Shown here: piece by piece, positions 1-64,000 of the stretch
Position numbering within the stretch: the stretch's first letter is position 1
Layout of the letters: the number at the start of each line of letters is the position of its first letter
Assembly (NCBI GenBank): GCA_024742415.1
Contig: JANSYN010000001.1
Coordinates: 496,001 to 560,000 of the forward strand
Direction of reading: 5' to 3'
Length of the DNA stretch: 64,000 nt
From: Gammaproteobacteria bacterium
GTDB lineage: Bacteria > Pseudomonadota > Gammaproteobacteria > Pseudomonadales > Halieaceae
The notes under the pieces: generated by a model
What the model was told of the DNA's origin: nothing
The model's database searches: none
Seen by the model: the letters and a program-made list of their open reading frames with translations, nothing else
Position numbers and translations under genes: made by a program

Positions 1-1140
1 CTGGAAGATGCCAGTGCCAGCGTACACCTGGGTATCGATTGGCTCTCCAGTGTGGCGTTCGAGCACACCCATTCGATCGGTAAACGAGTGCTTGTTCTGG
101 GCGGTGGTAACACGGCAATGGATTGCTGCCGCACGTCCAAGCGGTTGGGTGGGGAAGACGTGCGCGTGGTGGTGCGTAGCCCCTTCGAAGACATGAAAGC
201 CTCCCCCTGGGAAAAAGAAGATGCGATGCATGAAGGCATTCCCATTTACAACAACCACGTGCCCAAGGAATTCGTCGTTGAAGACGGTAAGTTGCTGGGT
301 ATGCGCTTCCAGAAGGTAGAGGCGCAGTACGACGAGGAGGGTAATCGATCGCTGGTGCCGACCGATGAAGACCTTGTGTTCATGGAGGCCGACGAGGTAC
401 TGATGGCTATCGGCCAGGAAAACTCTTTCCCCTGGATCGAGCGGGACCTTGGTATTGAGTTCGATAAGTGGGACATGCCCGTCGTCAACGAGATCACGTT
501 TCAGTCCACAAACGAGCGCGTATTTTTTGGCGGCGATGCCGCGTTTGGCCCGGAGAACGTGATCACCGCAGTGGCCCATGGCCACCAGGCAGCAGTCAGT
601 ATCGACTTGTTCTGCAAGGGAGAGGACGTCAACAAGCGCCTGGCCCCGGAAGTGAATCTCACCAGCCAGAAAATGGGTGTGCACGAGTGGAGCTACGACA
701 ACGCGATTGAAACCGACAAGCGATACGTGGTTCCGCTGGCGCCACTGGAGGCGTCATTGGCAGACCGCAAGATGGAGGTCGAACTCGGCTTTGATGTTGC
801 CACCGGCTATAAAGAGGCAGAACGTTGTCTGAACTGTGACGTGCAGACGGTTTTCTATGAAGATCGCTGCATTGAATGCGATGCCTGCGTGGATATATGC
901 CCCACGGATTGCATCACTTTCACACACAACGGTGACGAAGACGAACTGCGAACGCGCCTGACCGCGCCCGCCCGCGAACTCTCGCAGGATCTTTACGTGT
1001 CAGCTGACTTGCCGACCCAGCGCGTCATGGTTAAAGACGAGAACGTTTGTCTGCATTGCGGCCTGTGTGCCGAGCGCTGTCCGACCACGGCCTGGGACAT
1101 GCAAAAATTTCTTTATAACGTAGCGCAGGCGGGGCAGTAG
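1..1140 (+). CDS. GltD-like FAD/NAD(P) oxidoreductase with C-terminal 2x[4Fe-4S] domain (5' end outside window)
   Basis: The frame is open to the left edge, so the start lies outside the window; the GTG at 52 is probably internal. The visible 379 residues hold the second dinucleotide-binding domain of the glutamate-synthase small-subunit family (GGGNTAMD near residue 35) and the FAD-closing segment (FFGGDAAFGPENV near residue 195). The C-terminus carries two ferredoxin-type motifs, CIECDACVDICP and CLHCGLCAERCP, each C-x2-C-x2-C-x3-CP. It ends 2 bp before the gamma-alpha subunit of a 2-oxoacid:ferredoxin oxidoreductase and is surely co-transcribed with it. Inference: it moves electrons between the oxidoreductase or ferredoxin and NAD(P). 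Such fused flavoprotein/ferredoxin partners occur with this oxidoreductase class in aerobic proteobacteria. The family is clear; the exact electron partner is not. Confidence 0.85.
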   Translation: MEDASASVHLGIDWLSSVAFEHTHSIGKRVLVLGGGNTAMDCCRTSKRLGGEDVRVVVRSPFEDMKASPWEKEDAMHEGIPIYNNHVPKEFVVEDGKLLGMRFQKVEAQYDEEGNRSLVPTDEDLVFMEADEVLMAIGQENSFPWIERDLGIEFDKWDMPVVNEITFQSTNERVFFGGDAAFGPENVITAVAHGHQAAVSIDLFCKGEDVNKRLAPEVNLTSQKMGVHEWSYDNAIETDKRYVVPLAPLEASLADRKMEVELGFDVATGYKEAERCLNCDVQTVFYEDRCIECDACVDICPTDCITFTHNGDEDELRTRLTAPARELSQDLYVSADLPTQRVMVKDENVCLHCGLCAERCPTTAWDMQKFLYNVAQAGQ

Positions 1141-1142
1141 TC

Positions 1143-3005
1143 ATGAAGCGTATAGAATCCGTTAACGACTTTGTGATCAAGTTCGCCAACGTCAATGGTA
1201 CTGGCTCGGCAAGCGCCAACAATCTGTTCGCCAAAGCGCTGTTTCGTATGGGCATCCCCGTGTCCCCGAAAAATATTTTCCCATCGAACATACAGGGCCT
1301 GCCCACCTGGTACGAGGTGAGGGTGAATGACAAGGGCTACCTGGGGCGTCGTGGGGGCGTTGATATCGCCCTGTCTGTGAATCCACAAAGTATGGCGCAG
1401 GACATCCAGGAGGTGGAAGCCGGCGGTTACTTTGTGTATGACAACACCAAGCCACTGGACCTTCGCCTGTTGCGCGACGATGTGAATATCATCGGGATAC
1501 CGCTGACCACAATCTGTAACCAGGAGTATTCCGACCCGAGACAGCGCCAGCTGTTCAAGAATGTCATTTACGTGGGAGCCCTGGCGGCCCTGCTGGATAT
1601 GGATTTCAAGGTATTGACCAGCCTGGTCGAGGATCAGTTCAAGGGTAAGGAAAAACTGGTGCTGCCTAATATTCATGCGCTGGAACTGGGCCATCAGTGG
1701 ACTCGTAACAACTACGAGTGCCCCATCGGTATTCGCGTTGAGACCAGCGATAAAGTGGGCGACAAAATACTGCTGGACGGCAACACCGCGCTGGGCCTGG
1801 GTGCGGTGTATGGTGGTGCCACCGTCGCCGCCTGGTATCCGATTACACCATCGACGTCAGTGGTCGATGCCTTTGACAAGTACGTCAAGCGCATGCGTAT
1901 TGATCCGGGCACGGGCCGTAAAAACTACGCGATCGTGCAGGCCGAAGACGAACTGGCGGCAATCGGCATGGCAATCGGTGCCGCCTGGAATGGCGCGCGC
2001 GCTTTCACCGCAACGTCGGGTCCCGGCGTTTCTTTGATGAGTGAGTTTCTTGGCCTGGCGTATTTTGCCGAGATACCCACCGTGCTGTTTAACGTGCAGC
2101 GCGCGGGCCCCTCGACCGGCATGCCTACGCGAACCCAGCAGTCTGATGTGCTTTCCTGCGCCTATGCGTCTCACGGCGACACCAAGCAGGTGTTGCTGTT
2201 TCCATCGACTCCGGGTGAGTGCTTTGATTTTGGTGCGCAGGCGTTTGATCTCGCCGAGCGCCTGCAGACGCCGATTATCGTGATGTCCGACCTCGACCTG
2301 GGAATGAACGACAACATGTCGCCTCCGCTGGAGTGGGATGACGAAAGAACCTATGACCGTGGCAAGGTTGTCACGGCACAAGATCTGGAAAACGGCATGG
2401 ATTTTGGGCGCTACCTGGATGTGGACGGAGACGCAATCTGCTACCGAACCTATCCGGGAACGCATGCTACCAAAGGCGCGTTTTTCACCCGCGGCACCTC
2501 GCGTAACGAGTATGCGGTGTATACGGAGAAGGGCGAGGAGTATGAGCAAAACATGCTGCGCCTGCTGCGCAAGTGGGAGACGATTAAAGACTACGTGCCC
2601 CAGCCAGAGATTAACCCCTGCGGTAAAGAGACGCGCTTTGGTGTGATTTACTTTGGCACCAGTGAGGAGTCATCCAGGGAAGCCCTCGACTATCTGTCCC
2701 ATGATGGTATTCACATGGACGCCATGCGCGTTCGTTCTTTTCCATTCAACAGCGCAGTAAAGGACTTTATCGAGGCCCACGAAGAGGTGTTTGTGATAGA
2801 GCAGAACCGCGATGCACAGCTGCGTACACTGCTGATGGCAGAGTTTGAATTCGGGCCGGACAAACTCAAATCGGTACTGTGCTTTGATGGAACTCCCATC
2901 AGTGCACGCAATATTCGCAAGCAGATCAGGACCCACCTGAACGGCGACAATGTGAAGCCAATACATCAACGCACTGTTGCCAGCGCTGCAGGAGAGAAGT
3001 CATGA
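1143..3005 (+). CDS. 2-oxoacid:acceptor oxidoreductase, fused gamma-alpha subunit
   Basis: This 620-residue protein has the gamma (PF01558-like) domain at residues about 10-190, with NVNGTGSASANNL at its start. The alpha/pyrimidine-binding POR_N domain follows from about residue 210 (YPITPSTSVVDAF), then the C-terminal domain II. Gamma-alpha fusions of this size are typical of 2-oxoglutarate or branched-chain 2-oxoacid:ferredoxin oxidoreductases (KorA type). These oxidatively decarboxylate a 2-oxoacid to an acyl-CoA while reducing ferredoxin. The start ATG is 2 bp after the preceding stop, and the stop overlaps the next start (ATGA). A full NAD-linked 2-oxoglutarate dehydrogenase is also encoded at 21.5-27.2 kb, so this complex is either a second 2-oxoglutarate route or acts on another 2-oxoacid. 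The substrate cannot be read from the sequence. Confidence 0.85.
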   Translation: MKRIESVNDFVIKFANVNGTGSASANNLFAKALFRMGIPVSPKNIFPSNIQGLPTWYEVRVNDKGYLGRRGGVDIALSVNPQSMAQDIQEVEAGGYFVYDNTKPLDLRLLRDDVNIIGIPLTTICNQEYSDPRQRQLFKNVIYVGALAALLDMDFKVLTSLVEDQFKGKEKLVLPNIHALELGHQWTRNNYECPIGIRVETSDKVGDKILLDGNTALGLGAVYGGATVAAWYPITPSTSVVDAFDKYVKRMRIDPGTGRKNYAIVQAEDELAAIGMAIGAAWNGARAFTATSGPGVSLMSEFLGLAYFAEIPTVLFNVQRAGPSTGMPTRTQQSDVLSCAYASHGDTKQVLLFPSTPGECFDFGAQAFDLAERLQTPIIVMSDLDLGMNDNMSPPLEWDDERTYDRGKVVTAQDLENGMDFGRYLDVDGDAICYRTYPGTHATKGAFFTRGTSRNEYAVYTEKGEEYEQNMLRLLRKWETIKDYVPQPEINPCGKETRFGVIYFGTSEESSREALDYLSHDGIHMDAMRVRSFPFNSAVKDFIEAHEEVFVIEQNRDAQLRTLLMAEFEFGPDKLKSVLCFDGTPISARNIRKQIRTHLNGDNVKPIHQRTVASAAGEKS

Positions 3006-4054
3006 GTTATCAGGTCCCCAGGTTTCGTCACCCGGAACTGCCAAAAAATGAACTGGGTTACACCAAGGCAGATTACGAGGGTTCCATCTCAACGCTGTGT
3101 GCCGGCTGTGGCCACGACTCCATCAGTGGCTCGATCGTCAGGGCCTGTCATGAGCTGTCTATCGAACCGCACAAGATTGCCAAACTGTCGGGTATTGGAT
3201 GTTCATCGAAAGCGCCAACGTATTTTCTGGGTAACTCGCACGGGTTCAACTCGGTGCACGGCCGCATGCCTTCCGTCGTGACGGGCGCGGCATTGGCCAA
3301 CAGGGATTTGCTGTACCTGGGCGTGTCTGGCGATGGCGACACGGCTTCGATCGGCATGGGGCAATTTGCCCATGTCGCACGCCGCAACCTGAATATGGTG
3401 TATATCGTTATGAATAACGGTTGCTATGGCCTCACCAAGGGCCAGGATTCCGCCACGGCGGACGAGGGTTCGGCGAGCAAAAAGGGTGAGCCGAGCCCCT
3501 TTGGTGCCATCGATCTTTGCGCAACTGCCCTGCAGTTGGGCGCGACCTTTGTGGCGCGCAGTTTCTCGGGTGATAAAGAACAGTTGGTGCCTTTGATCAA
3601 GGCGGCGATCAGTCACCGTGGCTTCGCCCTCATTGATGTGGTGTCGCCCTGCGTGACCTTCAACAATAACCCGCAATCGACCAAAAGCTACGAGTTTGTG
3701 CGTGAGCACGCAGAGGCGACCGGAACCATCGATTTCGTGCCAATGCGCACTGAGATTACGACCGAGTACAAGCCCGGCTATACGCATGAGGTCACTATGC
3801 ATGATGGATCGTCTATCCACCTGTACAAAGTGGATGAGGACCTCAACCCCTTTGACAGACGCTCAGCGATCAATACCATCGAGGATCATCGGGCCAACGG
3901 CACGATCCTGACTGGTCTCATCTATATGGATGAGGATTCGCGCGACCTGCACGACGTGATGGAAACGTCCCAGCGCCCCCTGAACGAACTGACCGAGGCG
4001 GAGCTGTGTCCGGGCAATAAAATGTTGCAGAACATCAACGCGAGCCTGCGGTAG
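3002..4054 (+). CDS. 2-oxoacid:acceptor oxidoreductase, beta (thiamine diphosphate-binding) subunit
   Basis: The 350-residue protein has the beta-subunit signature CAGCGHDSISG near residue 35. Its thiamine-diphosphate/Mg motif begins GDGDTASIGMGQ near residue 110 and continues to NNGCYGLTKGQ. It overlaps the alpha subunit stop by 4 bp (ATGA), indicating translational coupling. It lacks an extra ferredoxin domain, so the flavoprotein encoded just upstream probably supplies the iron-sulfur clusters for electron exit. Together the three genes form a self-contained oxidoreductase module. The KorB-like assignment by family is firm; whether the substrate is 2-oxoglutarate, pyruvate or an aromatic/branched 2-oxoacid is open. 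Confidence 0.85.
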   Translation: MSYQVPRFRHPELPKNELGYTKADYEGSISTLCAGCGHDSISGSIVRACHELSIEPHKIAKLSGIGCSSKAPTYFLGNSHGFNSVHGRMPSVVTGAALANRDLLYLGVSGDGDTASIGMGQFAHVARRNLNMVYIVMNNGCYGLTKGQDSATADEGSASKKGEPSPFGAIDLCATALQLGATFVARSFSGDKEQLVPLIKAAISHRGFALIDVVSPCVTFNNNPQSTKSYEFVREHAEATGTIDFVPMRTEITTEYKPGYTHEVTMHDGSSIHLYKVDEDLNPFDRRSAINTIEDHRANGTILTGLIYMDEDSRDLHDVMETSQRPLNELTEAELCPGNKMLQNINASLR

Positions 4055-4130
4055 GGTTGCAGGCGAAGTGCTTGGTAGAATGCCCGGTATTCGCGCGCCG
4101 TTTTGCGAGTAGCTGTTGATTTGTTGTCAG

Positions 4131-4163
4131 CTGTCATGTATCTGTCACATTCCAGTCATTTAA
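4131..4163 (+). promoter_or_regulatory. Pho box with three 11-bp direct repeats before phoB
   Basis: Three consecutive 11-bp units read ctgtcatgtat, ctgtcacattc and cagtcatttaa. The first two match the PhoB half-site CTGTCAT plus an AT-rich spacer; the third is a weaker copy. A -10-like tgataa lies at 4172-4177, where a PhoB-activated promoter would have it, and phoB starts at 4202. This indicates autoregulation of phoBR by phosphate starvation. Confidence 0.8.
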
Positions 4164-4201
4164 TACCCCACTGATAAACCTAAGCGGGGGGTAGCGGCAC
4201 T

Positions 4202-4906
4202 ATGTCATCAGGTTCTATTCTGATCGTCGACGACGAATTTGCGATTCGCGATATGTTGAAAATGGCGCTTGAGTTTGAAGGCTTTGAATGCCTCGAGGCA
4301 CAGGACATTCAACAGGCGCACACGATGATCGTGGATGAGATGCCCGAGCTCGTGCTGCTCGACTGGATGCTGCCCGGTGGATCTGGTCTGGAGCTGCTCA
4401 GGCGGCTCAAGCGCGATGAACTGACGCGGGATCTACCCGTCATTATGCTCACGGCGAAAACCGCTGAAGACAACCTCGTGCAAGGCCTGGACGTCGGCGC
4501 CGACGACTACATCACCAAGCCATTTGCGCCCAAGGAGCTGATTGCCCGGATTCGGGCCTTGCTCCGTCGCGTCAAGGGTGCGGTTGATGGCGAACGCGTG
4601 CAGGTCGCGGGTCTGGTACTTGACAGCAACAGCCGCCGGGTTTTTATCGCCGATCATCCATTGGATATGGGCCCCACTGAGTTCAATTTGCTGCAGTTCT
4701 TTATGACACACCCCGAAAGAGCGTATACGCGTAGCCAGTTGCTCGACCGTGTTTGGGGCGCAAACGTCTATGTGGAAGAGCGAACAGTCGATGTGCATAT
4801 TCGGCGTTTGAGAAAAGTACTGCAATCTCCTCATGGCGATTACAGCAACCTGATCCAGACGGTGCGCGGCACCGGTTACCGTTTTTCCTCGGTGGGTGTG
4901 GTGTGA
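4202..4906 (+). CDS. phoB: Phosphate regulon response regulator PhoB
   Basis: The 234-residue OmpR/PhoB-class regulator has a receiver domain at residues 1-120 with the acidic pair (DDEF), the phosphoacceptor Asp in LLDWMLPG and the conserved Lys in ITKPFAPKEL. A winged-helix domain follows at about 130-230 (DRVWGANVYVEERTVDVHIRRLR). It is the usual PhoB length and is followed by phoR, with phoU and the pst genes next. A three-unit Pho box immediately upstream indicates that PhoB activates its own transcription. In cells starved of phosphate it would activate the pst genes downstream. Confidence 0.96.
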   Translation: MSSGSILIVDDEFAIRDMLKMALEFEGFECLEAQDIQQAHTMIVDEMPELVLLDWMLPGGSGLELLRRLKRDELTRDLPVIMLTAKTAEDNLVQGLDVGADDYITKPFAPKELIARIRALLRRVKGAVDGERVQVAGLVLDSNSRRVFIADHPLDMGPTEFNLLQFFMTHPERAYTRSQLLDRVWGANVYVEERTVDVHIRRLRKVLQSPHGDYSNLIQTVRGTGYRFSSVGVV

Positions 4907-4925
4907 CGCCCGACGTGCTCACGCG

Positions 4926-6206
4926 ATGACCTGGACTGCTGCCGCCGCACGCATTGCCGTGTTGCTGGCGGTAGCGCTGCTGTTTGGCTGGATATACGGT
5001 TACCCGCACGAGGCAGTGATCGCCGTCTTGCTTGGCCTCATCGTATTCTGGCTCTATCAGATGGAAAAGGTACAGTCCTGGCTGCAGGATCCGGAGCGGG
5101 CTCCTCCCGATGCCTATGGGGTCTGGGGCGATCTGCTCGCTCGTATCTATTCTCATCAGCGCAAGAATCGCAAAACCCAGAACAAACTACAGGCCAATGT
5201 AACGTATCTGCAGGATTCTTTCGCATCCATGCGCGATGGCGTGGTCATGGTTGACCGCCAGGGCGCGATCAAGTGGTTTAACAAGGCGGCAGAAAAGCTG
5301 CTCAACTTGCGGTATCCGGAAGACACCGCACAGACCTTGACCAATCTGGTGCGTGAGCCAGAGTTTAATGCCTACTTCCTGGCGGACGACTATACCGCTC
5401 CTTTGCAGTACGTCACTGGCGGCGAAAAGCCCCGTTATCGGCGTGTGGAGATCACTCATTTTGGCGCCGGCGAGCGTTTGCTCTTTGTCCGGGATATCAG
5501 CGAATCCGTCAGGTTGGAGAAAATGCGCACCGATTTCGTTGCCAATGTCTCTCACGAGTTGCGTACGCCGCTAACGGTGATCAGTGGCTATTTGAGCACG
5601 TTTCTGGCGCATCAGGGTGAGCTGCCGCAGGCCTACGGCAAGGCGCTGCGTCAAATGAGTCAGCAGGCGGAGCGCATGGAAACGCTGCTCAAGGATTTAC
5701 TGTGGCTGTCGCGTATTGAAACCGAGCAACGCCAGGAGAAGCGCGAGCTCATTGACATTGGCAGTCTGCTCCAGGAAATAAAGGAGGAGTTTCGCGAGGC
5801 CTTTCCCGGCGGCATCGTGGAACTCGTGCTGGAGACTGACAAACGTGTCTATGGGGATTACAGAGAGTTGCACAGCGCTTTTTCCAACCTGCTCAGTAAT
5901 GCGATCAAGTACAGCCCGGACGGGTCGCCGGTAATCGTTCGCTGGTATTCGCAGGAGAACAAATGCATAGTTGAAGTGAAGGATCAGGGCATAGGAATTG
6001 ATGCCGCGCACATACCTCGACTGACTGAGCGTTTCTATCGTGTTGACGACAGCAGGTCATCTGCCACCGGAGGTACGGGGCTGGGGTTGGCTATTGTCAA
6101 GCACGTACTGGCGGCCCATGATGGCACGCTCACAATTCGAAGTGAACTGAACGTCGGCAGCACGTTCACAGTGGAGTTCCCAGAAGGAGGCTCAAGTGAC
6201 ACTTAA
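4926..6206 (+). CDS. phoR: Phosphate regulon sensor histidine kinase PhoR
   Basis: This inner-membrane kinase (426 residues from the ATG at 4926) has two short N-terminal membrane segments and a PAS domain at about 85-190. A HisKA dimerisation domain carries the phospho-His in NVSHELRTPLT, followed by a HATPase domain with N, G1 and G2 boxes (NLLSNAIKY, DQGIGI, GGTGLGLAI). An in-frame GTG at 4896 would overlap phoB by 11 bp, but the ATG 19 bp after the phoB stop gives the normal PhoR N-terminus. Neither start has a strong ribosome site. PhoR senses phosphate status through PstSCAB and PhoU and phosphorylates PhoB. Confidence 0.94.
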   Translation: MTWTAAAARIAVLLAVALLFGWIYGYPHEAVIAVLLGLIVFWLYQMEKVQSWLQDPERAPPDAYGVWGDLLARIYSHQRKNRKTQNKLQANVTYLQDSFASMRDGVVMVDRQGAIKWFNKAAEKLLNLRYPEDTAQTLTNLVREPEFNAYFLADDYTAPLQYVTGGEKPRYRRVEITHFGAGERLLFVRDISESVRLEKMRTDFVANVSHELRTPLTVISGYLSTFLAHQGELPQAYGKALRQMSQQAERMETLLKDLLWLSRIETEQRQEKRELIDIGSLLQEIKEEFREAFPGGIVELVLETDKRVYGDYRELHSAFSNLLSNAIKYSPDGSPVIVRWYSQENKCIVEVKDQGIGIDAAHIPRLTERFYRVDDSRSSATGGTGLGLAIVKHVLAAHDGTLTIRSELNVGSTFTVEFPEGGSSDT

Positions 6207-6918
6207 ACAGGAAGATTACCAACAGCATATATCAGGACGCTTTAACAGCGAGCTGGAATCCCTGCGCAACCATATGCTCGAGATGGGCGGCAAAGTAGAG
6301 AATCAGCTCAAGAGTGCGCTGGACGCAGTGGTGATGCTCGACAGCGGCGAGGCTGAACTGGTCGTAGCCCGCGACAATGAAGTGAACCAGATGGAGATGG
6401 CAATCGACGACGAGTGCGCCACGATCATTGCGCGCCGGCAACCCACCGCGAGCGACCTGCGACTGGTGATCGCCATCATCAAGGTCAACACCGACCTCGA
6501 GCGTATCGGCGACGAAGCCGCAAAGGTCGCCAAGCAGGTGATTCGCATCACCGAGGCCGGTGCTTCTCCCAGTAGCTGCGTCGAATTGAAGCATATTGGC
6601 AATCGCGTGGCGGACATGCTGCAGCAGTCCCTGGATGCGTTTGCACGCCTGGACGTGGAGCAGGCCATTGCCGTGCTCAAGCGTGACCGGGAAGTCGACA
6701 AGGAGTACGGTTCGGCCATGCGCAGCCTGGTGACATTCATGATGGAGGATCCCCGGGCGATCAGCTCGATTCTCAACGAGATGTGGGCGCTGCGCAGCCT
6801 CGAAAGAATAGGCGATCACGCCTGTAACATCGCAGAGCGGGTCATTTACCTGGTGAAGGGCCATGACGTGCGGCATGGCCGTCTGGAGGAGCTCGCGGAT
6901 ATCGCCGACGAGATCTGA
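6196..6918 (+). CDS. phoU: Phosphate signalling complex protein PhoU
   Basis: The 240-residue protein is made of two repeated three-helix PhoU domains. Each has the family's metal-site motif (NTDLERIGDEAAKVA near residue 95, RSLERIGDHACNIAE near residue 200). The GTG start at 6196 overlaps phoR by 11 bp and is set by a strong AGGAGG-type site at 6183-6189. PhoU restrains PhoR and the Pst transporter when phosphate is plentiful. Here it sits between phoR and pstS, not at the end of the pst operon as in Escherichia coli, so it is likely translated with phoBR. Assignment is secure. Confidence 0.95.
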   Translation: MTLKQEDYQQHISGRFNSELESLRNHMLEMGGKVENQLKSALDAVVMLDSGEAELVVARDNEVNQMEMAIDDECATIIARRQPTASDLRLVIAIIKVNTDLERIGDEAAKVAKQVIRITEAGASPSSCVELKHIGNRVADMLQQSLDAFARLDVEQAIAVLKRDREVDKEYGSAMRSLVTFMMEDPRAISSILNEMWALRSLERIGDHACNIAERVIYLVKGHDVRHGRLEELADIADEI

Positions 6919-7058
6919 CCCCCGTTGGTTTTCGATACCCGGCACCCTGGCTTTTCACTATGAAATACTGGTGGCGAAGGCGCAGAAAATCCGGCATTGT
7001 GCGGCCGACGCAACGGCGGGGGGTGGGTTTTTGGCCAGCTTCCGCCGGCCTTGCCGGC

Positions 7059-7092
7059 CTGTCATATTTGCGTAACATAAGCGCCATAGAAT
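7059..7092 (+). promoter_or_regulatory. Probable Pho box and -10 element before pstS
   Basis: CTGTCATATTT at 7059-7069 is a good PhoB half-site. The next 11 bp (7070-7080, gcgtaacataa) is a degenerate second half, and a -10-like TAGAAT lies at 7087-7092. This sits about 70 bp before the pstS start, giving pstS its own phosphate-controlled promoter separate from phoB. Confidence 0.65.
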
Positions 7093-7160
7093 GGCCCCGG
7101 CACGCGACACGGTGCGCAAGACGCGGTTCAAACTCACTAGATCATGAGGGGAGCAATCAG

Positions 7161-8303
7161 GTGAAAAAGCAAATTTTGGGTGGATTACTGGCCGTATCAC
7201 TGGGTTGTATGGCTTCTGCCAGCCTCGCTGCGAACCGCGACAGCGTCAGCGTTGTGGGCTCTTCGACTGTTTACCCATTCGCTACAGTGGTCGCCGAGCG
7301 TTTTGGGCGATCCACCAGCTTCAAGGCGCCAAAAATTGAATCCACTGGCTCTGGCGGGGGGCTTAAGCTGTTCTGCAGTGGCGTGGGCGCGAACACGCCT
7401 GACATCACAAACTCCTCACGCCGTATCAAGAAAAGCGAGTACGACGATTGCCAGGCCAACGGCGTCACTAGCATCATTGAGGTGTTCGTAGGTTATGACG
7501 GTATTGCAATCGCCAACGCCAAGACGGCGCCGATGCTGAAGCTGAGCCTCACCGACCTGTATTATGCGTTGGCCAAGGACGTACCCGGTGCGGACGGCAA
7601 GCTTGTTCCCAACCCGAATATGCTGTGGAGCGACATCAACCCGGCGCTTCCCGCCACTAAAATCGAAGTGCTGGGTCCACCTCCCACCTCCGGCACGCGT
7701 GATGCCTTCTCGGAGCTGGCAATGGGTGGCGGTGCCAAGGGTGTGCCCAGCCTCAAGGCGCTGTACGACCTTGGCGCAGACCAGGCCACCGAAATCAAGG
7801 CAGCGATCGCCGCGTTAGGTATGCCCGAGGGGTTCTACCAGGCCATGGTCGACAAAAAAGGCAAGGCCCCCAAAGGCAGCGACATCTTTAAGACCATTGC
7901 CTATTCCCTGCGAGAAGATGGCGCCTATATCGAAGCGGGAGAGAACGATAACCTGATCGTGCAAAAACTGGAGGCCAACCCTGCTGCGCTGGGGATCTTC
8001 GGCTACAGCTTTCTTGAAGAAAACGGCGACAAGGTACAGGGCTCGGTCATCGACGGCGTGGCTGCCACTTTCGACACTATCGCCGGCGGTGAGTATCCAG
8101 TCTCAAGGCCCTTGTATTTCTACCTCAAGGGCGCGCATGTCGGTAAAATCCCCGGCATCCAGGAGTATGCACTGGAGTTCACCTCTGATCGTGCAATGGG
8201 TGAAGACGGTTATCTTCTTGATCGCGGGTTGATACCCCTGCCTTACGATGCGTTAAAGCAGGTGCAGGATGATGTGAAACGCCTCAAACCGCTGGAAATG
8301 TGA
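7161..8303 (+). CDS. pstS: Phosphate ABC transporter periplasmic binding protein PstS
   Basis: The open frame begins at 6960, but the GTG at 7161 follows a GAGGGGAG ribosome site and starts a clear signal peptide (KKQILGGLLAVSLGC, cleavage near ASLA-A). The mature protein begins with the phosphate-binding signature VVGSSTVYPFA and has the second loop TGSGGGLKLFC. The protein is 380 residues, like the longer PstS of many marine and pseudomonad species. It binds phosphate in the periplasm and delivers it to PstCA. A terminator-like hairpin directly after the gene probably keeps PstS more abundant than the membrane parts. Confidence 0.95.
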   Translation: MKKQILGGLLAVSLGCMASASLAANRDSVSVVGSSTVYPFATVVAERFGRSTSFKAPKIESTGSGGGLKLFCSGVGANTPDITNSSRRIKKSEYDDCQANGVTSIIEVFVGYDGIAIANAKTAPMLKLSLTDLYYALAKDVPGADGKLVPNPNMLWSDINPALPATKIEVLGPPPTSGTRDAFSELAMGGGAKGVPSLKALYDLGADQATEIKAAIAALGMPEGFYQAMVDKKGKAPKGSDIFKTIAYSLREDGAYIEAGENDNLIVQKLEANPAALGIFGYSFLEENGDKVQGSVIDGVAATFDTIAGGEYPVSRPLYFYLKGAHVGKIPGIQEYALEFTSDRAMGEDGYLLDRGLIPLPYDALKQVQDDVKRLKPLEM

Positions 8304-8340
8304 CAAGGGCTGGTGATTCAGCAGGCTGGATTGTCTAAAG

Positions 8341-8368
8341 GTGCGCCGTTGCTGACGGCGCACTTTTT
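8341..8368 (+). terminator. Intrinsic terminator/attenuator between pstS and pstC
   Basis: A perfect 9-bp stem (gtgcgccgt / acggcgcac) with a 5-nt loop is followed by five T. It lies 37 bp after pstS and 61 bp before pstC, so it can reduce expression of pstCAB relative to pstS. Confidence 0.85.
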
Positions 8369-8429
8369 CTGTTTCAGGAGGCGCATCAGGCTGCTGTTCG
8401 TTTAGTTTCAGTTGCCCCTAGCAAAGATT

Positions 8430-9818
8430 ATGCAGACACCCTCGGTCATTATTGTTCTGGTAGCGCTCTGTCTGGCCAGCTTTTTTTTCGGGCGCAAGCG
8501 TTCTGAAACCCTGGCGCTGCGCGAGGGCGGTTATTCCAGTCTGCATTCCTTGCCCAAGCACTATGGCTACATGGCCGCCGCCTGGGCCGCCATACCGGCC
8601 CTCCTGATTCTGCTGGTATTCACAGTCTCCGAAGACCGCTACATACAGGACGCCGTGATTGCGCAGTTGCCGGGCGCTATCCAGACACTCCCAGCCGAAC
8701 AACTTGGTCTTTATTACAATCAGGTGTTGGGCTTTGCGCAGGGCGGTATCGACGGCCAGGAACTGGATGAGACGCAGCTCAGCGCAGCGCGCTATTACCA
8801 GCAGCTAGCGTCGCAGTTTTCCATGGTGAAGGCGGCGGGCGTGTTCCTGGCGGCGCTGATTGGCTGCCTGCTGGTACTCAAGGGTATTCATACCAGGCTA
8901 CGTGCACGTAATCACGTAGAGAGCATCATCCAATGGGTGCTGTTTGGCTGCTCATTTATCGCGGTGGTGACAACCCTTGGAATCGTGCTTTCAGTGCTGT
9001 TTGAGGCAATACGCTTCTTTCAGGTGATTCCCCTGACTGATTTCCTGTTCGGGCTCGAGTGGAGCCCGCAAATGGCTATTCGCGCCGATCAGGTGGCAGC
9101 CTCGGGGTCGTTTGGTTTTGTACCGCTGCTGGTTGGCACGTTGTTGATCTCGGCTGTAGCCATGGTCATTGCGGTGCCTGTAGGTTTGATGTCGGCGATT
9201 TACCTGTCTGAATACGCTACGCGCCGTTTTCGGGCGATTACCAAACCTGTCCTGGAGATACTCGCTGGCGTCCCCACTGTGGTTTACGGATTTTTTGCCG
9301 CCCTTACGGTCGCGCCTTTCATTCGCAATCTGGGGGAATCGGTGGGCCTGAGTGTTGCCTCTGAAAGCGCGCTGGCGGCGGGCATCGTAATGGGGATCAT
9401 GATCATTCCCTTTGTGATGTCCCTCTCGGATGACATTATCAACGCTGTGCCCGACAGTTTGCGCGAGGCGTCACTGGGTATGGGCGCCACGCTGAATGAG
9501 ACCATACGCAAGGTCCTGCTGCCCGCGGCGCTGCCCGGCATCGTGGGCGGCATTCTGCTTGCGGTTTCCCGCGCTATTGGTGAAACGATGATAGTCGTGA
9601 TGGCCGCCGGATTGTCGGCCAAGCTGACGGCGAATCCACTGGAGGCGGTCACCACGATTACCGTGCAGATCGTGACGCTGCTGGTCGGAGATCAGGAGTT
9701 CGACAGCCCCAAGACCATGGCAGCGTTTGCGCTGGGCCTGGTGCTGTTTTTCGTGACACTGCTACTGAACGTTATCGCCCTTTACGTTGTGCGCCGCTAC
9801 CGAGAACAGTATGAGTAA
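8430..9818 (+). CDS. pstC: Phosphate ABC transporter permease PstC (long form)
   Basis: The protein is 462 residues from the ATG at 8430; an in-frame TTG at 8412 is also possible and no clear ribosome site decides between them. The C-terminal 280 residues are the six-helix permease domain with the EAA loop (EASLGMGATLNETIRKVLLP). The first 180 residues are an extra region with membrane segments near 5-25, 45-65 and 140-160 and a soluble stretch between, absent from the 319-residue E. coli PstC but common in long-form PstC proteins. Its stop overlaps the pstA start by 8 bp. With PstA it forms the phosphate channel in the inner membrane. Confidence 0.93.
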   Translation: MQTPSVIIVLVALCLASFFFGRKRSETLALREGGYSSLHSLPKHYGYMAAAWAAIPALLILLVFTVSEDRYIQDAVIAQLPGAIQTLPAEQLGLYYNQVLGFAQGGIDGQELDETQLSAARYYQQLASQFSMVKAAGVFLAALIGCLLVLKGIHTRLRARNHVESIIQWVLFGCSFIAVVTTLGIVLSVLFEAIRFFQVIPLTDFLFGLEWSPQMAIRADQVAASGSFGFVPLLVGTLLISAVAMVIAVPVGLMSAIYLSEYATRRFRAITKPVLEILAGVPTVVYGFFAALTVAPFIRNLGESVGLSVASESALAAGIVMGIMIIPFVMSLSDDIINAVPDSLREASLGMGATLNETIRKVLLPAALPGIVGGILLAVSRAIGETMIVVMAAGLSAKLTANPLEAVTTITVQIVTLLVGDQEFDSPKTMAAFALGLVLFFVTLLLNVIALYVVRRYREQYE

Positions 9819-11100
9819 TCCGTCCTCCCCCGACAATACCAGCCTGATCAGGTCGTCGCTGAAGAAGCGCTACGCGCGCGAGCGCCGTTTCAAGCTGTAC
9901 GGGCTGCTCGCAGTGCTTACTGGCTTTATGTTTCTGTTCGTCCTGTTGGCAGACATTGTCATCAAGGGTACGCCGGCGTTCACACAGCACTTCATTCAGG
10001 TGACTATCGATCTGGACCCGGACGCGCTGGGTGTAGCGCCCGGCGCCAGCGCCGAGGAACTGCAAGCGGCGAATTTTGGCGGTGCGATCAAGCGTGGATT
10101 GCGTGAGATGTTCCCCGATGTCACCTCGCGCAAGGACAAGCGCGCACTGTACCGGATGATCAGTATCGGCGCCGAGTATGATCTGCGAGACCTTTTGCTG
10201 GAGCAGCCAGAACTGCTGGGCCAGAAAAAAGAGATCTGGCTGCGGGCCCATTCAGAGGCGGGCAGTTATCTGAAGGGCCAGGTTGATACCGAACTGGCGG
10301 AGGAGGATCGCAAGGTAAAGAACAACCTGATCGGATGGCTTGATCGGCTTGAGGCGCAGGGCAAGACAGAATCACGTTTCAATGTGGCGTTCTTCACGTC
10401 TGGCGACTCGCGTGAGCCTGAACTGGCAGGGATCAAGGCCGCCTTGTACGGATCCTTTTTTACGCTGATGGTGACTTTTTGCCTGGCGTTTCCCATTGGT
10501 GTGCTTGCTGCCGTTTATCTGGAAGAGTTTGCACCGCGCAACAGACTCACTGACCTGATTGAAATCAATATCAATAACCTGGCTGCGGTACCCTCCATTG
10601 TATTTGGCCTGCTCGGTCTGGCCGTTTTCATCAACTTCTTTGAAATGCCGCGTTCAGCGCCGCTGGTGGGGGGGATCGTGCTGTCCCTGATGACGCTGCC
10701 TACGATTATTATCACCTCCCGTGCAGCCATTCAGGCCGTGCCGCCCTCGATCCGGCAGGCTGCACTGGGTGTGGGTGCCTCGCAGTTGCAAACCGTGTTC
10801 CATCACGTTCTGCCCGTGGCCATGCCAGGCATCCTGACCGGCTCCATCATTGGCATGGCGCAGGCGCTGGGTGAATCTGCTCCCTTGCTTATGATTGGTA
10901 TGGTTGCCTTTATTATGGATGTACCGGGCGGGGTGTCTGACCCCTCTACGGTGCTGCCGGTACAGATATTCCTCTGGGCGGATAGCCCGGAACGCGGTTT
11001 TATGGAGAAAACCTCGGCTGCCATTATGGTGCTGATGGGATTCCTGATTCTCATGAATGCTGTTGCGATCTATTTGCGCAGAAGGTTCGAAACTCACTAG
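9811..11100 (+). CDS. pstA: Phosphate ABC transporter permease PstA (long form)
   Basis: The ATG at 9811 overlaps the pstC stop by 8 bp and is preferred to the in-frame GTG at 9787. Of 429 residues, the C-terminal 220 are the permease domain with the EAA-type loop (RQAALGVGASQLQTVFHHVLP). The N-terminal 190 hold one membrane segment followed by a large, probably periplasmic domain. This gives PstA an extension parallel to that in PstC, about 130 residues longer than the E. coli protein. It pairs with PstC. Confidence 0.93.
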   Translation: MSNPSSPDNTSLIRSSLKKRYARERRFKLYGLLAVLTGFMFLFVLLADIVIKGTPAFTQHFIQVTIDLDPDALGVAPGASAEELQAANFGGAIKRGLREMFPDVTSRKDKRALYRMISIGAEYDLRDLLLEQPELLGQKKEIWLRAHSEAGSYLKGQVDTELAEEDRKVKNNLIGWLDRLEAQGKTESRFNVAFFTSGDSREPELAGIKAALYGSFFTLMVTFCLAFPIGVLAAVYLEEFAPRNRLTDLIEININNLAAVPSIVFGLLGLAVFINFFEMPRSAPLVGGIVLSLMTLPTIIITSRAAIQAVPPSIRQAALGVGASQLQTVFHHVLPVAMPGILTGSIIGMAQALGESAPLLMIGMVAFIMDVPGGVSDPSTVLPVQIFLWADSPERGFMEKTSAAIMVLMGFLILMNAVAIYLRRRFETH

Positions 11101-11132
11101 CTGCAATGGCACAATGAAAAGGTAGATTTGGC

Positions 11133-12020
11133 ATGAGCACAGTAGCATCCATGGGTAACTTCTCCTCCAAGGGCACAGCAGACAAGGCAGACAAGCCGCA
11201 GCAGGCGCTCGATATCAATCATGCGGCCGACGATCACGAGACGATTGGCACCCCCTGGGTGGAAGACGCCAAGATGTCTGCGCGCAATGTCAATGTCTTC
11301 TACGGTGATAAACAGGCGATTATGAGCGTCTCACTGGACATTGGCCGCAATGAAGTGGTGGCGATGATTGGCCCTTCCGGGTGCGGTAAATCGACCTTTC
11401 TGCGCACACTCAATCGCATGAATGACATCATCCCGGGCTGCCGCGTCGAGGGGAACATCACCCTCGACAATGAAGATATTTACCAGTCGCAACAAGACAC
11501 CGTGTTGTTGCGTGCCCGCGTTGGCATGGTTTTTCAAAAACCCAATCCTTTCCCCAAGAGCATTTATGAAAATGTCGCTTACGGTCCCAAGATTCATGGG
11601 CTGGCGCACAGCAATGCCGAGATGGATGAGATCGTGGAAAAAAGCCTGCGGCGCGCGGGTTTGTTCAACGAGGTGAAAGACCAGCTCGACAAGCCGGGAA
11701 CCGGGCTTTCCGGTGGCCAGCAGCAGCGCCTGTGCATTGCCAGGGCCATTGCGGTCAGTCCGGAAGTCATCCTGATGGACGAGCCGTGTTCGGCGCTGGA
11801 TCCTATTGCGACGGCGCGCATTGAGGAACTGATCGATGAACTCAAGGAAAAGTATACGATTGCCATCGTCACACATTCGATGCAGCAGGCAGCGCGCGTC
11901 TCTCAACGCACGGCGTATTTTCACCTGGGTAAGTTGATTGAGGTCGGCGACACCAAAGAGATTTTTACCAACCCACAGCACCACCTGACTGAAAACTACA
12001 TTACCGGTCGCTTCGGCTAG
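11133..12020 (+). CDS. pstB: Phosphate ABC transporter ATP-binding protein PstB
   Basis: The 295-residue ATPase has Walker [11 protein letters not shown]-loop [12 protein letters not shown], signature LSGGQQQR, Walker B VILMDEP and the switch His in IVTHSMQQ. An AAAGG site precedes the ATG. About 40 residues before the first beta strand are low-complexity and lysine/aspartate rich, which is longer than E. coli PstB (257). It drives phosphate import through PstCA and is the last gene of the pst operon. No terminator follows on its own strand, but the hairpin of the convergent gene lies 35 bp away. Confidence 0.95.
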
Positions 12021-12045
12021 GGGGCTTACTCTCAGCGCGATCCGC

Positions 12046-12083
12046 AAAAAAAAACCGCGCTGCGTCGGGGGCTCACAGCGCGG
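12046..12083 (-). terminator. Intrinsic terminator of the carbonic anhydrase gene
   Basis: Read on the minus strand, an 8-bp stem (ccgcgctg / cagcgcgg, 12055-12062 and 12076-12083) is followed by nine T (12046-12054). It sits 43 bp beyond the stop of the minus-strand gene and separates it from pstB. Confidence 0.85.
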
Positions 12084-12125
12084 CCAGACCAGGGGGTGGG
12101 GCGGGACTAGCCTGCCGCAGCCCTC

Positions 12126-12935
12126 CTAGTGGATTTTAGACAACAGGGCAGGGTTGGTAACGAGTTCGCGCACACCATGCGCCTTGTTCTCGTCAAAGGC
12201 GTTGTCTTCACACCAGCGCGCAAGGCTATTGATATCGACCTTGGCACACTGTGGTCGGACGCTCCAGCTCACCTGCAGTGGCGAACAGGTCGACTCAGAG
12301 AAGCTGGGCCCTGTTGTAGAGCCGGCAAATTGCACTGGGGCACCGGTATTTGATGGGATCGCCTTAGGCTGGTGCAGGCCGTCTTGCGCAGAGCCAGCGT
12401 AGTCCAGGTCCTCAAAGTCGATGGCGTCGTTATCATTGACCACGGTGAAAACCTGTGTTTCTACCCTGAGGTCAGGATTCGCGCAGTTACTGGCAAGACA
12501 GGAGCCCAGGCCGGGTCCGGGGGCGACAGCGCATGACGAGAATACCCAGTGGACCTCAATGGTGTCACCAGGCTCGATTCCGCCGCAGACTTCTTCCTTG
12601 ACGGGCTTGAGTTCCGCGTCCGACAGCGACGTCGTTAACCCGCATTGAAAACCGCCTCCAACACCATCTTTATCGCCCTTCGTGGCAATCGAAAAGGCTG
12701 CCGCCTTGTGCTCTGCGTTCTGGTGGAAATGAATGTTGCACAGGTTGAGCTCGCTAGAGGGCGGTGCCAGTGAGAACGATCGCGGGTTAGTTCCTGCCAG
12801 TTGGTCGATATCCCTGGGCGTCTGCGGGCCAAAGCCCTGACAACCTTCCTCTACCGCCAGTGCCGCGGGCGATGCAGTGAGCATAACCGCCACAGTGGCG
12901 ACACCGGTTAACGCTGTTGTAAGTGATGGACGCAT
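12126..12935 (-). CDS. Delta-class carbonic anhydrase, secreted
   Basis: The 269-residue protein starts at the ATG at 12935 (minus strand), which opens a signal peptide (RPSLTTALTGVATVAVML, cleavage near ALA-V); the frame runs open far upstream but only by chance. The mature part contains FGPQTPRDID and, near residue 80, LCNIHFHQNAEHK, the His-rich zinc-binding segment of delta-class carbonic anhydrases (first known from the diatom TWCA1, also present in marine bacteria). Several Cys residues (CQGF, QCGL, VCGG, SSC, SCLASNC, STC) suggest disulfides in the periplasm. It would interconvert CO2 and bicarbonate. It stands alone between the pst operon and a tRNA, with its own terminator. The family call is good; activity is unproven. 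Confidence 0.85.
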   Translation of the reverse strand: MRPSLTTALTGVATVAVMLTASPAALAVEEGCQGFGPQTPRDIDQLAGTNPRSFSLAPPSSELNLCNIHFHQNAEHKAAAFSIATKGDKDGVGGGFQCGLTTSLSDAELKPVKEEVCGGIEPGDTIEVHWVFSSCAVAPGPGLGSCLASNCANPDLRVETQVFTVVNDNDAIDFEDLDYAGSAQDGLHQPKAIPSNTGAPVQFAGSTTGPSFSESTCSPLQVSWSVRPQCAKVDINSLARWCEDNAFDENKAHGVRELVTNPALLSKIH

Positions 12936-13439
12936 ATGAGCTTCTCTCTCGGTTGTGGTTGGAAGTGGCGACATCATAAGGTAATTTCCACCCAACGGAA
13001 TATTCGTATTAACTTTTCTAAAGCGTCGAGAAATATTGTTTTGATGGGGGGCGGATATTCGATGGAAAACGCCAGGTGCTTCGCGGTGAGATGCGAGTAC
13101 CACCTCAGCCATCCCCGTTGCCTTGCTCAACCGGTGTCGAGCGCAGGACAGGCGGCAATGATGCCGGGAAGGGCTGATCCCGTCGCTGACAAGCCTGAGC
13201 GACTGTAAGTTGCCGTGCAATGAGTATCCGGCTGGCGCCGTGTTGCCGAGGGAGTGCCGTTGTTGGCCTGCCTGCAAACCATGCGAAGTTGCCGGCTCAG
13301 AACGGCTCAGCGCCGCCATTCACTGGCTGTCAACGAGCGCGTCCGAATGCGTAGTTTGTCACACTATACCAGCTTGCTTAACGTAGTTTCTCTGTATAGT
13401 CTATAGGTTCATGAATTTTAGGGCCTTTGGGTTACGTAA
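12936..13439. other. Intergenic stretch upstream of the carbonic anhydrase
   Basis: About 500 bp without a convincing gene. It must hold the carbonic anhydrase promoter, but no clear -35/-10 pair is visible on the minus strand. On the plus strand a possible weak promoter (ttgctt at 13374-13379, tatagt at 13395-13400, 15-bp spacing) overlaps the small palindrome tatag-t-ctata and would read toward the small frame at 13440. A 128-codon upward extension of the carbonic anhydrase frame here has no protein-like features. Confidence 0.4.
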
Positions 13440-13565
13440 GTGAATTTAAGAGCAGCACAGAAAGAGCTCCACAGTCGTTCTCCGCAGTTTTCGTTTTCCG
13501 CTTTGATGGTCGAAACTGTCGTTATCGTTGGCATCGGCGTACTGCTGGTCGGTTTTCTCACCTGA
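13440..13565 (+). CDS. Possible small membrane peptide (41 residues)
   Basis: A GTG-started frame of 41 codons encodes a polar N-terminal half and a single strongly hydrophobic helix (METVVIVGIGVLLVGFLT with the preceding Leu), ending at TGA. A shorter version could start at the ATG at 13506. A weak -35/-10 pair lies about 40 bp upstream. There is no clear ribosome site and I recognise no family. The regular hydrophobic segment is the only argument that it is real. Confidence 0.25.
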   Translation: MNLRAAQKELHSRSPQFSFSALMVETVVIVGIGVLLVGFLT

Positions 13566-13986
13566 GGCGTTTGCTTCACGTAACACGACTACCTGCACCT
13601 GCCTGGCCAACTGGCGTTCGGTCGCGCGCAAGATACTTCTGGTCGTCGAGGGTTGCACAATTTCCCGCTTTGTCGTGCGGGTCCACGCTGTCACTACTTT
13701 GCTCAAGCCCCCGAATGTTTCTTGGGTGGGCTCGCCCGGTGTGGTACGTCTCTTGTCGGTCTGCATACCGAGTAGTCCCGGCGCAGATGCGCTCTGCTGG
13801 GGATACCGCGCTCCACTAGCGGGCTGCGAAGGCCGTTTGTACTGTGAGGCAATCTTTGCGTGAAGTGGCGATGTCAATGACTTGGCGCCGGGCCGCAGTT
13901 GCGTCGGCCCCGAGTAAGGTCAGCATCGCTTGCATCAGGGCAGTGCTTCGGTACAATGTCGCGGCCGTGCCCGGCACGGTACCTGT
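13566..13986. other. Unassigned stretch before tRNA-Glu
   Basis: About 420 bp. Frames on both strands are open but have arginine/serine-rich compositions typical of GC-rich non-coding DNA, with no recognisable domain. It contains the promoter region of the downstream tRNA. Nothing else could be supported. Confidence 0.4.
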
Positions 13987-14062
13987 GTCCCCTTCGTCTA
14001 GTGGCCTAGGACACTGCCCTTTCACGGCGGTAACAGGGGTTCGAACCCCCTAGGGGACGCCA
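13987..14062 (+). tRNA. tRNA-Glu (anticodon TTC), copy 1
   Basis: A 76-nt cloverleaf with encoded CCA. The acceptor stem gtcccct pairs with aggggac, the anticodon loop is CTTTCAC with anticodon TTC, and the T-arm is ggttcgaa. It closely resembles E. coli tRNA-Glu and is identical, base for base, to the inverted copy at 43012-43087. Confidence 0.97.
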
Positions 14063-14103
14063 TACTCCCGGCGCTGTTGCAGCGTTTGCAGGCGTCAAGT
14101 GAG

Positions 14104-14123
14104 CCCGGTTAGCACCGGGTTTT
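14104..14123 (+). terminator. Terminator after tRNA-Glu
   Basis: A 6-bp stem (cccggt / accggg) with a 4-nt loop is followed by four T, 42 bp after the tRNA and ahead of hisC. Confidence 0.65.
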
Positions 14124-14246
14124 CTCGTTTTTGGCCTGGCGAAGGCTTGGCTACCGGTCATACACCGCGAGGCTGCAAGTTGCAGGTCGAGCAGGCCAGG
14201 GTCGCAGGGTTGAGCAGTTCCACGTTGTGCAAGGGGTGACAGCAGC

Positions 14247-15308
14247 ATGAGCCGTTACTGGAGTAAGCTGACGCGCGCGTTAACGCCGTATGTGCCCGGT
14301 GAGCAGCCCGGCCTGGCGCGGGTGACGAAGCTAAATACCAATGAATCGCCTTATCCGCCTTCGCCACAGGTGCTTGCCGCGCTGGCACAGGTCGAGCCGT
14401 CAGCCTTGCGACTCTATCCGGACCCACAGTCAACAGAGCTGCGCAATGCCCTGGCGGCCAGCAATGACCTCGCGCTTGACCAGGTTTTTGTCGGTAATGG
14501 CTCAGACGAAGTCATCGCATTTGCTTTCATGGCTTTTTTCAAACAGGCGTTGCCCATTTGCTTTCCCGATGTTACCTACAGCTTTTACCCGGTATGGGCC
14601 GATCTGTATGAGGTGTCATACCGGCAAATTCCCGTGGATGATTCCCTGGGCATCGACGTGCGTGGTTATCCCTCCGACAATGGCGGGGTCATCATGCCCA
14701 ACCCCAATGCACCAACGGGGTTGTTACTGGGCCTGGATGCCATCGAAGAATTGCTGCAGCGCAGTCGTGACTCGGTTGTCGTCATCGATGAGGCCTACAT
14801 TGATTTTGGCGGCAAGTCTGCAGTGAGCCTGATCAACAGTTACGACAATCTGCTGGTGGTGCGCACCTTCTCCAAGTCGCGGGCTTTGGCAGGTCTGCGT
14901 GTGGGCGCGGCCTTTGGCAGTGCTGACTTGATAGAAGGTCTTGATCGCATCAAGAACTCGTTCAATTCCTATCCGCTGGACTGCGTTGCACAGCGTTGCG
15001 CGGTAGCGTCGTTGGAAGATGATGCCTATTTCGTGGAAATGCGTGACCGCATTATCGCCAGTCGCCTTTGGTTAGCCACGAAGATGGAAGCACTGGGCTT
15101 CGCGGTGCTGCCGTCGGCGGCAAATTTTGTTTTTGCGCGACATGCTACGGTCCCCGCGGCAGAGATTCACGCCAACCTGCGTAATGAGGGTATTCTCACC
15201 CGACACTTTGCCAAAGACCGCATTGATAATTACCTGCGCATCAGCATTGGCACGCAGCAGGAGTGCGAGATTTTGGTCGAGGCGCTCAGTGAGATACTGG
15301 CCCAGTAG
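14247..15308 (+). CDS. hisC: Histidinol-phosphate aminotransferase
   Basis: The 353-residue class I/II PLP aminotransferase begins YWSKLTRALTPYVPGEQPG and has the HisC substrate signature KLNTNESPYPPSP. The PLP Asp/Tyr region is DEAYIDFGG, the Schiff-base Lys is in RTFSKSRALAGLRVG, and the terminal Arg is in YLRISIG. It transfers the amino group from glutamate to imidazole-acetol phosphate in histidine synthesis. The ATG follows AAGGGG at 14230-14235. It stands alone, not in a his operon, as is usual for one of the hisC copies in pseudomonad-like gammaproteobacteria. It ends 13 bp from the convergent FabH-like gene. Confidence 0.9.
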   Translation: MSRYWSKLTRALTPYVPGEQPGLARVTKLNTNESPYPPSPQVLAALAQVEPSALRLYPDPQSTELRNALAASNDLALDQVFVGNGSDEVIAFAFMAFFKQALPICFPDVTYSFYPVWADLYEVSYRQIPVDDSLGIDVRGYPSDNGGVIMPNPNAPTGLLLGLDAIEELLQRSRDSVVVIDEAYIDFGGKSAVSLINSYDNLLVVRTFSKSRALAGLRVGAAFGSADLIEGLDRIKNSFNSYPLDCVAQRCAVASLEDDAYFVEMRDRIIASRLWLATKMEALGFAVLPSAANFVFARHATVPAAEIHANLRNEGILTRHFAKDRIDNYLRISIGTQQECEILVEALSEILAQ

Positions 15309-15321
15309 CCTGGGCCGGGCC

Positions 15322-16443
15322 TCACAGTCTGCGTAGTACAACACTACCGATGCTGTAACCCGCGCCGAACGAACACAGAACGCCAAGGTCACCAGCAAGA
15401 AAATCATCCCGGTGTTTGTGGAACGCAATGACGGAGCCTGCCGAACTGGTGTTGGCATACTCATTGAGAATTGTCGGGGCCTCTTCGGCGCTGGCGTCAC
15501 GTCCCAGCACCCGCTTGGCAATCAACTGATTCATGCTCAAATTCGCCTGATGCAGCCACATTCTCTTGAGTGACTGGGGCGAGATGCTCAGTTTCTCCAG
15601 TTGTTCCGAGATCTGCTTGGCGACTTCAGGACAGACTTCCTTGAAGACCTTGCGGCCTTCCTGCACGAAGAGTTTGTCTGGACTGCCCACGCCCGAGATG
15701 TCGCAGCGATTCAGAAAGCCAAAATTATTACGGATATTATTGGAATAGATAGTCTGCAGCTTGCTATCAACTATTTCGTAGAGTTCATCTGCAGTAGCCG
15801 TTTCACTGCTCTCAATGACAATCGCCGTGCACACATCACCGAAAATAAAGTGTGAGTCACGGTCACGAAAATTGAGGTGGCCGCTGCAAATTTCCGGATT
15901 GAGAATGAGCACGCACCTGGCGCTACCGGTGAGCACCGCATCGCGCGCTTGCTGTATACCGAACGTCGCCGACGAACAGGCAACGTTCATGTCGAAACCA
16001 AAGCCCTTGATACCCAGTGCGTCCTGTATCTCGACAGCCATTGCGGGGTAGGGGCGTTGCATGTTCGAGGCGGCAACGATCACCGCATCGATATCAGCGG
16101 CAGATTTATTCGCCTGTGCCATGGCCTCTTGCGCAGCGGCAACGGCCATTTCACACTGAATGGATTGTGCCTCGTTGGGGCGATCTGGCAAGTTAGGCAC
16201 CATGCGATGTGGGTCAAGCACGCCCTCTTTGTCGACCACGTAGCGTGCCTTGATGCCGGATGCTTTTTCGATGAACTCGGCTGAAGACGGCTGCAGTGCC
16301 TCCAGTTCACCCGCTTCAATCTGCTGGGTGTTTTCGCTGTTGTACAGTTCCACGTATGCGTTAAATGACGCAACCAGTTCCTCATTGCTGATTGATTGGG
16401 AGGGCGTGTAGAGTCCTGTCCCGCTGATTACGATTGCTGCCAT
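15322..16443 (-). CDS. Beta-ketoacyl-ACP synthase III-like enzyme (FabH family)
   Basis: The 373-residue thiolase-fold protein has the FabH catalytic triad: Cys in [10 protein letters not shown], His in [10 protein letters not shown] and Asn in [10 protein letters not shown]. It is about 50 residues longer than housekeeping FabH, with an N-terminal insertion (residues 25-75). That length matches the Pseudomonas type that condenses medium-chain acyl-CoA with malonyl-ACP and so feeds beta-oxidation products into fatty-acid synthesis. The gene has its own start 68 bp after the gltA terminator on the same strand, so it is probably a separate unit. The family is firm; acyl specificity is inferred from length and resemblance only. 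Confidence 0.87.
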
Positions 16444-16511
16444 AGTAGGCGTTCCCCTGAAGGCATGAAGCTATCTGTTGTAGGTCGTGGTTCCAAAGCG
16501 GTTGTAACAGT

Positions 16512-16534
16512 AAAAAAGGCCGCGAGGCGGCCTT
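16512..16534 (-). terminator. gltA terminator
   Basis: On the minus strand, an 8-bp stem (aaggccgc / gcggcctt) with a 3-nt loop runs into a T-rich tail (plus-strand A-run at 16512-16517), starting 22 bp after the gltA stop. Confidence 0.85.
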
Positions 16535-16556
16535 CATAATGCGGTGTTTTGCGCCG

Positions 16557-17846
16557 CTAGCGTTTTTCCAGGGGGACAAAGTCCCGCTGCGCGTAGCCGG
16601 TATACAGCTGGCGCGGCCGGCCAATGCGATAGCTGCCGCTGATCATTTCATTCCAGTGGGCAATCCAGCCCACGGTGCGGCCGACCGCGAAAATTACGGT
16701 GAACATGCTGGTCGGTATACCGATGGCCTTGAGGATGATGCCGGAGTAGAAGTCGACATTGGGGTAGAGCTTTTTCTCGATGAAGTAGTCGTCAGACAGT
16801 GCGATTTCTTCGAGTCGCTTGGCGATCTCCAGCAGGGGATCATCGGTGATGCCCAGCTCCGCCAGTACATCATCGGCGGCTTCCTTCATGACCTTCGCCC
16901 GGGGGTCGAAGTTTTTGTAGACGCGATGGCCAAAACCCATGAGGCGGAACGGGTCGTCTTTATCCTTGGCGCGCGCAACGAATTCATCGATGCGGGAGAC
17001 ATCGCCAATCTCTTCGAGCATCTCCAGCACCGCCTCATTGGCCCCCCCATGCGACGGGCCCCACAGCGCCGCAATTCCCGCTGCGATGCAGGCGAACGGG
17101 TTGGCGCCGGATGAGCCTGCCAGCCGTACGGTGGAAGTCGAGGCGTTCTGCTCATGATCAGCATGCAGCAGGAAGATGCGATCCATAGCGCGAGCGAGCA
17201 CGGGGCTGACGTTGCTCGGTTCGCAGGGATTGCCGAACATCATGTGCAAAAAATTCTCGGCGTAGCTCAGGTCGTTATCGGGGTACATAAAAGGCTGCCC
17301 GACCGAGAACTTGTAACTCATGGCGGCCAGTGTCGGCATCTTCGCGATCAGCCTGAAGGCAGCAATCTGGCGGTGCTTCTCGTCAGAGATGTCCAGTGAA
17401 TCATGGTAGAACGCCGATAGCGCACCCACCACCCCACACATGATGGCCATGGGGTGAGCGTCACGTCGGAAGCCGTTGAAAAAGGTGCGAATCTGTTCAT
17501 GCACCATAGTGTGCAGATGCACGGTGCCAACGAAGGCTTCTTTCTCGGCGGCAGTGGGAAGCTCGCCGTAGAGGAGCAGATAACAGGTTTCGAGGTAGTC
17601 GGAATGCTCAGCCAGCTGATCGATGGGATACCCCCGGTGCAGCAAGATGCCCTGGCCGCCATCGATGTAAGTGATCTGGGATTCGCAGGAGGCCGTGGAG
17701 ACAAAGCCCGGGTCGTAGGTGAACATGCCTTGACTGGTGAGGCCGCCAACATCGACAACATCCGGGCCGAGGGTGCCAGAGTAAATTGGAAGCTCGACAG
17801 CCTCCTCTCGCCCGTCAATAGTCAGGGTCGCCTTCTTGTCGCTCAT
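16557..17846 (-). CDS. gltA: Citrate synthase (type II, hexameric)
   Basis: The 429-residue protein starts at the ATG of [12 protein letters not shown] (17846) with an AGGAA site upstream; a longer in-frame start at 17864 is less likely. It has the citrate synthase His regions ([34 protein letters not shown]) and the catalytic Asp in NVDFYSG. It condenses acetyl-CoA with oxaloacetate. The N-terminal domain places it with the large, NADH-regulated type II enzymes of Gram-negative bacteria. It is divergent from the sdh-suc operon with a strong own promoter at 17880-17907, the classical gammaproteobacterial arrangement. Confidence 0.97.
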
Positions 17847-17879
17847 ATAAGTTCCTAGGTGCAACTTCGTGGGGGGTTC

Positions 17880-17907
17880 ACTATAAAGTTTCGGTGATTT
17901 TTGTCAA
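17880..17907 (-). promoter_or_regulatory. sigma-70 promoter of gltA
   Basis: Minus strand TTGACA (17902-17907) and TATAGT (17880-17885) are separated by 16 bp, 34 bp from the gltA start codon. Confidence 0.8.
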
Positions 17908-17985
17908 TTGAGCGGGCGCTTTCGCGGAGCTTGCCGGCTGGTATCCATCGGCATTGTCCCGACGTTGCCCACCGCGCCCCGGCGT

Positions 17986-18014
17986 TTGTATTTGGAGGCG
18001 TAAGTGCCTATAAT
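17986..18014 (+). promoter_or_regulatory. sigma-70 promoter of the sdh-suc operon
   Basis: TTGTAT (17986-17991) and a consensus TATAAT (18009-18014) are separated by 17 bp. This leaves a leader of about 100 nt before the sdhC GTG at 18121. Confidence 0.7.
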
Positions 18015-18120
18015 TTCGCGCGTTTTGACAGTAAGCGATCGCGCAGGCAAAGCGCCTCGGCGCCGCGTCAATCCAATCTATTAATCGCCTCGACGAGGCG
18101 TCAACAAATGGTAACCAACT

Positions 18121-18495
18121 GTGAAAGACAAGCGTCCCGTTAATTTGGACATAGGCTCCATGCGTCTGCCGATTACCGCATGGGCATCTATTACGCATCG
18201 CGCAACCGGCGTGATCCTGTTCGTTGGCATGGCTATCCTGCTGTGGGCCCTGGAACGCAGCCTTAGCGGCCCCCAGGGGTATGCGGTTGTTGTCGAGTGT
18301 CTGTCCAGTCCCATTGCGAAATTGGTGATCTGGGGTGTGCTTGCCGCAGGTATTTACCATTCACTCGCGGGCATCAAGCATATTGTGATGGATTTTGGGT
18401 TTGGTGAAACCATGGAAGGGGGCGTGCTGGGGGCGAAGATCGTCATTGGACTGTCGGCGGTCCTCGTAATGCTGGCGGGGGTCTGGATATGGTAA
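18121..18495 (+). CDS. sdhC: Succinate dehydrogenase cytochrome b556 subunit
   Basis: The 124-residue membrane anchor has three hydrophobic helices. The quinone-site segment is SITHRATGVILF near residue 26, and the haem-ligand segment YHSLAGIKHIVMD lies near residue 80, matching the HxxxGxRHLxxD pattern of SdhC. The GTG start lacks a strong ribosome site but gives the expected N-terminus (NLDIGSMRLPITA). It overlaps sdhD by 7 bp. With SdhD it anchors the SdhAB catalytic dimer in the inner membrane and passes electrons to ubiquinone. Confidence 0.93.
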   Translation: MKDKRPVNLDIGSMRLPITAWASITHRATGVILFVGMAILLWALERSLSGPQGYAVVVECLSSPIAKLVIWGVLAAGIYHSLAGIKHIVMDFGFGETMEGGVLGAKIVIGLSAVLVMLAGVWIW

Positions 18496-18848
18496 AGGCA
18501 GTCACGAGTTTCGGTCGATCCGGTGTGTCCGATTGGCTGGTGCAGCGCGTCAGCGGGGTTATTTTGCTGGCATGGTTCGTTTGCATCGGCGCAAGTTTGC
18601 TAGGGGGCATGGACTATGCCCAGTGGTCCGCGATGTTTGATACAACCGCGATGAAAGTATTCACGCTGCTGGCGATTCTGTCGCTTGCAGCGCATGCCTG
18701 GATCGGCATGTGGGCCGTGGGTACGGATTACCTGACCGAGCGCATGCTGGGCAACCTCGGAAACGCCCTGCGACTGGCGTTCCAGATTGGCTGCAGCTTG
18801 TTGATTATTGTTTATGTGATCTGGGGTATCCAGATCCTTTGGGGTTAA
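18489..18848 (+). CDS. sdhD: Succinate dehydrogenase membrane anchor subunit
   Basis: The 119-residue protein has three membrane helices and the SdhD features [14 protein letters not shown] (quinone-site region) and [14 protein letters not shown] (haem-ligand His, conserved Asp-Tyr). It starts within the sdhC stop region and ends 4 bp before sdhA, consistent with tight coupling. Length and order are typical of gammaproteobacterial complex II. Confidence 0.93.
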
Positions 18849-18852
18849 GACC

Positions 18853-20625
<1,773 letters not shown>

Positions 20626-20640
20626 GGGGCCCCAAGAGCT

Positions 20641-21345
20641 ATGTTACAAGTCAGTATTTATCGCTATAACCCGGAATCCGATAGTGAACCGTACATGCAG
20701 GATTTCCAGGTGGATACCGGTGGCAAGGACCTCATGGTGCTGGACGTACTTGAGATGCTCAAAGGCCAGGATACGAGCTTGTCCTATCGTCGCTCCTGTC
20801 GCGAGGGTGTCTGTGGATCTGATGGGTTAAACATGAACGGCAAGAACGGGCTGGCGTGTATCACTCCGCTTTCCGAGACGGTGAAGAACAACACGCTGGT
20901 TGTGCGCCCACTGCCGGGCCTGCCGGTAGTGCGTGACCTTGTCGTCGACATGAGCATGTTTTACGCCCAATACGAAAAAATAGAGCCCTACCTGCAGAAC
21001 AGTACACCGGCCCCCGCGATAGAGCGCCTGCAGACGCCTGAAGATCGCGAAAAGCTTGATGGCTTGTACGAGTGCATCCTGTGCGCCTGTTGTTCGACTT
21101 CCTGCCCGTCGTTCTGGTGGAACCCGGACAAATTTATAGGCCCCGCCGGCCTTTTGCAGGCCTATCGCTTCCTTGCTGACAGTCGCGATACCGCTACACA
21201 GGAACGGCTTGCCAAGTTGGACGATCCCTTCAGTGTGTTCCGCTGTCATGGTATCCAGAATTGTGTGAATGTCTGTCCAAAGGGCCTGAACCCGACCCGA
21301 GCGATTGGCCACATTCGCAAAATGTTGCTTGCCAGCGCCACCTAG
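20641..21345 (+). CDS. sdhB: Succinate dehydrogenase iron-sulfur subunit
   Basis: The 234-residue protein has the plant-type [2Fe-2S] domain (SCREGVCGSDG, GLAC), the [4Fe-4S] motif CILCACCSTSCP and the [3Fe-4S] motif CHGIQNCVNVCPKGLNP. It carries electrons from SdhA to the quinone site in SdhCD. It is the last gene of complex II; a small hairpin lies 12 bp downstream before sucA. Confidence 0.97.
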   Translation: MLQVSIYRYNPESDSEPYMQDFQVDTGGKDLMVLDVLEMLKGQDTSLSYRRSCREGVCGSDGLNMNGKNGLACITPLSETVKNNTLVVRPLPGLPVVRDLVVDMSMFYAQYEKIEPYLQNSTPAPAIERLQTPEDREKLDGLYECILCACCSTSCPSFWWNPDKFIGPAGLLQAYRFLADSRDTATQERLAKLDDPFSVFRCHGIQNCVNVCPKGLNPTRAIGHIRKMLLASAT

Positions 21346-21356
21346 CGCTACGTGGA

Positions 21357-21372
21357 GTGCTCAACTGAGCAC
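21357..21372 (+). other. Small hairpin between sdhB and sucA
   Basis: gtgctca and tgagcac form a 7-bp stem with a 2-nt loop, followed by tattt but no real T-run. It could act as a processing site or weak attenuator between sdhCDAB and sucAB. The 210-bp gap holds no gene. Confidence 0.35.
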
Positions 21373-21555
21373 TATTTGTAGTATATTGTCCGGAACACAG
21401 GGCGTGTCCTGGACTTATCGGGGTTCTGACGCCCTCCATCGGTGCACCAACTCGGTGCCCCAGGCGGCACGCGTGTGCCGTCCTGTAGAACGATTTACCC
21501 GCCATCGCTGGTTGAGCCTCACTTCCTTGCATTGGCGTGGTCGAAAAGGGTTGTA

Positions 21556-24411
21556 ATGCAAAAAGATTCCATGGAAGCACTATGGAGCACCTCCCATATC
21601 ACGGGAGGGAACGCCACTTACGTAGAAGACTTGTACGAGACCTATCTGCGCGATGCTAATGGGGTGCCGGCCCAATGGCGTGATTATTTTGACAAGCTGC
21701 CCATGGTCGACACCCGCGTGACCCAGCTCGAAGAAGTACCGCATTCGGTGGTGCGCGAGCGATTCGCGCAGATTGGCAAGATGCGGGTGCGCACAGAGGC
21801 GACAGTCCAGCACGACTCCCAGGCCACCGAATACGAGCGTAAACAGGTGCAGGTCGTGCAGCTCATTTCGGCCTATCGCCAGCGCGGCCATCAGAAGGCG
21901 CGCCTGGACCCGCTGGACTTATACCAGCGCGATGAGATACCCGACCTTGAGCTCAGTTTTCACCAGCTCTCTACCGCAGACTTCGATACGGTCTTTCAGA
22001 CAGGTAGCCTGCACATCGGTAAGGCCGACGCGACCCTGGGCGAGATACACGCCGCACTCGAGAGCACCTATTGCAACACCGTAGGTGCAGAGTTCATGCA
22101 TATCGTGGATACCACGCAGCGGCACTGGATCATGCAGCGCATGGAGTCTGTGCGGTCCTCGCCGGAGTTCAGCGTTGAGGAGCGACTGCGGTTGCTGCAG
22201 GATTTGATCTCTGCAGAAGGCCTGGAAAAGTCGCTGGGTTCGAAATACCCCGGTACTAAACGCTTTGGCCTTGAGGGCGGTGAAAGCCTGATTCCGATGC
22301 TGTCGGCAATGGTGCAACGGTGCGGCGCGTACAAGGCGAAAGAAATTGTGCTGGGCATGGCTCACCGTGGCCGTCTCAACGTGTTGATAAATACCCTGGG
22401 GAAAAACCCCTCGGAATTGTTTGCCGAGTTTGAGGGGCGAGCTGAGTATTCCAGCTCCGGTGATGTGAAGTACCATCAGGGATTTTCGTCCAATGTCATG
22501 ACGCCGGGGGGCGAGGTGCATCTTGCGCTCGCGTTCAATCCGTCTCACCTGGAAATCGTCGCACCGGTGGTCGAGGGCTCTGTTCGCGCCCGCCAGGAGC
22601 GTCGACAAGACACCACCGGCGATCTTGTGGTGCCCATTGTGTTGCACGGTGATGCAGCTTTTGCCGGGCAGGGCGTGGTTATGGAAACGTTTCAGATGTC
22701 GCAGACCCGCGCCTATCGCACCGGCGGTACCATTCATATCGTGGTCAATAACCAGGTCGGTTTCACGACCAGCCGTCGCGAGGACGCGCGCTCCACGGAA
22801 TACTGTACCGATGTCGCAAAGATGGTGCAGGCGCCGATATTCCATGTTAATGGCGACGATCCGGAAGCGGTGCTGTTTGTCACCCAGATGGCTGTGGACT
22901 TCCGCAGCGAATTCAAAAAAGACGTGGTCATAGACCTTATTTGCTACCGTCGGCGCGGGCACAACGAGGCTGATGAGCCCTCGGTCACGCAGCCGCTGAT
23001 GTATGAGCGAATACGCGAACACAAAACCACGTGTGAATTGTACAGCGAGAAGCTGATCGCGCAGGGCCTGGTTTCTTCGGAAGATGTGGAGACCAGTGTC
23101 AATCGCTACCGCGATGCACTCGACCGCGGCGAGCCGCTGGTGAGTAGTCTTGTATCAGAACCCAATGCATCGCTGTTCGTGGACTGGACGCCCTACCTCG
23201 GGCACGAATGGAGCATTCCCTACGACACCACGATGGACCTGAAGGCGCTGCAGGCGCTGGGCCACGAGACCAATCTGCCGCCAGAGAACTTCTCCCTGCA
23301 ACGACAGGTGAACAAGATCCTTGAGGATCGGCGCAAGATGGCTGCGGGCGCGATGCCGGTCAACTGGGGCTTCGCGGAGAACCTTGCCTATGCAAGCTTG
23401 CTGCAAAGCGGTTATCCCATCCGCCTGACCGGCCAGGACGTCGGGCGCGGAACCTTCTCGCACCGACATGCCGTGCTGCACAACCAGAAGGACGGGCGCG
23501 CTTATGTCCCCTTGCAGCACATCAGTACGGAGCAGGCGCACTTTGGTATCTACGATTCCCTGCTTTCGGAAGAAGCGGTACTGGCTTTTGAGTACGGCTA
23601 CGCAACCACCATGCCCAGGGGGCTTGTCATCTGGGAGGCGCAGTTTGGCGATTTTGCCAACGGCGCCCAGGTAGTGATCGACCAGTTCATCACCAGTGGC
23701 GAGCACAAGTGGTCCAGGCTGTGTGGCCTGACCATGCTGCTGCCGCATGGGTATGAGGGGCAGGGGCCGGAGCATTCCTCTGCCCGGCTGGAGCGCTTTA
23801 TGCAGCTATGTGCAGAGCACAATATACAGGTTTGCGTGCCCACCACACCGGCGCAGGTCTACCACATGCTCAGGCGGCAGGCGATACGACCGCTGCGCAA
23901 ACCGTTGGTGGTGATGTCGCCCAAGAGTTTGCTGCGCCATAAAGAGGCAGTATCAACACTCGAAGAGCTGGCCGATGGCCAGTTCTACAATGTGCTGGAT
24001 GAAGTAGACGACCTGGACCCGCAGAAGGTAGAGCGCGTTATCATGTGCTCGGGCAAAGTGTACTACGACCTGCTGGCTGCGCGGCGTGAACGCGGCCTGG
24101 ACACGATGGCGATCTTGCGTCTGGAACAGCTGTACCCGTTCCCTGAGGCCGAATTGCTTGAGACGCTGGCATCGTATCCCAACGTTGTCGATGCAATCTG
24201 GTGCCAGGAAGAGCCAATGAATCAGGGCGCCTGGTACGCCAGCCAACACCATATGCGCCGTGTTATGTACCAGCACAAGATGGACGTTTACCTGCGCTAT
24301 GTCGGCAGGGACCCTTCTGCCTCGCCCGCTGCGGGCTACATGGCATTGCATGTTGAACAAATGGACCGATTTATTGACGAGGCCCTGGGCGTTATGCCCT
24401 GGGGTACCTGA
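21556..24411 (+). CDS. sucA: 2-oxoglutarate dehydrogenase E1 component
   Basis: The 951-residue enzyme starts at the ATG at 21556, which follows AAAAGGG and gives the family N-terminus (MEALWSTSHITGGNATYVEDLY). An upstream in-frame start at 21442 would add 38 atypical residues. It shows E1o motifs: GMAHRGRLNVL, HLGRSF-type loop FNPSHLEIV, HGDAAFAGQG and the thiamine-diphosphate site VVNNQVGFTTS. It decarboxylates 2-oxoglutarate and reductively succinylates the E2 lipoyl group. It is encoded directly ahead of sucB and lpd. Confidence 0.96.
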   Translation: MQKDSMEALWSTSHITGGNATYVEDLYETYLRDANGVPAQWRDYFDKLPMVDTRVTQLEEVPHSVVRERFAQIGKMRVRTEATVQHDSQATEYERKQVQVVQLISAYRQRGHQKARLDPLDLYQRDEIPDLELSFHQLSTADFDTVFQTGSLHIGKADATLGEIHAALESTYCNTVGAEFMHIVDTTQRHWIMQRMESVRSSPEFSVEERLRLLQDLISAEGLEKSLGSKYPGTKRFGLEGGESLIPMLSAMVQRCGAYKAKEIVLGMAHRGRLNVLINTLGKNPSELFAEFEGRAEYSSSGDVKYHQGFSSNVMTPGGEVHLALAFNPSHLEIVAPVVEGSVRARQERRQDTTGDLVVPIVLHGDAAFAGQGVVMETFQMSQTRAYRTGGTIHIVVNNQVGFTTSRREDARSTEYCTDVAKMVQAPIFHVNGDDPEAVLFVTQMAVDFRSEFKKDVVIDLICYRRRGHNEADEPSVTQPLMYERIREHKTTCELYSEKLIAQGLVSSEDVETSVNRYRDALDRGEPLVSSLVSEPNASLFVDWTPYLGHEWSIPYDTTMDLKALQALGHETNLPPENFSLQRQVNKILEDRRKMAAGAMPVNWGFAENLAYASLLQSGYPIRLTGQDVGRGTFSHRHAVLHNQKDGRAYVPLQHISTEQAHFGIYDSLLSEEAVLAFEYGYATTMPRGLVIWEAQFGDFANGAQVVIDQFITSGEHKWSRLCGLTMLLPHGYEGQGPEHSSARLERFMQLCAEHNIQVCVPTTPAQVYHMLRRQAIRPLRKPLVVMSPKSLLRHKEAVSTLEELADGQFYNVLDEVDDLDPQKVERVIMCSGKVYYDLLAARRERGLDTMAILRLEQLYPFPEAELLETLASYPNVVDAIWCQEEPMNQGAWYASQHHMRRVMYQHKMDVYLRYVGRDPSASPAAGYMALHVEQMDRFIDEALGVMPWGT

Positions 24412-24440
24412 TCCCGTCATAGCAAACCAAAGGAAGCGGT

Positions 24441-25667
24441 ATGGCAATTGAGATTAAAGCCCCGACATTTCCCGAGTCAGTGGCCGACGGTGAAGTCGCG
24501 GTGTGGCACAAGGCTGAAGGCGATGCGGTTGTGCGCGACGAACTCATCGTCGAGATTGAAACCGATAAAGTCGTGCTGGAGGTGGTGGCGCCTGAAGATG
24601 GGGTCATAACGCAGATCCTGGCGGCCGCGGGTGAGACCATCCAGAGCGAGCAGTTGCTGGCCTCACTGGAGCAGGGCGCTGTGGCGAATAAGGCACCCGA
24701 TGCGACTCCAGAACCTGACACCGCGGCAAGCAGCTCCGCCGGCGATGTGCAGTTGGGGCCAGCGGCGCGGCAGCTGGTAGAAGAACACAACCTTGATGTC
24801 AGCGCGATCAGTGGTTCAGGCAAGAGCGGGCGCATTACCAAGGAAGATATCCTGCTGCACCTCAAGCAGCGTGATAGCCAGCCCGAGACGCCAAAGGCGA
24901 CTGCCCCGGCGGCGCTTACTCCGGCTGCGTCGGCAGACGGCGAGCCCAGTGGGCACACCAGTGAGCGTGTCGAGCGCCGCGTGCCAATGACGCGCATGCG
25001 CGCGCGCATTGCCGAGCGGTTGTTGGATGCGACCCAGCAAACGGCCATGTTAACGACGTTTAACGAGGTCAATATGGCACCGGTCATGGCGCTGCGTAGC
25101 AAATACAAGGAGCAGTTTGAGAAGACCCACAACGGCACGCGCCTCGGTTTTATGGGCTTTTTCGTGAAGGCCGCCTGTGAAGCATTGAAACGCTATCCGG
25201 CGGTTAACGCCTCGATCGATGGCAATGATGTGGTTTATCACGGCTATCAGGATATCGGGGTGGCAGTGTCGACTGAAAACGGGCTGGTCGTGCCGGTCAT
25301 GCGCGATGCTGATTTTATGAGCCTGGCTGATGTTGAAGCTGCCATACGTGATCTGGGTGAGAGGGCGCGTGACAACAAACTCACCATCGAGGATATGACC
25401 GGAGGCACGTTCACCGTAACCAATGGTGGTGTGTTTGGCTCACTGATGTCGACGCCGATTCTCAACCCGCCGCAGACGGGCATTCTGGGCATGCACAAAA
25501 TTCAGGAGCGGCCGATGGCCGTCAATGGCGAGGTCGTGGTTCTGCCTATGATGTATCTGGCGCTGTCGTACGATCACAGGCTTATCGATGGCAAGACGGC
25601 AGTGCAGTTCCTGGTAGCCATCAAGGATTTGATCGAAGATCCAGCGCGAATTCTGCTACAACTTTAG
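24441..25667 (+). CDS. sucB: 2-oxoglutarate dehydrogenase E2, dihydrolipoyl succinyltransferase
   Basis: The 408-residue protein has one lipoyl domain (modified Lys in [10 protein letters not shown] near residue 43), a flexible Ala/Pro linker, and the E3-binding domain near 108-145 ([14 protein letters not shown]). The catalytic domain ends with [13 protein letters not shown], the His-x3-Asp-Gly site. AAGGAAG precedes the ATG. It forms the core of the complex with SucA and Lpd encoded on either side. Confidence 0.96.
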
Positions 25668-25725
25668 CTGCGGCGGCGGTGGGTCGCGTCAGATACGCGA
25701 ACGCGTCTCTGGCTCAACGTGATGA

Positions 25726-27177
<1,452 letters not shown>

Positions 27178-27317
27178 AATGCTGCCCGCGAAAGGCGTTT
27201 CGCGCGCGGTTGGACCCGTTCACCGCATAAGAAGCGGCAACGGCTGCTTTAGTAGTGGGTGCGCGCACTTCACGATTCCTTAATTCACAAAAAACACTCA
27301 AGTAAACAGGACATTAC

Positions 27318-28487
27318 ATGAATCTTCATGAGTATCAGGGCAAGCAATTGTTTGCTGATTACGGTCTGCCGGTTTCTCAGGGCTACGCGGTAGACACCCC
27401 GGAAGATGCCGCTGCCGCCGCAGACAAAATCGGTGGTGACATGTGGGTAGTCAAGGCGCAGGTCCATGCTGGCGGGCGCGGCAAGGCCGGCGGCGTCAAA
27501 CTGGTAAAAACCAAAGAAGAGATCCGGGATTTCGCCGCCCAGTGGCTGGGCAAGAACCTGGTGACCTACCAGACCGATGAAAATGGCCAGCCGGTAAGCA
27601 AGATCCTGGTGGAAGCGTGTACCGATATCGCTGAAGAACTGTATCTGGGAGCGGTGGTTGATCGCTCGACGCGGCGCATCGTGTTTATGGCCTCGACCGA
27701 GGGCGGCGTTGAGATCGAGAAAGTCGCAGAGGAAACACCTGAGAAAATCCTCAAGGCGACGATTGACCCGCTGGTTGGCGCGCAGCCTTACCAGGGCAGG
27801 GAACTGGCCTTCAAACTGGGTTTGGCGGGCGATCAGATCAAGCAGTTCGTGAAGATATTCATGGGCCTGGCACAGATGTTCCAGGAAAAAGACCTGGCCC
27901 TTATTGAGGTGAATCCGCTGGTGATTACCGATGCTGGCAATCTGCACTGCCTGGACGCAAAACTCGGCGTTGATGGCAATGCCTTGTATCGCCAGCCGGC
28001 GCTGCGCGACATGCATGACCCCAGCCAGGAAGATGAGCGTGAAGCGCACGCGGCCAAGTGGGAGCTCAACTATGTGGCACTTGATGGCAACATCGGCTGC
28101 ATGGTCAATGGCGCCGGTCTCGCCATGGGTACGATGGACATCGTGGCCCTGCACGGTGGTTTTCCCGCCAACTTCCTGGATGTCGGCGGTGGTGCAACGA
28201 AAGAACGGGTGTCTGAAGCGTTTAAAATTATTTTGTCAGACGACAACGTGAAAGCCGTTTTGATCAACATTTTCGGTGGCATCGTACGCTGCGACCTGAT
28301 CGCAGAAGGTGTGATCGGTGCGGTTGAGGAGATTGGTGTGGAGGTCCCCGTGGTCGTGCGACTCGAAGGCAACAATGCAGACCTGGGACGCAAGGTCCTG
28401 GCCGATAGCGGCCTCAATATTATCGCCGCTACCAGCCTGACCGACGCTGCAGAGCAGGCAGTCAAAGCAGCAGGAGGTGCAGCGTAA
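27318..28487 (+). CDS. sucC: Succinyl-CoA synthetase beta subunit
   Basis: The 389-residue ATP-grasp protein starts [18 protein letters not shown]. It has the ATP-grasp segment [17 protein letters not shown] and the CoA-ligase domain loop [15 protein letters not shown]. It makes succinate plus ATP or GTP from succinyl-CoA with SucD. The 140-bp gap after lpd may hold a separate promoter. Its stop overlaps the sucD start by one base (taATG). Confidence 0.97.
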
Positions 28488-29359
28488 TGAGCATTCTTAT
28501 CGACAAGAACACCAAAGTCATTTGCCAGGGTTTCACCGGTTCGCAGGGCACGTTTCACTCGGAACAGGCTATTGAGTACGGCACACAGATGGTTGGTGGC
28601 GTCACCCCGGGCAAGGGCGGGCAGGAGCATCTGGGCCTGCCCGTGTTTAACACAGTCGGTGAAGCCGTTGAACAAACCGGTGCTGATGCCTCGGTGATTT
28701 ATGTGCCGGCGGCATTTTGTAAGGATTCCATTCTCGAGGCAGCCAACAGCGGCGTGAAGCTCATCGTATGTATCACCGAGGGTATTCCCACACTGGATAT
28801 GCTCGATGCCAAGGTCAAGTGCGATGAACTGGGCGTACGCTTGATCGGCCCCAATTGCCCGGGCGTCATCACACCGGGGCAGTGCAAGATCGGCATTATG
28901 CCAGGGCATATCCACTTGCCCGGTAAGGTCGGCATTGTGTCACGTTCCGGTACACTGACGTACGAGGCGGTCAAGCAAACCACCGACGCCGGTTACGGCC
29001 AGTCAACCTGTGTGGGGATTGGCGGTGACCCCATCCCGGGTTCCAACTTTATTGATATTCTGGCGATGTTCGAAAAAGACGCGGCTACCGAAGCGATCGT
29101 CATGATTGGTGAGATCGGCGGTACCGCAGAGGAAGAAGCCGCGGCCTACATCAAGGCGAATGTGTCCAAGCCAGTGGTTTCCTATATTGCAGGTGTTACT
29201 GCGCCGAAGGGAAAACGCATGGGCCACGCCGGTGCTATCATCTCGGGTGGCAAGGGCACGGCCGATGAAAAGTTTGCAGCGCTTGAGGATGCCGGCGTGA
29301 AGACGGTGCGCAGCCTGGCCGAGATCGGCTCGGGTCTGGCAGAGATCACCGGCTGGTAG
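28487..29359 (+). CDS. sucD: Succinyl-CoA synthetase alpha subunit
   Basis: The 290-residue subunit has the CoA-binding fold ([14 protein letters not shown]) and the phospho-His loop [12 protein letters not shown] near residue 245. One-base overlap with sucC shows translational coupling. A good terminator follows at 29400, ending the TCA operon. Confidence 0.97.
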
Positions 29360-29399
29360 TTGTCGAGCGGCGCTGATGCCGTTGTACAGATCCTACCGG

Positions 29400-29428
29400 G
29401 GGCTCATCTGCGGATGGGCCCTTTTTTT
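29400..29428 (+). terminator. Terminator after sucD
   Basis: A 9-bp stem with one G-T pair (gggctcatc / gatgggccc), a 4-nt loop and seven T, 40 bp after sucD. Confidence 0.88.
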
Positions 29429-29471
29429 ATCCCGGGCGGCAGCCCTGGGGACAATTTCTGTGCGGGTAAGC

Positions 29472-29499
29472 CTTGAAATCCCCGGCGCTGGCCCCATAT
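29472..29499 (+). promoter_or_regulatory. sigma-32 (RpoH) heat-shock promoter of htpG
   Basis: CTTGAAA (29472-29478) and CCCCATAT (29492-29499) are separated by 13 bp, an almost exact match to the RpoH consensus, 53 bp before the htpG start. Confidence 0.85.
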
Positions 29500-29552
29500 C
29501 TGGTAAGTCTAGTAATTCCATGTAAATCAATAGCTTATATCGCGAGGTTCAT

Positions 29553-31478
29553 ATGACTGCTGAAGTCAAGAAAGAAACTCTGGGCTTTCAAACTGAAGCC
29601 AGGCAACTGCTCCACCTGATGATTCACTCTCTTTACAGCAACAAGGAGATCTTCCTGCGTGAGCTGATTTCCAATGCATCTGATGCCATCGACAAGCTGC
29701 GTTTCGCCGCTCTGGCAGATGACGCGGTCCTGGAAGGCGATGCCGATTACGAAATACGGGTTGAAGTGGACAAAGACGCCAACACCTTGACGATTTCCGA
29801 TAACGGCGTGGGCATGTCCCGTGACGAGGTGATAGATCACCTGGGAACAATCGCCAAATCCGGCACTGCGGCCTTTCTCGACAGCCTCACGGGTGATGAG
29901 AAAAAGGACTCACAGCTCATTGGCCAGTTTGGCGTGGGCTTCTATTCCGCGTTTATCGTGGCTGACCGCGTTGAGGTGCATACACGCAAAGCCGGTGCAG
30001 AGCCGTCCCAGGGCGTACTGTGGGAAAGCGCGGGCGAGGCGGATTTTTCTGTGCAGGAGAAGGAGAAGACAACACGCGGTACGGCGATCACGCTGCACCT
30101 GAAAAAAGACTGCGCGGAGTTCGCCGACGACTGGCGTGTGCGCAGTGTGATCAAGAAGTACTCCGACCACATCTCTGTGCCTGTTCTCATGCAGAAGCCT
30201 GCCGCGCCGGTGGTGGACGAGGAGGGTCAGGACGAGGAAGAGAGTGTTGTTGAGGTGCCAGAGTTTGAGGCGATCAACCAGGCGACCGCGCTGTGGACGC
30301 GTGCGCGCTCAGAGGTGAGCGATGACGAATACAAGGAGTTCTATCGCCATGTCTCGCACGATTTTCAGGATCCTTTGACCTGGAGCCATAACAAGGTGGA
30401 GGGCAAACTCGAATACACCAGCTTGCTTTACATCCCGGCGAAGGCACCCTTTGACCTGTGGAATCGCGATATGGCGCGCGGCCTCAAACTTTATGTGCAA
30501 CGCACGTTTATTATGGATGAGGCCGAGCAGTTTCTTCCGCTTTACCTGCGTTTTGTGAAAGGCGTGGTGGATTCCAACGATTTATCGCTCAATGTGTCAC
30601 GAGAGATTCTGCAGCAGGATCCTGCGGTAGAGTCCATGCGCAGTGCGCTCACCAAGCGCGTTCTCGATATGCTGGCCAAGCTCGCCAAATCCGACGGCGA
30701 CGAGTACAACGCATTCTGGACAGAGTTTGGGCCGGTGCTCAAGGAAGGGCCCGCTGAAGATTTCGCCAACAAGGACAAGATCGCCAAACTTCTGCGGTTT
30801 GCAACTACACACACTGAAGCAGCAGCGCAGGACCAATCGCTGGACGAGTACCTGGCGCGCATGCCCGAATCGCAGGACGCGATCTATTACATCGTGGCCG
30901 AGAACTTTAATACGGCCAAGAGCAGTCCACATCTCGAAGTCTTCCGTAAAAAGGGAATCGAGGTGCTGTTGCTGTCCGATCGTGTAGATGATTGGCTGAT
31001 GAATCACTTGCAAGAGTATGAGGGTAAGCGCTTCAAGGATGTTGCGCGCGGTGCCCTCGACCTTGCGACCGACAGCGACGAAGAAAAGGCTGAACAGGAG
31101 AAGCTCGCCAAAGACGCGGAAGCACTGGTAGAGCGCGTTGCCAGGGTGCTTGAGGGCAAGGTCGCCGAGGTGCGTGCTACCGGACGCTTGACAGAGTCGG
31201 TTGCGTGCCTGGTGGTAGGAGAGCAGGACATAGGCTCGCAGATGCGTCGCATACTGGAGCAGGCGGGGCAGGAAGTCCCCGACAGCAAACCGATCCTTGA
31301 GATCAACCCTGTGCACCCGTTGGCAAAGATGCTCGACGCTGAGTCCGATGAAGAGCGTTTTGCTGACCTGGCCGATATTGTGTTCGGTCAGGCGTTGCTG
31401 GCAGAGGGCGGACAGCTGGATGATCCGGCGGGATTCGTTGGCCGCCTCAATAAGCTGCTTGTCACAATGAGCGATTAG
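29553..31478 (+). CDS. htpG: Molecular chaperone HtpG (Hsp90)
   Basis: The 641-residue protein has the GHKL ATPase domain ([43 protein letters not shown]), the middle domain ([22 protein letters not shown]) and a bacterial C-terminal dimer domain without a eukaryotic MEEVD tail. It is an ATP-driven cytosolic chaperone. The near-consensus heat-shock promoter upstream shows RpoH control. Confidence 0.97.
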
Positions 31479-31557
31479 CAGGCGGGGGCGATGCGCACGC
31501 CGCTGGCAGCTTGCCGGTGGTATGATGGGGCTCACCCGCATTGAAATGGTACAAGGT

Positions 31558-32061
31558 ATGATTGTCACCCTATGGCGGCACGGTGAGGCCGGTGATGCGC
31601 CGACCGATTTCGAAAGAGAGCTCAGCAGCAAGGGTGAGGATGACGTGGGCTTCGGCACGCACCAGTTTATGCAGGTATGCCAGCAGCGCAACCTGCCTGC
31701 GCCCGACGTGATTGTGCACAGTGCACTGGTGAGAACGACCCTCACCGCGGAGATCATCGCCGGCGTCTTTTCACATGCGCTGATGATGCCTGCAAAAGGC
31801 TTGCAGCCCGGTGCAACGGTAAGCGATGCAATCGCAATCATTGCCGCCCACATCGCGAGCGAGCCCGCCCCGGCGCACCTGGTGTTGGTCTCGCACCAGC
31901 CGCTGGTGAGCCAACTGGCGACATTCCTTACGCTCGAGGCCGGCCGTGCCCCGTCGCTTAACCCTGGCGGCCTTGTTACCCTGGAAGTGACTTTGCCCGG
32001 GGCAGGGGGGGCAGACCTGCTGTTCTGGTCGTTGCCTCCAGAGTATGAGGCGGCGCGGTGA
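31558..32061 (+). CDS. sixA: Phosphohistidine phosphatase SixA family
   Basis: The 167-residue histidine phosphatase starts MIVTLWRHGEAGDAP with the catalytic RHG triplet. It has the second Arg in SALVRTTLTAEI and the second catalytic His in LVLVSHQPLVSQLATF. In E. coli SixA removes phosphate from phosphohistidine on transfer proteins. In-frame ATGs at 31522 and 31546 are also possible; the 31558 start gives the family N-terminus. The stop overlaps the next gene by 4 bp. The family is clear; the substrate here is unknown. Confidence 0.82.
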   Translation: MIVTLWRHGEAGDAPTDFERELSSKGEDDVGFGTHQFMQVCQQRNLPAPDVIVHSALVRTTLTAEIIAGVFSHALMMPAKGLQPGATVSDAIAIIAAHIASEPAPAHLVLVSHQPLVSQLATFLTLEAGRAPSLNPGGLVTLEVTLPGAGGADLLFWSLPPEYEAAR

Positions 32062-32930
32062 CAGGCGCATTGGACGCCCGGCATGGCGGGCGCGAGATCG
32101 CCTGGGAAGTGCACGGCTTGCGGTATGCCGGTCTTGCCTGGGGTGAGCCCGATGCGCCCGGCATACTCGCGCTACACGGCTGGTTGGATAACGCTGCAAG
32201 TTTTGCACAGCTCGCGCCCTTGCTGGAAGGCTACTATGTGGTCGCGCCGGATCTCAGCGGTCATGGCTTGAGCGATCACCGCGCGGCGCACGCGACCTAC
32301 CAGATCTGGGATGACTTGCCTGAACTTGAGCGCATCGCCAGCGAGTTAGGCTGGCAGCGGTTCAAGCTGATTGGCCACTCCCGCGGTGCAGTCATTGCCA
32401 CATTACTGGCCAGTGCCCTCCCGGAGCGTGTCGAGCGCCTGGTACTGTTGGATGGCGTAGCGCCAGAGCCGGTTGCGCCGGGTGATTTTCCGCAGCAGCT
32501 GGCGCGCGCAATGTCAGACAAGGCGCAGATCGCCAAGCGAGAAAGGCGCGTTTATCCGCAGGCTGAGCTCGCGATGGCCGCCCGTGAGAAGCGCGGACTT
32601 AGTGCTGCGGCTGCGCGGGTCATCACCGAGCGAAGTTTGCAAACCGTGGCAGGTGGCGTGACATGGCGCACTGATGCCCGACTGCACGGCGCTTCCGCGG
32701 TCAAGATGACGCATGAACAGTCAAATGCCGTACTGCGTGCACTGACCATGCCGACCTGCCTGTTAGTGGCCGGCGACAGCGATGCCGACGCGCAGCGCTG
32801 GATGACAGAGCGGGCCCGTGAACAGATACCCGATCTTCAGGTTCACACGATTGCCGGTGGGCATCACTTCCACCTGGAAGCGGGCGTGCAGGACGCCGCG
32901 CAGCGTATTAATGTATTCATGAACGAGTGA
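32058..32930 (+). CDS. Alpha/beta hydrolase
   Basis: The 290-residue protein has LHGWLDNAASFAQLAPLL (oxyanion region), the nucleophile elbow GHSRGA with Ser near residue 110, an acid site in the region LVAGDSDAD, and the catalytic His in AGGHHFHLE. It resembles the MEST/serine hydrolase-like group conserved beside central genes in many gammaproteobacteria. Its GTG start overlaps sixA, so the two are translated together. The substrate is not identifiable. Confidence 0.8.
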   Translation: MTGALDARHGGREIAWEVHGLRYAGLAWGEPDAPGILALHGWLDNAASFAQLAPLLEGYYVVAPDLSGHGLSDHRAAHATYQIWDDLPELERIASELGWQRFKLIGHSRGAVIATLLASALPERVERLVLLDGVAPEPVAPGDFPQQLARAMSDKAQIAKRERRVYPQAELAMAAREKRGLSAAAARVITERSLQTVAGGVTWRTDARLHGASAVKMTHEQSNAVLRALTMPTCLLVAGDSDADAQRWMTERAREQIPDLQVHTIAGGHHFHLEAGVQDAAQRINVFMNE

Positions 32931-32948
32931 CTAGCGAGCAACAGTGTA

Positions 32949-33626
32949 ATGGTGACATTCCCGGCTTCCGTACAGGTAACTGATAGTCATACAGTGCAGG
33001 CCCCGTGGCATTTGCGCAGCCTGCAGGTCGTGTGCTTTTTTGTGCTGCTGTACGCCGCGCTGCCACAGCAGGGGTTAGCGGCGCCAGCCTCGCCGGCCTT
33101 GCAGCTGGTGCAAACCCTGGATCAATCGCCGCACACAGAATCCATTGCCGTCTCAACGGCCATCGTGCGCAACCATGAAATTGGCCTGGGCCCCTTGCAG
33201 AAAATAGGGGGAGACTGGCAGTTTGAAGACAGCGAACGGCAGTCTGGCGAACTGAGCAGGCAGACCTGGCAAGTGCTTAACGGGTACACGTCCCTGGAAT
33301 TGCTCAATGAGTTAAGCGCCACGCTGGACAACCTGCAGGAGGCGACGCTGCTCTACGCCTGTGACGGCCGGCGCTGTGGCCATGGCGCGCAGTGGGCGAG
33401 CAAGATTTTTGGTGAGCGCTTGCTCTACGGAAGGCAGGACTTACAGCGTTATCGCGTATACGCGATTGCAAACGCCCACTCAGCCAACGACGCGAGCGGG
33501 GAAGGTGACAGTGCTGGAGCGCAATCTGCGAGGATGGTGATTTATGCTTCAGCGCGCTCGGAAGATCGGCAATACCTGCACGTGGATATTCTTAAGATAC
33601 AGCCCGTTGCAGGTGCTCTGCTTTAG
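32949..33626 (+). CDS. DUF4892-type exported protein
   Basis: The 225-residue protein has a hydrophobic segment near residues 26-42 (probable signal peptide, cleaved near GLAA). The conserved block CDGRRCGHGAQWASKIFG followed by LLYGRQDLQRY is characteristic of the DUF4892 family of envelope proteins. It lies 18 bp after the hydrolase. Function is unknown. The true start may be an internal codon giving a shorter signal peptide. Confidence 0.65.
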   Translation: MVTFPASVQVTDSHTVQAPWHLRSLQVVCFFVLLYAALPQQGLAAPASPALQLVQTLDQSPHTESIAVSTAIVRNHEIGLGPLQKIGGDWQFEDSERQSGELSRQTWQVLNGYTSLELLNELSATLDNLQEATLLYACDGRRCGHGAQWASKIFGERLLYGRQDLQRYRVYAIANAHSANDASGEGDSAGAQSARMVIYASARSEDRQYLHVDILKIQPVAGALL

Positions 33627-33690
33627 TACTGCGGGGGCCTTAGTGACAACAGCGGGCCGCTGGCGAGGTGTGACTGCAGGAGGTCGCGGC

Positions 33691-34233
33691 TTACATCTGC
33701 AACAGTGAAAGAAACTCATCACGCGTTTTCTGCTCGCTGCGGAATGACCCAAGCATTGCAGACGTTTTCATCACAGAATTTTGCTTCTCGACCCCACGCA
33801 TCATCATGCACATGTGCTGCGCTTCGATGATAACGCCCACACCCTGGGCATTAGTCACGTCCATAATGGTTTGGGCAATCTGGGCAGTCAGGGATTCCTG
33901 GATCTGCAAGCGGCGCGCAAATACATCAACAATGCGCGCCACCTTGGACAAGCCCAGTACTTCGCCCGTAGGGATATAAGCCACATGGCACTTGCCGATA
34001 AATGGCAGCAGGTGGTGCTCGCACAGCGAGTAGAGCTCAACGTCCTGTACCAGGATCATTTCGCTGGACTCTGAAGGAAACAGGGCGTCGTTGACGACAT
34101 CCTCTACCGATTGCTGGTAACCTCGCGTGAGAAATTCGAAGGCCCTGGCGGCGCGTTTGGGTGTGTCCAGCAAGCCCGGACGAGTCAGGTCTTCGCCCAC
34201 AGCTTCAATGATTTTTGCCCAAGAGTCTTCCAA
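33691..34233 (-). CDS. folE: GTP cyclohydrolase I
   Basis: The product is 180 residues from a TTG at 34233, chosen because GGGAG lies 6 bp upstream and the N-terminus becomes the family's [14 protein letters not shown]; the frame itself runs on to 34278. Zinc ligands are present (Cys and His in LCEHHLLPF, second Cys in QHMCMMMRG), so it is the Zn-dependent FolE type. It also has the substrate loop [13 protein letters not shown]. It converts GTP to dihydroneopterin triphosphate, the first step to folate. It is a single gene, convergent with the DUF4892 gene. Confidence 0.93.
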
Positions 34234-34352
34234 GAGACGCTCCCGATTGCGTGGCTTAAGTCGCGTGCATGGTAGCAATCGTGCGCATGGCAGGCAATCA
34301 GGTTAAGCGGTCAAACTAACCCGATGGCGCGCGATTGCAGTAAACTGGCACG

Positions 34353-35270
34353 ATGAAAGCGGACGACATTCAGACAACACCGACTACTATTGCCGGCGCG
34401 CTGGACCTGTGCACAGACGCCCTTGAAAAAGGCGAGGTATACTTTGGTCACGGTACCGATAACGCCTGGGATGAAGCTGTCCACCTCGTGCTCAGTGTTG
34501 CGCAGGTGCCACTCGATGCCGGCGAGGAAGTGCTGCAGCATCCTTTAAGCGCTGCACAGTTCGCGCAGGTTGAATCATTGCTGGAAAAACGCATTGCTGA
34601 CCACGTGCCGTTACCCTATTTGCTCGGCAGGGCATGGTTCGCCGGCCTGGAGTTCATCTGCGACGAGCGCGCAATTATTCCCCGATCGCCGATCGCCGAA
34701 CTGATCATTGACAACTTTCAGCCCTGGTACAGTGGCCCTGAGCCGCAGCGTGTGCTGGATCTGTGCTGCGGCGGAGGCTGTATCGGCCTGGCGGCGGCGT
34801 ACTATCAACCCCAGATCGTGGTGGATTTGCTCGATCTGGACGCTGATGCCCTGGCCCTGGCCACAGAAAATACCCGGAAGCTGGGCCTGGACGCGCGCGT
34901 ACGACTGCTGCAGTCCAATGGTTTGGCGGCACTGCAGGATGAGTGCTATGACATTATCCTGTGCAACCCCCCCTATGTTGATGCTTGCGAGCTTGCCCGC
35001 ATGCCGCGTGAATTTTCCCGTGAGCCCGAACTGGCGCTCGGTTCAGGGGCGGACGGCCTGGCACTGACGCGCGAGCTGCTCGCGCAAGTTGGTCAGTACC
35101 TGGCGCCCCACGGATTGCTTGTGCTGGAGGTGGGTGCAAGCTGGCCCGCTCTGGAGGCGGCATACCCGAGGTTTCCCTTTACCTGGGTGGAGTTGGTGAA
35201 CGGTGGGGAGGGTGTCTGCGTGATCTCTGCGCGCGAGTGGCAAGATTACAGCGCAAGCGGGATGCGATAG
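34353..35270 (+). CDS. prmB: Ribosomal protein L3 glutamine methyltransferase PrmB
   Basis: The 305-residue S-adenosylmethionine-dependent methyltransferase has motif I VLDLCCGGGCIGLA and the glutamine methyltransferase signature NPPYVDACELARMP. The N-terminal helical domain and the length fit PrmB, not the shorter HemK/PrmC. In gammaproteobacteria prmB precedes aroC, as here (42 bp gap). Confidence 0.92.
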   Translation: MKADDIQTTPTTIAGALDLCTDALEKGEVYFGHGTDNAWDEAVHLVLSVAQVPLDAGEEVLQHPLSAAQFAQVESLLEKRIADHVPLPYLLGRAWFAGLEFICDERAIIPRSPIAELIIDNFQPWYSGPEPQRVLDLCCGGGCIGLAAAYYQPQIVVDLLDLDADALALATENTRKLGLDARVRLLQSNGLAALQDECYDIILCNPPYVDACELARMPREFSREPELALGSGADGLALTRELLAQVGQYLAPHGLLVLEVGASWPALEAAYPRFPFTWVELVNGGEGVCVISAREWQDYSASGMR

Positions 35271-35312
35271 CTTTATAATGTTCCGACTGCGAACAGGACG
35301 TGTGAGACGGCA

Positions 35313-36422
35313 ATGGCTGGCAATACCTTCGGAAAGTTATTCACGGTGACAAGCTTTGGCGAGAGCCACGGCGCGGCGCTGGGATGTGTGGTTGACGGGT
35401 GCCCGCCGGGCTTGCCGCTGCAGGCCGCAGATATGCAGAGGGATCTCGATCGCCGCAAGCCCGGAACCTCGCGCTTCACAACCCAGCGGCGTGAAGATGA
35501 TGAGGTAGAGATTCTCTCCGGTGTGTTTGAAGGCCGGACCACGGGAACGTCGATCGGCCTGTTGATTAGGAATACCGATCAGCGTTCCAAGGACTACGGC
35601 AACATCAAGAATACCTTTCGTCCCGCGCATGCGGACTACACGTATACACAGAAGTATGGCTTTCGCGACTATCGCGGCGGTGGTCGCGCTTCGGCGCGCG
35701 AAACTGCCATGCGTGTTGCCGCCGGTGCGATCGCCAAAAAGTTCCTGTTTGAACGCTATGGCATCCTGGTGCGCGGTTATCTGGCTCAGCTCGGTCCCAT
35801 TGCCGCGGGCAAACTTGATTGGGACTGTGTCGAGCAGAATCCCTTTTTCTGCCCCGACGTCGACAAAATTGCCGAGTTGGAAGACTACATGGCAAAGCTG
35901 AACAAACGCGGCGATTCCATCGGTGCGCGCATTAATGTGGTTGCCAGCCATGTTCCGGCCGGTCTTGGAGAGCCGGTGTTTGATCGGCTCGATGCGGATA
36001 TCGCCAGCGCCATGATGGGCATCAATGCGGTCAAGGGGGTAGAGATCGGTGCCGGTTTTGCCTGTGTCGAGCAATTGGGCAGCGAGCATCGCGACCTGCT
36101 TACTCCGCAGGGCTTTATCGGCAACAATGCGGGCGGTGTGCTTGGCGGTATTTCCAGCGGCCAGGACATCGTCGTCAGCCTCGCGCTCAAGCCCACCTCA
36201 AGTATTCGCCAGCCAGGCGCCACCATTGATGTGGACGGTGCCGCCACAGAAGTTGCCACCCACGGCAGGCACGACCCCTGTGTTGGCATTCGTGCAACGC
36301 CGATAGCCGAGGCGATGCTTGCACTGGTGCTGATGGATCACATGCTGCGCCATCGTGCCCAGAACATGGACGTAGACTGTCCGACGCCTGCGATTCCCGC
36401 AGCGGCCAAGGGCGACCAGTAA
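35313..36422 (+). CDS. aroC: Chorismate synthase
   Basis: The 369-residue enzyme has the signatures [36 protein letters not shown] and [11 protein letters not shown]-like [13 protein letters not shown]. It eliminates phosphate from EPSP with reduced FMN to give chorismate. It follows prmB and is 6 bp before a small membrane protein gene. Confidence 0.97.
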
Positions 36423-36428
36423 GCCGCT

Positions 36429-36683
36429 ATGGCTAACGCGCGGCGGCGCTATTACCGCACTATTTTTCTCGGCGTGGCCGCCATGGGTGTGCTGGTGTGG
36501 TCCGCGATGGAGCAGTTTGGTATCTCACAGCAAGAGATGCTGGAGCTGTTCTACGGGGTCCTGATTGGCGTGCTTGCGATGATTGCACTGGCGGCCATAC
36601 TGGTAACAGTGTGGATGCTGGTGCGTCGTTTTCTGCGCAGGCAACCAGGCAGCAGCGCTAACGACACTGAACCGCCTGCCTAG
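36429..36683 (+). CDS. Small membrane protein, two helices
   Basis: The 84-residue basic protein has predicted membrane segments at about 12-30 and 42-66 and a polar, arginine-rich tail. It starts 6 bp after aroC and is probably co-transcribed with it. It converges on gcvR so closely that the two stop codons share one CTAG (36680-36683). I do not recognise a named family. Confidence 0.6.
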   Translation: MANARRRYYRTIFLGVAAMGVLVWSAMEQFGISQQEMLELFYGVLIGVLAMIALAAILVTVWMLVRRFLRRQPGSSANDTEPPA

Positions 36684-37216
36684 TCCGCGCAGGTCAGGTC
36701 TATCTCCAGCGTCATGGTATTGGCAATGGCCTCCAGCGACAGCCCGAGCTCATCCAGGTTGCTGTCTTGTGGGATGACCGCCTCTACCTGTGCTGCAAAC
36801 AACAGCTCTGCGCTCATAGGTGCGCTGCTTACGTTACTGTGCATTTCAATCACATTGATGTCGCGTTCCGCGAGCGCATGGGCAATCTCCTTGACGATAC
36901 CCGGTCGGTCTGGCCCCAGAATATTCAGGCTGACACGTCTTCCGCTGGTCGCCTGGGCGGCAGATTGGGCGATGTCTGCTGTTGGGGTAACCCGAACGCT
37001 GACTCCGGTGGCTGACAGGTCACGCAGGGCGTCCTCCAGCGGTTGCGGATCGTCCGTGGCCAGCGACACTAGAATAAGCCCCGCAAACTTGCCGCCGAGC
37101 TGCGACAAGCGGCTTTCATTCCAGTTGCCGCCCTGCGCCTCGATAATGCTGGACAGGCGGTCTACCAGTCCGGGGCGGTCATCGCCGATAAACGTTACCA
37201 TGAAGTTGTGCTGCAC
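36680..37216 (-). CDS. gcvR: Glycine cleavage system transcriptional repressor (ACT-domain protein)
   Basis: The 178-residue protein consists of two ACT domains: residues 3-80 (MVTFIGDDRPGLVDRLSSII) and 92-170 (LNILGPDRPGIVKEIAHAL). This is the arrangement of GcvR, which modulates GcvA at the gcv operon in E. coli. No DNA-binding domain is present, as expected. No gcv genes are in the window, so the regulatory role is by family resemblance. Confidence 0.82.
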   Translation of the reverse strand: MQHNFMVTFIGDDRPGLVDRLSSIIEAQGGNWNESRLSQLGGKFAGLILVSLATDDPQPLEDALRDLSATGVSVRVTPTADIAQSAAQATSGRRVSLNILGPDRPGIVKEIAHALAERDINVIEMHSNVSSAPMSAELLFAAQVEAVIPQDSNLDELGLSLEAIANTMTLEIDLTCAD

Positions 37217-37293
37217 TGTGCTGGCTCCACATCGTGTTTATTGCCACGTATAGTAACGCGCCTGACGTGCATCCAGAAGAAGGTTTATGCCCG

Positions 37294-37536
37294 ATGACCC
37301 AATACGTCCATGTTCCGCCTGAGCGTGTTGACCCCGCTGTTCTGAAGGCGATGATCGAGGAGTTCGTGACCCGTGATGGTACCGATTACGGCAACAGTGA
37401 GCGTTCCCTTGAGGAGAAAACGCAACAGTTACAACAGCGTTTGCGCGACGGCGAAGTCTGGCTGATCTGTGAACTGGAAAGCGAGCAATGGGACTGGCTC
37501 CCCGCCGATGAGGCGGCGCAGCTGATCGGCAGCTGA
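37294..37536 (+). CDS. yheU: YheU family protein
   Basis: The 80-residue protein runs from the ATG at 37294, preceded by AGAAGAAGG; the frame extends upstream to 37234 without merit. The motif VPPERVDPAVLKAMIEEFV and following GTDYG match the short YheU family of unknown function. It lies 12 bp before tusA in what looks like one transcription unit running to 41705. Confidence 0.8.
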   Translation: MTQYVHVPPERVDPAVLKAMIEEFVTRDGTDYGNSERSLEEKTQQLQQRLRDGEVWLICELESEQWDWLPADEAAQLIGS

Positions 37537-37548
37537 TAAACTACGACC

Positions 37549-37794
37549 ATGTCTGTGAAACCCGATCATACTCTGGATGCCTGCGGTTTGTTCTGCCCGG
37601 AACCGGTGATGCTGCTGCATAACGTGATACGTGATATGCACCTCGGTGAGGTGGTGGAGGTCCTGGCAACCGATCCATCGACGACCCGCGATATTCCGCG
37701 GTTCTGCCGTTTTCTGGGCCACGAACTTCTCCTGGAACACCACAGCGATCATCAATACCGCTACCTGGTGCGCAAGGACGCAGGAGTCGATTGA
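37549..37794 (+). CDS. tusA: TusA-family sulfur carrier
   Basis: The 81-residue SirA/TusA fold protein has LDACGLFCPEPVMLLHN, where the Cys preceding Pro is the persulfide-carrying residue. TusA relays sulfur from IscS toward 2-thiouridine of tRNA and other acceptors. The TGA stop overlaps the next start. tusABCDE partners are not in the window, so a related TusA-like role is possible. Confidence 0.85.
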   Translation: MSVKPDHTLDACGLFCPEPVMLLHNVIRDMHLGEVVEVLATDPSTTRDIPRFCRFLGHELLLEHHSDHQYRYLVRKDAGVD

Positions 37795-38438
37795 GCGTGC
37801 CAGTGACAAGCCGAGCAGAGCGTGCGCAGACCTTCGCCAGCGTACGCCTGGAGCAGGTGTTTGATGCCTGTATCGGGCAGGCATACCGTACACGGCTTGC
37901 TGGCGGTGCCTGTGAGCCGCTGTACCAGCCAGCGGCATCGCCTGCTGGCGTCAGTGTTATTTATTACCGCAATGACTTCTTCGCCAGCGCCTTGCATGAA
38001 GTTGCACACTGGTGCCTGGCGGGCGCGGCGCGGCGCAACAAGGTGGACTACGGCTACTGGTATACCGCTGACGGTAGAGATGCCGCCACGCAGCGAGCGT
38101 TTGAGGCGGTAGAATACCGGCCACAGGCCCTGGAATGGATTTTTTCGCGTGCCTGCGGATGGCAGTTTTGCCTCAGTATCGACAACCTTGACGCGCTGGA
38201 TGGCCAACTGCCCGACACACGTGCCTTTGGGCAGCGCGTGCTGGGACAAGTGCGTCTGTGGCAGGCGCAGGGCTTGCCGAGCAGGGCGGCGACGGTGTTC
38301 AACGCCCTGTGGAATGAATTTGCGCATGAGCGCGCGGCGGCATGCACTGGCCCCGCGCAGGTGCAGTGTGCTACCGATGTCGCACCTGTCTGCGCAACGT
38401 TTCCATCGCTGGTTTTTTCACTGGATGAGCTGTCATGA
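37791..38438 (+). CDS. epmC: Elongation factor P hydroxylase EpmC (YfcM)
   Basis: The 215-residue protein contains the conserved metal-binding segment ALHEVAHWCLAGAARRNKVDYGYWY near residues 60-85 and further EpmC blocks (AFEAVEYRPQALEWIF, SIDNLDA). In E. coli EpmC hydroxylates the beta-lysylated Lys of EF-P. A TTG at 37791 overlaps the tusA stop and a GTG at 37797 is equally possible; CAGGAG at 37781-37786 serves either. It overlaps the next gene by 4 bp. Confidence 0.9.
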   Translation: MSVPVTSRAERAQTFASVRLEQVFDACIGQAYRTRLAGGACEPLYQPAASPAGVSVIYYRNDFFASALHEVAHWCLAGAARRNKVDYGYWYTADGRDAATQRAFEAVEYRPQALEWIFSRACGWQFCLSIDNLDALDGQLPDTRAFGQRVLGQVRLWQAQGLPSRAATVFNALWNEFAHERAAACTGPAQVQCATDVAPVCATFPSLVFSLDELS

Positions 38439-39376
38439 ATCGTGTCGGGCGGGCTCGGCCTGCGCACACCGACGCCACGCGTGCCTGGCTGATCGATGCC
38501 AGTATTTATATCTTTCGGGCCTGGTTCTCGCTACCTGACCAGTGGCATTCGCCGCAGGGATACCCGCTCAACGCGGTTTACGGCTACACCCGGTTCCTGC
38601 TGGATTTCCTGCAGCATACTGCAGGTACGCACTATTGTGTTGCGGCATTTGATGAGAGTCTGGGTACGAACTATCGCAACGCGATTTATCCGCACTACAA
38701 GAGCCGTCGAGTACTGCCTGATGAAGCTCTCGCGTTCCAACTTGTCGCCTGCCGTGAAGTGACTGAACGGTTGGGGCTGCCTTGTTTTGCCGGCGCGCTG
38801 TATGAAGCCGATGACTACCTGGCGACACTTGCGCGGCGTTTTCAGCGACGCAACGTGCCCGTTACTGTGGTGACCCGCGATAAAGACCTCGGGCAACTCC
38901 TGCGCAATGAGCAGGATCACTGGTGGGATTATGCCCGCGACGAACGCCTGTGCGCATCGGGTTTTGAGTCCAGGTTTGAGGTACGGCCTGATCAATTTGC
39001 TGATTACCTGGCATTGGTTGGTGATGCGGTGGACGACATTCCCGGTGTACCCGGCGTTGGCCCAAAAACGGCCGCGACCCTGCTCAAGGCATTTGGCAGC
39101 CTGGACAACATGGAGCGTGATCTCTGCCAGGTGGCGTCGCTTGATCTTCGCGGTGCGGCCAGAGTGTGCGAAGTGCTGCGGTCACACTGGCCGCAAGTCC
39201 GGATGGCCCGGCGGTTGACCGGACTTGAGGAACGTATTCCAGGTCTGGCCCCGGTCAGGACGTTCAGCTTGGCTGCGGGCAAATTGTCGGGCCTGGCCGA
39301 CTATTTAGCTGCGCTGGGACTTCGGGGCCCATTGACGCAGCGTTGTGAGCGGCTCGCTGCCCAGGTGCAGGCATGA
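38435..39376 (+). CDS. 5'-3' exonuclease / flap endonuclease family
   Basis: The 313-residue protein resembles the 5'-nuclease domain of DNA polymerase I and Xni. The acidic metal sites are WLIDASIYIFRAWF, AFDESLGTNYRN, YEADDYLATLA and TRDKDLGQLL. The helix-hairpin-helix segment is VDDIPGVPGVGPKTAATLL near residue 200. No polymerase domain follows. Overlapping ATGA starts link it to epmC before and pdxB after. A role in flap or primer removal is inferred from the family. Confidence 0.85.
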   Translation: MNRVGRARPAHTDATRAWLIDASIYIFRAWFSLPDQWHSPQGYPLNAVYGYTRFLLDFLQHTAGTHYCVAAFDESLGTNYRNAIYPHYKSRRVLPDEALAFQLVACREVTERLGLPCFAGALYEADDYLATLARRFQRRNVPVTVVTRDKDLGQLLRNEQDHWWDYARDERLCASGFESRFEVRPDQFADYLALVGDAVDDIPGVPGVGPKTAATLLKAFGSLDNMERDLCQVASLDLRGAARVCEVLRSHWPQVRMARRLTGLEERIPGLAPVRTFSLAAGKLSGLADYLAALGLRGPLTQRCERLAAQVQA

Positions 39377-40554
39377 GTTTGCGTTTACTTGTCGACGAGA
39401 ACATCCCCGGTGTTGAACAGATGGCCGATGCCGGTGTTGATGTCCTGCGCTTTCACGGAAGGCACCTGTGCCGCAGCGACCTGCTGGACGCCGATGCCGT
39501 ACTCGTTCGGTCGATCACACGCGTAGATGAACGGTTATTGCAAGGCACGGCGGTGCGCTTCGTGGGCACTGCGACCAGTGGCTATGATCATATCGACCGG
39601 GGTTACCTGGACGCGGCCGGTATCGCCTATGCCCATGCCCCGGGCGCCAATGCCAACTCTGTTGTTGAGTATGTGCTGGCTGCGGTAAGCGCGTGTGGAG
39701 ACAGCCTCGAAAAACTGCTGTCTGGCGGCTGCATGGGCATTGTCGGTCAGGGCCACGTGGGTCGGTTGCTGGCGCAGCGCTGTGCTGCGTTGGGTATCCG
39801 GACCCGTGAATACGATCCCTGGCTTGAGCCATCGACGCTGGCCAACCCCACTAGCTTGAGCGAGGTACTACGTTGTGATGTTGTCAGTTTGCACTGTTCA
39901 CTGGGTACGCAGCCACCACACCCCAGCCGGCACCTGCTCGGTGAGCGTGAGTTGGCGCTGCTGGCACCCAACGCCGTATTGATCAACGCCAGTCGCGGTG
40001 CTGTGATTCATAACAATGCGTTGCGGGGCTTTCTGGCGCATCGCGATGATGTGCAGGTTGTGCTGGACGTCTGGGAGAACGAGCCCGATATCGATACCAC
40101 ACTGTTGCAGCGTGTGACTTTTGGCACGGCGCATATCGCTGGCTATAGTTTTGACGGCAAGCTGCTTGCCACGCAGATGTTGTTACGTGCGCTCGACGAG
40201 GCCTTGACTGCGCCCGGCAACACGGCTGGCCATACCCACATGGCAGCTTCACGGCGGTTCTCGGCCTCGAACGCCGTTATTGCGCCGCCGGCCCCGCGGT
40301 TTGTCTCGAACATGGCGCGCCCTGAGGCGCTGCGCGCACTGCTTGGGCAGCGCTACCTGATACAGGACGATGACCAGCAGTTACGCGCGGCCATGGCCGA
40401 TGCTGCGCCAACAGCGCGTGCCGCGGCCTTCGACGCCTTGCGTGCGACCTACCGTCAGCGGCGAGAACTATGGGGTTCATTGGTCAATGTAACCAATCCC
40501 AGCGTGGATGACCTTGCGCTGCTGGATGCGCTTGGTTGCCAGGTGCAGGTATAG
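39373..40554 (+). CDS. pdxB: Erythronate-4-phosphate dehydrogenase
   Basis: The 393-residue D-2-hydroxyacid dehydrogenase has LLVDENIPGVEQMAD at its start, the NAD motif GIVGQGHVGRLLAQR, catalytic Arg in NASRGAVIHN, Glu in VWENEPD and His in TAHIAGYSFDGK. The C-terminal PdxB dimerisation domain fills the last 100 residues. It acts in the DXP-dependent pyridoxal phosphate pathway. It overlaps the exonuclease gene by 4 bp. Confidence 0.92.
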   Translation: MSLRLLVDENIPGVEQMADAGVDVLRFHGRHLCRSDLLDADAVLVRSITRVDERLLQGTAVRFVGTATSGYDHIDRGYLDAAGIAYAHAPGANANSVVEYVLAAVSACGDSLEKLLSGGCMGIVGQGHVGRLLAQRCAALGIRTREYDPWLEPSTLANPTSLSEVLRCDVVSLHCSLGTQPPHPSRHLLGERELALLAPNAVLINASRGAVIHNNALRGFLAHRDDVQVVLDVWENEPDIDTTLLQRVTFGTAHIAGYSFDGKLLATQMLLRALDEALTAPGNTAGHTHMAASRRFSASNAVIAPPAPRFVSNMARPEALRALLGQRYLIQDDDQQLRAAMADAAPTARAAAFDALRATYRQRRELWGSLVNVTNPSVDDLALLDALGCQVQV

Positions 40555-40556
40555 CG

Positions 40557-41705
40557 GTGCAGCCCCTGCGCTTGAAGATCGGCCTTGTCGTTAACCCACT
40601 GGCGGGCCTGGGCGGCAGTCTTGGCCGCAAGGGCAGCGATGGGCCTGCGATGCGTGAGCATGTGGCAGCGCTGTCTGGGGCCCAGAGACGGCGCTCGCAG
40701 GACAGGGCAGAGCGTGCGCTTGGCGTACTGTCGCGCAATCATGTCGCTGTGGATTTTGTCAGTTGGGCGGGCGATATGGGCGCCGATGTACTGGGCCGGC
40801 TGGGCTTGTCGCAGCGCATACTGGGAGAGCGCTCCGCAGTACTAAGCAGCAGCCAGGACACACGTGCCGCAGCCATTGCGCTGCGCGATACCGGTGTTGA
40901 TTTATTGGTCTTTGTCGGCGGTGATGGCACCGCGCGCGATATTCTCGATGCGGTGGGTTCAGATTTTCCCGTGCTCGGCGTGCCAGCAGGCGTGAAGATG
41001 CATTCCGGCGTGTTTGCGGTTTCTCCTGAGGCCGCTGGTGAGTTGCTGCTGCAGTTGGCCAATGCCGGGCTAGTAGCGCTGCACCGTGCCCAGGTGCGCG
41101 ACATCGACGAAGACGCCTTTCGCAAGGATATTGTTCGCAGTCGCTTTTATGGCGAGCTGACCGTGCCCAGCCAGGGTACCTACCTGCAGCACACCAAAAT
41201 CGGTGGACGCGAGAGCGGTGAACTGGTTGCCGCTGAGGCCGCACAGTGGATCGTTGAGACAATGCAGCCCGGTGCCACCTACTTTATTGGCCCTGGCTCT
41301 ACCATGGCGGCGATCAGCCAGGCTATGGATGTGCCCGGTACACTCCTGGGCGTTGACATCGTGCGCGATGGGCAACTTATCGCCGCCGACGCAGACGAAG
41401 CCGCGCTGCTGGCGCACCTCGAGCGCAGTGCAACCGATACTTACATTCTGGTAACGGCCATCGGCGGCCAGGGCCATATCTTTGGGCGGGGCAACCAGCA
41501 GTTCTCGCCGACGGTGATCCGGCGTACAGGGCTTGCGAATATCAGCGTGGTCGCCGCAAAATCGAAAATCAGCGCCCTGCAAGGTCGGCCGCTGCTGGTC
41601 GACACCAACGATCCGGAACTTGACGCGGCACTTAGTGGCTACCGGCAGATCATTACCGGATATGACGATTACGTGCTGTATCCGGTAGGCCAGGCTGGGG
41701 TCTAG
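40557..41705 (+). CDS. ATP-NAD kinase family protein
   Basis: The product is 382 residues from the GTG at 40557, two bases after pdxB; a TTG at 40536 inside pdxB is less likely. It has the NAD-kinase-type nucleotide site FVGGDGTARDIL near residue 115, and the N-terminal strand KIGLVVNPLAGLGG is as in diacylglycerol/NAD kinase-fold proteins. It is longer than NadK and belongs to the separate ATP-NAD kinase-like family seen in many gammaproteobacteria. The substrate is unknown. The stop is shared as CTAG with the convergent gene. Confidence 0.78.
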   Translation: MQPLRLKIGLVVNPLAGLGGSLGRKGSDGPAMREHVAALSGAQRRRSQDRAERALGVLSRNHVAVDFVSWAGDMGADVLGRLGLSQRILGERSAVLSSSQDTRAAAIALRDTGVDLLVFVGGDGTARDILDAVGSDFPVLGVPAGVKMHSGVFAVSPEAAGELLLQLANAGLVALHRAQVRDIDEDAFRKDIVRSRFYGELTVPSQGTYLQHTKIGGRESGELVAAEAAQWIVETMQPGATYFIGPGSTMAAISQAMDVPGTLLGVDIVRDGQLIAADADEAALLAHLERSATDTYILVTAIGGQGHIFGRGNQQFSPTVIRRTGLANISVVAAKSKISALQGRPLLVDTNDPELDAALSGYRQIITGYDDYVLYPVGQAGV

Positions 41706-42199
41706 GCGCTGCTCGTTGCGGTAACGGGTGGATGGGCCAGAAGTGCGCGTACACAGTTCTTGATGCGTATGCTGGAGGCACTGCGCACGGCGTTGCGCAA
41801 CTGCATGACATTACTCTGTAAAGTGGCGGCAATGCTGGCGGGTAACTCGGAGGCAGCCGCGCTGTCTGGGGTGTCGTCGCGCGCCGCGTTGCCTTCGTCG
41901 TCACCGGCGCAGTAGGCCATCGCCGTCAGCAGCAGGAAGCTGTGGCGTGTCAGTACCGCCTGGTCCAGTGCCTCGCGACCGATCACGTCATCAAAGGTCA
42001 GGTAGCCCTGCTCAGACAGCCAGACCATGGCGCTGAAGCAGGCATTGAACCTTGGGTTATGCAGGCCAAACTCATCCGGTTCATCGGGGCCGCTGATGTC
42101 TTCAACGTACAGGATCGTTTTCGTCGGAAAGGTGCCATACAGATGCAGCAGGGTTTTTGCCACATCGCGGTAAAAGTCTTCAATATGCAGGTCGGCCAT
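41702..42199 (-). CDS. Conserved hypothetical protein
   Basis: The 165-residue acidic protein starts MADLHIEDFYRDVAKTLLHLYGTFP. The N-terminal 90 residues look like a compact helical domain with hydrophobic spacing (RFNACFSAMVWLSEQGYLTFDDVIG). A low-complexity Asp/Ser/Ala linker and a helical tail follow. I recognise no named family. It is transcribed divergently from msrB across 78 bp. Confidence 0.6.
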   Translation of the reverse strand: MADLHIEDFYRDVAKTLLHLYGTFPTKTILYVEDISGPDEPDEFGLHNPRFNACFSAMVWLSEQGYLTFDDVIGREALDQAVLTRHSFLLLTAMAYCAGDDEGNAARDDTPDSAAASELPASIAATLQSNVMQLRNAVRSASSIRIKNCVRALLAHPPVTATSSA

Positions 42200-42277
42200 G
42201 ATTGCCGCGGGCCCGTGGTATGAACTATGCCGCTAGTGTACGCTATGGCTTTTGGTCGATCTAGCGGAGCCCCGGGC

Positions 42278-42661
42278 ATGCACGATGACGCACAATGGAA
42301 AGACAAACTGAGCGCCGAGGAATTTCACGTTTGCCGTGAGAAAGGCACAGAGCGCGCGTTCACCGGCGAGTACTGGGACAGCAAGGAAAAGGGCATGTAC
42401 AACTGCCGTTGCTGCGGCGAGCCGCTGTTTTCCTCGGACACAAAATACGATTCCGGCAGCGGTTGGCCCAGCTTCTACCAACCGGTGAATGCGGAGCACG
42501 TGGAAGAGGAGCGCGACACCAGCCATGGCATGATTCGTACGGAAGTCATGTGCAAGAAGTGCGGCTCGCACCTTGGGCATGTGTTTGAAGACGGGCCAGC
42601 GCCGACGGGCTTGCGCTACTGTATTAACAGCTTGTCACTCAAGCTGGAGAAGGAAGCATAA
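42278..42661 (+). CDS. msrB: Peptide-methionine (R)-S-oxide reductase
   Basis: The product is 127 residues from the ATG at 42278 (GGAG 9 bp upstream); the frame opens at 42227. It has both zinc-binding pairs (CRCCGE, CKKCGSH), the substrate segment [10 protein letters not shown] and the catalytic Cys in GLRYCINS. It reduces methionine-R-sulfoxide in proteins. A second resolving Cys is not obvious. Confidence 0.94.
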
Positions 42662-42670
42662 ACAACAAGT

Positions 42671-42693
42671 AATAGAAATGGCTGGATAAGCCA
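42671..42693 (-). terminator. Possible terminator after tRNA-Gly
   Basis: On the minus strand a short stem (tggct / agcca, 5-nt loop) is followed by tttctatt, 10 bp beyond the tRNA end. Confidence 0.45.
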
Positions 42694-42702
42694 GAAGACA
42701 AC

Positions 42703-42778
42703 TGGAGCGGGAAACCGGGTTCGAACCGGCGACCTCAACCTTGGCAAGGTTGCGCTCTACCAACTGAGCTATTCCCGC
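42703..42778 (-). tRNA. tRNA-Gly (anticodon GCC)
   Basis: A 76-nt cloverleaf with encoded CCA. Acceptor gcgggaa pairs with ttcccgc, the anticodon loop is CTTGCCA with GCC, and it is highly similar to E. coli tRNA-Gly(GCC). It lies 233 bp downstream of tRNA-Glu on the same strand. Confidence 0.97.
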
Positions 42779-42930
42779 TGTACCTATCATCTGAACGACG
42801 AGCCGCCAAAAGGCGCGGGCTGTGTGGTTCAAATCTTCAGGGTGAGGTGTCACCCGCTGACCCTGGCCATTGTTGATAACGCCGCATTGGCATTACCGCA
42901 GTGCTGTTACCACATTGGCATTATCGCAAC

Positions 42931-42975
42931 GGGGCTGTCCGCACAGGGACTGTCCACACAGGGACTGTCCACAAT
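42931..42975. repeat. Three 15-bp tandem repeats between tRNA-Glu and tRNA-Gly
   Basis: Units ggggctgtccgcaca, gggactgtccacaca and gggactgtccacaat follow each other without gaps. They lie in the spacer between two minus-strand tRNA genes and are not in a credible coding frame. Confidence 0.85.
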
Positions 42976-42989
42976 CGCACCATCGCGTG

Positions 42990-43007
42990 TTACCACCGCC
43001 GTGGTAA
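42990..43007. other. Perfect hairpin next to the tRNA-Glu 3' end
   Basis: ttaccac and gtggtaa form a 7-bp stem with a 4-nt loop, 4 bp from the 3' end of the minus-strand tRNA-Glu. On that strand the T-run precedes the hairpin rather than following it, so it is not a normal terminator; a processing signal is possible. Confidence 0.4.
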
Positions 43008-43011
43008 AAAA

Positions 43012-43087
43012 TGGCGTCCCCTAGGGGGTTCGAACCCCTGTTACCGCCGTGAAAGGGCAGTGTCCTAGGCCACTAGACGAAGGGGAC
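43012..43087 (-). tRNA. tRNA-Glu (anticodon TTC), copy 2
   Basis: A 76-nt tRNA with CCA, identical to the copy at 13987-14062 but on the opposite strand. Anticodon TTC. Confidence 0.97.
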
Positions 43088-43171
43088 GCAGCGCTCTCTT
43101 TCAAGAGGCGCGCATTGTAGGAATACCGCGCCGGTGCGTCAACCCCCAAGGCTTGAGTTTTACAGCAACTT

Positions 43172-43555
43172 TTACTGTAAGTTCAGCAGCTTAGCGCGAG
43201 CCTCGGCGATGTCGAAGACGTCGCCCTGTGCCGCAGCGGTAAGTCTTGCCTCTTCCAGTGCCTGAAAGCGGTTGATTTCTTCATCGGGCATGAAGTGTAG
43301 GCAATCACCGCCAAAAAACCACAGCAGCTGCCGTGGCAGCAGGGGAGCGATTTCAGGATAGGTGGTAAACAGGCGTTGCACCAGCGGCGGGCCGTCTATG
43401 TACTGGTCCTGACTGTCTTTGGCCAGTTGGTCGAAGGCCTGTACCAGCGCTCGCAGTGGGTCGTCCTCTGGCAGTGTGCTCGTGCGTGCCTGCAATGCGT
43501 TGACGAAGTCTGCCAGGAGCGCCTGGCAGTGCTGCAGGTATTGTTCATCAGTCAT
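43172..43555 (-). CDS. PA2817-like conserved protein
   Basis: The 127-residue acidic protein is probably all helical. Conserved-looking blocks are LLPRQLLWFFGGDCLHFMPDEEI and the N-terminal TDEQYLQHCQALL. It resembles the small Pseudomonas PA2817 family found near similar ABC-exporter genes. It is divergent from the ABC transporter across 72 bp. Function is unknown; the family name is from memory and moderately sure. Confidence 0.6.
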   Translation of the reverse strand: MTDEQYLQHCQALLADFVNALQARTSTLPEDDPLRALVQAFDQLAKDSQDQYIDGPPLVQRLFTTYPEIAPLLPRQLLWFFGGDCLHFMPDEEINRFQALEEARLTAAAQGDVFDIAEARAKLLNLQ

Positions 43556-43627
43556 AGGCAGTCGTGCAGTCGGACAATTCCGAGTACAATACGGCGGCTT
43601 CTGCCACCCGTTGTTGCAAATGATTCA

Positions 43628-44545
43628 ATGATACCAGCTCTCCAGATCGAAAACCTGTGCAAAGTCTACGCTGATGGTTTTGCGGCGCTCAAGGGCATCA
43701 GCCTGCAGGTAGAGCAGGGCGATTTTTTTGCGCTGCTTGGGCCCAACGGTGCGGGCAAGTCGACCACCATTGGCATTATCTGTTCGTTAGTCGCCAAGAC
43801 ACAGGGCAGCTTGTCGGTCTTTGGGGTGAATATCGATGAAGATTTCCCCGCTGCCAAGAAGTTTATCGGTGTGGTGCCCCAGGAGTTCAACTTCAACCAG
43901 TTTGAGAAGGGTATCGATATTGTCGTGAACCAGGCAGGTTATTACGGTCTGCCGCGAGAGCTGGCAAAAGAGCGCGCCGAGAAGTATCTCAAGGCGCTGG
44001 GTCTGTGGGACAAGCGCGAAATACCCTCGCGCATGCTTTCGGGTGGCATGAAACGACGCTTGATGATTGCGCGGGCACTGGTGCACGAACCCAGGCTGCT
44101 CATCCTCGATGAGCCGACTGCCGGCGTAGACATCGAAATGCGGCGGTCAATGTGGGATTTCCTGAAAAAGATTAATGCCGCTGGCACTACCATTATTCTG
44201 ACAACCCATTACCTGGAAGAAGCAGAGGCGCTGTGTCGCAATATTGCCATTATCAATCACGGTGAAATTGTTGAGAACACCTCGGTGCGCGCGCTGCTGA
44301 GTCAACTGCATAGAGAGGTGTTTATTTTCGATAGCAGCAATGCACTGCCACAGGACGTTGTGATCGCCGGCTTTGCAGTACAACGGATAGACGACCACAC
44401 CCTGGAGGTCGCCGTTGAGAAAGGCCAGCACATCAACGAGGTATTTGCTGCCCTGAATACGCTGGGTGTGCAGGTGGCGAGCATGCGCAACAAAGCTAAC
44501 CGCCTTGAGGAAATGTTTGTGAATCTTGTAGAGGGGGGGGCATGA
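43628..44545 (+). CDS. ABC transporter ATP-binding protein (YadG-like)
   Basis: The 305-residue ATPase runs from the ATG at 43628; the frame opens further upstream inside the divergent gene. It has Walker A GPNGAGKSTT, Q-loop VVPQEFNF, signature MLSGGMKRRL, Walker B LLILDEPTAGVD and switch His ILTTHYLEEAE. The DrrA-like C-terminal domain follows. It is coupled to the permease gene by ATGA overlap. The pair matches YadG/YadH, an ABC-2 exporter of unknown substrate. Confidence 0.9.
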   Translation: MIPALQIENLCKVYADGFAALKGISLQVEQGDFFALLGPNGAGKSTTIGIICSLVAKTQGSLSVFGVNIDEDFPAAKKFIGVVPQEFNFNQFEKGIDIVVNQAGYYGLPRELAKERAEKYLKALGLWDKREIPSRMLSGGMKRRLMIARALVHEPRLLILDEPTAGVDIEMRRSMWDFLKKINAAGTTIILTTHYLEEAEALCRNIAIINHGEIVENTSVRALLSQLHREVFIFDSSNALPQDVVIAGFAVQRIDDHTLEVAVEKGQHINEVFAALNTLGVQVASMRNKANRLEEMFVNLVEGGA

Positions 44546-45315
44546 GTCTGGCCGAGCAGTACATAGCCTTTATGACAATTGTGCGCAAAGAGATCAAGCG
44601 CTACCTGCGCATCTGGACGCAAACCCTGTTGCCCTCTGCGATTACCATGTCACTGTATTTTGTGATCTTCGGGACGCTTATTGGCTCGCGCATTGGCGAG
44701 ATGGGCGGTTTCTCCTACATGCAGTTCGTGGTGCCTGGCTTGATCATGATGGCGATTGTTACCAACTCCTATTCCAATGTGGTGTCGTCTTTCTTCGGCT
44801 CGAAGTTCAACAACAGTGTTGAGGAGTTATTGGTCTCGCCCGTGCCCAACTATGTCATTTTGATGGGCTACGTTACCGGTGGGGTAACGCGCGGCCTGTT
44901 CGTGGCGATCGTCGTCACGCTGGTCTCGCTGTTCTTTACCGAACTGCATATTCACAGCTATCTTGTTGTCGTGGTGATCGTGCTCATGACGTCGGTATTG
45001 TTTGCACTGGCCGGCTTTATCAATGCGGTGTACGCCAACAGCTTTGACGATATTTCAATTGTGCCCACGTTTGTGCTGACGCCGCTGATTTACCTCGGCG
45101 GCGTTTTTTACTCCATGGATTTGCTGCCCGAGTTCTGGGCGAACGTCTCCAGGCTGAATCCGCTGGTGTACGTGGTGAATGCGTTTCGCTACGGCATGCT
45201 GGGTGTCTCTGATGTGAGCCTCACGGTGTCTTTCGCCATGATCGCGTTTTTTACCGTGGTCGCGTTTAGCTACAGCATGCACTTGCTCAATACGGGCAAG
45301 CGCCTGAGGCAGTAG
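44542..45315 (+). CDS. ABC-2 type exporter permease (YadH-like)
   Basis: The 257-residue protein has six membrane segments. Its conserved ABC-2 segment includes GGVFYSMDLLPEFWANVSRLNPLVYVVNAFRYG-type sequence near residues 190-220. It pairs with the ATPase encoded immediately upstream. Export of a lipid, drug or polysaccharide is the family pattern; the substrate is not visible. Confidence 0.9.
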   Translation: MSLAEQYIAFMTIVRKEIKRYLRIWTQTLLPSAITMSLYFVIFGTLIGSRIGEMGGFSYMQFVVPGLIMMAIVTNSYSNVVSSFFGSKFNNSVEELLVSPVPNYVILMGYVTGGVTRGLFVAIVVTLVSLFFTELHIHSYLVVVVIVLMTSVLFALAGFINAVYANSFDDISIVPTFVLTPLIYLGGVFYSMDLLPEFWANVSRLNPLVYVVNAFRYGMLGVSDVSLTVSFAMIAFFTVVAFSYSMHLLNTGKRLRQ

Positions 45316-45319
45316 CCCG

Positions 45320-46138
45320 GTGTCCAGCGAATATTCCGATCTGCTGCTGGGTAAGGACGTTGCGCCCGCAGAAGGCTATGCGCCCCACCTCCTTACACCA
45401 ATTGCGCGTGAACCTGGGCGCCGCGATCTCGATGCATCGATTCTTGCGCAGTGCAGTGGTGTTGATGTGTGGCACGCCTACGAATTGTCCTGGCTGGCCA
45501 GCGGTGTGCCGCAGGTCAGTGTTGGGCAGCTTTGCGTGCCGGCCGATTCTCCCAACATGGTGGAGTCAAAGTCACTGAAGCTGTATTTCAATTCGTTGAA
45601 CAGTTCTCACTTTGCCAGTCCTGAGGCCTTCTGCGCGCTGGTAGAGCGAGACCTGTCGCAGGTAGCGGGCGCTCCGGTGGGGCTGTCGCTAATGGATGTG
45701 GACATGGCCCCGGTCAACAGCGCGGGTGCAACAGCGCTGTGCCTGGACCGTCTACAGCCGACACCCATTCCGCAGTCCCCCGATGCATCCCTGCTCAGGC
45801 TGACCGGGGCTATTGCCCACAACCAGTGTGTCTATAGCCATTTAATGCGCTCCCTGTGCCCGGTTACCGGCCAGCCGGACTGGGCAACGCTCTGGCTGCG
45901 CTACAGCGGCCCTGAAATCGACCCCGCATCGCTGCTAGCGTACGTGTTGGGCTTTCGCGAGCATCAGGAGTTTCACGAGCAGTGCATCGAGCGCATATTT
46001 TGCGATGTTTACAGGGCCTGCTCACCGACACAGCTGGAAGTGCAAGGCTCTTACCTGCGCCGAGGGGGACTCGATATCAACCCCTATCGCAGCACGCGGC
46101 CGACAGGCCAGCCATGGCCGCGAATGGCGCGTCAGTGA
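45320..46138 (+). CDS. queF: NADPH-dependent 7-cyano-7-deazaguanine reductase QueF
   Basis: The 272-residue protein is the long two-domain form, with a GTG start 4 bp after the permease. It has the N-terminal SDLLLGKDVAPAEGYAPHLL, the substrate-binding motif VESKSLKLYFNS, the catalytic Cys in MRSLCPVTGQPDWATLWLRY and the Glu-His region REHQEFHEQC. It reduces preQ0 to preQ1 in queuosine synthesis. Confidence 0.93.
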   Translation: MSSEYSDLLLGKDVAPAEGYAPHLLTPIAREPGRRDLDASILAQCSGVDVWHAYELSWLASGVPQVSVGQLCVPADSPNMVESKSLKLYFNSLNSSHFASPEAFCALVERDLSQVAGAPVGLSLMDVDMAPVNSAGATALCLDRLQPTPIPQSPDASLLRLTGAIAHNQCVYSHLMRSLCPVTGQPDWATLWLRYSGPEIDPASLLAYVLGFREHQEFHEQCIERIFCDVYRACSPTQLEVQGSYLRRGGLDINPYRSTRPTGQPWPRMARQ

Positions 46139-46247
46139 CCTGCCGTGGCGTTCCAGGGGATGCAAAAGGGCGTCGCACGACGCCCGGCTAGCCTGCGCGA
46201 TGGGCGTGGCATGAACTAAGCCTTATGATATGATGCGCGCGCTCAAC

Positions 46248-46335
46248 GGTGAGGTGGCCGAGTGGTCGAAGGCGCACGCCTGGAAAGTGTGTGTACGGCA
46301 ACGTACCGAGGGTTCGAATCCCTCCCTCACCGCCA
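46248..46335 (+). tRNA. tRNA-Ser (anticodon GGA)
   Basis: An 88-nt class II tRNA with encoded CCA. Acceptor ggtgagg pairs with cctcacc, anticodon GGA is in CTGGAAA, and the variable arm is gtgtacggcaacgtac. It closely matches E. coli tRNA-Ser(GGA). It marks the border between housekeeping and accessory genes. Confidence 0.96.
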
Positions 46336-46829
46336 AAGTATTGGTAAACATAAGTTAAGAAACAAGAGTCCCCAGAGAAATCCCACTCCCTCCCTCAGAG
46401 CAACTGGCGATCATTCGGTGGTGGTAGCCCCGAACCGCCGATACATTGAGTTCAGCCTCCCCTCAGAAACCTCCCGATGCACCATCACGGCATTACTGTA
46501 TGGGGAAACGGAAGGCGTAAACTGACGGGGCATGAAACGAACTGCAATGCGTTCAAACGGGGTAGGACGGTTTGCCTGGCGCTTACTGGGCTTGCCCACT
46601 GGGGCCCGCTATGGGCTGCGGGAAGGGTTGCAGCTTATAGGGCCGTATCAGGTAGCTGGCGCCTTCTGCGTAAACATGCCCTACAAAACCCCTTGCTTAG
46701 AAAATCACGCCGCGAACCTGGCTCTCCAAGTAATATGGTCTAAACTATTTTGGTCAAAGATTGCTTCGCGCACCAGTTACCAGCTCTATTAGGTCGAAGC
46801 AAGACAATAACAGGAGTTGTAACACTACC
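46336..46829. other. Gene-poor stretch after tRNA-Ser
   Basis: About 490 bp. Short frames on both strands lack ribosome sites and recognisable domains. An imperfect 8-bp inverted repeat (46415-46422 with 46434-46441) is the main structure. No integrase or clear repeat of the tRNA 3' end is seen here. It includes the leader of the following gene. Confidence 0.4.
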
Positions 46830-49469
46830 ATGCACCTGCCCATTACTCGCTTGACCAGCCGCGCAGTCTCTCTTACGGCACCGTTTATCCTGGGTGGCAC
46901 ACTGGCTATGCCGGCGAAGGCCGCAGAATGGCCGACCAACGGCGGGACGATTGAAAACACGCGGCATGCCGGAGCCGAAACCAAGATAGACAAGAACAAT
47001 GTACACAAGCTCGGTGTCAAGTGGGAGCACTTGACAGTTCCCGACCTCACCAGTGGTAACCCTGCGGGAAATGCGAACTACGGAAGCATCTCCACCAATC
47101 CCGCGGTGGTGGAAGACGATGTCTTCTTCACCGATTGGAGTGGACACATTACGTCCCTGGACAAGGAAAGTGGCAGCGTCAACTGGCAGAAGAACTTTCT
47201 GAGCGATATCTCCGCACCGGGTTTTTCGATGAATTACTCGCGCAATACCCCCGCCGTGGCAGGTGATACCGTTCTGGTGGGTGGCACGTTTTACATCACC
47301 GCCCCACACTGCAATGTTAATGATGCACTAGGTCGAACAGCCTTTCCCGCTGCAGCATTCTATGAGGATCCGGCAACGTTTACGTTTTCATGTCATCGAG
47401 GTGATGGCGCCATTGTTGTAGCATTGGACAAAGCCACCGGCGACGTGCTGTGGCGAGCCAAAGTAAGCGAGCATCCGTCCGCAAAAATTACTGGAAGCAT
47501 CACTGTTCTTGGGCAAACAGCGTACGTCCCGGTGGCGTCCTGGGAAGAAGATTTTAGTCGTGCTTACCCCAATATCTATGACCTCTCTGCCCCTGGTTAT
47601 CCTAATACGCTCACTTTGCTCGAGCCCGAAGACATTGTGATGACAGAGCCATACCCGTGCTGCTCTTTCCGCGGCAAGGTTGTTGCCGTCAATGTCGTAA
47701 CCGGTGCCATAGAATGGGAACACTTCACCGCTATCGGTAATGACCCGGATGATCTGTTATCGCCGTCACTCAAGGCCGCGCTAGGTGATGGCTACTGGGG
47801 CGTATCTACTTACGCCAATACGTTCGGTATCGATACTGCGCGGGACCAGTTGTACTACGCCACTGCACAATCGTATACCGCTCCTGACATTGTTAGAGTC
47901 TGTGAGGTAGCCCGGAGGCAGTTCGCTACGGCGAATCCCAGCCAGTCACATCTGGATCAGCTCTCAGCGCCCAATGATGGGAGAACATTACCTCAAGGCA
48001 TTGGCTCATGTAATGAATTGAATGACGCGTTCAAGACCTATCACAATGCCATCGTTGCACTGGATAAGACCACTGGTCAGGTCAACTGGTCCTTTTTTGC
48101 GCGCCAGTACGATGCCTGGGTTCACTCGTGCGATCCACCTGCCCTGGGCAGTGGTGGCGCGACCTTGCCGTATCTGTTCGCAGACCCCATTGCCAACCTG
48201 GACAATTGTCCCGAGCTGATTGGGCCTGACTATGGCTTTGGCAACCAGCCGATGTTACTTAAGCAAATTGCGATGCCCAATCAAACACTACGTGATCTGG
48301 TGGTTGCCGGTAATAAGGATGGGCGTCTGTTTGCTCTGGATCCTGATAATGGGGCGCTGGTTTGGAAAACAAAGCTCAGCACCGGGGGGATCTATGGCGG
48401 CATGCAATGGGGCTTGTCGTCCGATGGTGAGCGTATTTATGCTCTGACAAATTCAGATCAGACCGCGGGCCGTGATGCCAGCCGCGCTTTCGTGGGTTTG
48501 AGTGATTGGTTGGATATTAATTTTAATAACAACCCTGCTGCACCTGTCGGTTTTCCGGGCTTGCGCGCAGGTTTGGCGCATGAAGAAGATGGTGATCCGG
48601 GTACGCAGCGCGCCGGAGAAGGCCCTCGTCTGCCGGCTTTATCGCCATCGATTGGATTATCCTTCCTGGGTGGCGTAACAGGTGGCGCGGGCTATCCGCA
48701 GCTTTTTCCTGAGTTTGACGCTGCCGGGAATGCCACCGGAGGCCAAAGCAGTCTGGTAACGGGCCCTTATAGCGGGCCCAAAGAAGTAAGAGAGCTGGTT
48801 AATCCTCCCTCTGACGTCTTCAGTGATTGCGTGCACGTATTTGATATCCCAGTAGACACCAGTGTCTCTAACCCCGGTTTATCGACGCAGTGCACGGTAG
48901 GTGTCGCCGGAGGCGGTGCGCAAAAGTTGTATACGACGGCGGGCACGGTTCATGCGGTAGATGCGGCAACCGGCGATATTCTATGGCAGCGCCCGGCAAC
49001 CGACGGTGCATTCGGTGTGCCTGGCGCTTACACAGGCGCAAACGCATCTTCCACAGTATCCAATGGTGTGCTGTATGTTGGGTACGCGGACTCGCGGGGC
49101 ACACTGCTTGCGCTTGATGTACTCACGGGTGAGAAGCTGTTTCAGTTCGCAGCAACGATAGAGGTGGAAAATGGCGTCAAAAAAGCCTCTGGTAGCGTGG
49201 AAGCGGGTCCGACAATTGTGGATGGTGTGATCTATTGGGGAATCGGCGCAGGCACTTCACAGACTCAAGCTACCACGACGTCGCCGATACCGCCTTTTGT
49301 TGGCTCGGTCAACGGGGCCGGAAATCGTCTCTACGCGTTTGAATTGGATAGCGACGGTGATGGGTTTGTAGATTCCCTGGATAACTGTCCGCTGGTGTCG
49401 AATCCCAACCAGGATGATATCGATGGTGATGGTTTAGGCGATTCATGTGACCTGCCACCAGGTTGCTGA
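46830..49469 (+). CDS. Secreted PQQ-type beta-propeller protein with C-terminal calcium-binding (TSP3) repeat
   Basis: The product is 879 residues from the ATG at 46830 (CAGGAG at 46811-46816). It has a signal peptide (about residues 1-31, ending MPAKAAEW). Propeller blades repeat patterns such as VVALDKATGDVLWRA, IVALDKTTGQVNW, FALDPDNGALVWK and VHAVDAATGDILWQR, the quinoprotein dehydrogenase/BamB-like blade. Best resemblance is to polyvinyl-alcohol-dehydrogenase-like quinoproteins, but no haem c motif (CxxCH) is visible. The last 40 residues form a thrombospondin type-3-like repeat (DSDGDGFVDSLDNCP, DIDGDGLGDSCD). Export to periplasm or outside is likely. Whether PQQ binds, and the substrate, are not known. 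Confidence 0.8.
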   Translation: MHLPITRLTSRAVSLTAPFILGGTLAMPAKAAEWPTNGGTIENTRHAGAETKIDKNNVHKLGVKWEHLTVPDLTSGNPAGNANYGSISTNPAVVEDDVFFTDWSGHITSLDKESGSVNWQKNFLSDISAPGFSMNYSRNTPAVAGDTVLVGGTFYITAPHCNVNDALGRTAFPAAAFYEDPATFTFSCHRGDGAIVVALDKATGDVLWRAKVSEHPSAKITGSITVLGQTAYVPVASWEEDFSRAYPNIYDLSAPGYPNTLTLLEPEDIVMTEPYPCCSFRGKVVAVNVVTGAIEWEHFTAIGNDPDDLLSPSLKAALGDGYWGVSTYANTFGIDTARDQLYYATAQSYTAPDIVRVCEVARRQFATANPSQSHLDQLSAPNDGRTLPQGIGSCNELNDAFKTYHNAIVALDKTTGQVNWSFFARQYDAWVHSCDPPALGSGGATLPYLFADPIANLDNCPELIGPDYGFGNQPMLLKQIAMPNQTLRDLVVAGNKDGRLFALDPDNGALVWKTKLSTGGIYGGMQWGLSSDGERIYALTNSDQTAGRDASRAFVGLSDWLDINFNNNPAAPVGFPGLRAGLAHEEDGDPGTQRAGEGPRLPALSPSIGLSFLGGVTGGAGYPQLFPEFDAAGNATGGQSSLVTGPYSGPKEVRELVNPPSDVFSDCVHVFDIPVDTSVSNPGLSTQCTVGVAGGGAQKLYTTAGTVHAVDAATGDILWQRPATDGAFGVPGAYTGANASSTVSNGVLYVGYADSRGTLLALDVLTGEKLFQFAATIEVENGVKKASGSVEAGPTIVDGVIYWGIGAGTSQTQATTTSPIPPFVGSVNGAGNRLYAFELDSDGDGFVDSLDNCPLVSNPNQDDIDGDGLGDSCDLPPGC

Positions 49470-49550
49470 TCGCACGCCGTCTGACTTCATAGTGACGGGC
49501 GCTTCGAATTGTTTAGCTTTTACCCAAAAACCGGCATGAGAACTACTAAA

Positions 49551-50243
49551 ATGAAACTGTGGGAAATGTCTGTCAAAATCAATACGCTACTGGCCACCGC
49601 GGCTGCGATCGTAAGCCTGCATAGCGGTGATGTTATTGCCGCCTCTATCACCGATACGGTTGTAGTGGACGACACGGAGTGGGCCCAGATAAGCCTTTTT
49701 ACCAATCTCTCATGGAACGATGTTAATGCGGTATGTCCTTCAGGCGTCTGCGCTGGCGGAACACTTAATGGCTACGCCATGAGCGGATGGACATGGGCAA
49801 ATGTGTCTCAGGCAAATGCCTTACTGAATGATTTTATTGGTAGCGATTTGCTGGGCCCAGGACCAGATTCGATCGCACAGGTTGATAGTGTATGGGGCCC
49901 TGCAGCCTTTGACGCCGGCTTTAACCCTACCGAGGCTTTGCCAGTGGGCGAGGGCACTTACAGAGGTATTTATGCCTGGACCAGCGACATAGCGACAACG
50001 GGGTGCAGCGACTGCGGACAAAATGTTTTTATACAAGATCTTCCGGCTGGAAACCCGACCGTTGACAGAATGGGCTCTACGGGGAGTGTATCGTTCGGGA
50101 ATTCACTGTCGACATTGGGAGCGCTCTTCTTTCGATCCAACGTGTCAACGGTACCGAGCCCTGGTACCTTCGCGTTGGTGCTGCTAGGAATTGCTGGTCT
50201 AGCGTTTAGGTGTAGACCGACGAAAAGTCCCAGTCATCGATAG
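49551..50243 (+). CDS. Secreted protein with PEP-CTERM-like C-terminal anchor
   Basis: The product is about 230 residues; ATGs at 49536, 49551 and 49566 are all possible and none has a clear ribosome site. It has a signal peptide (NTLLATAAAIVSLHSGDVIAA) and a beta-rich middle with Cys pairs (CPSGVCAGG, CSDCGQ). The tripartite C-terminus consists of VPSPGT, a hydrophobic helix (FALVLLGIAGLAF) and a basic tail. This is the layout of exosortase-sorted PEP-CTERM proteins, although the usual VPEPAT reads VPSPGT. The middle domain is unrecognised. It follows the propeller gene by about 80 bp and may be expressed with it. Confidence 0.7.
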   Translation: MKLWEMSVKINTLLATAAAIVSLHSGDVIAASITDTVVVDDTEWAQISLFTNLSWNDVNAVCPSGVCAGGTLNGYAMSGWTWANVSQANALLNDFIGSDLLGPGPDSIAQVDSVWGPAAFDAGFNPTEALPVGEGTYRGIYAWTSDIATTGCSDCGQNVFIQDLPAGNPTVDRMGSTGSVSFGNSLSTLGALFFRSNVSTVPSPGTFALVLLGIAGLAFRCRPTKSPSHR

Positions 50244-50577
50244 CGTATTGCCAAGCAGATAGCCCAGGATTGCTATAAACCGTTCGTCATATCTCCAATG
50301 GACATAGATTGCCGTCGATTATCATTTTCCACGTAGTCTGTCTCTGCACTTCAATCTCAACCAATTCCACGTCGAGAATCCTATGGCCATCGCTCAATGA
50401 GTGGGCTTGCATTACACAGAACGCAATTAATCCCTTTGGCCGTGGCCTATAGCTAATAGGGTGCGCCCAACGAGCGCGTAATAGTTTTTGCGCGAGTTGA
50501 CTACAACTACTGTTAAGGTAGACCGCGCTGGAGTAAGAGCAGCGCACCTGCTAGGCCTGTCCACCAGGCCCATTATG
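50244..50577. other. Intergenic stretch after the PEP-CTERM-like gene
   Basis: About 330 bp between convergent genes. A hairpin (ggcctg / ccaggcc) near 50553-50570 lies just past the minus-strand stop but has no T-run. An 86-codon minus-strand frame (50287-50547) has no start signal or recognisable domain. Confidence 0.35.
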
Positions 50578-50955
50578 CTAGTTCTGTGAGCGTGCGGGCA
50601 GTATTGCACCAAGGGCCAGCACAACCGTGCAAACCAGTTCAACGATAATGATCCGGATGCTGGCGGAATCGAATCCTTCTGTGATTCCCGTCATGATGCG
50701 GACAAGCATCATGGCGCCTTCAATGGCGGCTAAAGGAACAAGCCAGGCCCATTGGCCTCGCAGCGCTGCGTAAATGGCGATGGCCGCCATCGCCAGGTAG
50801 GGGGCACCGATCAACGCGCGGACGGTCATTAACCCGGCCGACCCGTCAGGTGTTAGTCCAAGTCCTTCAGCGAGTTGCTCGGGACGGAGGACCCCCAGCA
50901 AACCAGGCACCAGAAACGCGATGCCGAGAAAAATTATGGCAATACGAATAAACAA
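50578..50955 (-). CDS. DUF4345-type membrane protein
   Basis: The product is 125 residues from a TTG at 50955, chosen because AAGGAG lies exactly 6 bp upstream; the frame extends to 50982 across that site. It has four membrane segments, and the block GLTPDGSAGLMTVRALIGAPYLAMA matches the DUF4345 family. It is the last gene of the seven-gene minus-strand cluster, 28 bp after the MAPEG gene. Function is unknown. Confidence 0.75.
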   Translation of the reverse strand: MFIRIAIIFLGIAFLVPGLLGVLRPEQLAEGLGLTPDGSAGLMTVRALIGAPYLAMAAIAIYAALRGQWAWLVPLAAIEGAMMLVRIMTGITEGFDSASIRIIIVELVCTVVLALGAILPARSQN

Positions 50956-50983
50956 TGCGATCTCCTTTTTTAGTAAATGCAAT

Positions 50984-51421
50984 TTAAAGTGCTTTCAGCG
51001 TCAGGATGAGCAATATCCCGATCGCCAATGAGAGGATGAGCGTCAGGCCCGCGCCGAACATGCGCGCTAGCAAGAATAAACGGCGGTTGCCTGACAAATC
51101 TTGCAGATGCGACCCGGCAGATGAGGAGAAACCGATCAGGTGGAGCACGCGTGCAATTGCAAACAGGAGCGCCATCCAGAAAACGGTAGTCGTTTGACCC
51201 ATCATTAGTTCATAGAGTGCGAGTACGACAATGTAGATCGGTGCGTATTCGGTCATATTTGCATGGCGGCGTATACGACGCGCCAGCACTTCGTCATCCG
51301 CATCGCCGATAGGCTTTCGGTTTCTTCCGCGATACCCGCCGACCGAAGCTGCCAAAGCCGTTTGCACGATGATTAGAAAAGCGCCCATGTAACCTGTATA
51401 GATCGGCATACTGATATCCAC
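50984..51421 (-). CDS. MAPEG family membrane protein
   Basis: The 145-residue protein has a GTG start and a strong GGAGG site 6 bp upstream. It has four membrane helices and the family hallmark RRIRRHANMTEYAPIYIVVL near residue 50. MAPEG proteins include membrane glutathione transferases and related isomerases. Two soluble glutathione transferases are encoded in the same cluster, supporting a glutathione-linked role. Catalysis is not shown. Confidence 0.85.
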   Translation of the reverse strand: MDISMPIYTGYMGAFLIIVQTALAASVGGYRGRNRKPIGDADDEVLARRIRRHANMTEYAPIYIVVLALYELMMGQTTTVFWMALLFAIARVLHLIGFSSSAGSHLQDLSGNRRLFLLARMFGAGLTLILSLAIGILLILTLKAL

Positions 51422-51512
51422 TAGTGACCTCCGGTAAGTAGCGCTCTCGGCCTCAGAGTACGAAGAGCGGTGAAGTTGATATAGACACTGTCACAGACAG
51501 TGTCGTTGCGTG

Positions 51513-52049
51513 CTAGATTTGATTCTTTACCTCGCGGTCTTCAAGGACGCACTGGTTGCCATTTGAGTCCTTCAAGGTGCTGCGATTGATTGTTTCGCTC
51601 ACTGACAACGTGCGCTGTACGGGGGTGTTCGCACTGGAAGTCACCGTCCAACTCAAAGTCAGGAAGGAGGATGTGCTCTGCATCTTCCCCACGTGCACCT
51701 GAGGCTCACCGGCACATCCTTCTTCGATTATCTCAATGGTCACAGGCTCGGAATCATCGACCCCGTTCGAATCAAAGACGAATGTGCGACGGTTCACGAA
51801 GGGCTTCCCCTTGCAGTTTTCAATCGCATCCTCGCCCGATTCAGAAAGCGCTTTATGTACTTCGCAACGGCGCTTCGCCATTGGCGTTGCGTTGCAATCA
51901 CCTGTGTCCATGGCTCGACGTTCAGCGAGTTTCGCTTCGGCGTTGGCGATAAATTCATCCACCCGATCATCCGTACAGACAAGTGATTTCTGGCCGGCCT
52001 GTGCGGTCATCGTAATCGGCAGTACTGCGAGTAGGGCAAGGCGTTTCAT
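51513..52049 (-). CDS. Secreted protein of unknown function
   Basis: The 178-residue protein has a short signal peptide (KRLALLAVLPITMTAQAG). The mature part has six Cys (LVCTDD, TGDCNA, RRCEVH, ENCKGK, EGCAGE, QCVLED), suggesting disulfides, and a beta-rich second half. I recognise no family. It lies 48 bp after a glutathione transferase gene on the same strand. Confidence 0.65.
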   Translation of the reverse strand: MKRLALLAVLPITMTAQAGQKSLVCTDDRVDEFIANAEAKLAERRAMDTGDCNATPMAKRRCEVHKALSESGEDAIENCKGKPFVNRRTFVFDSNGVDDSEPVTIEIIEEGCAGEPQVHVGKMQSTSSFLTLSWTVTSSANTPVQRTLSVSETINRSTLKDSNGNQCVLEDREVKNQI

Positions 52050-52097
52050 AAATCGTATTCTCTGTTAGGTGTTTGGTGATTTGATTTCGGGGTGACA

Positions 52098-53147
52098 TTA
52101 CTCATCGAACAGTCGCTCACACCCTGTGCCTGACAGCAGATTGTCTACTTTGTTCTTTGCTTCAACGGGTAGAGCGCGATAGGCTTCACGTAACCAGCGC
52201 AGGCACTTCGCCGGGTAAACGAAGGGTTCCTGTACCCAGGGCTTGCCGTCAACTTCGCATTCCACTTTGTCAGCGCCCTGTGCCACTGCCGCCGCATTGC
52301 CGAGCATGAAGGGCGCATAGGCCCGGCCCAGCTCGCGCAGTAGATCTTTCAGCGTGTCGGGGGGGTTAGCGATATCCAGCCAGTCCGTATCTGAAACCTC
52401 CAGCCCGCTCACATCTTCAAGGCGTTCGGTCCAGGCGTAGGCGCGTGGCGATTCTTTCAGGGCAACACGACCGGGCGTCGGGTCCGTAATCACCAGCTGA
52501 GTCATCTGCCCGTAGCAGGCGAAATCCCCGGCGCCCGGGCGTGCTCCCAGCACGTAGGGTGTGTTCTGGATATGTCGGTCGAACAACTGCAGCCAGCGGT
52601 GCCAGCTGGCCTCAATGATGGGTGCGGTCGTTGCATTGGAGCCCACGACTCCAATGCGTGAGATTTGCCGTTGGGCAAACAGCGCTTCGAACTGCTGCCC
52701 CTCCTGTGGGGTCAACTGTATATTGACGCCGTAAGGGATATAAGAGCTGGCCTTCCTCGTATCAGGGGCATTGGCCCACCGGTAGTGGAACATACATTTA
52801 CTGAGCCATTCGTCTCCATAGTCCTCGAAGAGCAGGTCAAACAGTCGCAAAGCGGGGTCTGCCGGCCGCAGGCGGCGGGGCCTCACTCGTTCTTCAAGGT
52901 GATCGATAATGGGTGTAGTGTCAGACAGTACCGTTGACGGCTCGCCATCCTGTCCAGGCAATACAAGGTAGGGCAGGAGCGGTAGGGGGCGATCAGGCAG
53001 CAGTGACGCTTCCTTACTCCCCGATACGACAAAATGGTACGGTATACGTCGAAATCGTAGCGCTGATCTCAGTTTCCGGGTATAGGGGGAGCCTCCCACG
53101 CCGACCAGCCACGCAGGGTGTTCCAGAACCGGTTGGTTATTCATCAT
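52098..53147 (-). CDS. Glutathione S-transferase family protein (long, about 350 residues)
   Basis: The ATG at 53147 follows AAGGGG; the frame opens further up to 53234. The thioredoxin-fold N-terminus begins near residue 8 with WLVGVGGSPYTRKLRSALRFRRIPY. The VLSDTTPIIDHLEER segment carries the glutathione-binding Asp-Thr in place of the usual Glu-Ser. An extended helical C-terminal part follows. It is about 130 residues longer than a standard GST, and the last 90 residues (VECEVDGKPWVQEPFVYPAKCLRW) form a separate module. The substrate is unknown. Confidence 0.8.
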   Translation of the reverse strand: MMNNQPVLEHPAWLVGVGGSPYTRKLRSALRFRRIPYHFVVSGSKEASLLPDRPLPLLPYLVLPGQDGEPSTVLSDTTPIIDHLEERVRPRRLRPADPALRLFDLLFEDYGDEWLSKCMFHYRWANAPDTRKASSYIPYGVNIQLTPQEGQQFEALFAQRQISRIGVVGSNATTAPIIEASWHRWLQLFDRHIQNTPYVLGARPGAGDFACYGQMTQLVITDPTPGRVALKESPRAYAWTERLEDVSGLEVSDTDWLDIANPPDTLKDLLRELGRAYAPFMLGNAAAVAQGADKVECEVDGKPWVQEPFVYPAKCLRWLREAYRALPVEAKNKVDNLLSGTGCERLFDE

Positions 53148-53273
53148 GCAAACCCCTTGTCGTTCATCAGGCGATACTTCAGCGCTGTCGCAAGTATGAT
53201 GAAGCGACCAGACACAGCAGCGCTGTCCAGGCAAGTAGCAGTATCAGGCGCGGGCCATCCAGCAGTGGCCGTT

Positions 53274-54362
53274 CTAGTCGCTTGCAGATACCCAGTTATC
53301 ACTGCGATCTAACATATCCGTGACCCACTGCCGCACACTTGTGCCGCCGATGCCAAAGTCAAACTGCTTGATAATGTATGTGTGCTCGTCTGTGAAGGAG
53401 ATCAGACTGCGGAAACGGTCCGGGTGAGATTGCTCGAGTTCCGCGACGGTCTCAATGAGCTCTGCGCCAAAGACCGCGGGATCGATGCCCGACCCTGTAA
53501 CGACTTCATCCGCAGTGGAACTGATGAAGCCCATGCGAAGGTTTTTGTCTTCGTCGAGCTGGTACTGGTGGTACCCGGTGAGATTGCCATCTTCACGCGT
53601 ACAGGCATCGCAGCTTGCAGGGATAAAGGCGGCGGAATTCCAATAGTCGATCAGGCTTTCCTGTGTACCGGGGTTCCAAATGCCGACGCCGGAATCATTG
53701 ACCAGCTCAATCGGGACTTCCGGATACAGCTTCCGGACCAGCGGCAGGGCATAGTGCACGCCAAAGCCACCGGCGCTGTTGCCGGCAAGCAGTATGCGCG
53801 AAGGCGCGGGGTAGGTGCTGACAATAATGTCCAGCGAGGCCGAAAGATTCTGGATGCCACGAAAGAAACGGTCGTTGTTGCCATCGCCGTCGCTGTCAAC
53901 ATCCCGGTCGCCGGTGAAGAGCGTGCCATCACAATAGGGCACATAGCCCAGGTCGAAATCCGTGGCCGGATTGGTCGGGTTCCCGGCCTCGAGGATGCCA
54001 ACGTTGAAGAGCGGAAGTCCGACATCCACAGCCGAACAGCTCGTTGGTCCGCAGGCGCCGCCGCCCTGCAAGAAGATCAGCAGTTCCTCGCTCGCGCCAT
54101 CGCGTGTGGACATGTTGAATGCGTTGCCGGTGTAGCACAGTGGTCCGTCGCCGCCGCCGAAGGTGTGCCGGGTAACGCCTGCGTCGAGGCGCTGTGATGT
54201 CATGGGTGTAAAGACGCCAAGAAAGCGGTCGATGCCCTGGTCATACAACTCCTGAAACGGAACGGAGGTACTGCCATTGCCGTCGTCGCTGCCGTCAGAG
54301 CAACCAATGATAAACATTGAGCAGAGGACGCACACTGTAATCAACTGTTGTCGTGCAGACAT
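53274..54362 (-). CDS. Lipoprotein hydrolase of the pectin acetylesterase family
   Basis: The 362-residue protein runs from the ATG at 54362. The lipobox FIIGC near residue 20 is followed by a Ser/Asp/Gly-rich linker. The hydrolase domain has the oxyanion segment FLQGGGACGPTSC, the nucleophile elbow GNSAGGFG with Ser near residue 195, the ELVNDSGVG block, and a likely catalytic His in FTDEHTYI. It also has a DSDGDGNND stretch that may bind calcium. It should sit in the envelope as an ester hydrolase. No pectin genes are nearby, so the true ester substrate is open. Confidence 0.8.
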   Translation of the reverse strand: MSARQQLITVCVLCSMFIIGCSDGSDDGNGSTSVPFQELYDQGIDRFLGVFTPMTSQRLDAGVTRHTFGGGDGPLCYTGNAFNMSTRDGASEELLIFLQGGGACGPTSCSAVDVGLPLFNVGILEAGNPTNPATDFDLGYVPYCDGTLFTGDRDVDSDGDGNNDRFFRGIQNLSASLDIIVSTYPAPSRILLAGNSAGGFGVHYALPLVRKLYPEVPIELVNDSGVGIWNPGTQESLIDYWNSAAFIPASCDACTREDGNLTGYHQYQLDEDKNLRMGFISSTADEVVTGSGIDPAVFGAELIETVAELEQSHPDRFRSLISFTDEHTYIIKQFDFGIGGTSVRQWVTDMLDRSDNWVSASD

Positions 54363-54413
54363 CGGGCTCTCTTGGTCAATGGGCAATGCAGGGTAGGTGC
54401 CTTTGTGCTCAGC

Positions 54414-55070
54414 TTAGCCGCCGGGAAGCTCTTCCGCCACAATAGGCGCGTAGCACTCAAGCGCAAAAATCCGCTCTATGTAGGCCGCCATCTCAGGGTG
54501 CCGCTGGGCATCAATTTTTTCGCCGGCAATGGCCAGATTGACGAAAGGCGAGGCAAGCGCGATATCGGCGATCGAAAATGCGCCGCCTACCATGAACTCG
54601 TCGTCCGCCAGGCATTGTGTCAGGTAGTCGAGGATTTTTGGCATCAACTCGTTCAGTGTTTTGTGAACCACGTCCTCGTTGGTTTCCTGCTTGAACACCA
54701 GCGGCATGACAACACGCTGAAAAAAGACGCCGCCGACCAGCGTCGGCATCATGTAACCGTCGGCGTATTCCTCGAACCATAGGGCACGGGCGCGCGGCCC
54801 CGGTTCTGCCGGCAGCAGCGGAGGCTCCGGGTAGCGATGCTCGAGGTAGCTAAGGATGACGGAAGAATCCGGCAGGATGAGGTCGTCTTCTTCCCAGCAA
54901 GGTACTTTAGACAACGGACTTTTCTCTACGTACTCCGCAGGGGCGCCGAAGGGAACTTGCTGTGTGTTGTCGTACTCGATGCCCTTGAATGCCAGAGCGA
55001 CACGTACCTTGCGCACGTAAGGTGAACTGTTTGCGCCATGCAGTATCGGCCGGGAAAGCTCTGAGTTCAT
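54414..55070 (-). CDS. Glutathione S-transferase family protein
   Basis: The 218-residue protein has a thioredoxin-fold N-terminal domain (ILHGANSSPYVRKVRVALAFKG), a conserved cis-Pro (SKVPCWEEDD) and the glutathione-binding Asp-Ser (LPDSSVILSYLEHRYP). The C-terminal helical domain has the N-capping motif FSIADIALASP. AGGAAAA precedes the ATG. It starts 9 bp after the reductase gene and so is co-transcribed. Confidence 0.87.
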   Translation of the reverse strand: MNSELSRPILHGANSSPYVRKVRVALAFKGIEYDNTQQVPFGAPAEYVEKSPLSKVPCWEEDDLILPDSSVILSYLEHRYPEPPLLPAEPGPRARALWFEEYADGYMMPTLVGGVFFQRVVMPLVFKQETNEDVVHKTLNELMPKILDYLTQCLADDEFMVGGAFSIADIALASPFVNLAIAGEKIDAQRHPEMAAYIERIFALECYAPIVAEELPGG

Positions 55071-55079
55071 AAACTTTTC

Positions 55080-56087
55080 CTATTGTACCTTGAGGACCAG
55101 CTTGCCCTTGTTGCGGCCGTCGAACAGCATGCGCAGCGCTTCCGGGAAATTATCGATGCCTTCAACAATATGCTCGTCCAGGTGCAGTTTGCCTTCCTGC
55201 ATCCAGCCCATCATCTCCATAATCGCTTCGGGAAAGCGAGCGGCGTAGTCAAAGACAACAAAACCCTCCATGCGTGCGCGCTGTACCAGTAGGTTCATGT
55301 AGTTGCTTGGTCCAACCATGCGCTGGTCGCCTTCGTTATTGTATTGACTGATCGCGCCACAAAGAAGAATCCGGCCGCGCATTGCTATTCTGTTCAGAGC
55401 GTGCTCCAGCGTCTGGCCGCCAACGTTGTCGAAGTAAATGTCGATCCGATCAGGGCATACAGCCTTAAGTGCTTTGGCTAAATCCTCGTTTTTGTAGTCG
55501 ATGCAGGCGTCAAATCCGTATTTCTCGACCACCATTTCGCACTTCTCCTTTCCCCCTGCGATACCGACCACGCGGCAGCCTTTGATCTTTGCTATTTGAC
55601 CAACGACGCTGCCCACCGCGCCGGCTGCTCCAGAGACCAGAACCGTTTCGCCCTCTTTCGGCTGGCCCACATCAAGCAGTCCAAAGTAGGCCGTCATTCC
55701 CGGCATGCCCAGGCCGCCCAGGAATTTTGGTGGCGGTGCCAGTTCCGGCATGATCCTGGTGAAGCCCTGTGCCGTTCCTACGTAGTGCGTCTGTACACCG
55801 GTGGTGCCCAGCACGGTATCGCCTACTGCGAATTTCTTCGATTTGCTGTCAGTGACCAAGCCGACGCCGCCGGCGCGCATAACTTCTCCAATACCCACGG
55901 GAGGTACATACGAGCGTACATCGTTTAACCAACCGCGCATCGCTGGATCAATGGAAACATATTGCACCTCGATCGCAATTTCGCCATCTTGAAGTGCTCG
56001 CGGTGCGTCTTGGGATTGTTCCCAAACGTCATCCCGGGGCAGCCCCACTGGTCTTTTTTTTAATCGGATCTGCTTTGCTGAAGACAT
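55080..56087 (-). CDS. NADP-dependent MDR oxidoreductase (CurA / prostaglandin-reductase-like)
   Basis: The 335-residue medium-chain reductase of the zinc-free type has MRGWLNDVRSYVPPVGIGEVMRAGG, LGMPGMTAYFGLLDVG, the nucleotide motif VSGAAGAVGSVVGQIAKIKG and YFDNVGGQTLEHAL. Relatives reduce the C=C bond of enones and enals (curcumin, leukotriene and prostaglandin metabolites). It is the first gene of the seven-gene minus-strand cluster, with AAGGA before the ATG. A perfect 23-bp palindrome lies 43-65 bp upstream. Pairing with glutathione transferases suggests electrophile metabolism. Confidence 0.9.
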   Translation of the reverse strand: MSSAKQIRLKKRPVGLPRDDVWEQSQDAPRALQDGEIAIEVQYVSIDPAMRGWLNDVRSYVPPVGIGEVMRAGGVGLVTDSKSKKFAVGDTVLGTTGVQTHYVGTAQGFTRIMPELAPPPKFLGGLGMPGMTAYFGLLDVGQPKEGETVLVSGAAGAVGSVVGQIAKIKGCRVVGIAGGKEKCEMVVEKYGFDACIDYKNEDLAKALKAVCPDRIDIYFDNVGGQTLEHALNRIAMRGRILLCGAISQYNNEGDQRMVGPSNYMNLLVQRARMEGFVVFDYAARFPEAIMEMMGWMQEGKLHLDEHIVEGIDNFPEALRMLFDGRNKGKLVLKVQ

Positions 56088-56129
56088 GCGTGGCGTCCTT
56101 GTTGAAGAGGTTTGGTACTAATGCTATTC

Positions 56130-56152
56130 TTATATTGACGGCGTCAATATAA
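56130..56152. promoter_or_regulatory. Perfect 23-bp palindrome, probable operator
   Basis: ttatattgacg and cgtcaatataa are exact inverted copies around a single central base. A minus-strand TTGACG (-35-like) lies inside it. Size and symmetry fit a TetR/AcrR-type repressor site controlling the minus-strand cluster beginning at 56087. No such regulator is encoded in the window. Confidence 0.75.
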
Positions 56153-56511
56153 AGTGAAAGCAAGTTATCTTGTGAAAGCGACTGTGTCAAGCAATCGTGG
56201 GCGAACATTCTCGTCTTGGTTGCGGATACCACCGCGACAGATGATCCTTGTGTAGTAATTGAGGGGAGGAAGTATGCAGCGCTTGACGCAGGGCTACGGA
56301 AAACAGTGAATGCAGTTCCAGATTCCCGCAATCGGGCTCTGTTCCGGGGGCTACACTGTCCCATCTGGTTGGTCGTTAAGATGTTGGTCCTTAAGATGTT
56401 TGTCGTTAAGTTAATAGTGGGGTCCGACTCGGACTGAAACGATAGTCAAGGCATGGAAAGGAAAGTCTAATCAATGAGTGGACTCCCTTGCCATGACGAG
56501 GGGATGAAGAG
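56153..56511. other. Intergenic stretch with a 15-bp tandem repeat
   Basis: About 360 bp between divergent genes. At 56370-56414 three imperfect 15-bp units occur: tggtcgttaagatgt, tggtccttaagatgt and ttgtcgttaagttaa. A frame through them lacks a proper start. A GGGGAGGAAGT site at 56262-56272 leads only to an 11-codon frame. Confidence 0.5.
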
Positions 56512-57675
56512 ATGAGGTTAGAACTCACACAGAGTTGCAGAAAGATCATGTCGATGGGCCTTTTGTCGCTGTCCGTGTTGAATTCGGGATGCAGCGATAG
56601 TGCGGATGCGGATGATATTGCCCGTGGAGGGATGTGCACACCCGGCGATGTGCTTTTGAGTCCCACGCCGGAAGCGCCTGCGGCTGCGTGTAGTGTGCCG
56701 CCGAGCCCTTTCTCGTCGCTGATAGAAGCAGGAGGCACGGCGCGGGCAGCCACCACAGAACAGCGTCGCGCTGAATTGCTGGACCCTTCGAGGATTACTG
56801 TCGTGACCTGTGGTACGGGTAGTCCCTTTCCCTCTGAGCGGGCCCAGTCCTGCCTTGCGGTTTTTGTCAACGGCAAGTTCCTGCTGTTCGATGCCGGTGA
56901 TCGCGCCCAGAATTCGATAGAGAATCTCAATCTTCCGGTGACCGACATCGAGAGCATATTCCTGACGCATTTTCATTCCGATCATATTGCCGATCTCGGA
57001 GAGGTGATAAGCCGTAGCTGGATATTGGGCCGCACCCGGCCGATCGAGATTTATGGCGGGCCGGAAGTTGAGCAGGTGGTCAATGGCTTTAATCTGGTTT
57101 ATTCCGCGGACGAGGCCTATCGGATAGCGCACCATGGTGAAGGAGTCTTCCCGGAGCCGCTTGCGGCTGCAGCGGTGCCGATCGAACGGCCTGGCCCGGA
57201 GGGTAAGGTCGTCTATGAGTCTGATGGTGTGCGTGTGCTGGCATATTCTGTGGACCATTCGCCGATAGGAACGGCACTGGGCTATCGCGTAGAATATGCC
57301 GGTAAAGCGGTGGCCGTTAGTGGTGATACGGTTGATACACCCGGTCTGCGTGCCTTGGCGGCCAACGCCGATGTTTTTGTTTCAGAGGTCATGAACAAGA
57401 GCGCAGTAGAAGATATGGAGTGCGCGTTTGGTCGAATCACTGATGTTCGTCTTGAGAAAATTTTTGCAGACATACGCAGTTACCATATTGATCTGCCTGA
57501 GCTTGCCCGGTTGGCGAATGATGCCGACGTCACTACGCTGGTTATCACCCACCTCGTACCCACGCCACTCAATGCGGCCCAGGGGGATGTGTTTTTCACC
57601 CAGCCTGCGTCGACTATTTTCGGCGGTACGTTAGTTTTGGCGGAAGACGGGACTGAAGTGGTGATCCTGCTTTAG
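56512..57675 (+). CDS. MBL-fold metallo-hydrolase lipoprotein (RNase Z-like type)
   Basis: The 387-residue protein has a lipobox-like LNSGC near residue 27 and an acidic linker. An MBL domain spans from about residue 95: GTGSPFPSERAQ, the metal motif LTHFHSDHIADLGE, SVDHSPIGTALGYR, SGDT and the final His ligand in VITHLVPTP. All expected metal ligands are present. It resembles RNase Z/ElaC-fold hydrolases, but export as a lipoprotein argues against tRNA processing; a small-molecule or lactone substrate is more likely. Two degraded relatives lie downstream. Confidence 0.8.
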   Translation: MRLELTQSCRKIMSMGLLSLSVLNSGCSDSADADDIARGGMCTPGDVLLSPTPEAPAAACSVPPSPFSSLIEAGGTARAATTEQRRAELLDPSRITVVTCGTGSPFPSERAQSCLAVFVNGKFLLFDAGDRAQNSIENLNLPVTDIESIFLTHFHSDHIADLGEVISRSWILGRTRPIEIYGGPEVEQVVNGFNLVYSADEAYRIAHHGEGVFPEPLAAAAVPIERPGPEGKVVYESDGVRVLAYSVDHSPIGTALGYRVEYAGKAVAVSGDTVDTPGLRALAANADVFVSEVMNKSAVEDMECAFGRITDVRLEKIFADIRSYHIDLPELARLANDADVTTLVITHLVPTPLNAAQGDVFFTQPASTIFGGTLVLAEDGTEVVILL

Positions 57676-57752
57676 TGACGGCTTCACTTGAATATTGTGG
57701 GTTACAAGTGTGACTTACCCTCTGCGACCCTTACAGGCGTTTGATGGCTAGG

Positions 57753-57771
57753 GAAGTCACACAGTGACTTC
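57753..57771. other. Perfect inverted repeat between convergent genes
   Basis: gaagtcac and gtgacttc, 3-nt loop, lie between the stop codons of the MBL-fold gene and the minus-strand hydrolase. No T-run follows on either strand, so terminator function is uncertain. Confidence 0.45.
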
Positions 57772-57890
57772 GATCTCGACCCGGGAGTCGTCACGTTTCG
57801 CACGAGAGGAAGACTGGACAGATCAGCAGTGTAAACCACACCCTGTGAGAGCGTATGAACGACATGGTCTTGTTTCAATCGTTGTTCAGC

Positions 57891-58739
57891 TCAACATCCG
57901 CTACCCAGGAAACTGGATTGGTAGTTCACCCAGTTTGCTACCTGGCAGTCCTCACACAGTACGTATTCGCAGGTATTGGGGTCGCCACGTAAGTTACATC
58001 GCATAAACGAGGTCGCCAGCTCAATACCTGGCGTATAGTTACTGAGTGTGAGATGCGTGACCCCCGGCCCGCCAGTGACAAATACACTGAGTTCGGTTGA
58101 CGATGTGTAACCAGCTTCGGTCATATCAGCGAGAAAATCCGCGTCGCCGGTTATCCACAGTCCAGGTTTGGAGACACCCGTCACAGAGCCTGAAAACATG
58201 ACTGCAGCGGTGCCGTATGTATTGGCCTGGACCGAGTGAGTGCTATTACCGATGTCTCTGGATGCAGCGATTGAACCGAGCGACTTGCCCATCAAGCCAA
58301 AGTTCGACTCTAACTTCTGGTAGAAGATACTTGATACATCATTGTTAAGCTCAAGAGCACGCTGTACTGAATCAAGTATCGGGGTGCCGCTTGTTGCTGC
58401 AGGAGAGTGGGAGACTGCGACAACAAAACCGTAGCTTGCTAAACGCTCAAAGTAGGGAACATAGCCAGAGCCACCACTGGTTCCCGCGCCATTCCCCCAG
58501 CCGATGACGGGAAACGTACACCCACTGTAAGGAAGATTGGCAGGATAATACAGCGTCGTGCCTGAGTCGCCACTGACTAGTTCCACAGACTCAGTTGGCA
58601 GGATGCCATTCCCTACGGACGAGCCATCATCAATTATGCTGCAGGTTGACTCATGCCACGTGCTCTCGGCTATAGAATAGCCAGCATGCGCCGATAAATA
58701 CAAGATTACCAAGTAGATACATTTTTTTGATATCAACAT
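57891..58739 (-). CDS. Secreted alpha/beta hydrolase (cutinase/chlorophyllase-like fold)
   Basis: The product is 282 residues from the ATG at 58739; TTGAGGAAA just before it is the ribosome site, so the TTG at 58754 is not the start. It has a signal peptide (about 1-25). Oxyanion region FPVIGWGNGAG, nucleophile elbow GLMGKSLGSIAAS (Ser near residue 155), Asp candidate GDADF, catalytic His GVTHLTLS. Cys near both ends of the mature protein suggest disulfides. The Lys before the nucleophile is unusual. The fold resembles extracellular polyester or lipid ester hydrolases; the substrate is unknown. Confidence 0.75.
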   Translation of the reverse strand: MLISKKCIYLVILYLSAHAGYSIAESTWHESTCSIIDDGSSVGNGILPTESVELVSGDSGTTLYYPANLPYSGCTFPVIGWGNGAGTSGGSGYVPYFERLASYGFVVAVSHSPAATSGTPILDSVQRALELNNDVSSIFYQKLESNFGLMGKSLGSIAASRDIGNSTHSVQANTYGTAAVMFSGSVTGVSKPGLWITGDADFLADMTEAGYTSSTELSVFVTGGPGVTHLTLSNYTPGIELATSFMRCNLRGDPNTCEYVLCEDCQVANWVNYQSSFLGSGC

Positions 58740-58750
58740 GACGTTTTTCC

Positions 58751-58906
58751 TCAAGTGACAGTGCGGTAGTGCAATACCTTGCCGACGCCGGCATCGCGCG
58801 CGGACTCTGCCGCCTCTACTGGGCGCACGTGATGGTCCAGCGCTTCAACGGTGATTCTCGGCAGGATATGTTTGTCCGACTGTTGGCTGTTCCGTGCATC
58901 ATCACG
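58751..58906 (-). pseudogene. Fragment of an MBL-fold hydrolase gene
   Basis: The minus-strand frame encodes HILPRITVEALDHHVRPV then EAAESARDAGVGKVLHY and stops early. It aligns with the C-terminal part of the MBL-fold proteins at 56512 (KIFADIRSYHIDLPELARLA) and 60259 (EAAETARDAGVCHLLYYH). No THFHSDH motif or start is present. It sits between a membrane protein stop and the hydrolase ribosome site, so it is a leftover of a lost gene. The left limit is approximate. Confidence 0.65.
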
Positions 58907-58960
58907 ATCGGATTGGATAGGGTGATGGAGCCGACGCCTTGCAGAATAACTGCCTTCCAT

Positions 58961-59368
58961 TTACTCACTGCCCGTTGGCATCTGTTTCCATAGATATCGC
59001 AATGCGATAAACGCCGGAATGTAGTACAGAAAGACAAAGATCGCGGTGACGCGTACCATGTTAATGGTTTCGCTGAACGCAAAGAACGTCGGCAGATCAA
59101 TGGCATCGGTGACGAGCCGCACGAAGATCAGTATGAAAAGCATTGGCGCGCTTCTAAGCGCGAAGGCGACAATGAGGGCCATGCCAACCGCCAGATTTCG
59201 GGCCGTGTAGATTAATGCTGCAAGGTAGTTTACTTCCTGCGCGCCTGCGCCTCCTGTGAACTCAGGATTCGTCAGCGCCACATACGGGCCAAGGAACATC
59301 GGTAGTGTTTCAATGATGATGATGATTGTCAGCCACCAGGGGAGATCGATTCGCGCTGTGGTAGTCAT
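58961..59368 (-). CDS. Small four-helix membrane protein
   Basis: The product is 135 residues from the ATG at 59368. Four hydrophobic segments lie near 10-30, 45-70, 75-95 and 105-128, with TIIIIIETLPMFLGPYVALTNPEF at the first. It starts 35 bp after the SDR gene on the same strand. The layout resembles DUF4345-like small membrane proteins, but I cannot name the family. Confidence 0.6.
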   Translation of the reverse strand: MTTTARIDLPWWLTIIIIIETLPMFLGPYVALTNPEFTGGAGAQEVNYLAALIYTARNLAVGMALIVAFALRSAPMLFILIFVRLVTDAIDLPTFFAFSETINMVRVTAIFVFLYYIPAFIALRYLWKQMPTGSE

Positions 59369-59402
59369 TGTTATTTCTTTCAAGTTGGATGTGCTGCGAT
59401 TT

Positions 59403-60197
59403 TCAGAATAGCGAGGCGTGCTGACCACCGTCGATTACGATGTTCTGCCCCACGATGAAGCGAGACAGGGGGCTGCACAGCAGCGCCGCCATGGGGGCCA
59501 GGTCATCGGGTTCCGCCATAAACCCAGCGGGGATTTTATTGTTCTCCAGGAAGTGGGGTAGAACGCTCTCTGCGGTGGGTTCAAGGCCAAAGGCCTCGGC
59601 GTAGATCGGCATGATCTCGGCGGCGCCCTCCGTCGCAAACATGCCGGGCAACAGGTTGTTGATATTGACGCCGGAGGCCGCGATATCCCGGGAGACACTC
59701 GCGGTGTAGTTGATGAGCGCGGAGCGGGCGGGCCCCGACATCAGGCGCCAGATCATGGGGTTCTTGGCGGAGAAAGTCGCAATGTTCACAATGCGCCCCC
59801 AGCCCTTGTTTTTCATCACAGGTATGAAATTGCGCATAATTTCGATGGGGCCGATGAGTGCGGTTTCTATAGACTCGCGCCACATATCGGGAGTGATATT
59901 CAAATAGTCACCATTGGGGGCGGGGGGCGTGATAGTAATACAGAGAATGTCCGGGTCGGGGCATGCATCGAACAGTGTTTGTCGACCTTCTTCCTTTGAG
60001 GAGTCCGCGACGACAGGTGTGACACTGACACCGTATTTCTCTGAGATGTCCTTCGCGGCATTGACCAGGCGTTCTTCGCGACGCGCTGAAATGTAGAGTT
60101 CCACGCCTGCCTCAGCGAGACGCTCTGCCGTTGCTCGCCCCATACCGGCGCTACCGCCGGCCATGAGTGCTTTTTTTCCGTGAATCTGGAGGTCCAT
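59403..60197 (-). CDS. Short-chain dehydrogenase/reductase family protein, atypical active site
   Basis: The 264-residue Rossmann protein has the NAD(P) motif AGGSAGMGRATAERLA, a substituted nucleotide segment CITITPPAP, and the C-terminal block FIVGQNIVIDGGQHAS. Where classical members have Ser...Tyr-x3-Lys it reads TFSAKNP...SGPARSALINYTAS, so the Tyr-Lys pair is not in place. Similar SDRs with an ARSAL-type segment exist. AGAGGA precedes the ATG. It may be an oxidoreductase with a different mechanism or another reaction altogether. Confidence 0.85.
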   Translation of the reverse strand: MDLQIHGKKALMAGGSAGMGRATAERLAEAGVELYISARREERLVNAAKDISEKYGVSVTPVVADSSKEEGRQTLFDACPDPDILCITITPPAPNGDYLNITPDMWRESIETALIGPIEIMRNFIPVMKNKGWGRIVNIATFSAKNPMIWRLMSGPARSALINYTASVSRDIAASGVNINNLLPGMFATEGAAEIMPIYAEAFGLEPTAESVLPHFLENNKIPAGFMAEPDDLAPMAALLCSPLSRFIVGQNIVIDGGQHASLF

Positions 60198-60258
60198 GAA
60201 CCTGTTCCTCTGGTTTGTGATGCGTTCCCGCTAGTCTGTGATGTCTTACTGCCGTCGC

Positions 60259-60807
60259 TTACAAGCCCTTGCGCGTGAAGATGATCTCATCGCTGTTGGC
60301 AGGCAGTGAAAAGCTGACCCCGTCCTGCCCAACGGTGTATCTGGAGAAAATCTTATCGGCGCCGTTTAGCCACAACGCTTTTTGGCCGGGGATGACCAGC
60401 GGAGGAACGATGTGGTAGTACAGCAAGTGGCAGACGCCCGCGTCTCGAGCGGTTTCCGCTGCCTCATGATCTGAGTGGAAGTGGGTGAGGAACACGCCTT
60501 GAATATGTCCGGCCCGGTAGCCTATACGGGCAAGGTTGCTCACGCCGTCTGTGCCTGTATCCACGATGAACAATTGCTTGCCAGCCACCACTGCCACGCA
60601 CAGTCCTGAGGCATTGGGAACGGGTATGGGTCCGCCGGTGCCGCAAAGGACAAGGTGTAGACCGTCCTCCAACTCTACGACTGCGTCGCTTCCCAGTCGG
60701 GATTCCAGGCCGCGTTCCATCAGCCGCGCGATAAGCGTTACGCGTTGTCTATAGATGACGACGCCAGCCAGTGCCAGGATGCCGTGAACTGCAAGCAGTT
60801 TTTTCAT
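60259..60807 (-). pseudogene. MBL-fold hydrolase with in-frame internal deletion
   Basis: The 182-residue open frame starts with an N-terminal membrane anchor (LLAVHGILALAGVVIY) and the MBL start LVLCGTGGPIPVPNAS. At residues 107-114 the metal motif LTHFHSDH runs directly into EAAETARDAGVCHLLYYHIVPP, the far C-terminal part of the family. Compared with the 387-residue relative at 56512, roughly 150 residues are missing, including the central Asp ligand of the SGDT motif. The frame is intact, so a short protein could be made, but a normal metal site is unlikely. The junction is near 60465. Confidence 0.75.
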
Positions 60808-60833
60808 GGGACTGTCCTCATTCCAGACAAGGA

Positions 60834-62255
60834 TTATTCTGCCAATTGCCGCAGATTTTCTTCGTGTGTCGCTCTATCGATCCGGTATCGAAACACCAGT
60901 GCAATCGCCGTCATATACAGACAAAGTAACGTGGGGGCGAAAACCAATGCCCAGCGCGTCAGGGTGGCCTCATCGAGTGAGCCCGGGGTTGCCGTTTCTG
61001 AAATGCCCACTATGACCAACACCGTGCTGGCCATAAATATCCCGAGTCCAGAGACGGATTTTTCCAGGAACTTGCGCGAGGCAAAGAAGATGCCCTCGGA
61101 ACGTCGACCAGTAGTCTTCTCGCTATCTTCAACAATATCGGCAAACATAGATGAGATGGTGATGTTGGCAGAGATAAAAAGTGCCATGTCGATTACGAAG
61201 ATGCCCAGCACTGTCGGCAGGAGTTCAGGAGAGCCGTTATCGGGAAACAGGCCAATCACGCGCAGTAGATAGGGTAGCGGCGCCAGCGATGCCGCAGTAA
61301 ACCAGAAAAAGATTGCTGCCTTCTTCTTGCCAATACGGCGTGACAGCCTGGGTGCGATGATCACCGCAATGAAGACGCTCACAAGCAGGAACACATTCAA
61401 GAGGCCGATCTGCTCAGAGGTAAACTCCCAGAACAAAGTGAACAGAAAGTTGGCGGAGGAAAGGTTCAGCCCACTGGCGGTAGCGCCGAAAACTGTCGCG
61501 CCCATCAATGCCAGGAAAGAGCGGTTGGACAGCGTTTGTTTTAACTCGGCCGCCGTCTGCCGGGCACTGAATGGTCGCTTTGGCGGCGGTGACTTCAAAG
61601 TAGGGATGCGATTGTGCGTGCCAATGGATGAGGCCAGTATTGCGACAAACATGGTCACCGCGGCAAGGATACTAAAATTCGTATAGCCTGCAGGATTCAT
61701 AAGCCCCACAGGATACTCTTCCGTCTGCGGAAAGAAGAACGTATACGCGATAACCGCTAGCCCAATGCCGCCCAGGTAACCAAAGAAGCCGCGATATCCA
61801 ACGAGTTTGGTGCGTTCGTCGTAGTCCGAGGTGAGTTCGGCAATTAGCGACGAGCTGGGCACCTCAAACAAGGTAATCAGGGTACGAACCAGGGCCGCGA
61901 TGACCAGTAGATAGAAAAACATTGCTTCGGTGGACAGGTCGGGCGGGTTCCACATCAGGTAGAAGCTCACCGCAACAGGGAGCGCCGAAAAATACATAAA
62001 TGGGTGTCGGCGGCCCCAGCGCGAGTGCAGGTTATCCGAAATGTGGCCAACCAACGGGTCAGAGATCGCGTCTATGATCAGCACCAGCATGATGGCGAAC
62101 CCAACCTGTTCTGCGGGCATGCCAACGACGCGACTGTAGAAGAACAGGAGGAACGTCGAGAAGGCAGTGTCCTTGATGCCATAGGCAACAGCGCCAAAGC
62201 CGTATGCGACCTTAGTGCCCAGTGGTAATGGTGAGGCGCTCTCGGTATTTGACAT
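60834..62255 (-). CDS. GPH-family (MelB-like) sugar/solute:cation symporter
   Basis: The 473-residue protein has twelve predicted membrane helices. The early motif LIIDAISDPLVGHISDNLHSRWGRRHPF is the GPH/MFS_2 signature, with the Asp residues that bind cation and substrate. A cytoplasmic loop near 215-235 is polar. AGGAAA precedes the ATG. It lies between a TonB receptor and the SDR on the same strand, fitting uptake of an externally supplied substrate across both membranes. Confidence 0.85.
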   Translation of the reverse strand: MSNTESASPLPLGTKVAYGFGAVAYGIKDTAFSTFLLFFYSRVVGMPAEQVGFAIMLVLIIDAISDPLVGHISDNLHSRWGRRHPFMYFSALPVAVSFYLMWNPPDLSTEAMFFYLLVIAALVRTLITLFEVPSSSLIAELTSDYDERTKLVGYRGFFGYLGGIGLAVIAYTFFFPQTEEYPVGLMNPAGYTNFSILAAVTMFVAILASSIGTHNRIPTLKSPPPKRPFSARQTAAELKQTLSNRSFLALMGATVFGATASGLNLSSANFLFTLFWEFTSEQIGLLNVFLLVSVFIAVIIAPRLSRRIGKKKAAIFFWFTAASLAPLPYLLRVIGLFPDNGSPELLPTVLGIFVIDMALFISANITISSMFADIVEDSEKTTGRRSEGIFFASRKFLEKSVSGLGIFMASTVLVIVGISETATPGSLDEATLTRWALVFAPTLLCLYMTAIALVFRYRIDRATHEENLRQLAE

Positions 62256-62389
62256 GCGTGTTTCCTAGAATGGTCGGAATCGGGTGCGCAGCGCTGACGG
62301 TGTCACCGAGTTTACTCCCCCGTTTTTCCGCCAGGCCAGGCACCGTCTGGTGGCGATCAGGGGAAATGGGTGCACAACATGTGCCTGGG

Positions 62390-64000
62390 TTAAAAGTCGT
62401 AGCGTGCGGTTGCCCCCCAGGTTCTCGGCGGCGCGAGCCAGAAGGCGTCGGTCGACGTGACAGGGAACGTCGTTGCGGTAAAGGACACGTACTCGTCATC
62501 GGTCAGGTTCTTGCCCCAGACAGAGATGTTCCAATTCTCGTTGCGCCAACCCAGCTTGGCATTCAGATCTTCCCGGTCATCAAACTGGTCGTCGCGCAGG
62601 TTGCCTGAGGCGCTGTTTGCGTGATCGTCCATATAGCTGTAGTCCGTGCGCATGTAGATGGCGCCGTCAGCCAGCGGCAAGAAAAAAGTTGCATTTAGCG
62701 AGTAGCTGTATTCGGCCGTGTAGGGAAGGTCGTCACCCTCATTCGGCCCGCTGGTAATTTCATACTTGTCCATGTATAGCAGGCTGGCACCCAGTGTCAG
62801 GTTCTGCAGGGGCAGCGCCTGAATCTCCAGGTCGAGTCCCTGGGTCTCCACTTCCGCCTCGTTGGATACTCGGGTGCCGATGCCCGTCTCCAACTGCTGC
62901 TGGAACTGGTATTCACTGATCTCGGTATAGAATATAGCTGCGTTTATGCGCAGGCGAGACTCCAGCAGGGTGGACTTGATACCAGCTTCGTAGCTGATGG
63001 TTTCCTCGTCCTCGAACTCTCGTTCTTCGGCGGTGCCGTTAACCGTGTTAAAGCCACCGGACTTGGAACCTGTCGCCACGGTCGCGTAAAGCATGGTGTC
63101 ATCCAGGGCGTCGTAGCTGGTGGTGATGAGCCAGTTGATGTCGTCCGTGCTGCGAGTGAAGGATTCGTCAATCGGTGTGGAAATGCTCGAGAGGAAGGAC
63201 TGGCCCGTTAATGCTTGAGACGGTGCAGTGGAATTGATCTCCGTGAAGAGGTCCGCATTCTTTTCCTCGTCAGTCCAGCGCAGGCCACCGGTGACCTGCC
63301 AGGCGTTGGTGATAGACCAGGTACTCTGGCCGAAGATCGCCACATTGGTGGTGTCGATACTGGATTCCGCGCGCAGGTTGTCACCAGGTTGGGCAAGAAA
63401 GCTCAAAGGCGCCGGGAGTGTAGCGAGAAAGTCTTCCTGTTGGTTACCCTGAATAAGGAAGTCTTCTCCCAGAAACACAAAGGGTATGCCATTGCCGCCC
63501 TGGGTAGTGGACTCGTAGTAGAAAAATCCAAGCATATGCTGGAACTTATCATTTGCGTCGAACGCGACGCGAAATTCCTGAGAGAAGGTATCACCTTCGC
63601 CATAGGCATCTACGTAAGACATAACGTCGAGTTGAGAGCGGTCGGGGTCGAAGCTGACGCCGCTCTTGTTATCTGAATAGGCGGTAATTGACTTGAACGA
63701 ACCCCACTCACGCTCGTAATCCGCGACGAGTTCAAAGCTGTAAAATTCGCTTTCAAATCCCTGTTCGATGCTGACTGCGGTCTCGTAATCAAACGGGTCG
63801 TTCTTGTCGGGCTGTAACCCTTCAGCTACCAGTTGTTCGTTCACGGACTCGCCTGCGATAGCGTCGGGTGCGCAACAGCTCGGGTTGCGATCCACATAGG
63901 TGCCCTTGAAGCTGATGCTCAGGTCTTCGATGGGTACATAAATTAGTTTTCCGACGACGTTCCAGTCATCTGTGCCGTTCATGTCATCCCCGGTCCCGTT
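62390..64000 (-). CDS. TonB-dependent outer-membrane receptor (N-terminal part outside window)
   Basis: The frame is open through the right edge (in-frame residues TGDD precede the Met at 63982), so the plug domain and signal peptide are missing. The visible 536 residues are beta-barrel strands with alternating polar/aromatic residues (FGQSTWSITNAWQVTGGLRWTDEEKN, GSKSGGFNTVNG) and end GATARYDF with the terminal aromatic typical of BamA substrates. A Cys pair (SCCAPD) lies in an early strand or loop. It resembles the large receptor families of Halieaceae-type bacteria that import complex organic compounds. The ligand is unknown. Confidence 0.9.
   Translation of the reverse strand, partial: NGTGDDMNGTDDWNVVGKLIYVPIEDLSISFKGTYVDRNPSCCAPDAIAGESVNEQLVAEGLQPDKNDPFDYETAVSIEQGFESEFYSFELVADYEREWGSFKSITAYSDNKSGVSFDPDRSQLDVMSYVDAYGEGDTFSQEFRVAFDANDKFQHMLGFFYYESTTQGGNGIPFVFLGEDFLIQGNQQEDFLATLPAPLSFLAQPGDNLRAESSIDTTNVAIFGQSTWSITNAWQVTGGLRWTDEEKNADLFTEINSTAPSQALTGQSFLSSISTPIDESFTRSTDDINWLITTSYDALDDTMLYATVATGSKSGGFNTVNGTAEEREFEDEETISYEAGIKSTLLESRLRINAAIFYTEISEYQFQQQLETGIGTRVSNEAEVETQGLDLEIQALPLQNLTLGASLLYMDKYEITSGPNEGDDLPYTAEYSYSLNATFFLPLADGAIYMRTDYSYMDDHANSASGNLRDDQFDDREDLNAKLGWRNENWNISVWGKNLTDDEYVSFTATTFPVTSTDAFWLAPPRTWGATARYDF

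Follow-up and report, generated by a model that had tools for sequence, protein, structure and literature searches.

Introduction

Among the described systems closest to the locus presented here are those of glutathione-dependent epoxide catabolism, such as IsoGHIJ, which serves the catabolism of isoprene epoxide. Local control of catabolic genes by a TetR-type protein is exemplified by KstR, and to our knowledge glutathione enzymes are not part of 9,10-seco steroid degradation. The main text of PMC5790920 does not use the word "glutathione". StyI/StyJ supports glutathione-dependent styrene epoxide catabolism in Gordonia rubripertincta CWB2, as set out in PMC8552685.

We analysed a 64,000-nucleotide stretch of a Halieaceae genome (the window) that contains a run of seven minus-strand genes. 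Like IsoGHIJ and StyI/StyJ, the locus points to a GST-centred catabolism, with a long GST whose structure model has StyI among its tied best fold matches and with SDR, CoA-activating and beta-oxidation-type genes near the seven-gene run, but no alkene monooxygenase was identified at this locus and the long GST has approximately 100 extra C-terminal residues. As in KstR-type systems, a TetR protein accompanies one palindrome that recurs across a catabolic gene block, which here differs in including an HMG-CoA reductase gene. The MDR protein has domains identical in kind to those of the CurA curcumin reductase/prostaglandin reductase MDR family (432 bits against structure 4b7c), but falls below the CurA cut-off (377.8 bits against model NF058644, cut-off 440) and would head an operon of a catabolic regulon. 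The literature searched yielded no match to the operator core TTGACNNNGTCAA and no published description of a TetR/TATTGAC-N3-GTCAATA regulon.

Organization of the seven-gene run

All seven open reading frames are present as a contiguous run at 50578-56087 (Table 1), separated by gaps of 10, 91, 48, 126, 51 and 9 bp; this confirms the earlier note, which had described seven minus-strand genes spaced by 9-126 bp behind a palindrome. Its family labels hold by Pfam for the MDR, the GSTs, the esterase-like lipoprotein and the MAPEG protein, with cut-offs passed by the long GST (GST N-terminal domain), the PAE lipoprotein (PF03283) and the MAPEG protein (PF01124), whereas the DUF4345 identity of the small membrane protein is only suggestive, its PF14248 score lying below the cut-off. 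By eye, the PAE-family lipoprotein carries a GNSAGG motif and a lipobox-like IIGC, and the Cys-rich protein has six cysteines and a start resembling a signal peptide. This latter protein has no match in Pfam, NCBIfam or PHROG, finds relatives in its own genome alone among 116 genomes, and gave a single-sequence structure model (pLDDT 45.5) too poor for a fold search.

The seven genes may form a single transcript. Terminator-like sites are at background (8 found vs 6.5 in shuffles), and the four minus-strand entries all fall within the short GST, PAE and DUF4345 genes, none of them between genes. No sigma-70 promoter satisfied the rule of the prediction tool, and a promoter-like TTCACT-18 bp-TATAAG, recognized by eye, overlaps the operator palindrome. 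The 91- and 126-bp gaps leave room for additional promoters. Upstream of the run, the divergent MBL-fold lipoprotein gene is a possible further target of the 56131 site, and the TonB receptor gene of the neighbouring stretch extends to C12:560648, 648 bases past the window.

Table 1. Features of the seven-gene run and its surroundings (window coordinates).
Feature	Position	Strand	Evidence
Operator palindrome	56131..56151	.	one of nine in genome; 36.9 bits in matrix
MDR ene-reductase (CurA/PTGR-like)	55080..56087	-	PF16884 116.6 bits, PF00107 79.7 bits
Short GST, 218 aa	54414..55070	-	PF13417 64.6 bits
Lipoprotein, pectinacetylesterase (PAE)/NOTUM family	53274..54362	-	PF03283 43.6 bits, cut-off 26.6
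Long GST, 349 aa	52098..53147	-	PF13417 49.6 bits, cut-off 22
Cys-rich, probably exported orphan, 178 aa	51513..52049	-	no family match
MAPEG protein	50984..51421	-	PF01124 54.5 bits, cut-off 23.4
Small DUF4345-like membrane protein	50578..50973	-	PF14248 24 bits, cut-off 26.5
Metallo-beta-lactamase (MBL)-fold lipoprotein, divergent	56512..57675	+	PF12706 55 bits
PET-hydrolase-like secreted protein, end of neighbouring minus-strand run	57891..58754	-	PF12740 23.6 bits, cut-off 28
Small membrane protein, neighbouring run	58961..59371	-	ORF; no Pfam match
SDR, neighbouring run	59403..60197	-	PF13561 112.7 bits
Shortened MBL-fold protein, neighbouring run	60259..60807	-	PF00753 35.3 bits, residues 68-114 only
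MFS transporter, neighbouring run	60834..62255	-	PF13347 328.5 bits
TonB-dependent receptor	62390..64000	-	PF00593 104.1 bits, PF07715 63.5 bits

The operator palindrome and its candidate regulator

The 21-bp palindrome, TATATTGACGCCGTCAATATA, is perfect except at its central base and leaves 43 bp between its end and the MDR start codon. It is the sole match in the window when as many as 3 mismatches are allowed, and 100 shuffles gave a mean of 0. The earlier note had assigned one operator-like palindrome to these genes; the site is indeed operator-like, but the pattern TATTGAC-N3-GTCAATA (at most 1 mismatch) has nine sites in the 4.14-Mb genome, which rules out a private operator of the seven genes. 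All nine, the 56131 site being the first, fall within one 33-kb stretch of contig C12, C12:552133-585399, and a reversed control pattern occurs 0 times in the same genome. Matrix scores range from 24.1 to 41.3 bits across the operator sites, with the next-best place in the genome at 13.1 bits, and the 56131 site scores 34.1 bits when excluded from its own model. The remaining operators stand ahead of, or in the gaps among, acyl-CoA synthetase, ACAD, ECH/TonB receptor/MFS, sulfatase, two more GST, HMG-CoA reductase, SDR and NMO genes; the operator at C12:561482 is followed by an ECH gene and the TonB receptor gene of Table 1. An operator motif common to the seven-gene run and its neighbours is well supported. 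The interval is not all one pathway, since SelA and SelB genes lie within it. The three further exact TTGACGNCGTCAA places in the genome (L001, L003, L004) are located within ORFs or where an ORF begins and have no flanking arms, and a weak operator-like place before the MAPEG gene (window 51480, 12.9 bits) is not claimed because another place in the genome scores 13.1 bits.

The candidate regulator is a TetR protein encoded at C12:565405-566034, 5.4 kb past the window end (PF00440 36 bits, cut-off 24; PF13305 46.4 bits, cut-off 26.8), whose gene carries no operator at its own start and lies downstream of a sulfatase gene that has one. Among relatives of this TetR, the 250 bp upstream contain the core TTGACNNNGTCAA exactly at 22 of 30 loci and with at most 1 mismatch at 29, compared with shuffle means of 0 and 0.2, a footprint across genomes that ties the TetR family to the motif. 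Of 8 genomes in which this TetR is present at a level of at least 58%, 7 contain the exact motif, vs 3 of 285 others; the Fisher test on these counts does not allow for how the genomes are related. Exact matches in G042, G206 and G237 fall within ORFs, and we took them as chance. Six further genomes from the same family together have seven exact sites, each of which adjoins orthologs of regulon genes, namely TetR, HMG-CoA reductase, or TonB receptor plus acyl-CoA synthetase; G092 has the TetR ortholog but no better site than one with two mismatches. This TetR most likely controls the TATTGAC-N3-GTCAATA operators, presumably binding them as a repressor.

Enzyme families and their conservation

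The AlphaFold model of the long GST (pLDDT 93.7) finds its best fold match in StyI (Z 17.7, rmsd 3.0, 224 residues), a rank that 4kf9 and 1z9h share, in a comparison that barely covers residues beyond approximately 250. Its subfamily of approximately 350 residues has no sequence match among solved structures, and the protein scores 28.6 bits against the IsoI model NF049950, whose cut-off is 300; the modelled likeness to the IsoI/StyI type is one of fold only. A role of the NMO as a steroid-ring enzyme was set aside, the best solved relatives of the protein being 6e2a and PA1024 (2gjl). Genes reminiscent of 9,10-seco steroid degradation do occur near the contig end, namely a KshA-type Rieske protein (C12:595214-596419; PF19298 221.5 bits, cut-off 23.3) and an HsaA-like protein, but the latter is below its cut-off (NF045629 393.3 bits, cut-off 450) and both lie 8-11 kb beyond the last operator site, outside the operator interval. 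An HMG-CoA reductase gene adjoins this operator in genomes in which a search for HMG-CoA synthase found none.

Conservation was assessed in 116 genomes including the organism's own. The seven-gene set was found in 0 of the 115 other relatives, two of its genes have no relative there, and among the genomes compared the families occur singly or as loose pairs. A reading of the seven genes as a self-contained conserved pathway is not supported by this comparison, which comes close to the scattering that the earlier note had named as telling against it, and the seven genes are not the whole unit, as the operator-bearing unit is far larger. The long GST lies within 15 kb of the short GST in 7 of the 116 genomes; it reaches 80% identity in a Deltaproteobacteria MAG, and the MDR has at most 58% identity outside its own genome. 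In several phyla, members of the long-GST subfamily are encoded next to sulfatases, paired ACADs and an NMO-type flavoprotein. A plasmid origin was rejected, as the long GST and the double-DsbA have no plasmid match at 1e-30. Plasmid matches of the MDR at 1e-80 comprise 12 records at no more than 57.5%, and those of the NMO 96 records, with about 60% at most among the matches listed; two plasmid regions inspected hold acyl-CoA-type clusters with no pathway named.

Discussion

We consider it probable that the seven genes form a single operon within a local regulon of approximately 40 kb, most likely run by the TetR at C12:565405-566034, and this regulon looks catabolic. The catabolic, glutathione-linked setting proposed in the earlier note, which combines an esterase-type protein with a C=C reductase, is supported, and the same operator stands next door at genes for a TonB receptor, an MFS protein, a CoA ligase, an ACAD, an ECH and more GSTs. 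In our model, exported hydrolases (the PAE-family lipoprotein and the sulfatase) would free a lipophilic compound of its ester or sulfate groups, the TonB receptor and MFS protein would import the remainder, and its degradation would fall to SDR, CoA ligase, ACAD and ECH enzymes; the ester cleavage outside followed by product uptake that the earlier note had suggested is plausible. The MDR of the seven-gene operon may reduce a conjugated C=C bond, while the GSTs and the MAPEG protein may attach glutathione to an electrophilic intermediate or remove it, as in IsoI/StyI-type pathways. We infer every enzymatic step, and a substrate class that may be steroid- or isoprenoid-like.

The same enzymes could instead clear reactive enones or lipid-peroxidation products, with TetR control there solely to shield the cell when the pathway is active. 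MAPEG, CurA/PTGR-type MDR and GST proteins are common detoxification families, all present in this operon, and G004 has the regulon core with its sites while the seven genes are absent in the stretches read, so they are not essential to the regulon. An exported PAE-family lipoprotein does not fit such a protective role, however, and relatives of the long GST in other phyla often adjoin sulfatase, ACAD and NMO genes, and we regard this explanation as unlikely. That unrelated genes were gathered by chance behind a pre-existing operator, with no functional unit, seems to us quite improbable: the lack of the set, and of any relative of two of its genes, in the other genomes and the uneven identities of the long GST and the MDR would suit it, but three glutathione-type proteins stand among the seven genes, two more GST genes lie by the same operator, and the long and short GSTs recur as neighbours in several genomes.

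A catabolic operon within the TetR regulon remains our preferred reading. A more specific form would be a previously undescribed TetR/HMG-CoA-reductase regulon of these gammaproteobacteria for breaking down a conjugated compound of steroid- or isoprenoid-like type, with obligatory glutathione attachment and removal through the GST subfamily of approximately 350 residues, which we put forward as a rather doubtful proposal. Through this analysis an odd run of seven genes becomes part of a defined regulon with a candidate regulator and a sharp operator, so that its inducer and substrate become testable. It also places an HMG-CoA reductase gene beside this operator in genomes in which HMG-CoA synthase was not found, and a widespread GST subfamily gains a catabolic context.

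The seven-gene run and its shared operator

The seven minus-strand genes proposed in the earlier note are borne out by seven open reading frames in the window, which are separated by 10, 91, 48, 126, 51 and 9 bp and whose 3' end is faced by a plus-strand frame (Table). By eye, a TTCACT-18 bp-TATAAG sequence overlaps the palindrome, an arrangement that would suit a repressor; a rule-based scan of promoters and terminators matched no sigma-70 promoter and counted terminator-like sites no higher than background. The gap before the MAPEG gene holds an inverted repeat and a weak operator-like sequence (12.9 bits, within background).

The operator of the seven genes is shared with other genes of a block on contig C12. 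With at most one mismatch, TATTGACNNNGTCAATA occurs at nine sites in the 4.14 Mb genome, every one within C12:552133-585399, and a reversed control pattern at none; the window, spanning C12:496001-560000, thus contains the first of the nine only. A weight matrix built from the nine sites scores them at 24.1-41.3 bits, while nothing else in the 60,658 scanned bases exceeds 13.1, and the window site, left out of its own matrix, scores 34.1 bits at rank 5. The GST-, MAPEG- or DsbA-type proteins of the block are the long and short GSTs, the MAPEG protein, GSTs of 329 and 203 aa, and a double-DsbA protein whose gene is without an operator site of its own. SelA and SelB genes also lie within the operator interval. 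The MBL-fold gene appears internally deleted, its product aligning only to the first and last parts of a 356-aa ortholog in the same-family genome G004 (L228:2969-4039).

Operator sites and other features of the block and related loci (w, window coordinates; otherwise contig as given; one mm, one mismatch)
Feature	Position	Strand	Length	Remarks
Seven-gene run	w 50578-56087	minus
Gene 1, MDR ene-reductase		minus	335 aa	order of transcription
Gene 2, short GST		minus	218 aa
Gene 3, lipoprotein (PAE)		minus	362 aa	pectinacetylesterase/NOTUM family
Gene 4, long GST		minus	349 aa
Gene 5, Cys-rich orphan		minus	178 aa	probably exported
Gene 6, MAPEG protein		minus	145 aa
Gene 7, small DUF4345-like membrane protein		minus	131 aa	under Pfam cut-off
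Facing ORF	w 49509-50243	plus
Inverted repeat and weak operator-like sequence	w 51480-51505
MBL-fold gene	w 60259-60807		182 aa
Site, exact	C12:552133			precedes seven genes
Site, exact	C12:561482			precedes ECH, TonB receptor, MFS, shortened MBL protein, SDR, membrane protein, hydrolase (all minus)
Site, exact	C12:563393			between DsbD and long-chain acyl-CoA synthetase (NF006134, over its cut-off)
Site, one mm	C12:567928			between 329-aa GST and sulfatase; TetR follows sulfatase
Site, one mm	C12:570693			precedes small protein (weak AhpC-TSA match, 20.2 bits, cut-off 26)
Site, exact	C12:576826			precedes HMG-CoA reductase
Sites, one mm and exact	C12:577688, C12:577727			both between SDR and NMO-type protein
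Site, one mm	C12:585383			between 203-aa GST and two ACADs
TetR, candidate regulator	C12:565405-566034
SelA and SelB	C12:571663-575030 (L215)
HMG-CoA reductase	C12:575589-576773 (L215:5589-6773)
HsaA-like and KshA-type	C12:593850-596419 (L216)			contig end
Second GST locus	C11:126148-132271 (L190)
Further PAE-family genes	C8:1786-2871; C16:208376-209446; C25:389513-390583			72%, 49%, 49% identical to window PAE

A candidate TetR regulator

The candidate regulator of these sites is a TetR protein encoded 5.4 kb past the window end. The exact motif is present in 10 of 293 genomes, our own counted; a few chance matches are expected, since the reversed pattern was found in 5 of the 293. In six other genomes of the same family, all seven exact sites adjoin orthologs of TetR (57-65% identity), HMG-CoA reductase (72-85%), or the TonB receptor and acyl-CoA synthetase (78%, G004), and the three exact sites in genomes of other families all lie within ORFs. 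Eight genomes encode a TetR ortholog at least 58% identical, and seven of them carry the exact motif (the best site of the eighth, G092, has two mismatches), against 3 of the 285 remaining genomes (Fisher p 2.8e-11, relatedness ignored). Thirty TetR loci were fetched, drawn from the top hits in the 37 genomes that matched at 1e-40. The core TTGACNNNGTCAA lies at most 250 bp upstream of the gene exactly in 22 of them and with up to one mismatch in 29, against means of 0 and 0.2 for shuffled upstream stretches. The sole locus without the core is our own, where the TetR gene comes after a sulfatase gene bearing a site.

Conservation of the seven genes

The earlier note proposed searching related genomes for conserved co-occurrence of the seven families, and the genomes compared do not show it for the full set. 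Counting our own genome, relatives were found in 44 of 57 genomes for MDR (1e-40; at most 58% identity elsewhere), and, among 116, in 36 for PAE (1e-10), 51 for the long GST (1e-40), 49 for the short GST (1e-25) and 7 for MAPEG (1e-10; at most 35% elsewhere). The Cys-rich and DUF4345-like proteins each had relatives in none of the 115 other genomes, so the full set is in no other genome searched (116; 57 for MDR). From place lists, long and short GSTs lie within 15 kb in seven of 116 genomes (G000, our own, through C11 paralogs; G002, G007, G027, G028, G047, G089), and in three genomes (G000 on C16, G014, G015) 10-12 kb separate an MDR relative from a PAE relative; in G047 a distant long-GST relative (28%) adjoins an MDR relative. 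Our genome holds further PAE-family genes, and a second locus, L190, with long and short GSTs, a TonB receptor that matches part of the window receptor at 51% identity and an alpha/beta hydrolase, by eye; the palindrome is absent there at one mismatch.

The regulon core is present in G004 (TetR 79%, HMG-CoA reductase 87%, NMO 87%, double-DsbA 77%, acyl-CoA synthetase 78%, TonB receptor 78-80%, MFS 82%) and carries one exact and two one-mismatch sites; the seven genes are absent from the G004 stretches read. The seven-gene operon probably joined an older regulon late. From the earlier glutathione-linked interpretation, the operator and a glutathione-linked catabolic context survive; a self-contained conserved pathway does not.

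The long GST and its neighbours

One scan of a collection holding one genome per species placed long-GST relatives at 67 loci, with identity reaching 80% for a Deltaproteobacteria MAG. At 1e-10, MDR matches occur at one of these loci, PAE matches at one and short-GST matches at four; sulfatase, ACAD, NMO and other region proteins were commoner. Thirty-nine region proteins gave 109 query-locus pairs (91 once each place was assigned to its best query) and 39 control ORFs, from a mechanical list of window 1-45000, gave 22, a rough comparison in which related queries double-count genes and many loci are short. Two loci, L056 and L069, each have the long GST, sulfatase, small membrane protein, NMO and both ACADs. 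The confident AlphaFold model of the long GST (pLDDT 93.7) best matches the styrene-oxide GST StyI (Z 17.7, rmsd 3.0, 224 residues), tied with 4kf9 (17.6) and 1z9h (17.2); no sequence match was found among solved chains at 0.001.

Proposed function

The substrate class rests on leads from sulfatases, HMG-CoA reductase and KshA-type, HsaA-like and Baeyer-Villiger-type proteins. Two genes past the last operator site, near the end of the contig, hint at a steroid pathway, one encoding a Rieske protein of KshA type (221.5 bits) and the other a protein resembling HsaA (393 bits against a cut-off of 450); G004 encodes a Baeyer-Villiger-type protein (801 bits, cut-off 1100). HMG-CoA reductase, kept beside TetR in relatives, is unlikely to serve the usual mevalonate pathway because HMG-CoA synthase was not found in our genome at 1e-10; at that threshold 6 of the 293 genomes, none of them of our family, gave a match. 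One cholesterol-degrading Halieaceae isolate is reported in PMC5790920, and bears on our source if its family is Halieaceae.

The new result is a regulon around a shared operator motif, of which the seven genes are part. Its parts, as predicted, fit catabolism of a lipophilic compound, from which an ester or sulfate would be cleaved before uptake; the compound would then be activated with CoA and oxidised, a glutathione step may act on a reactive intermediate, and a conjugated double bond would be reduced.
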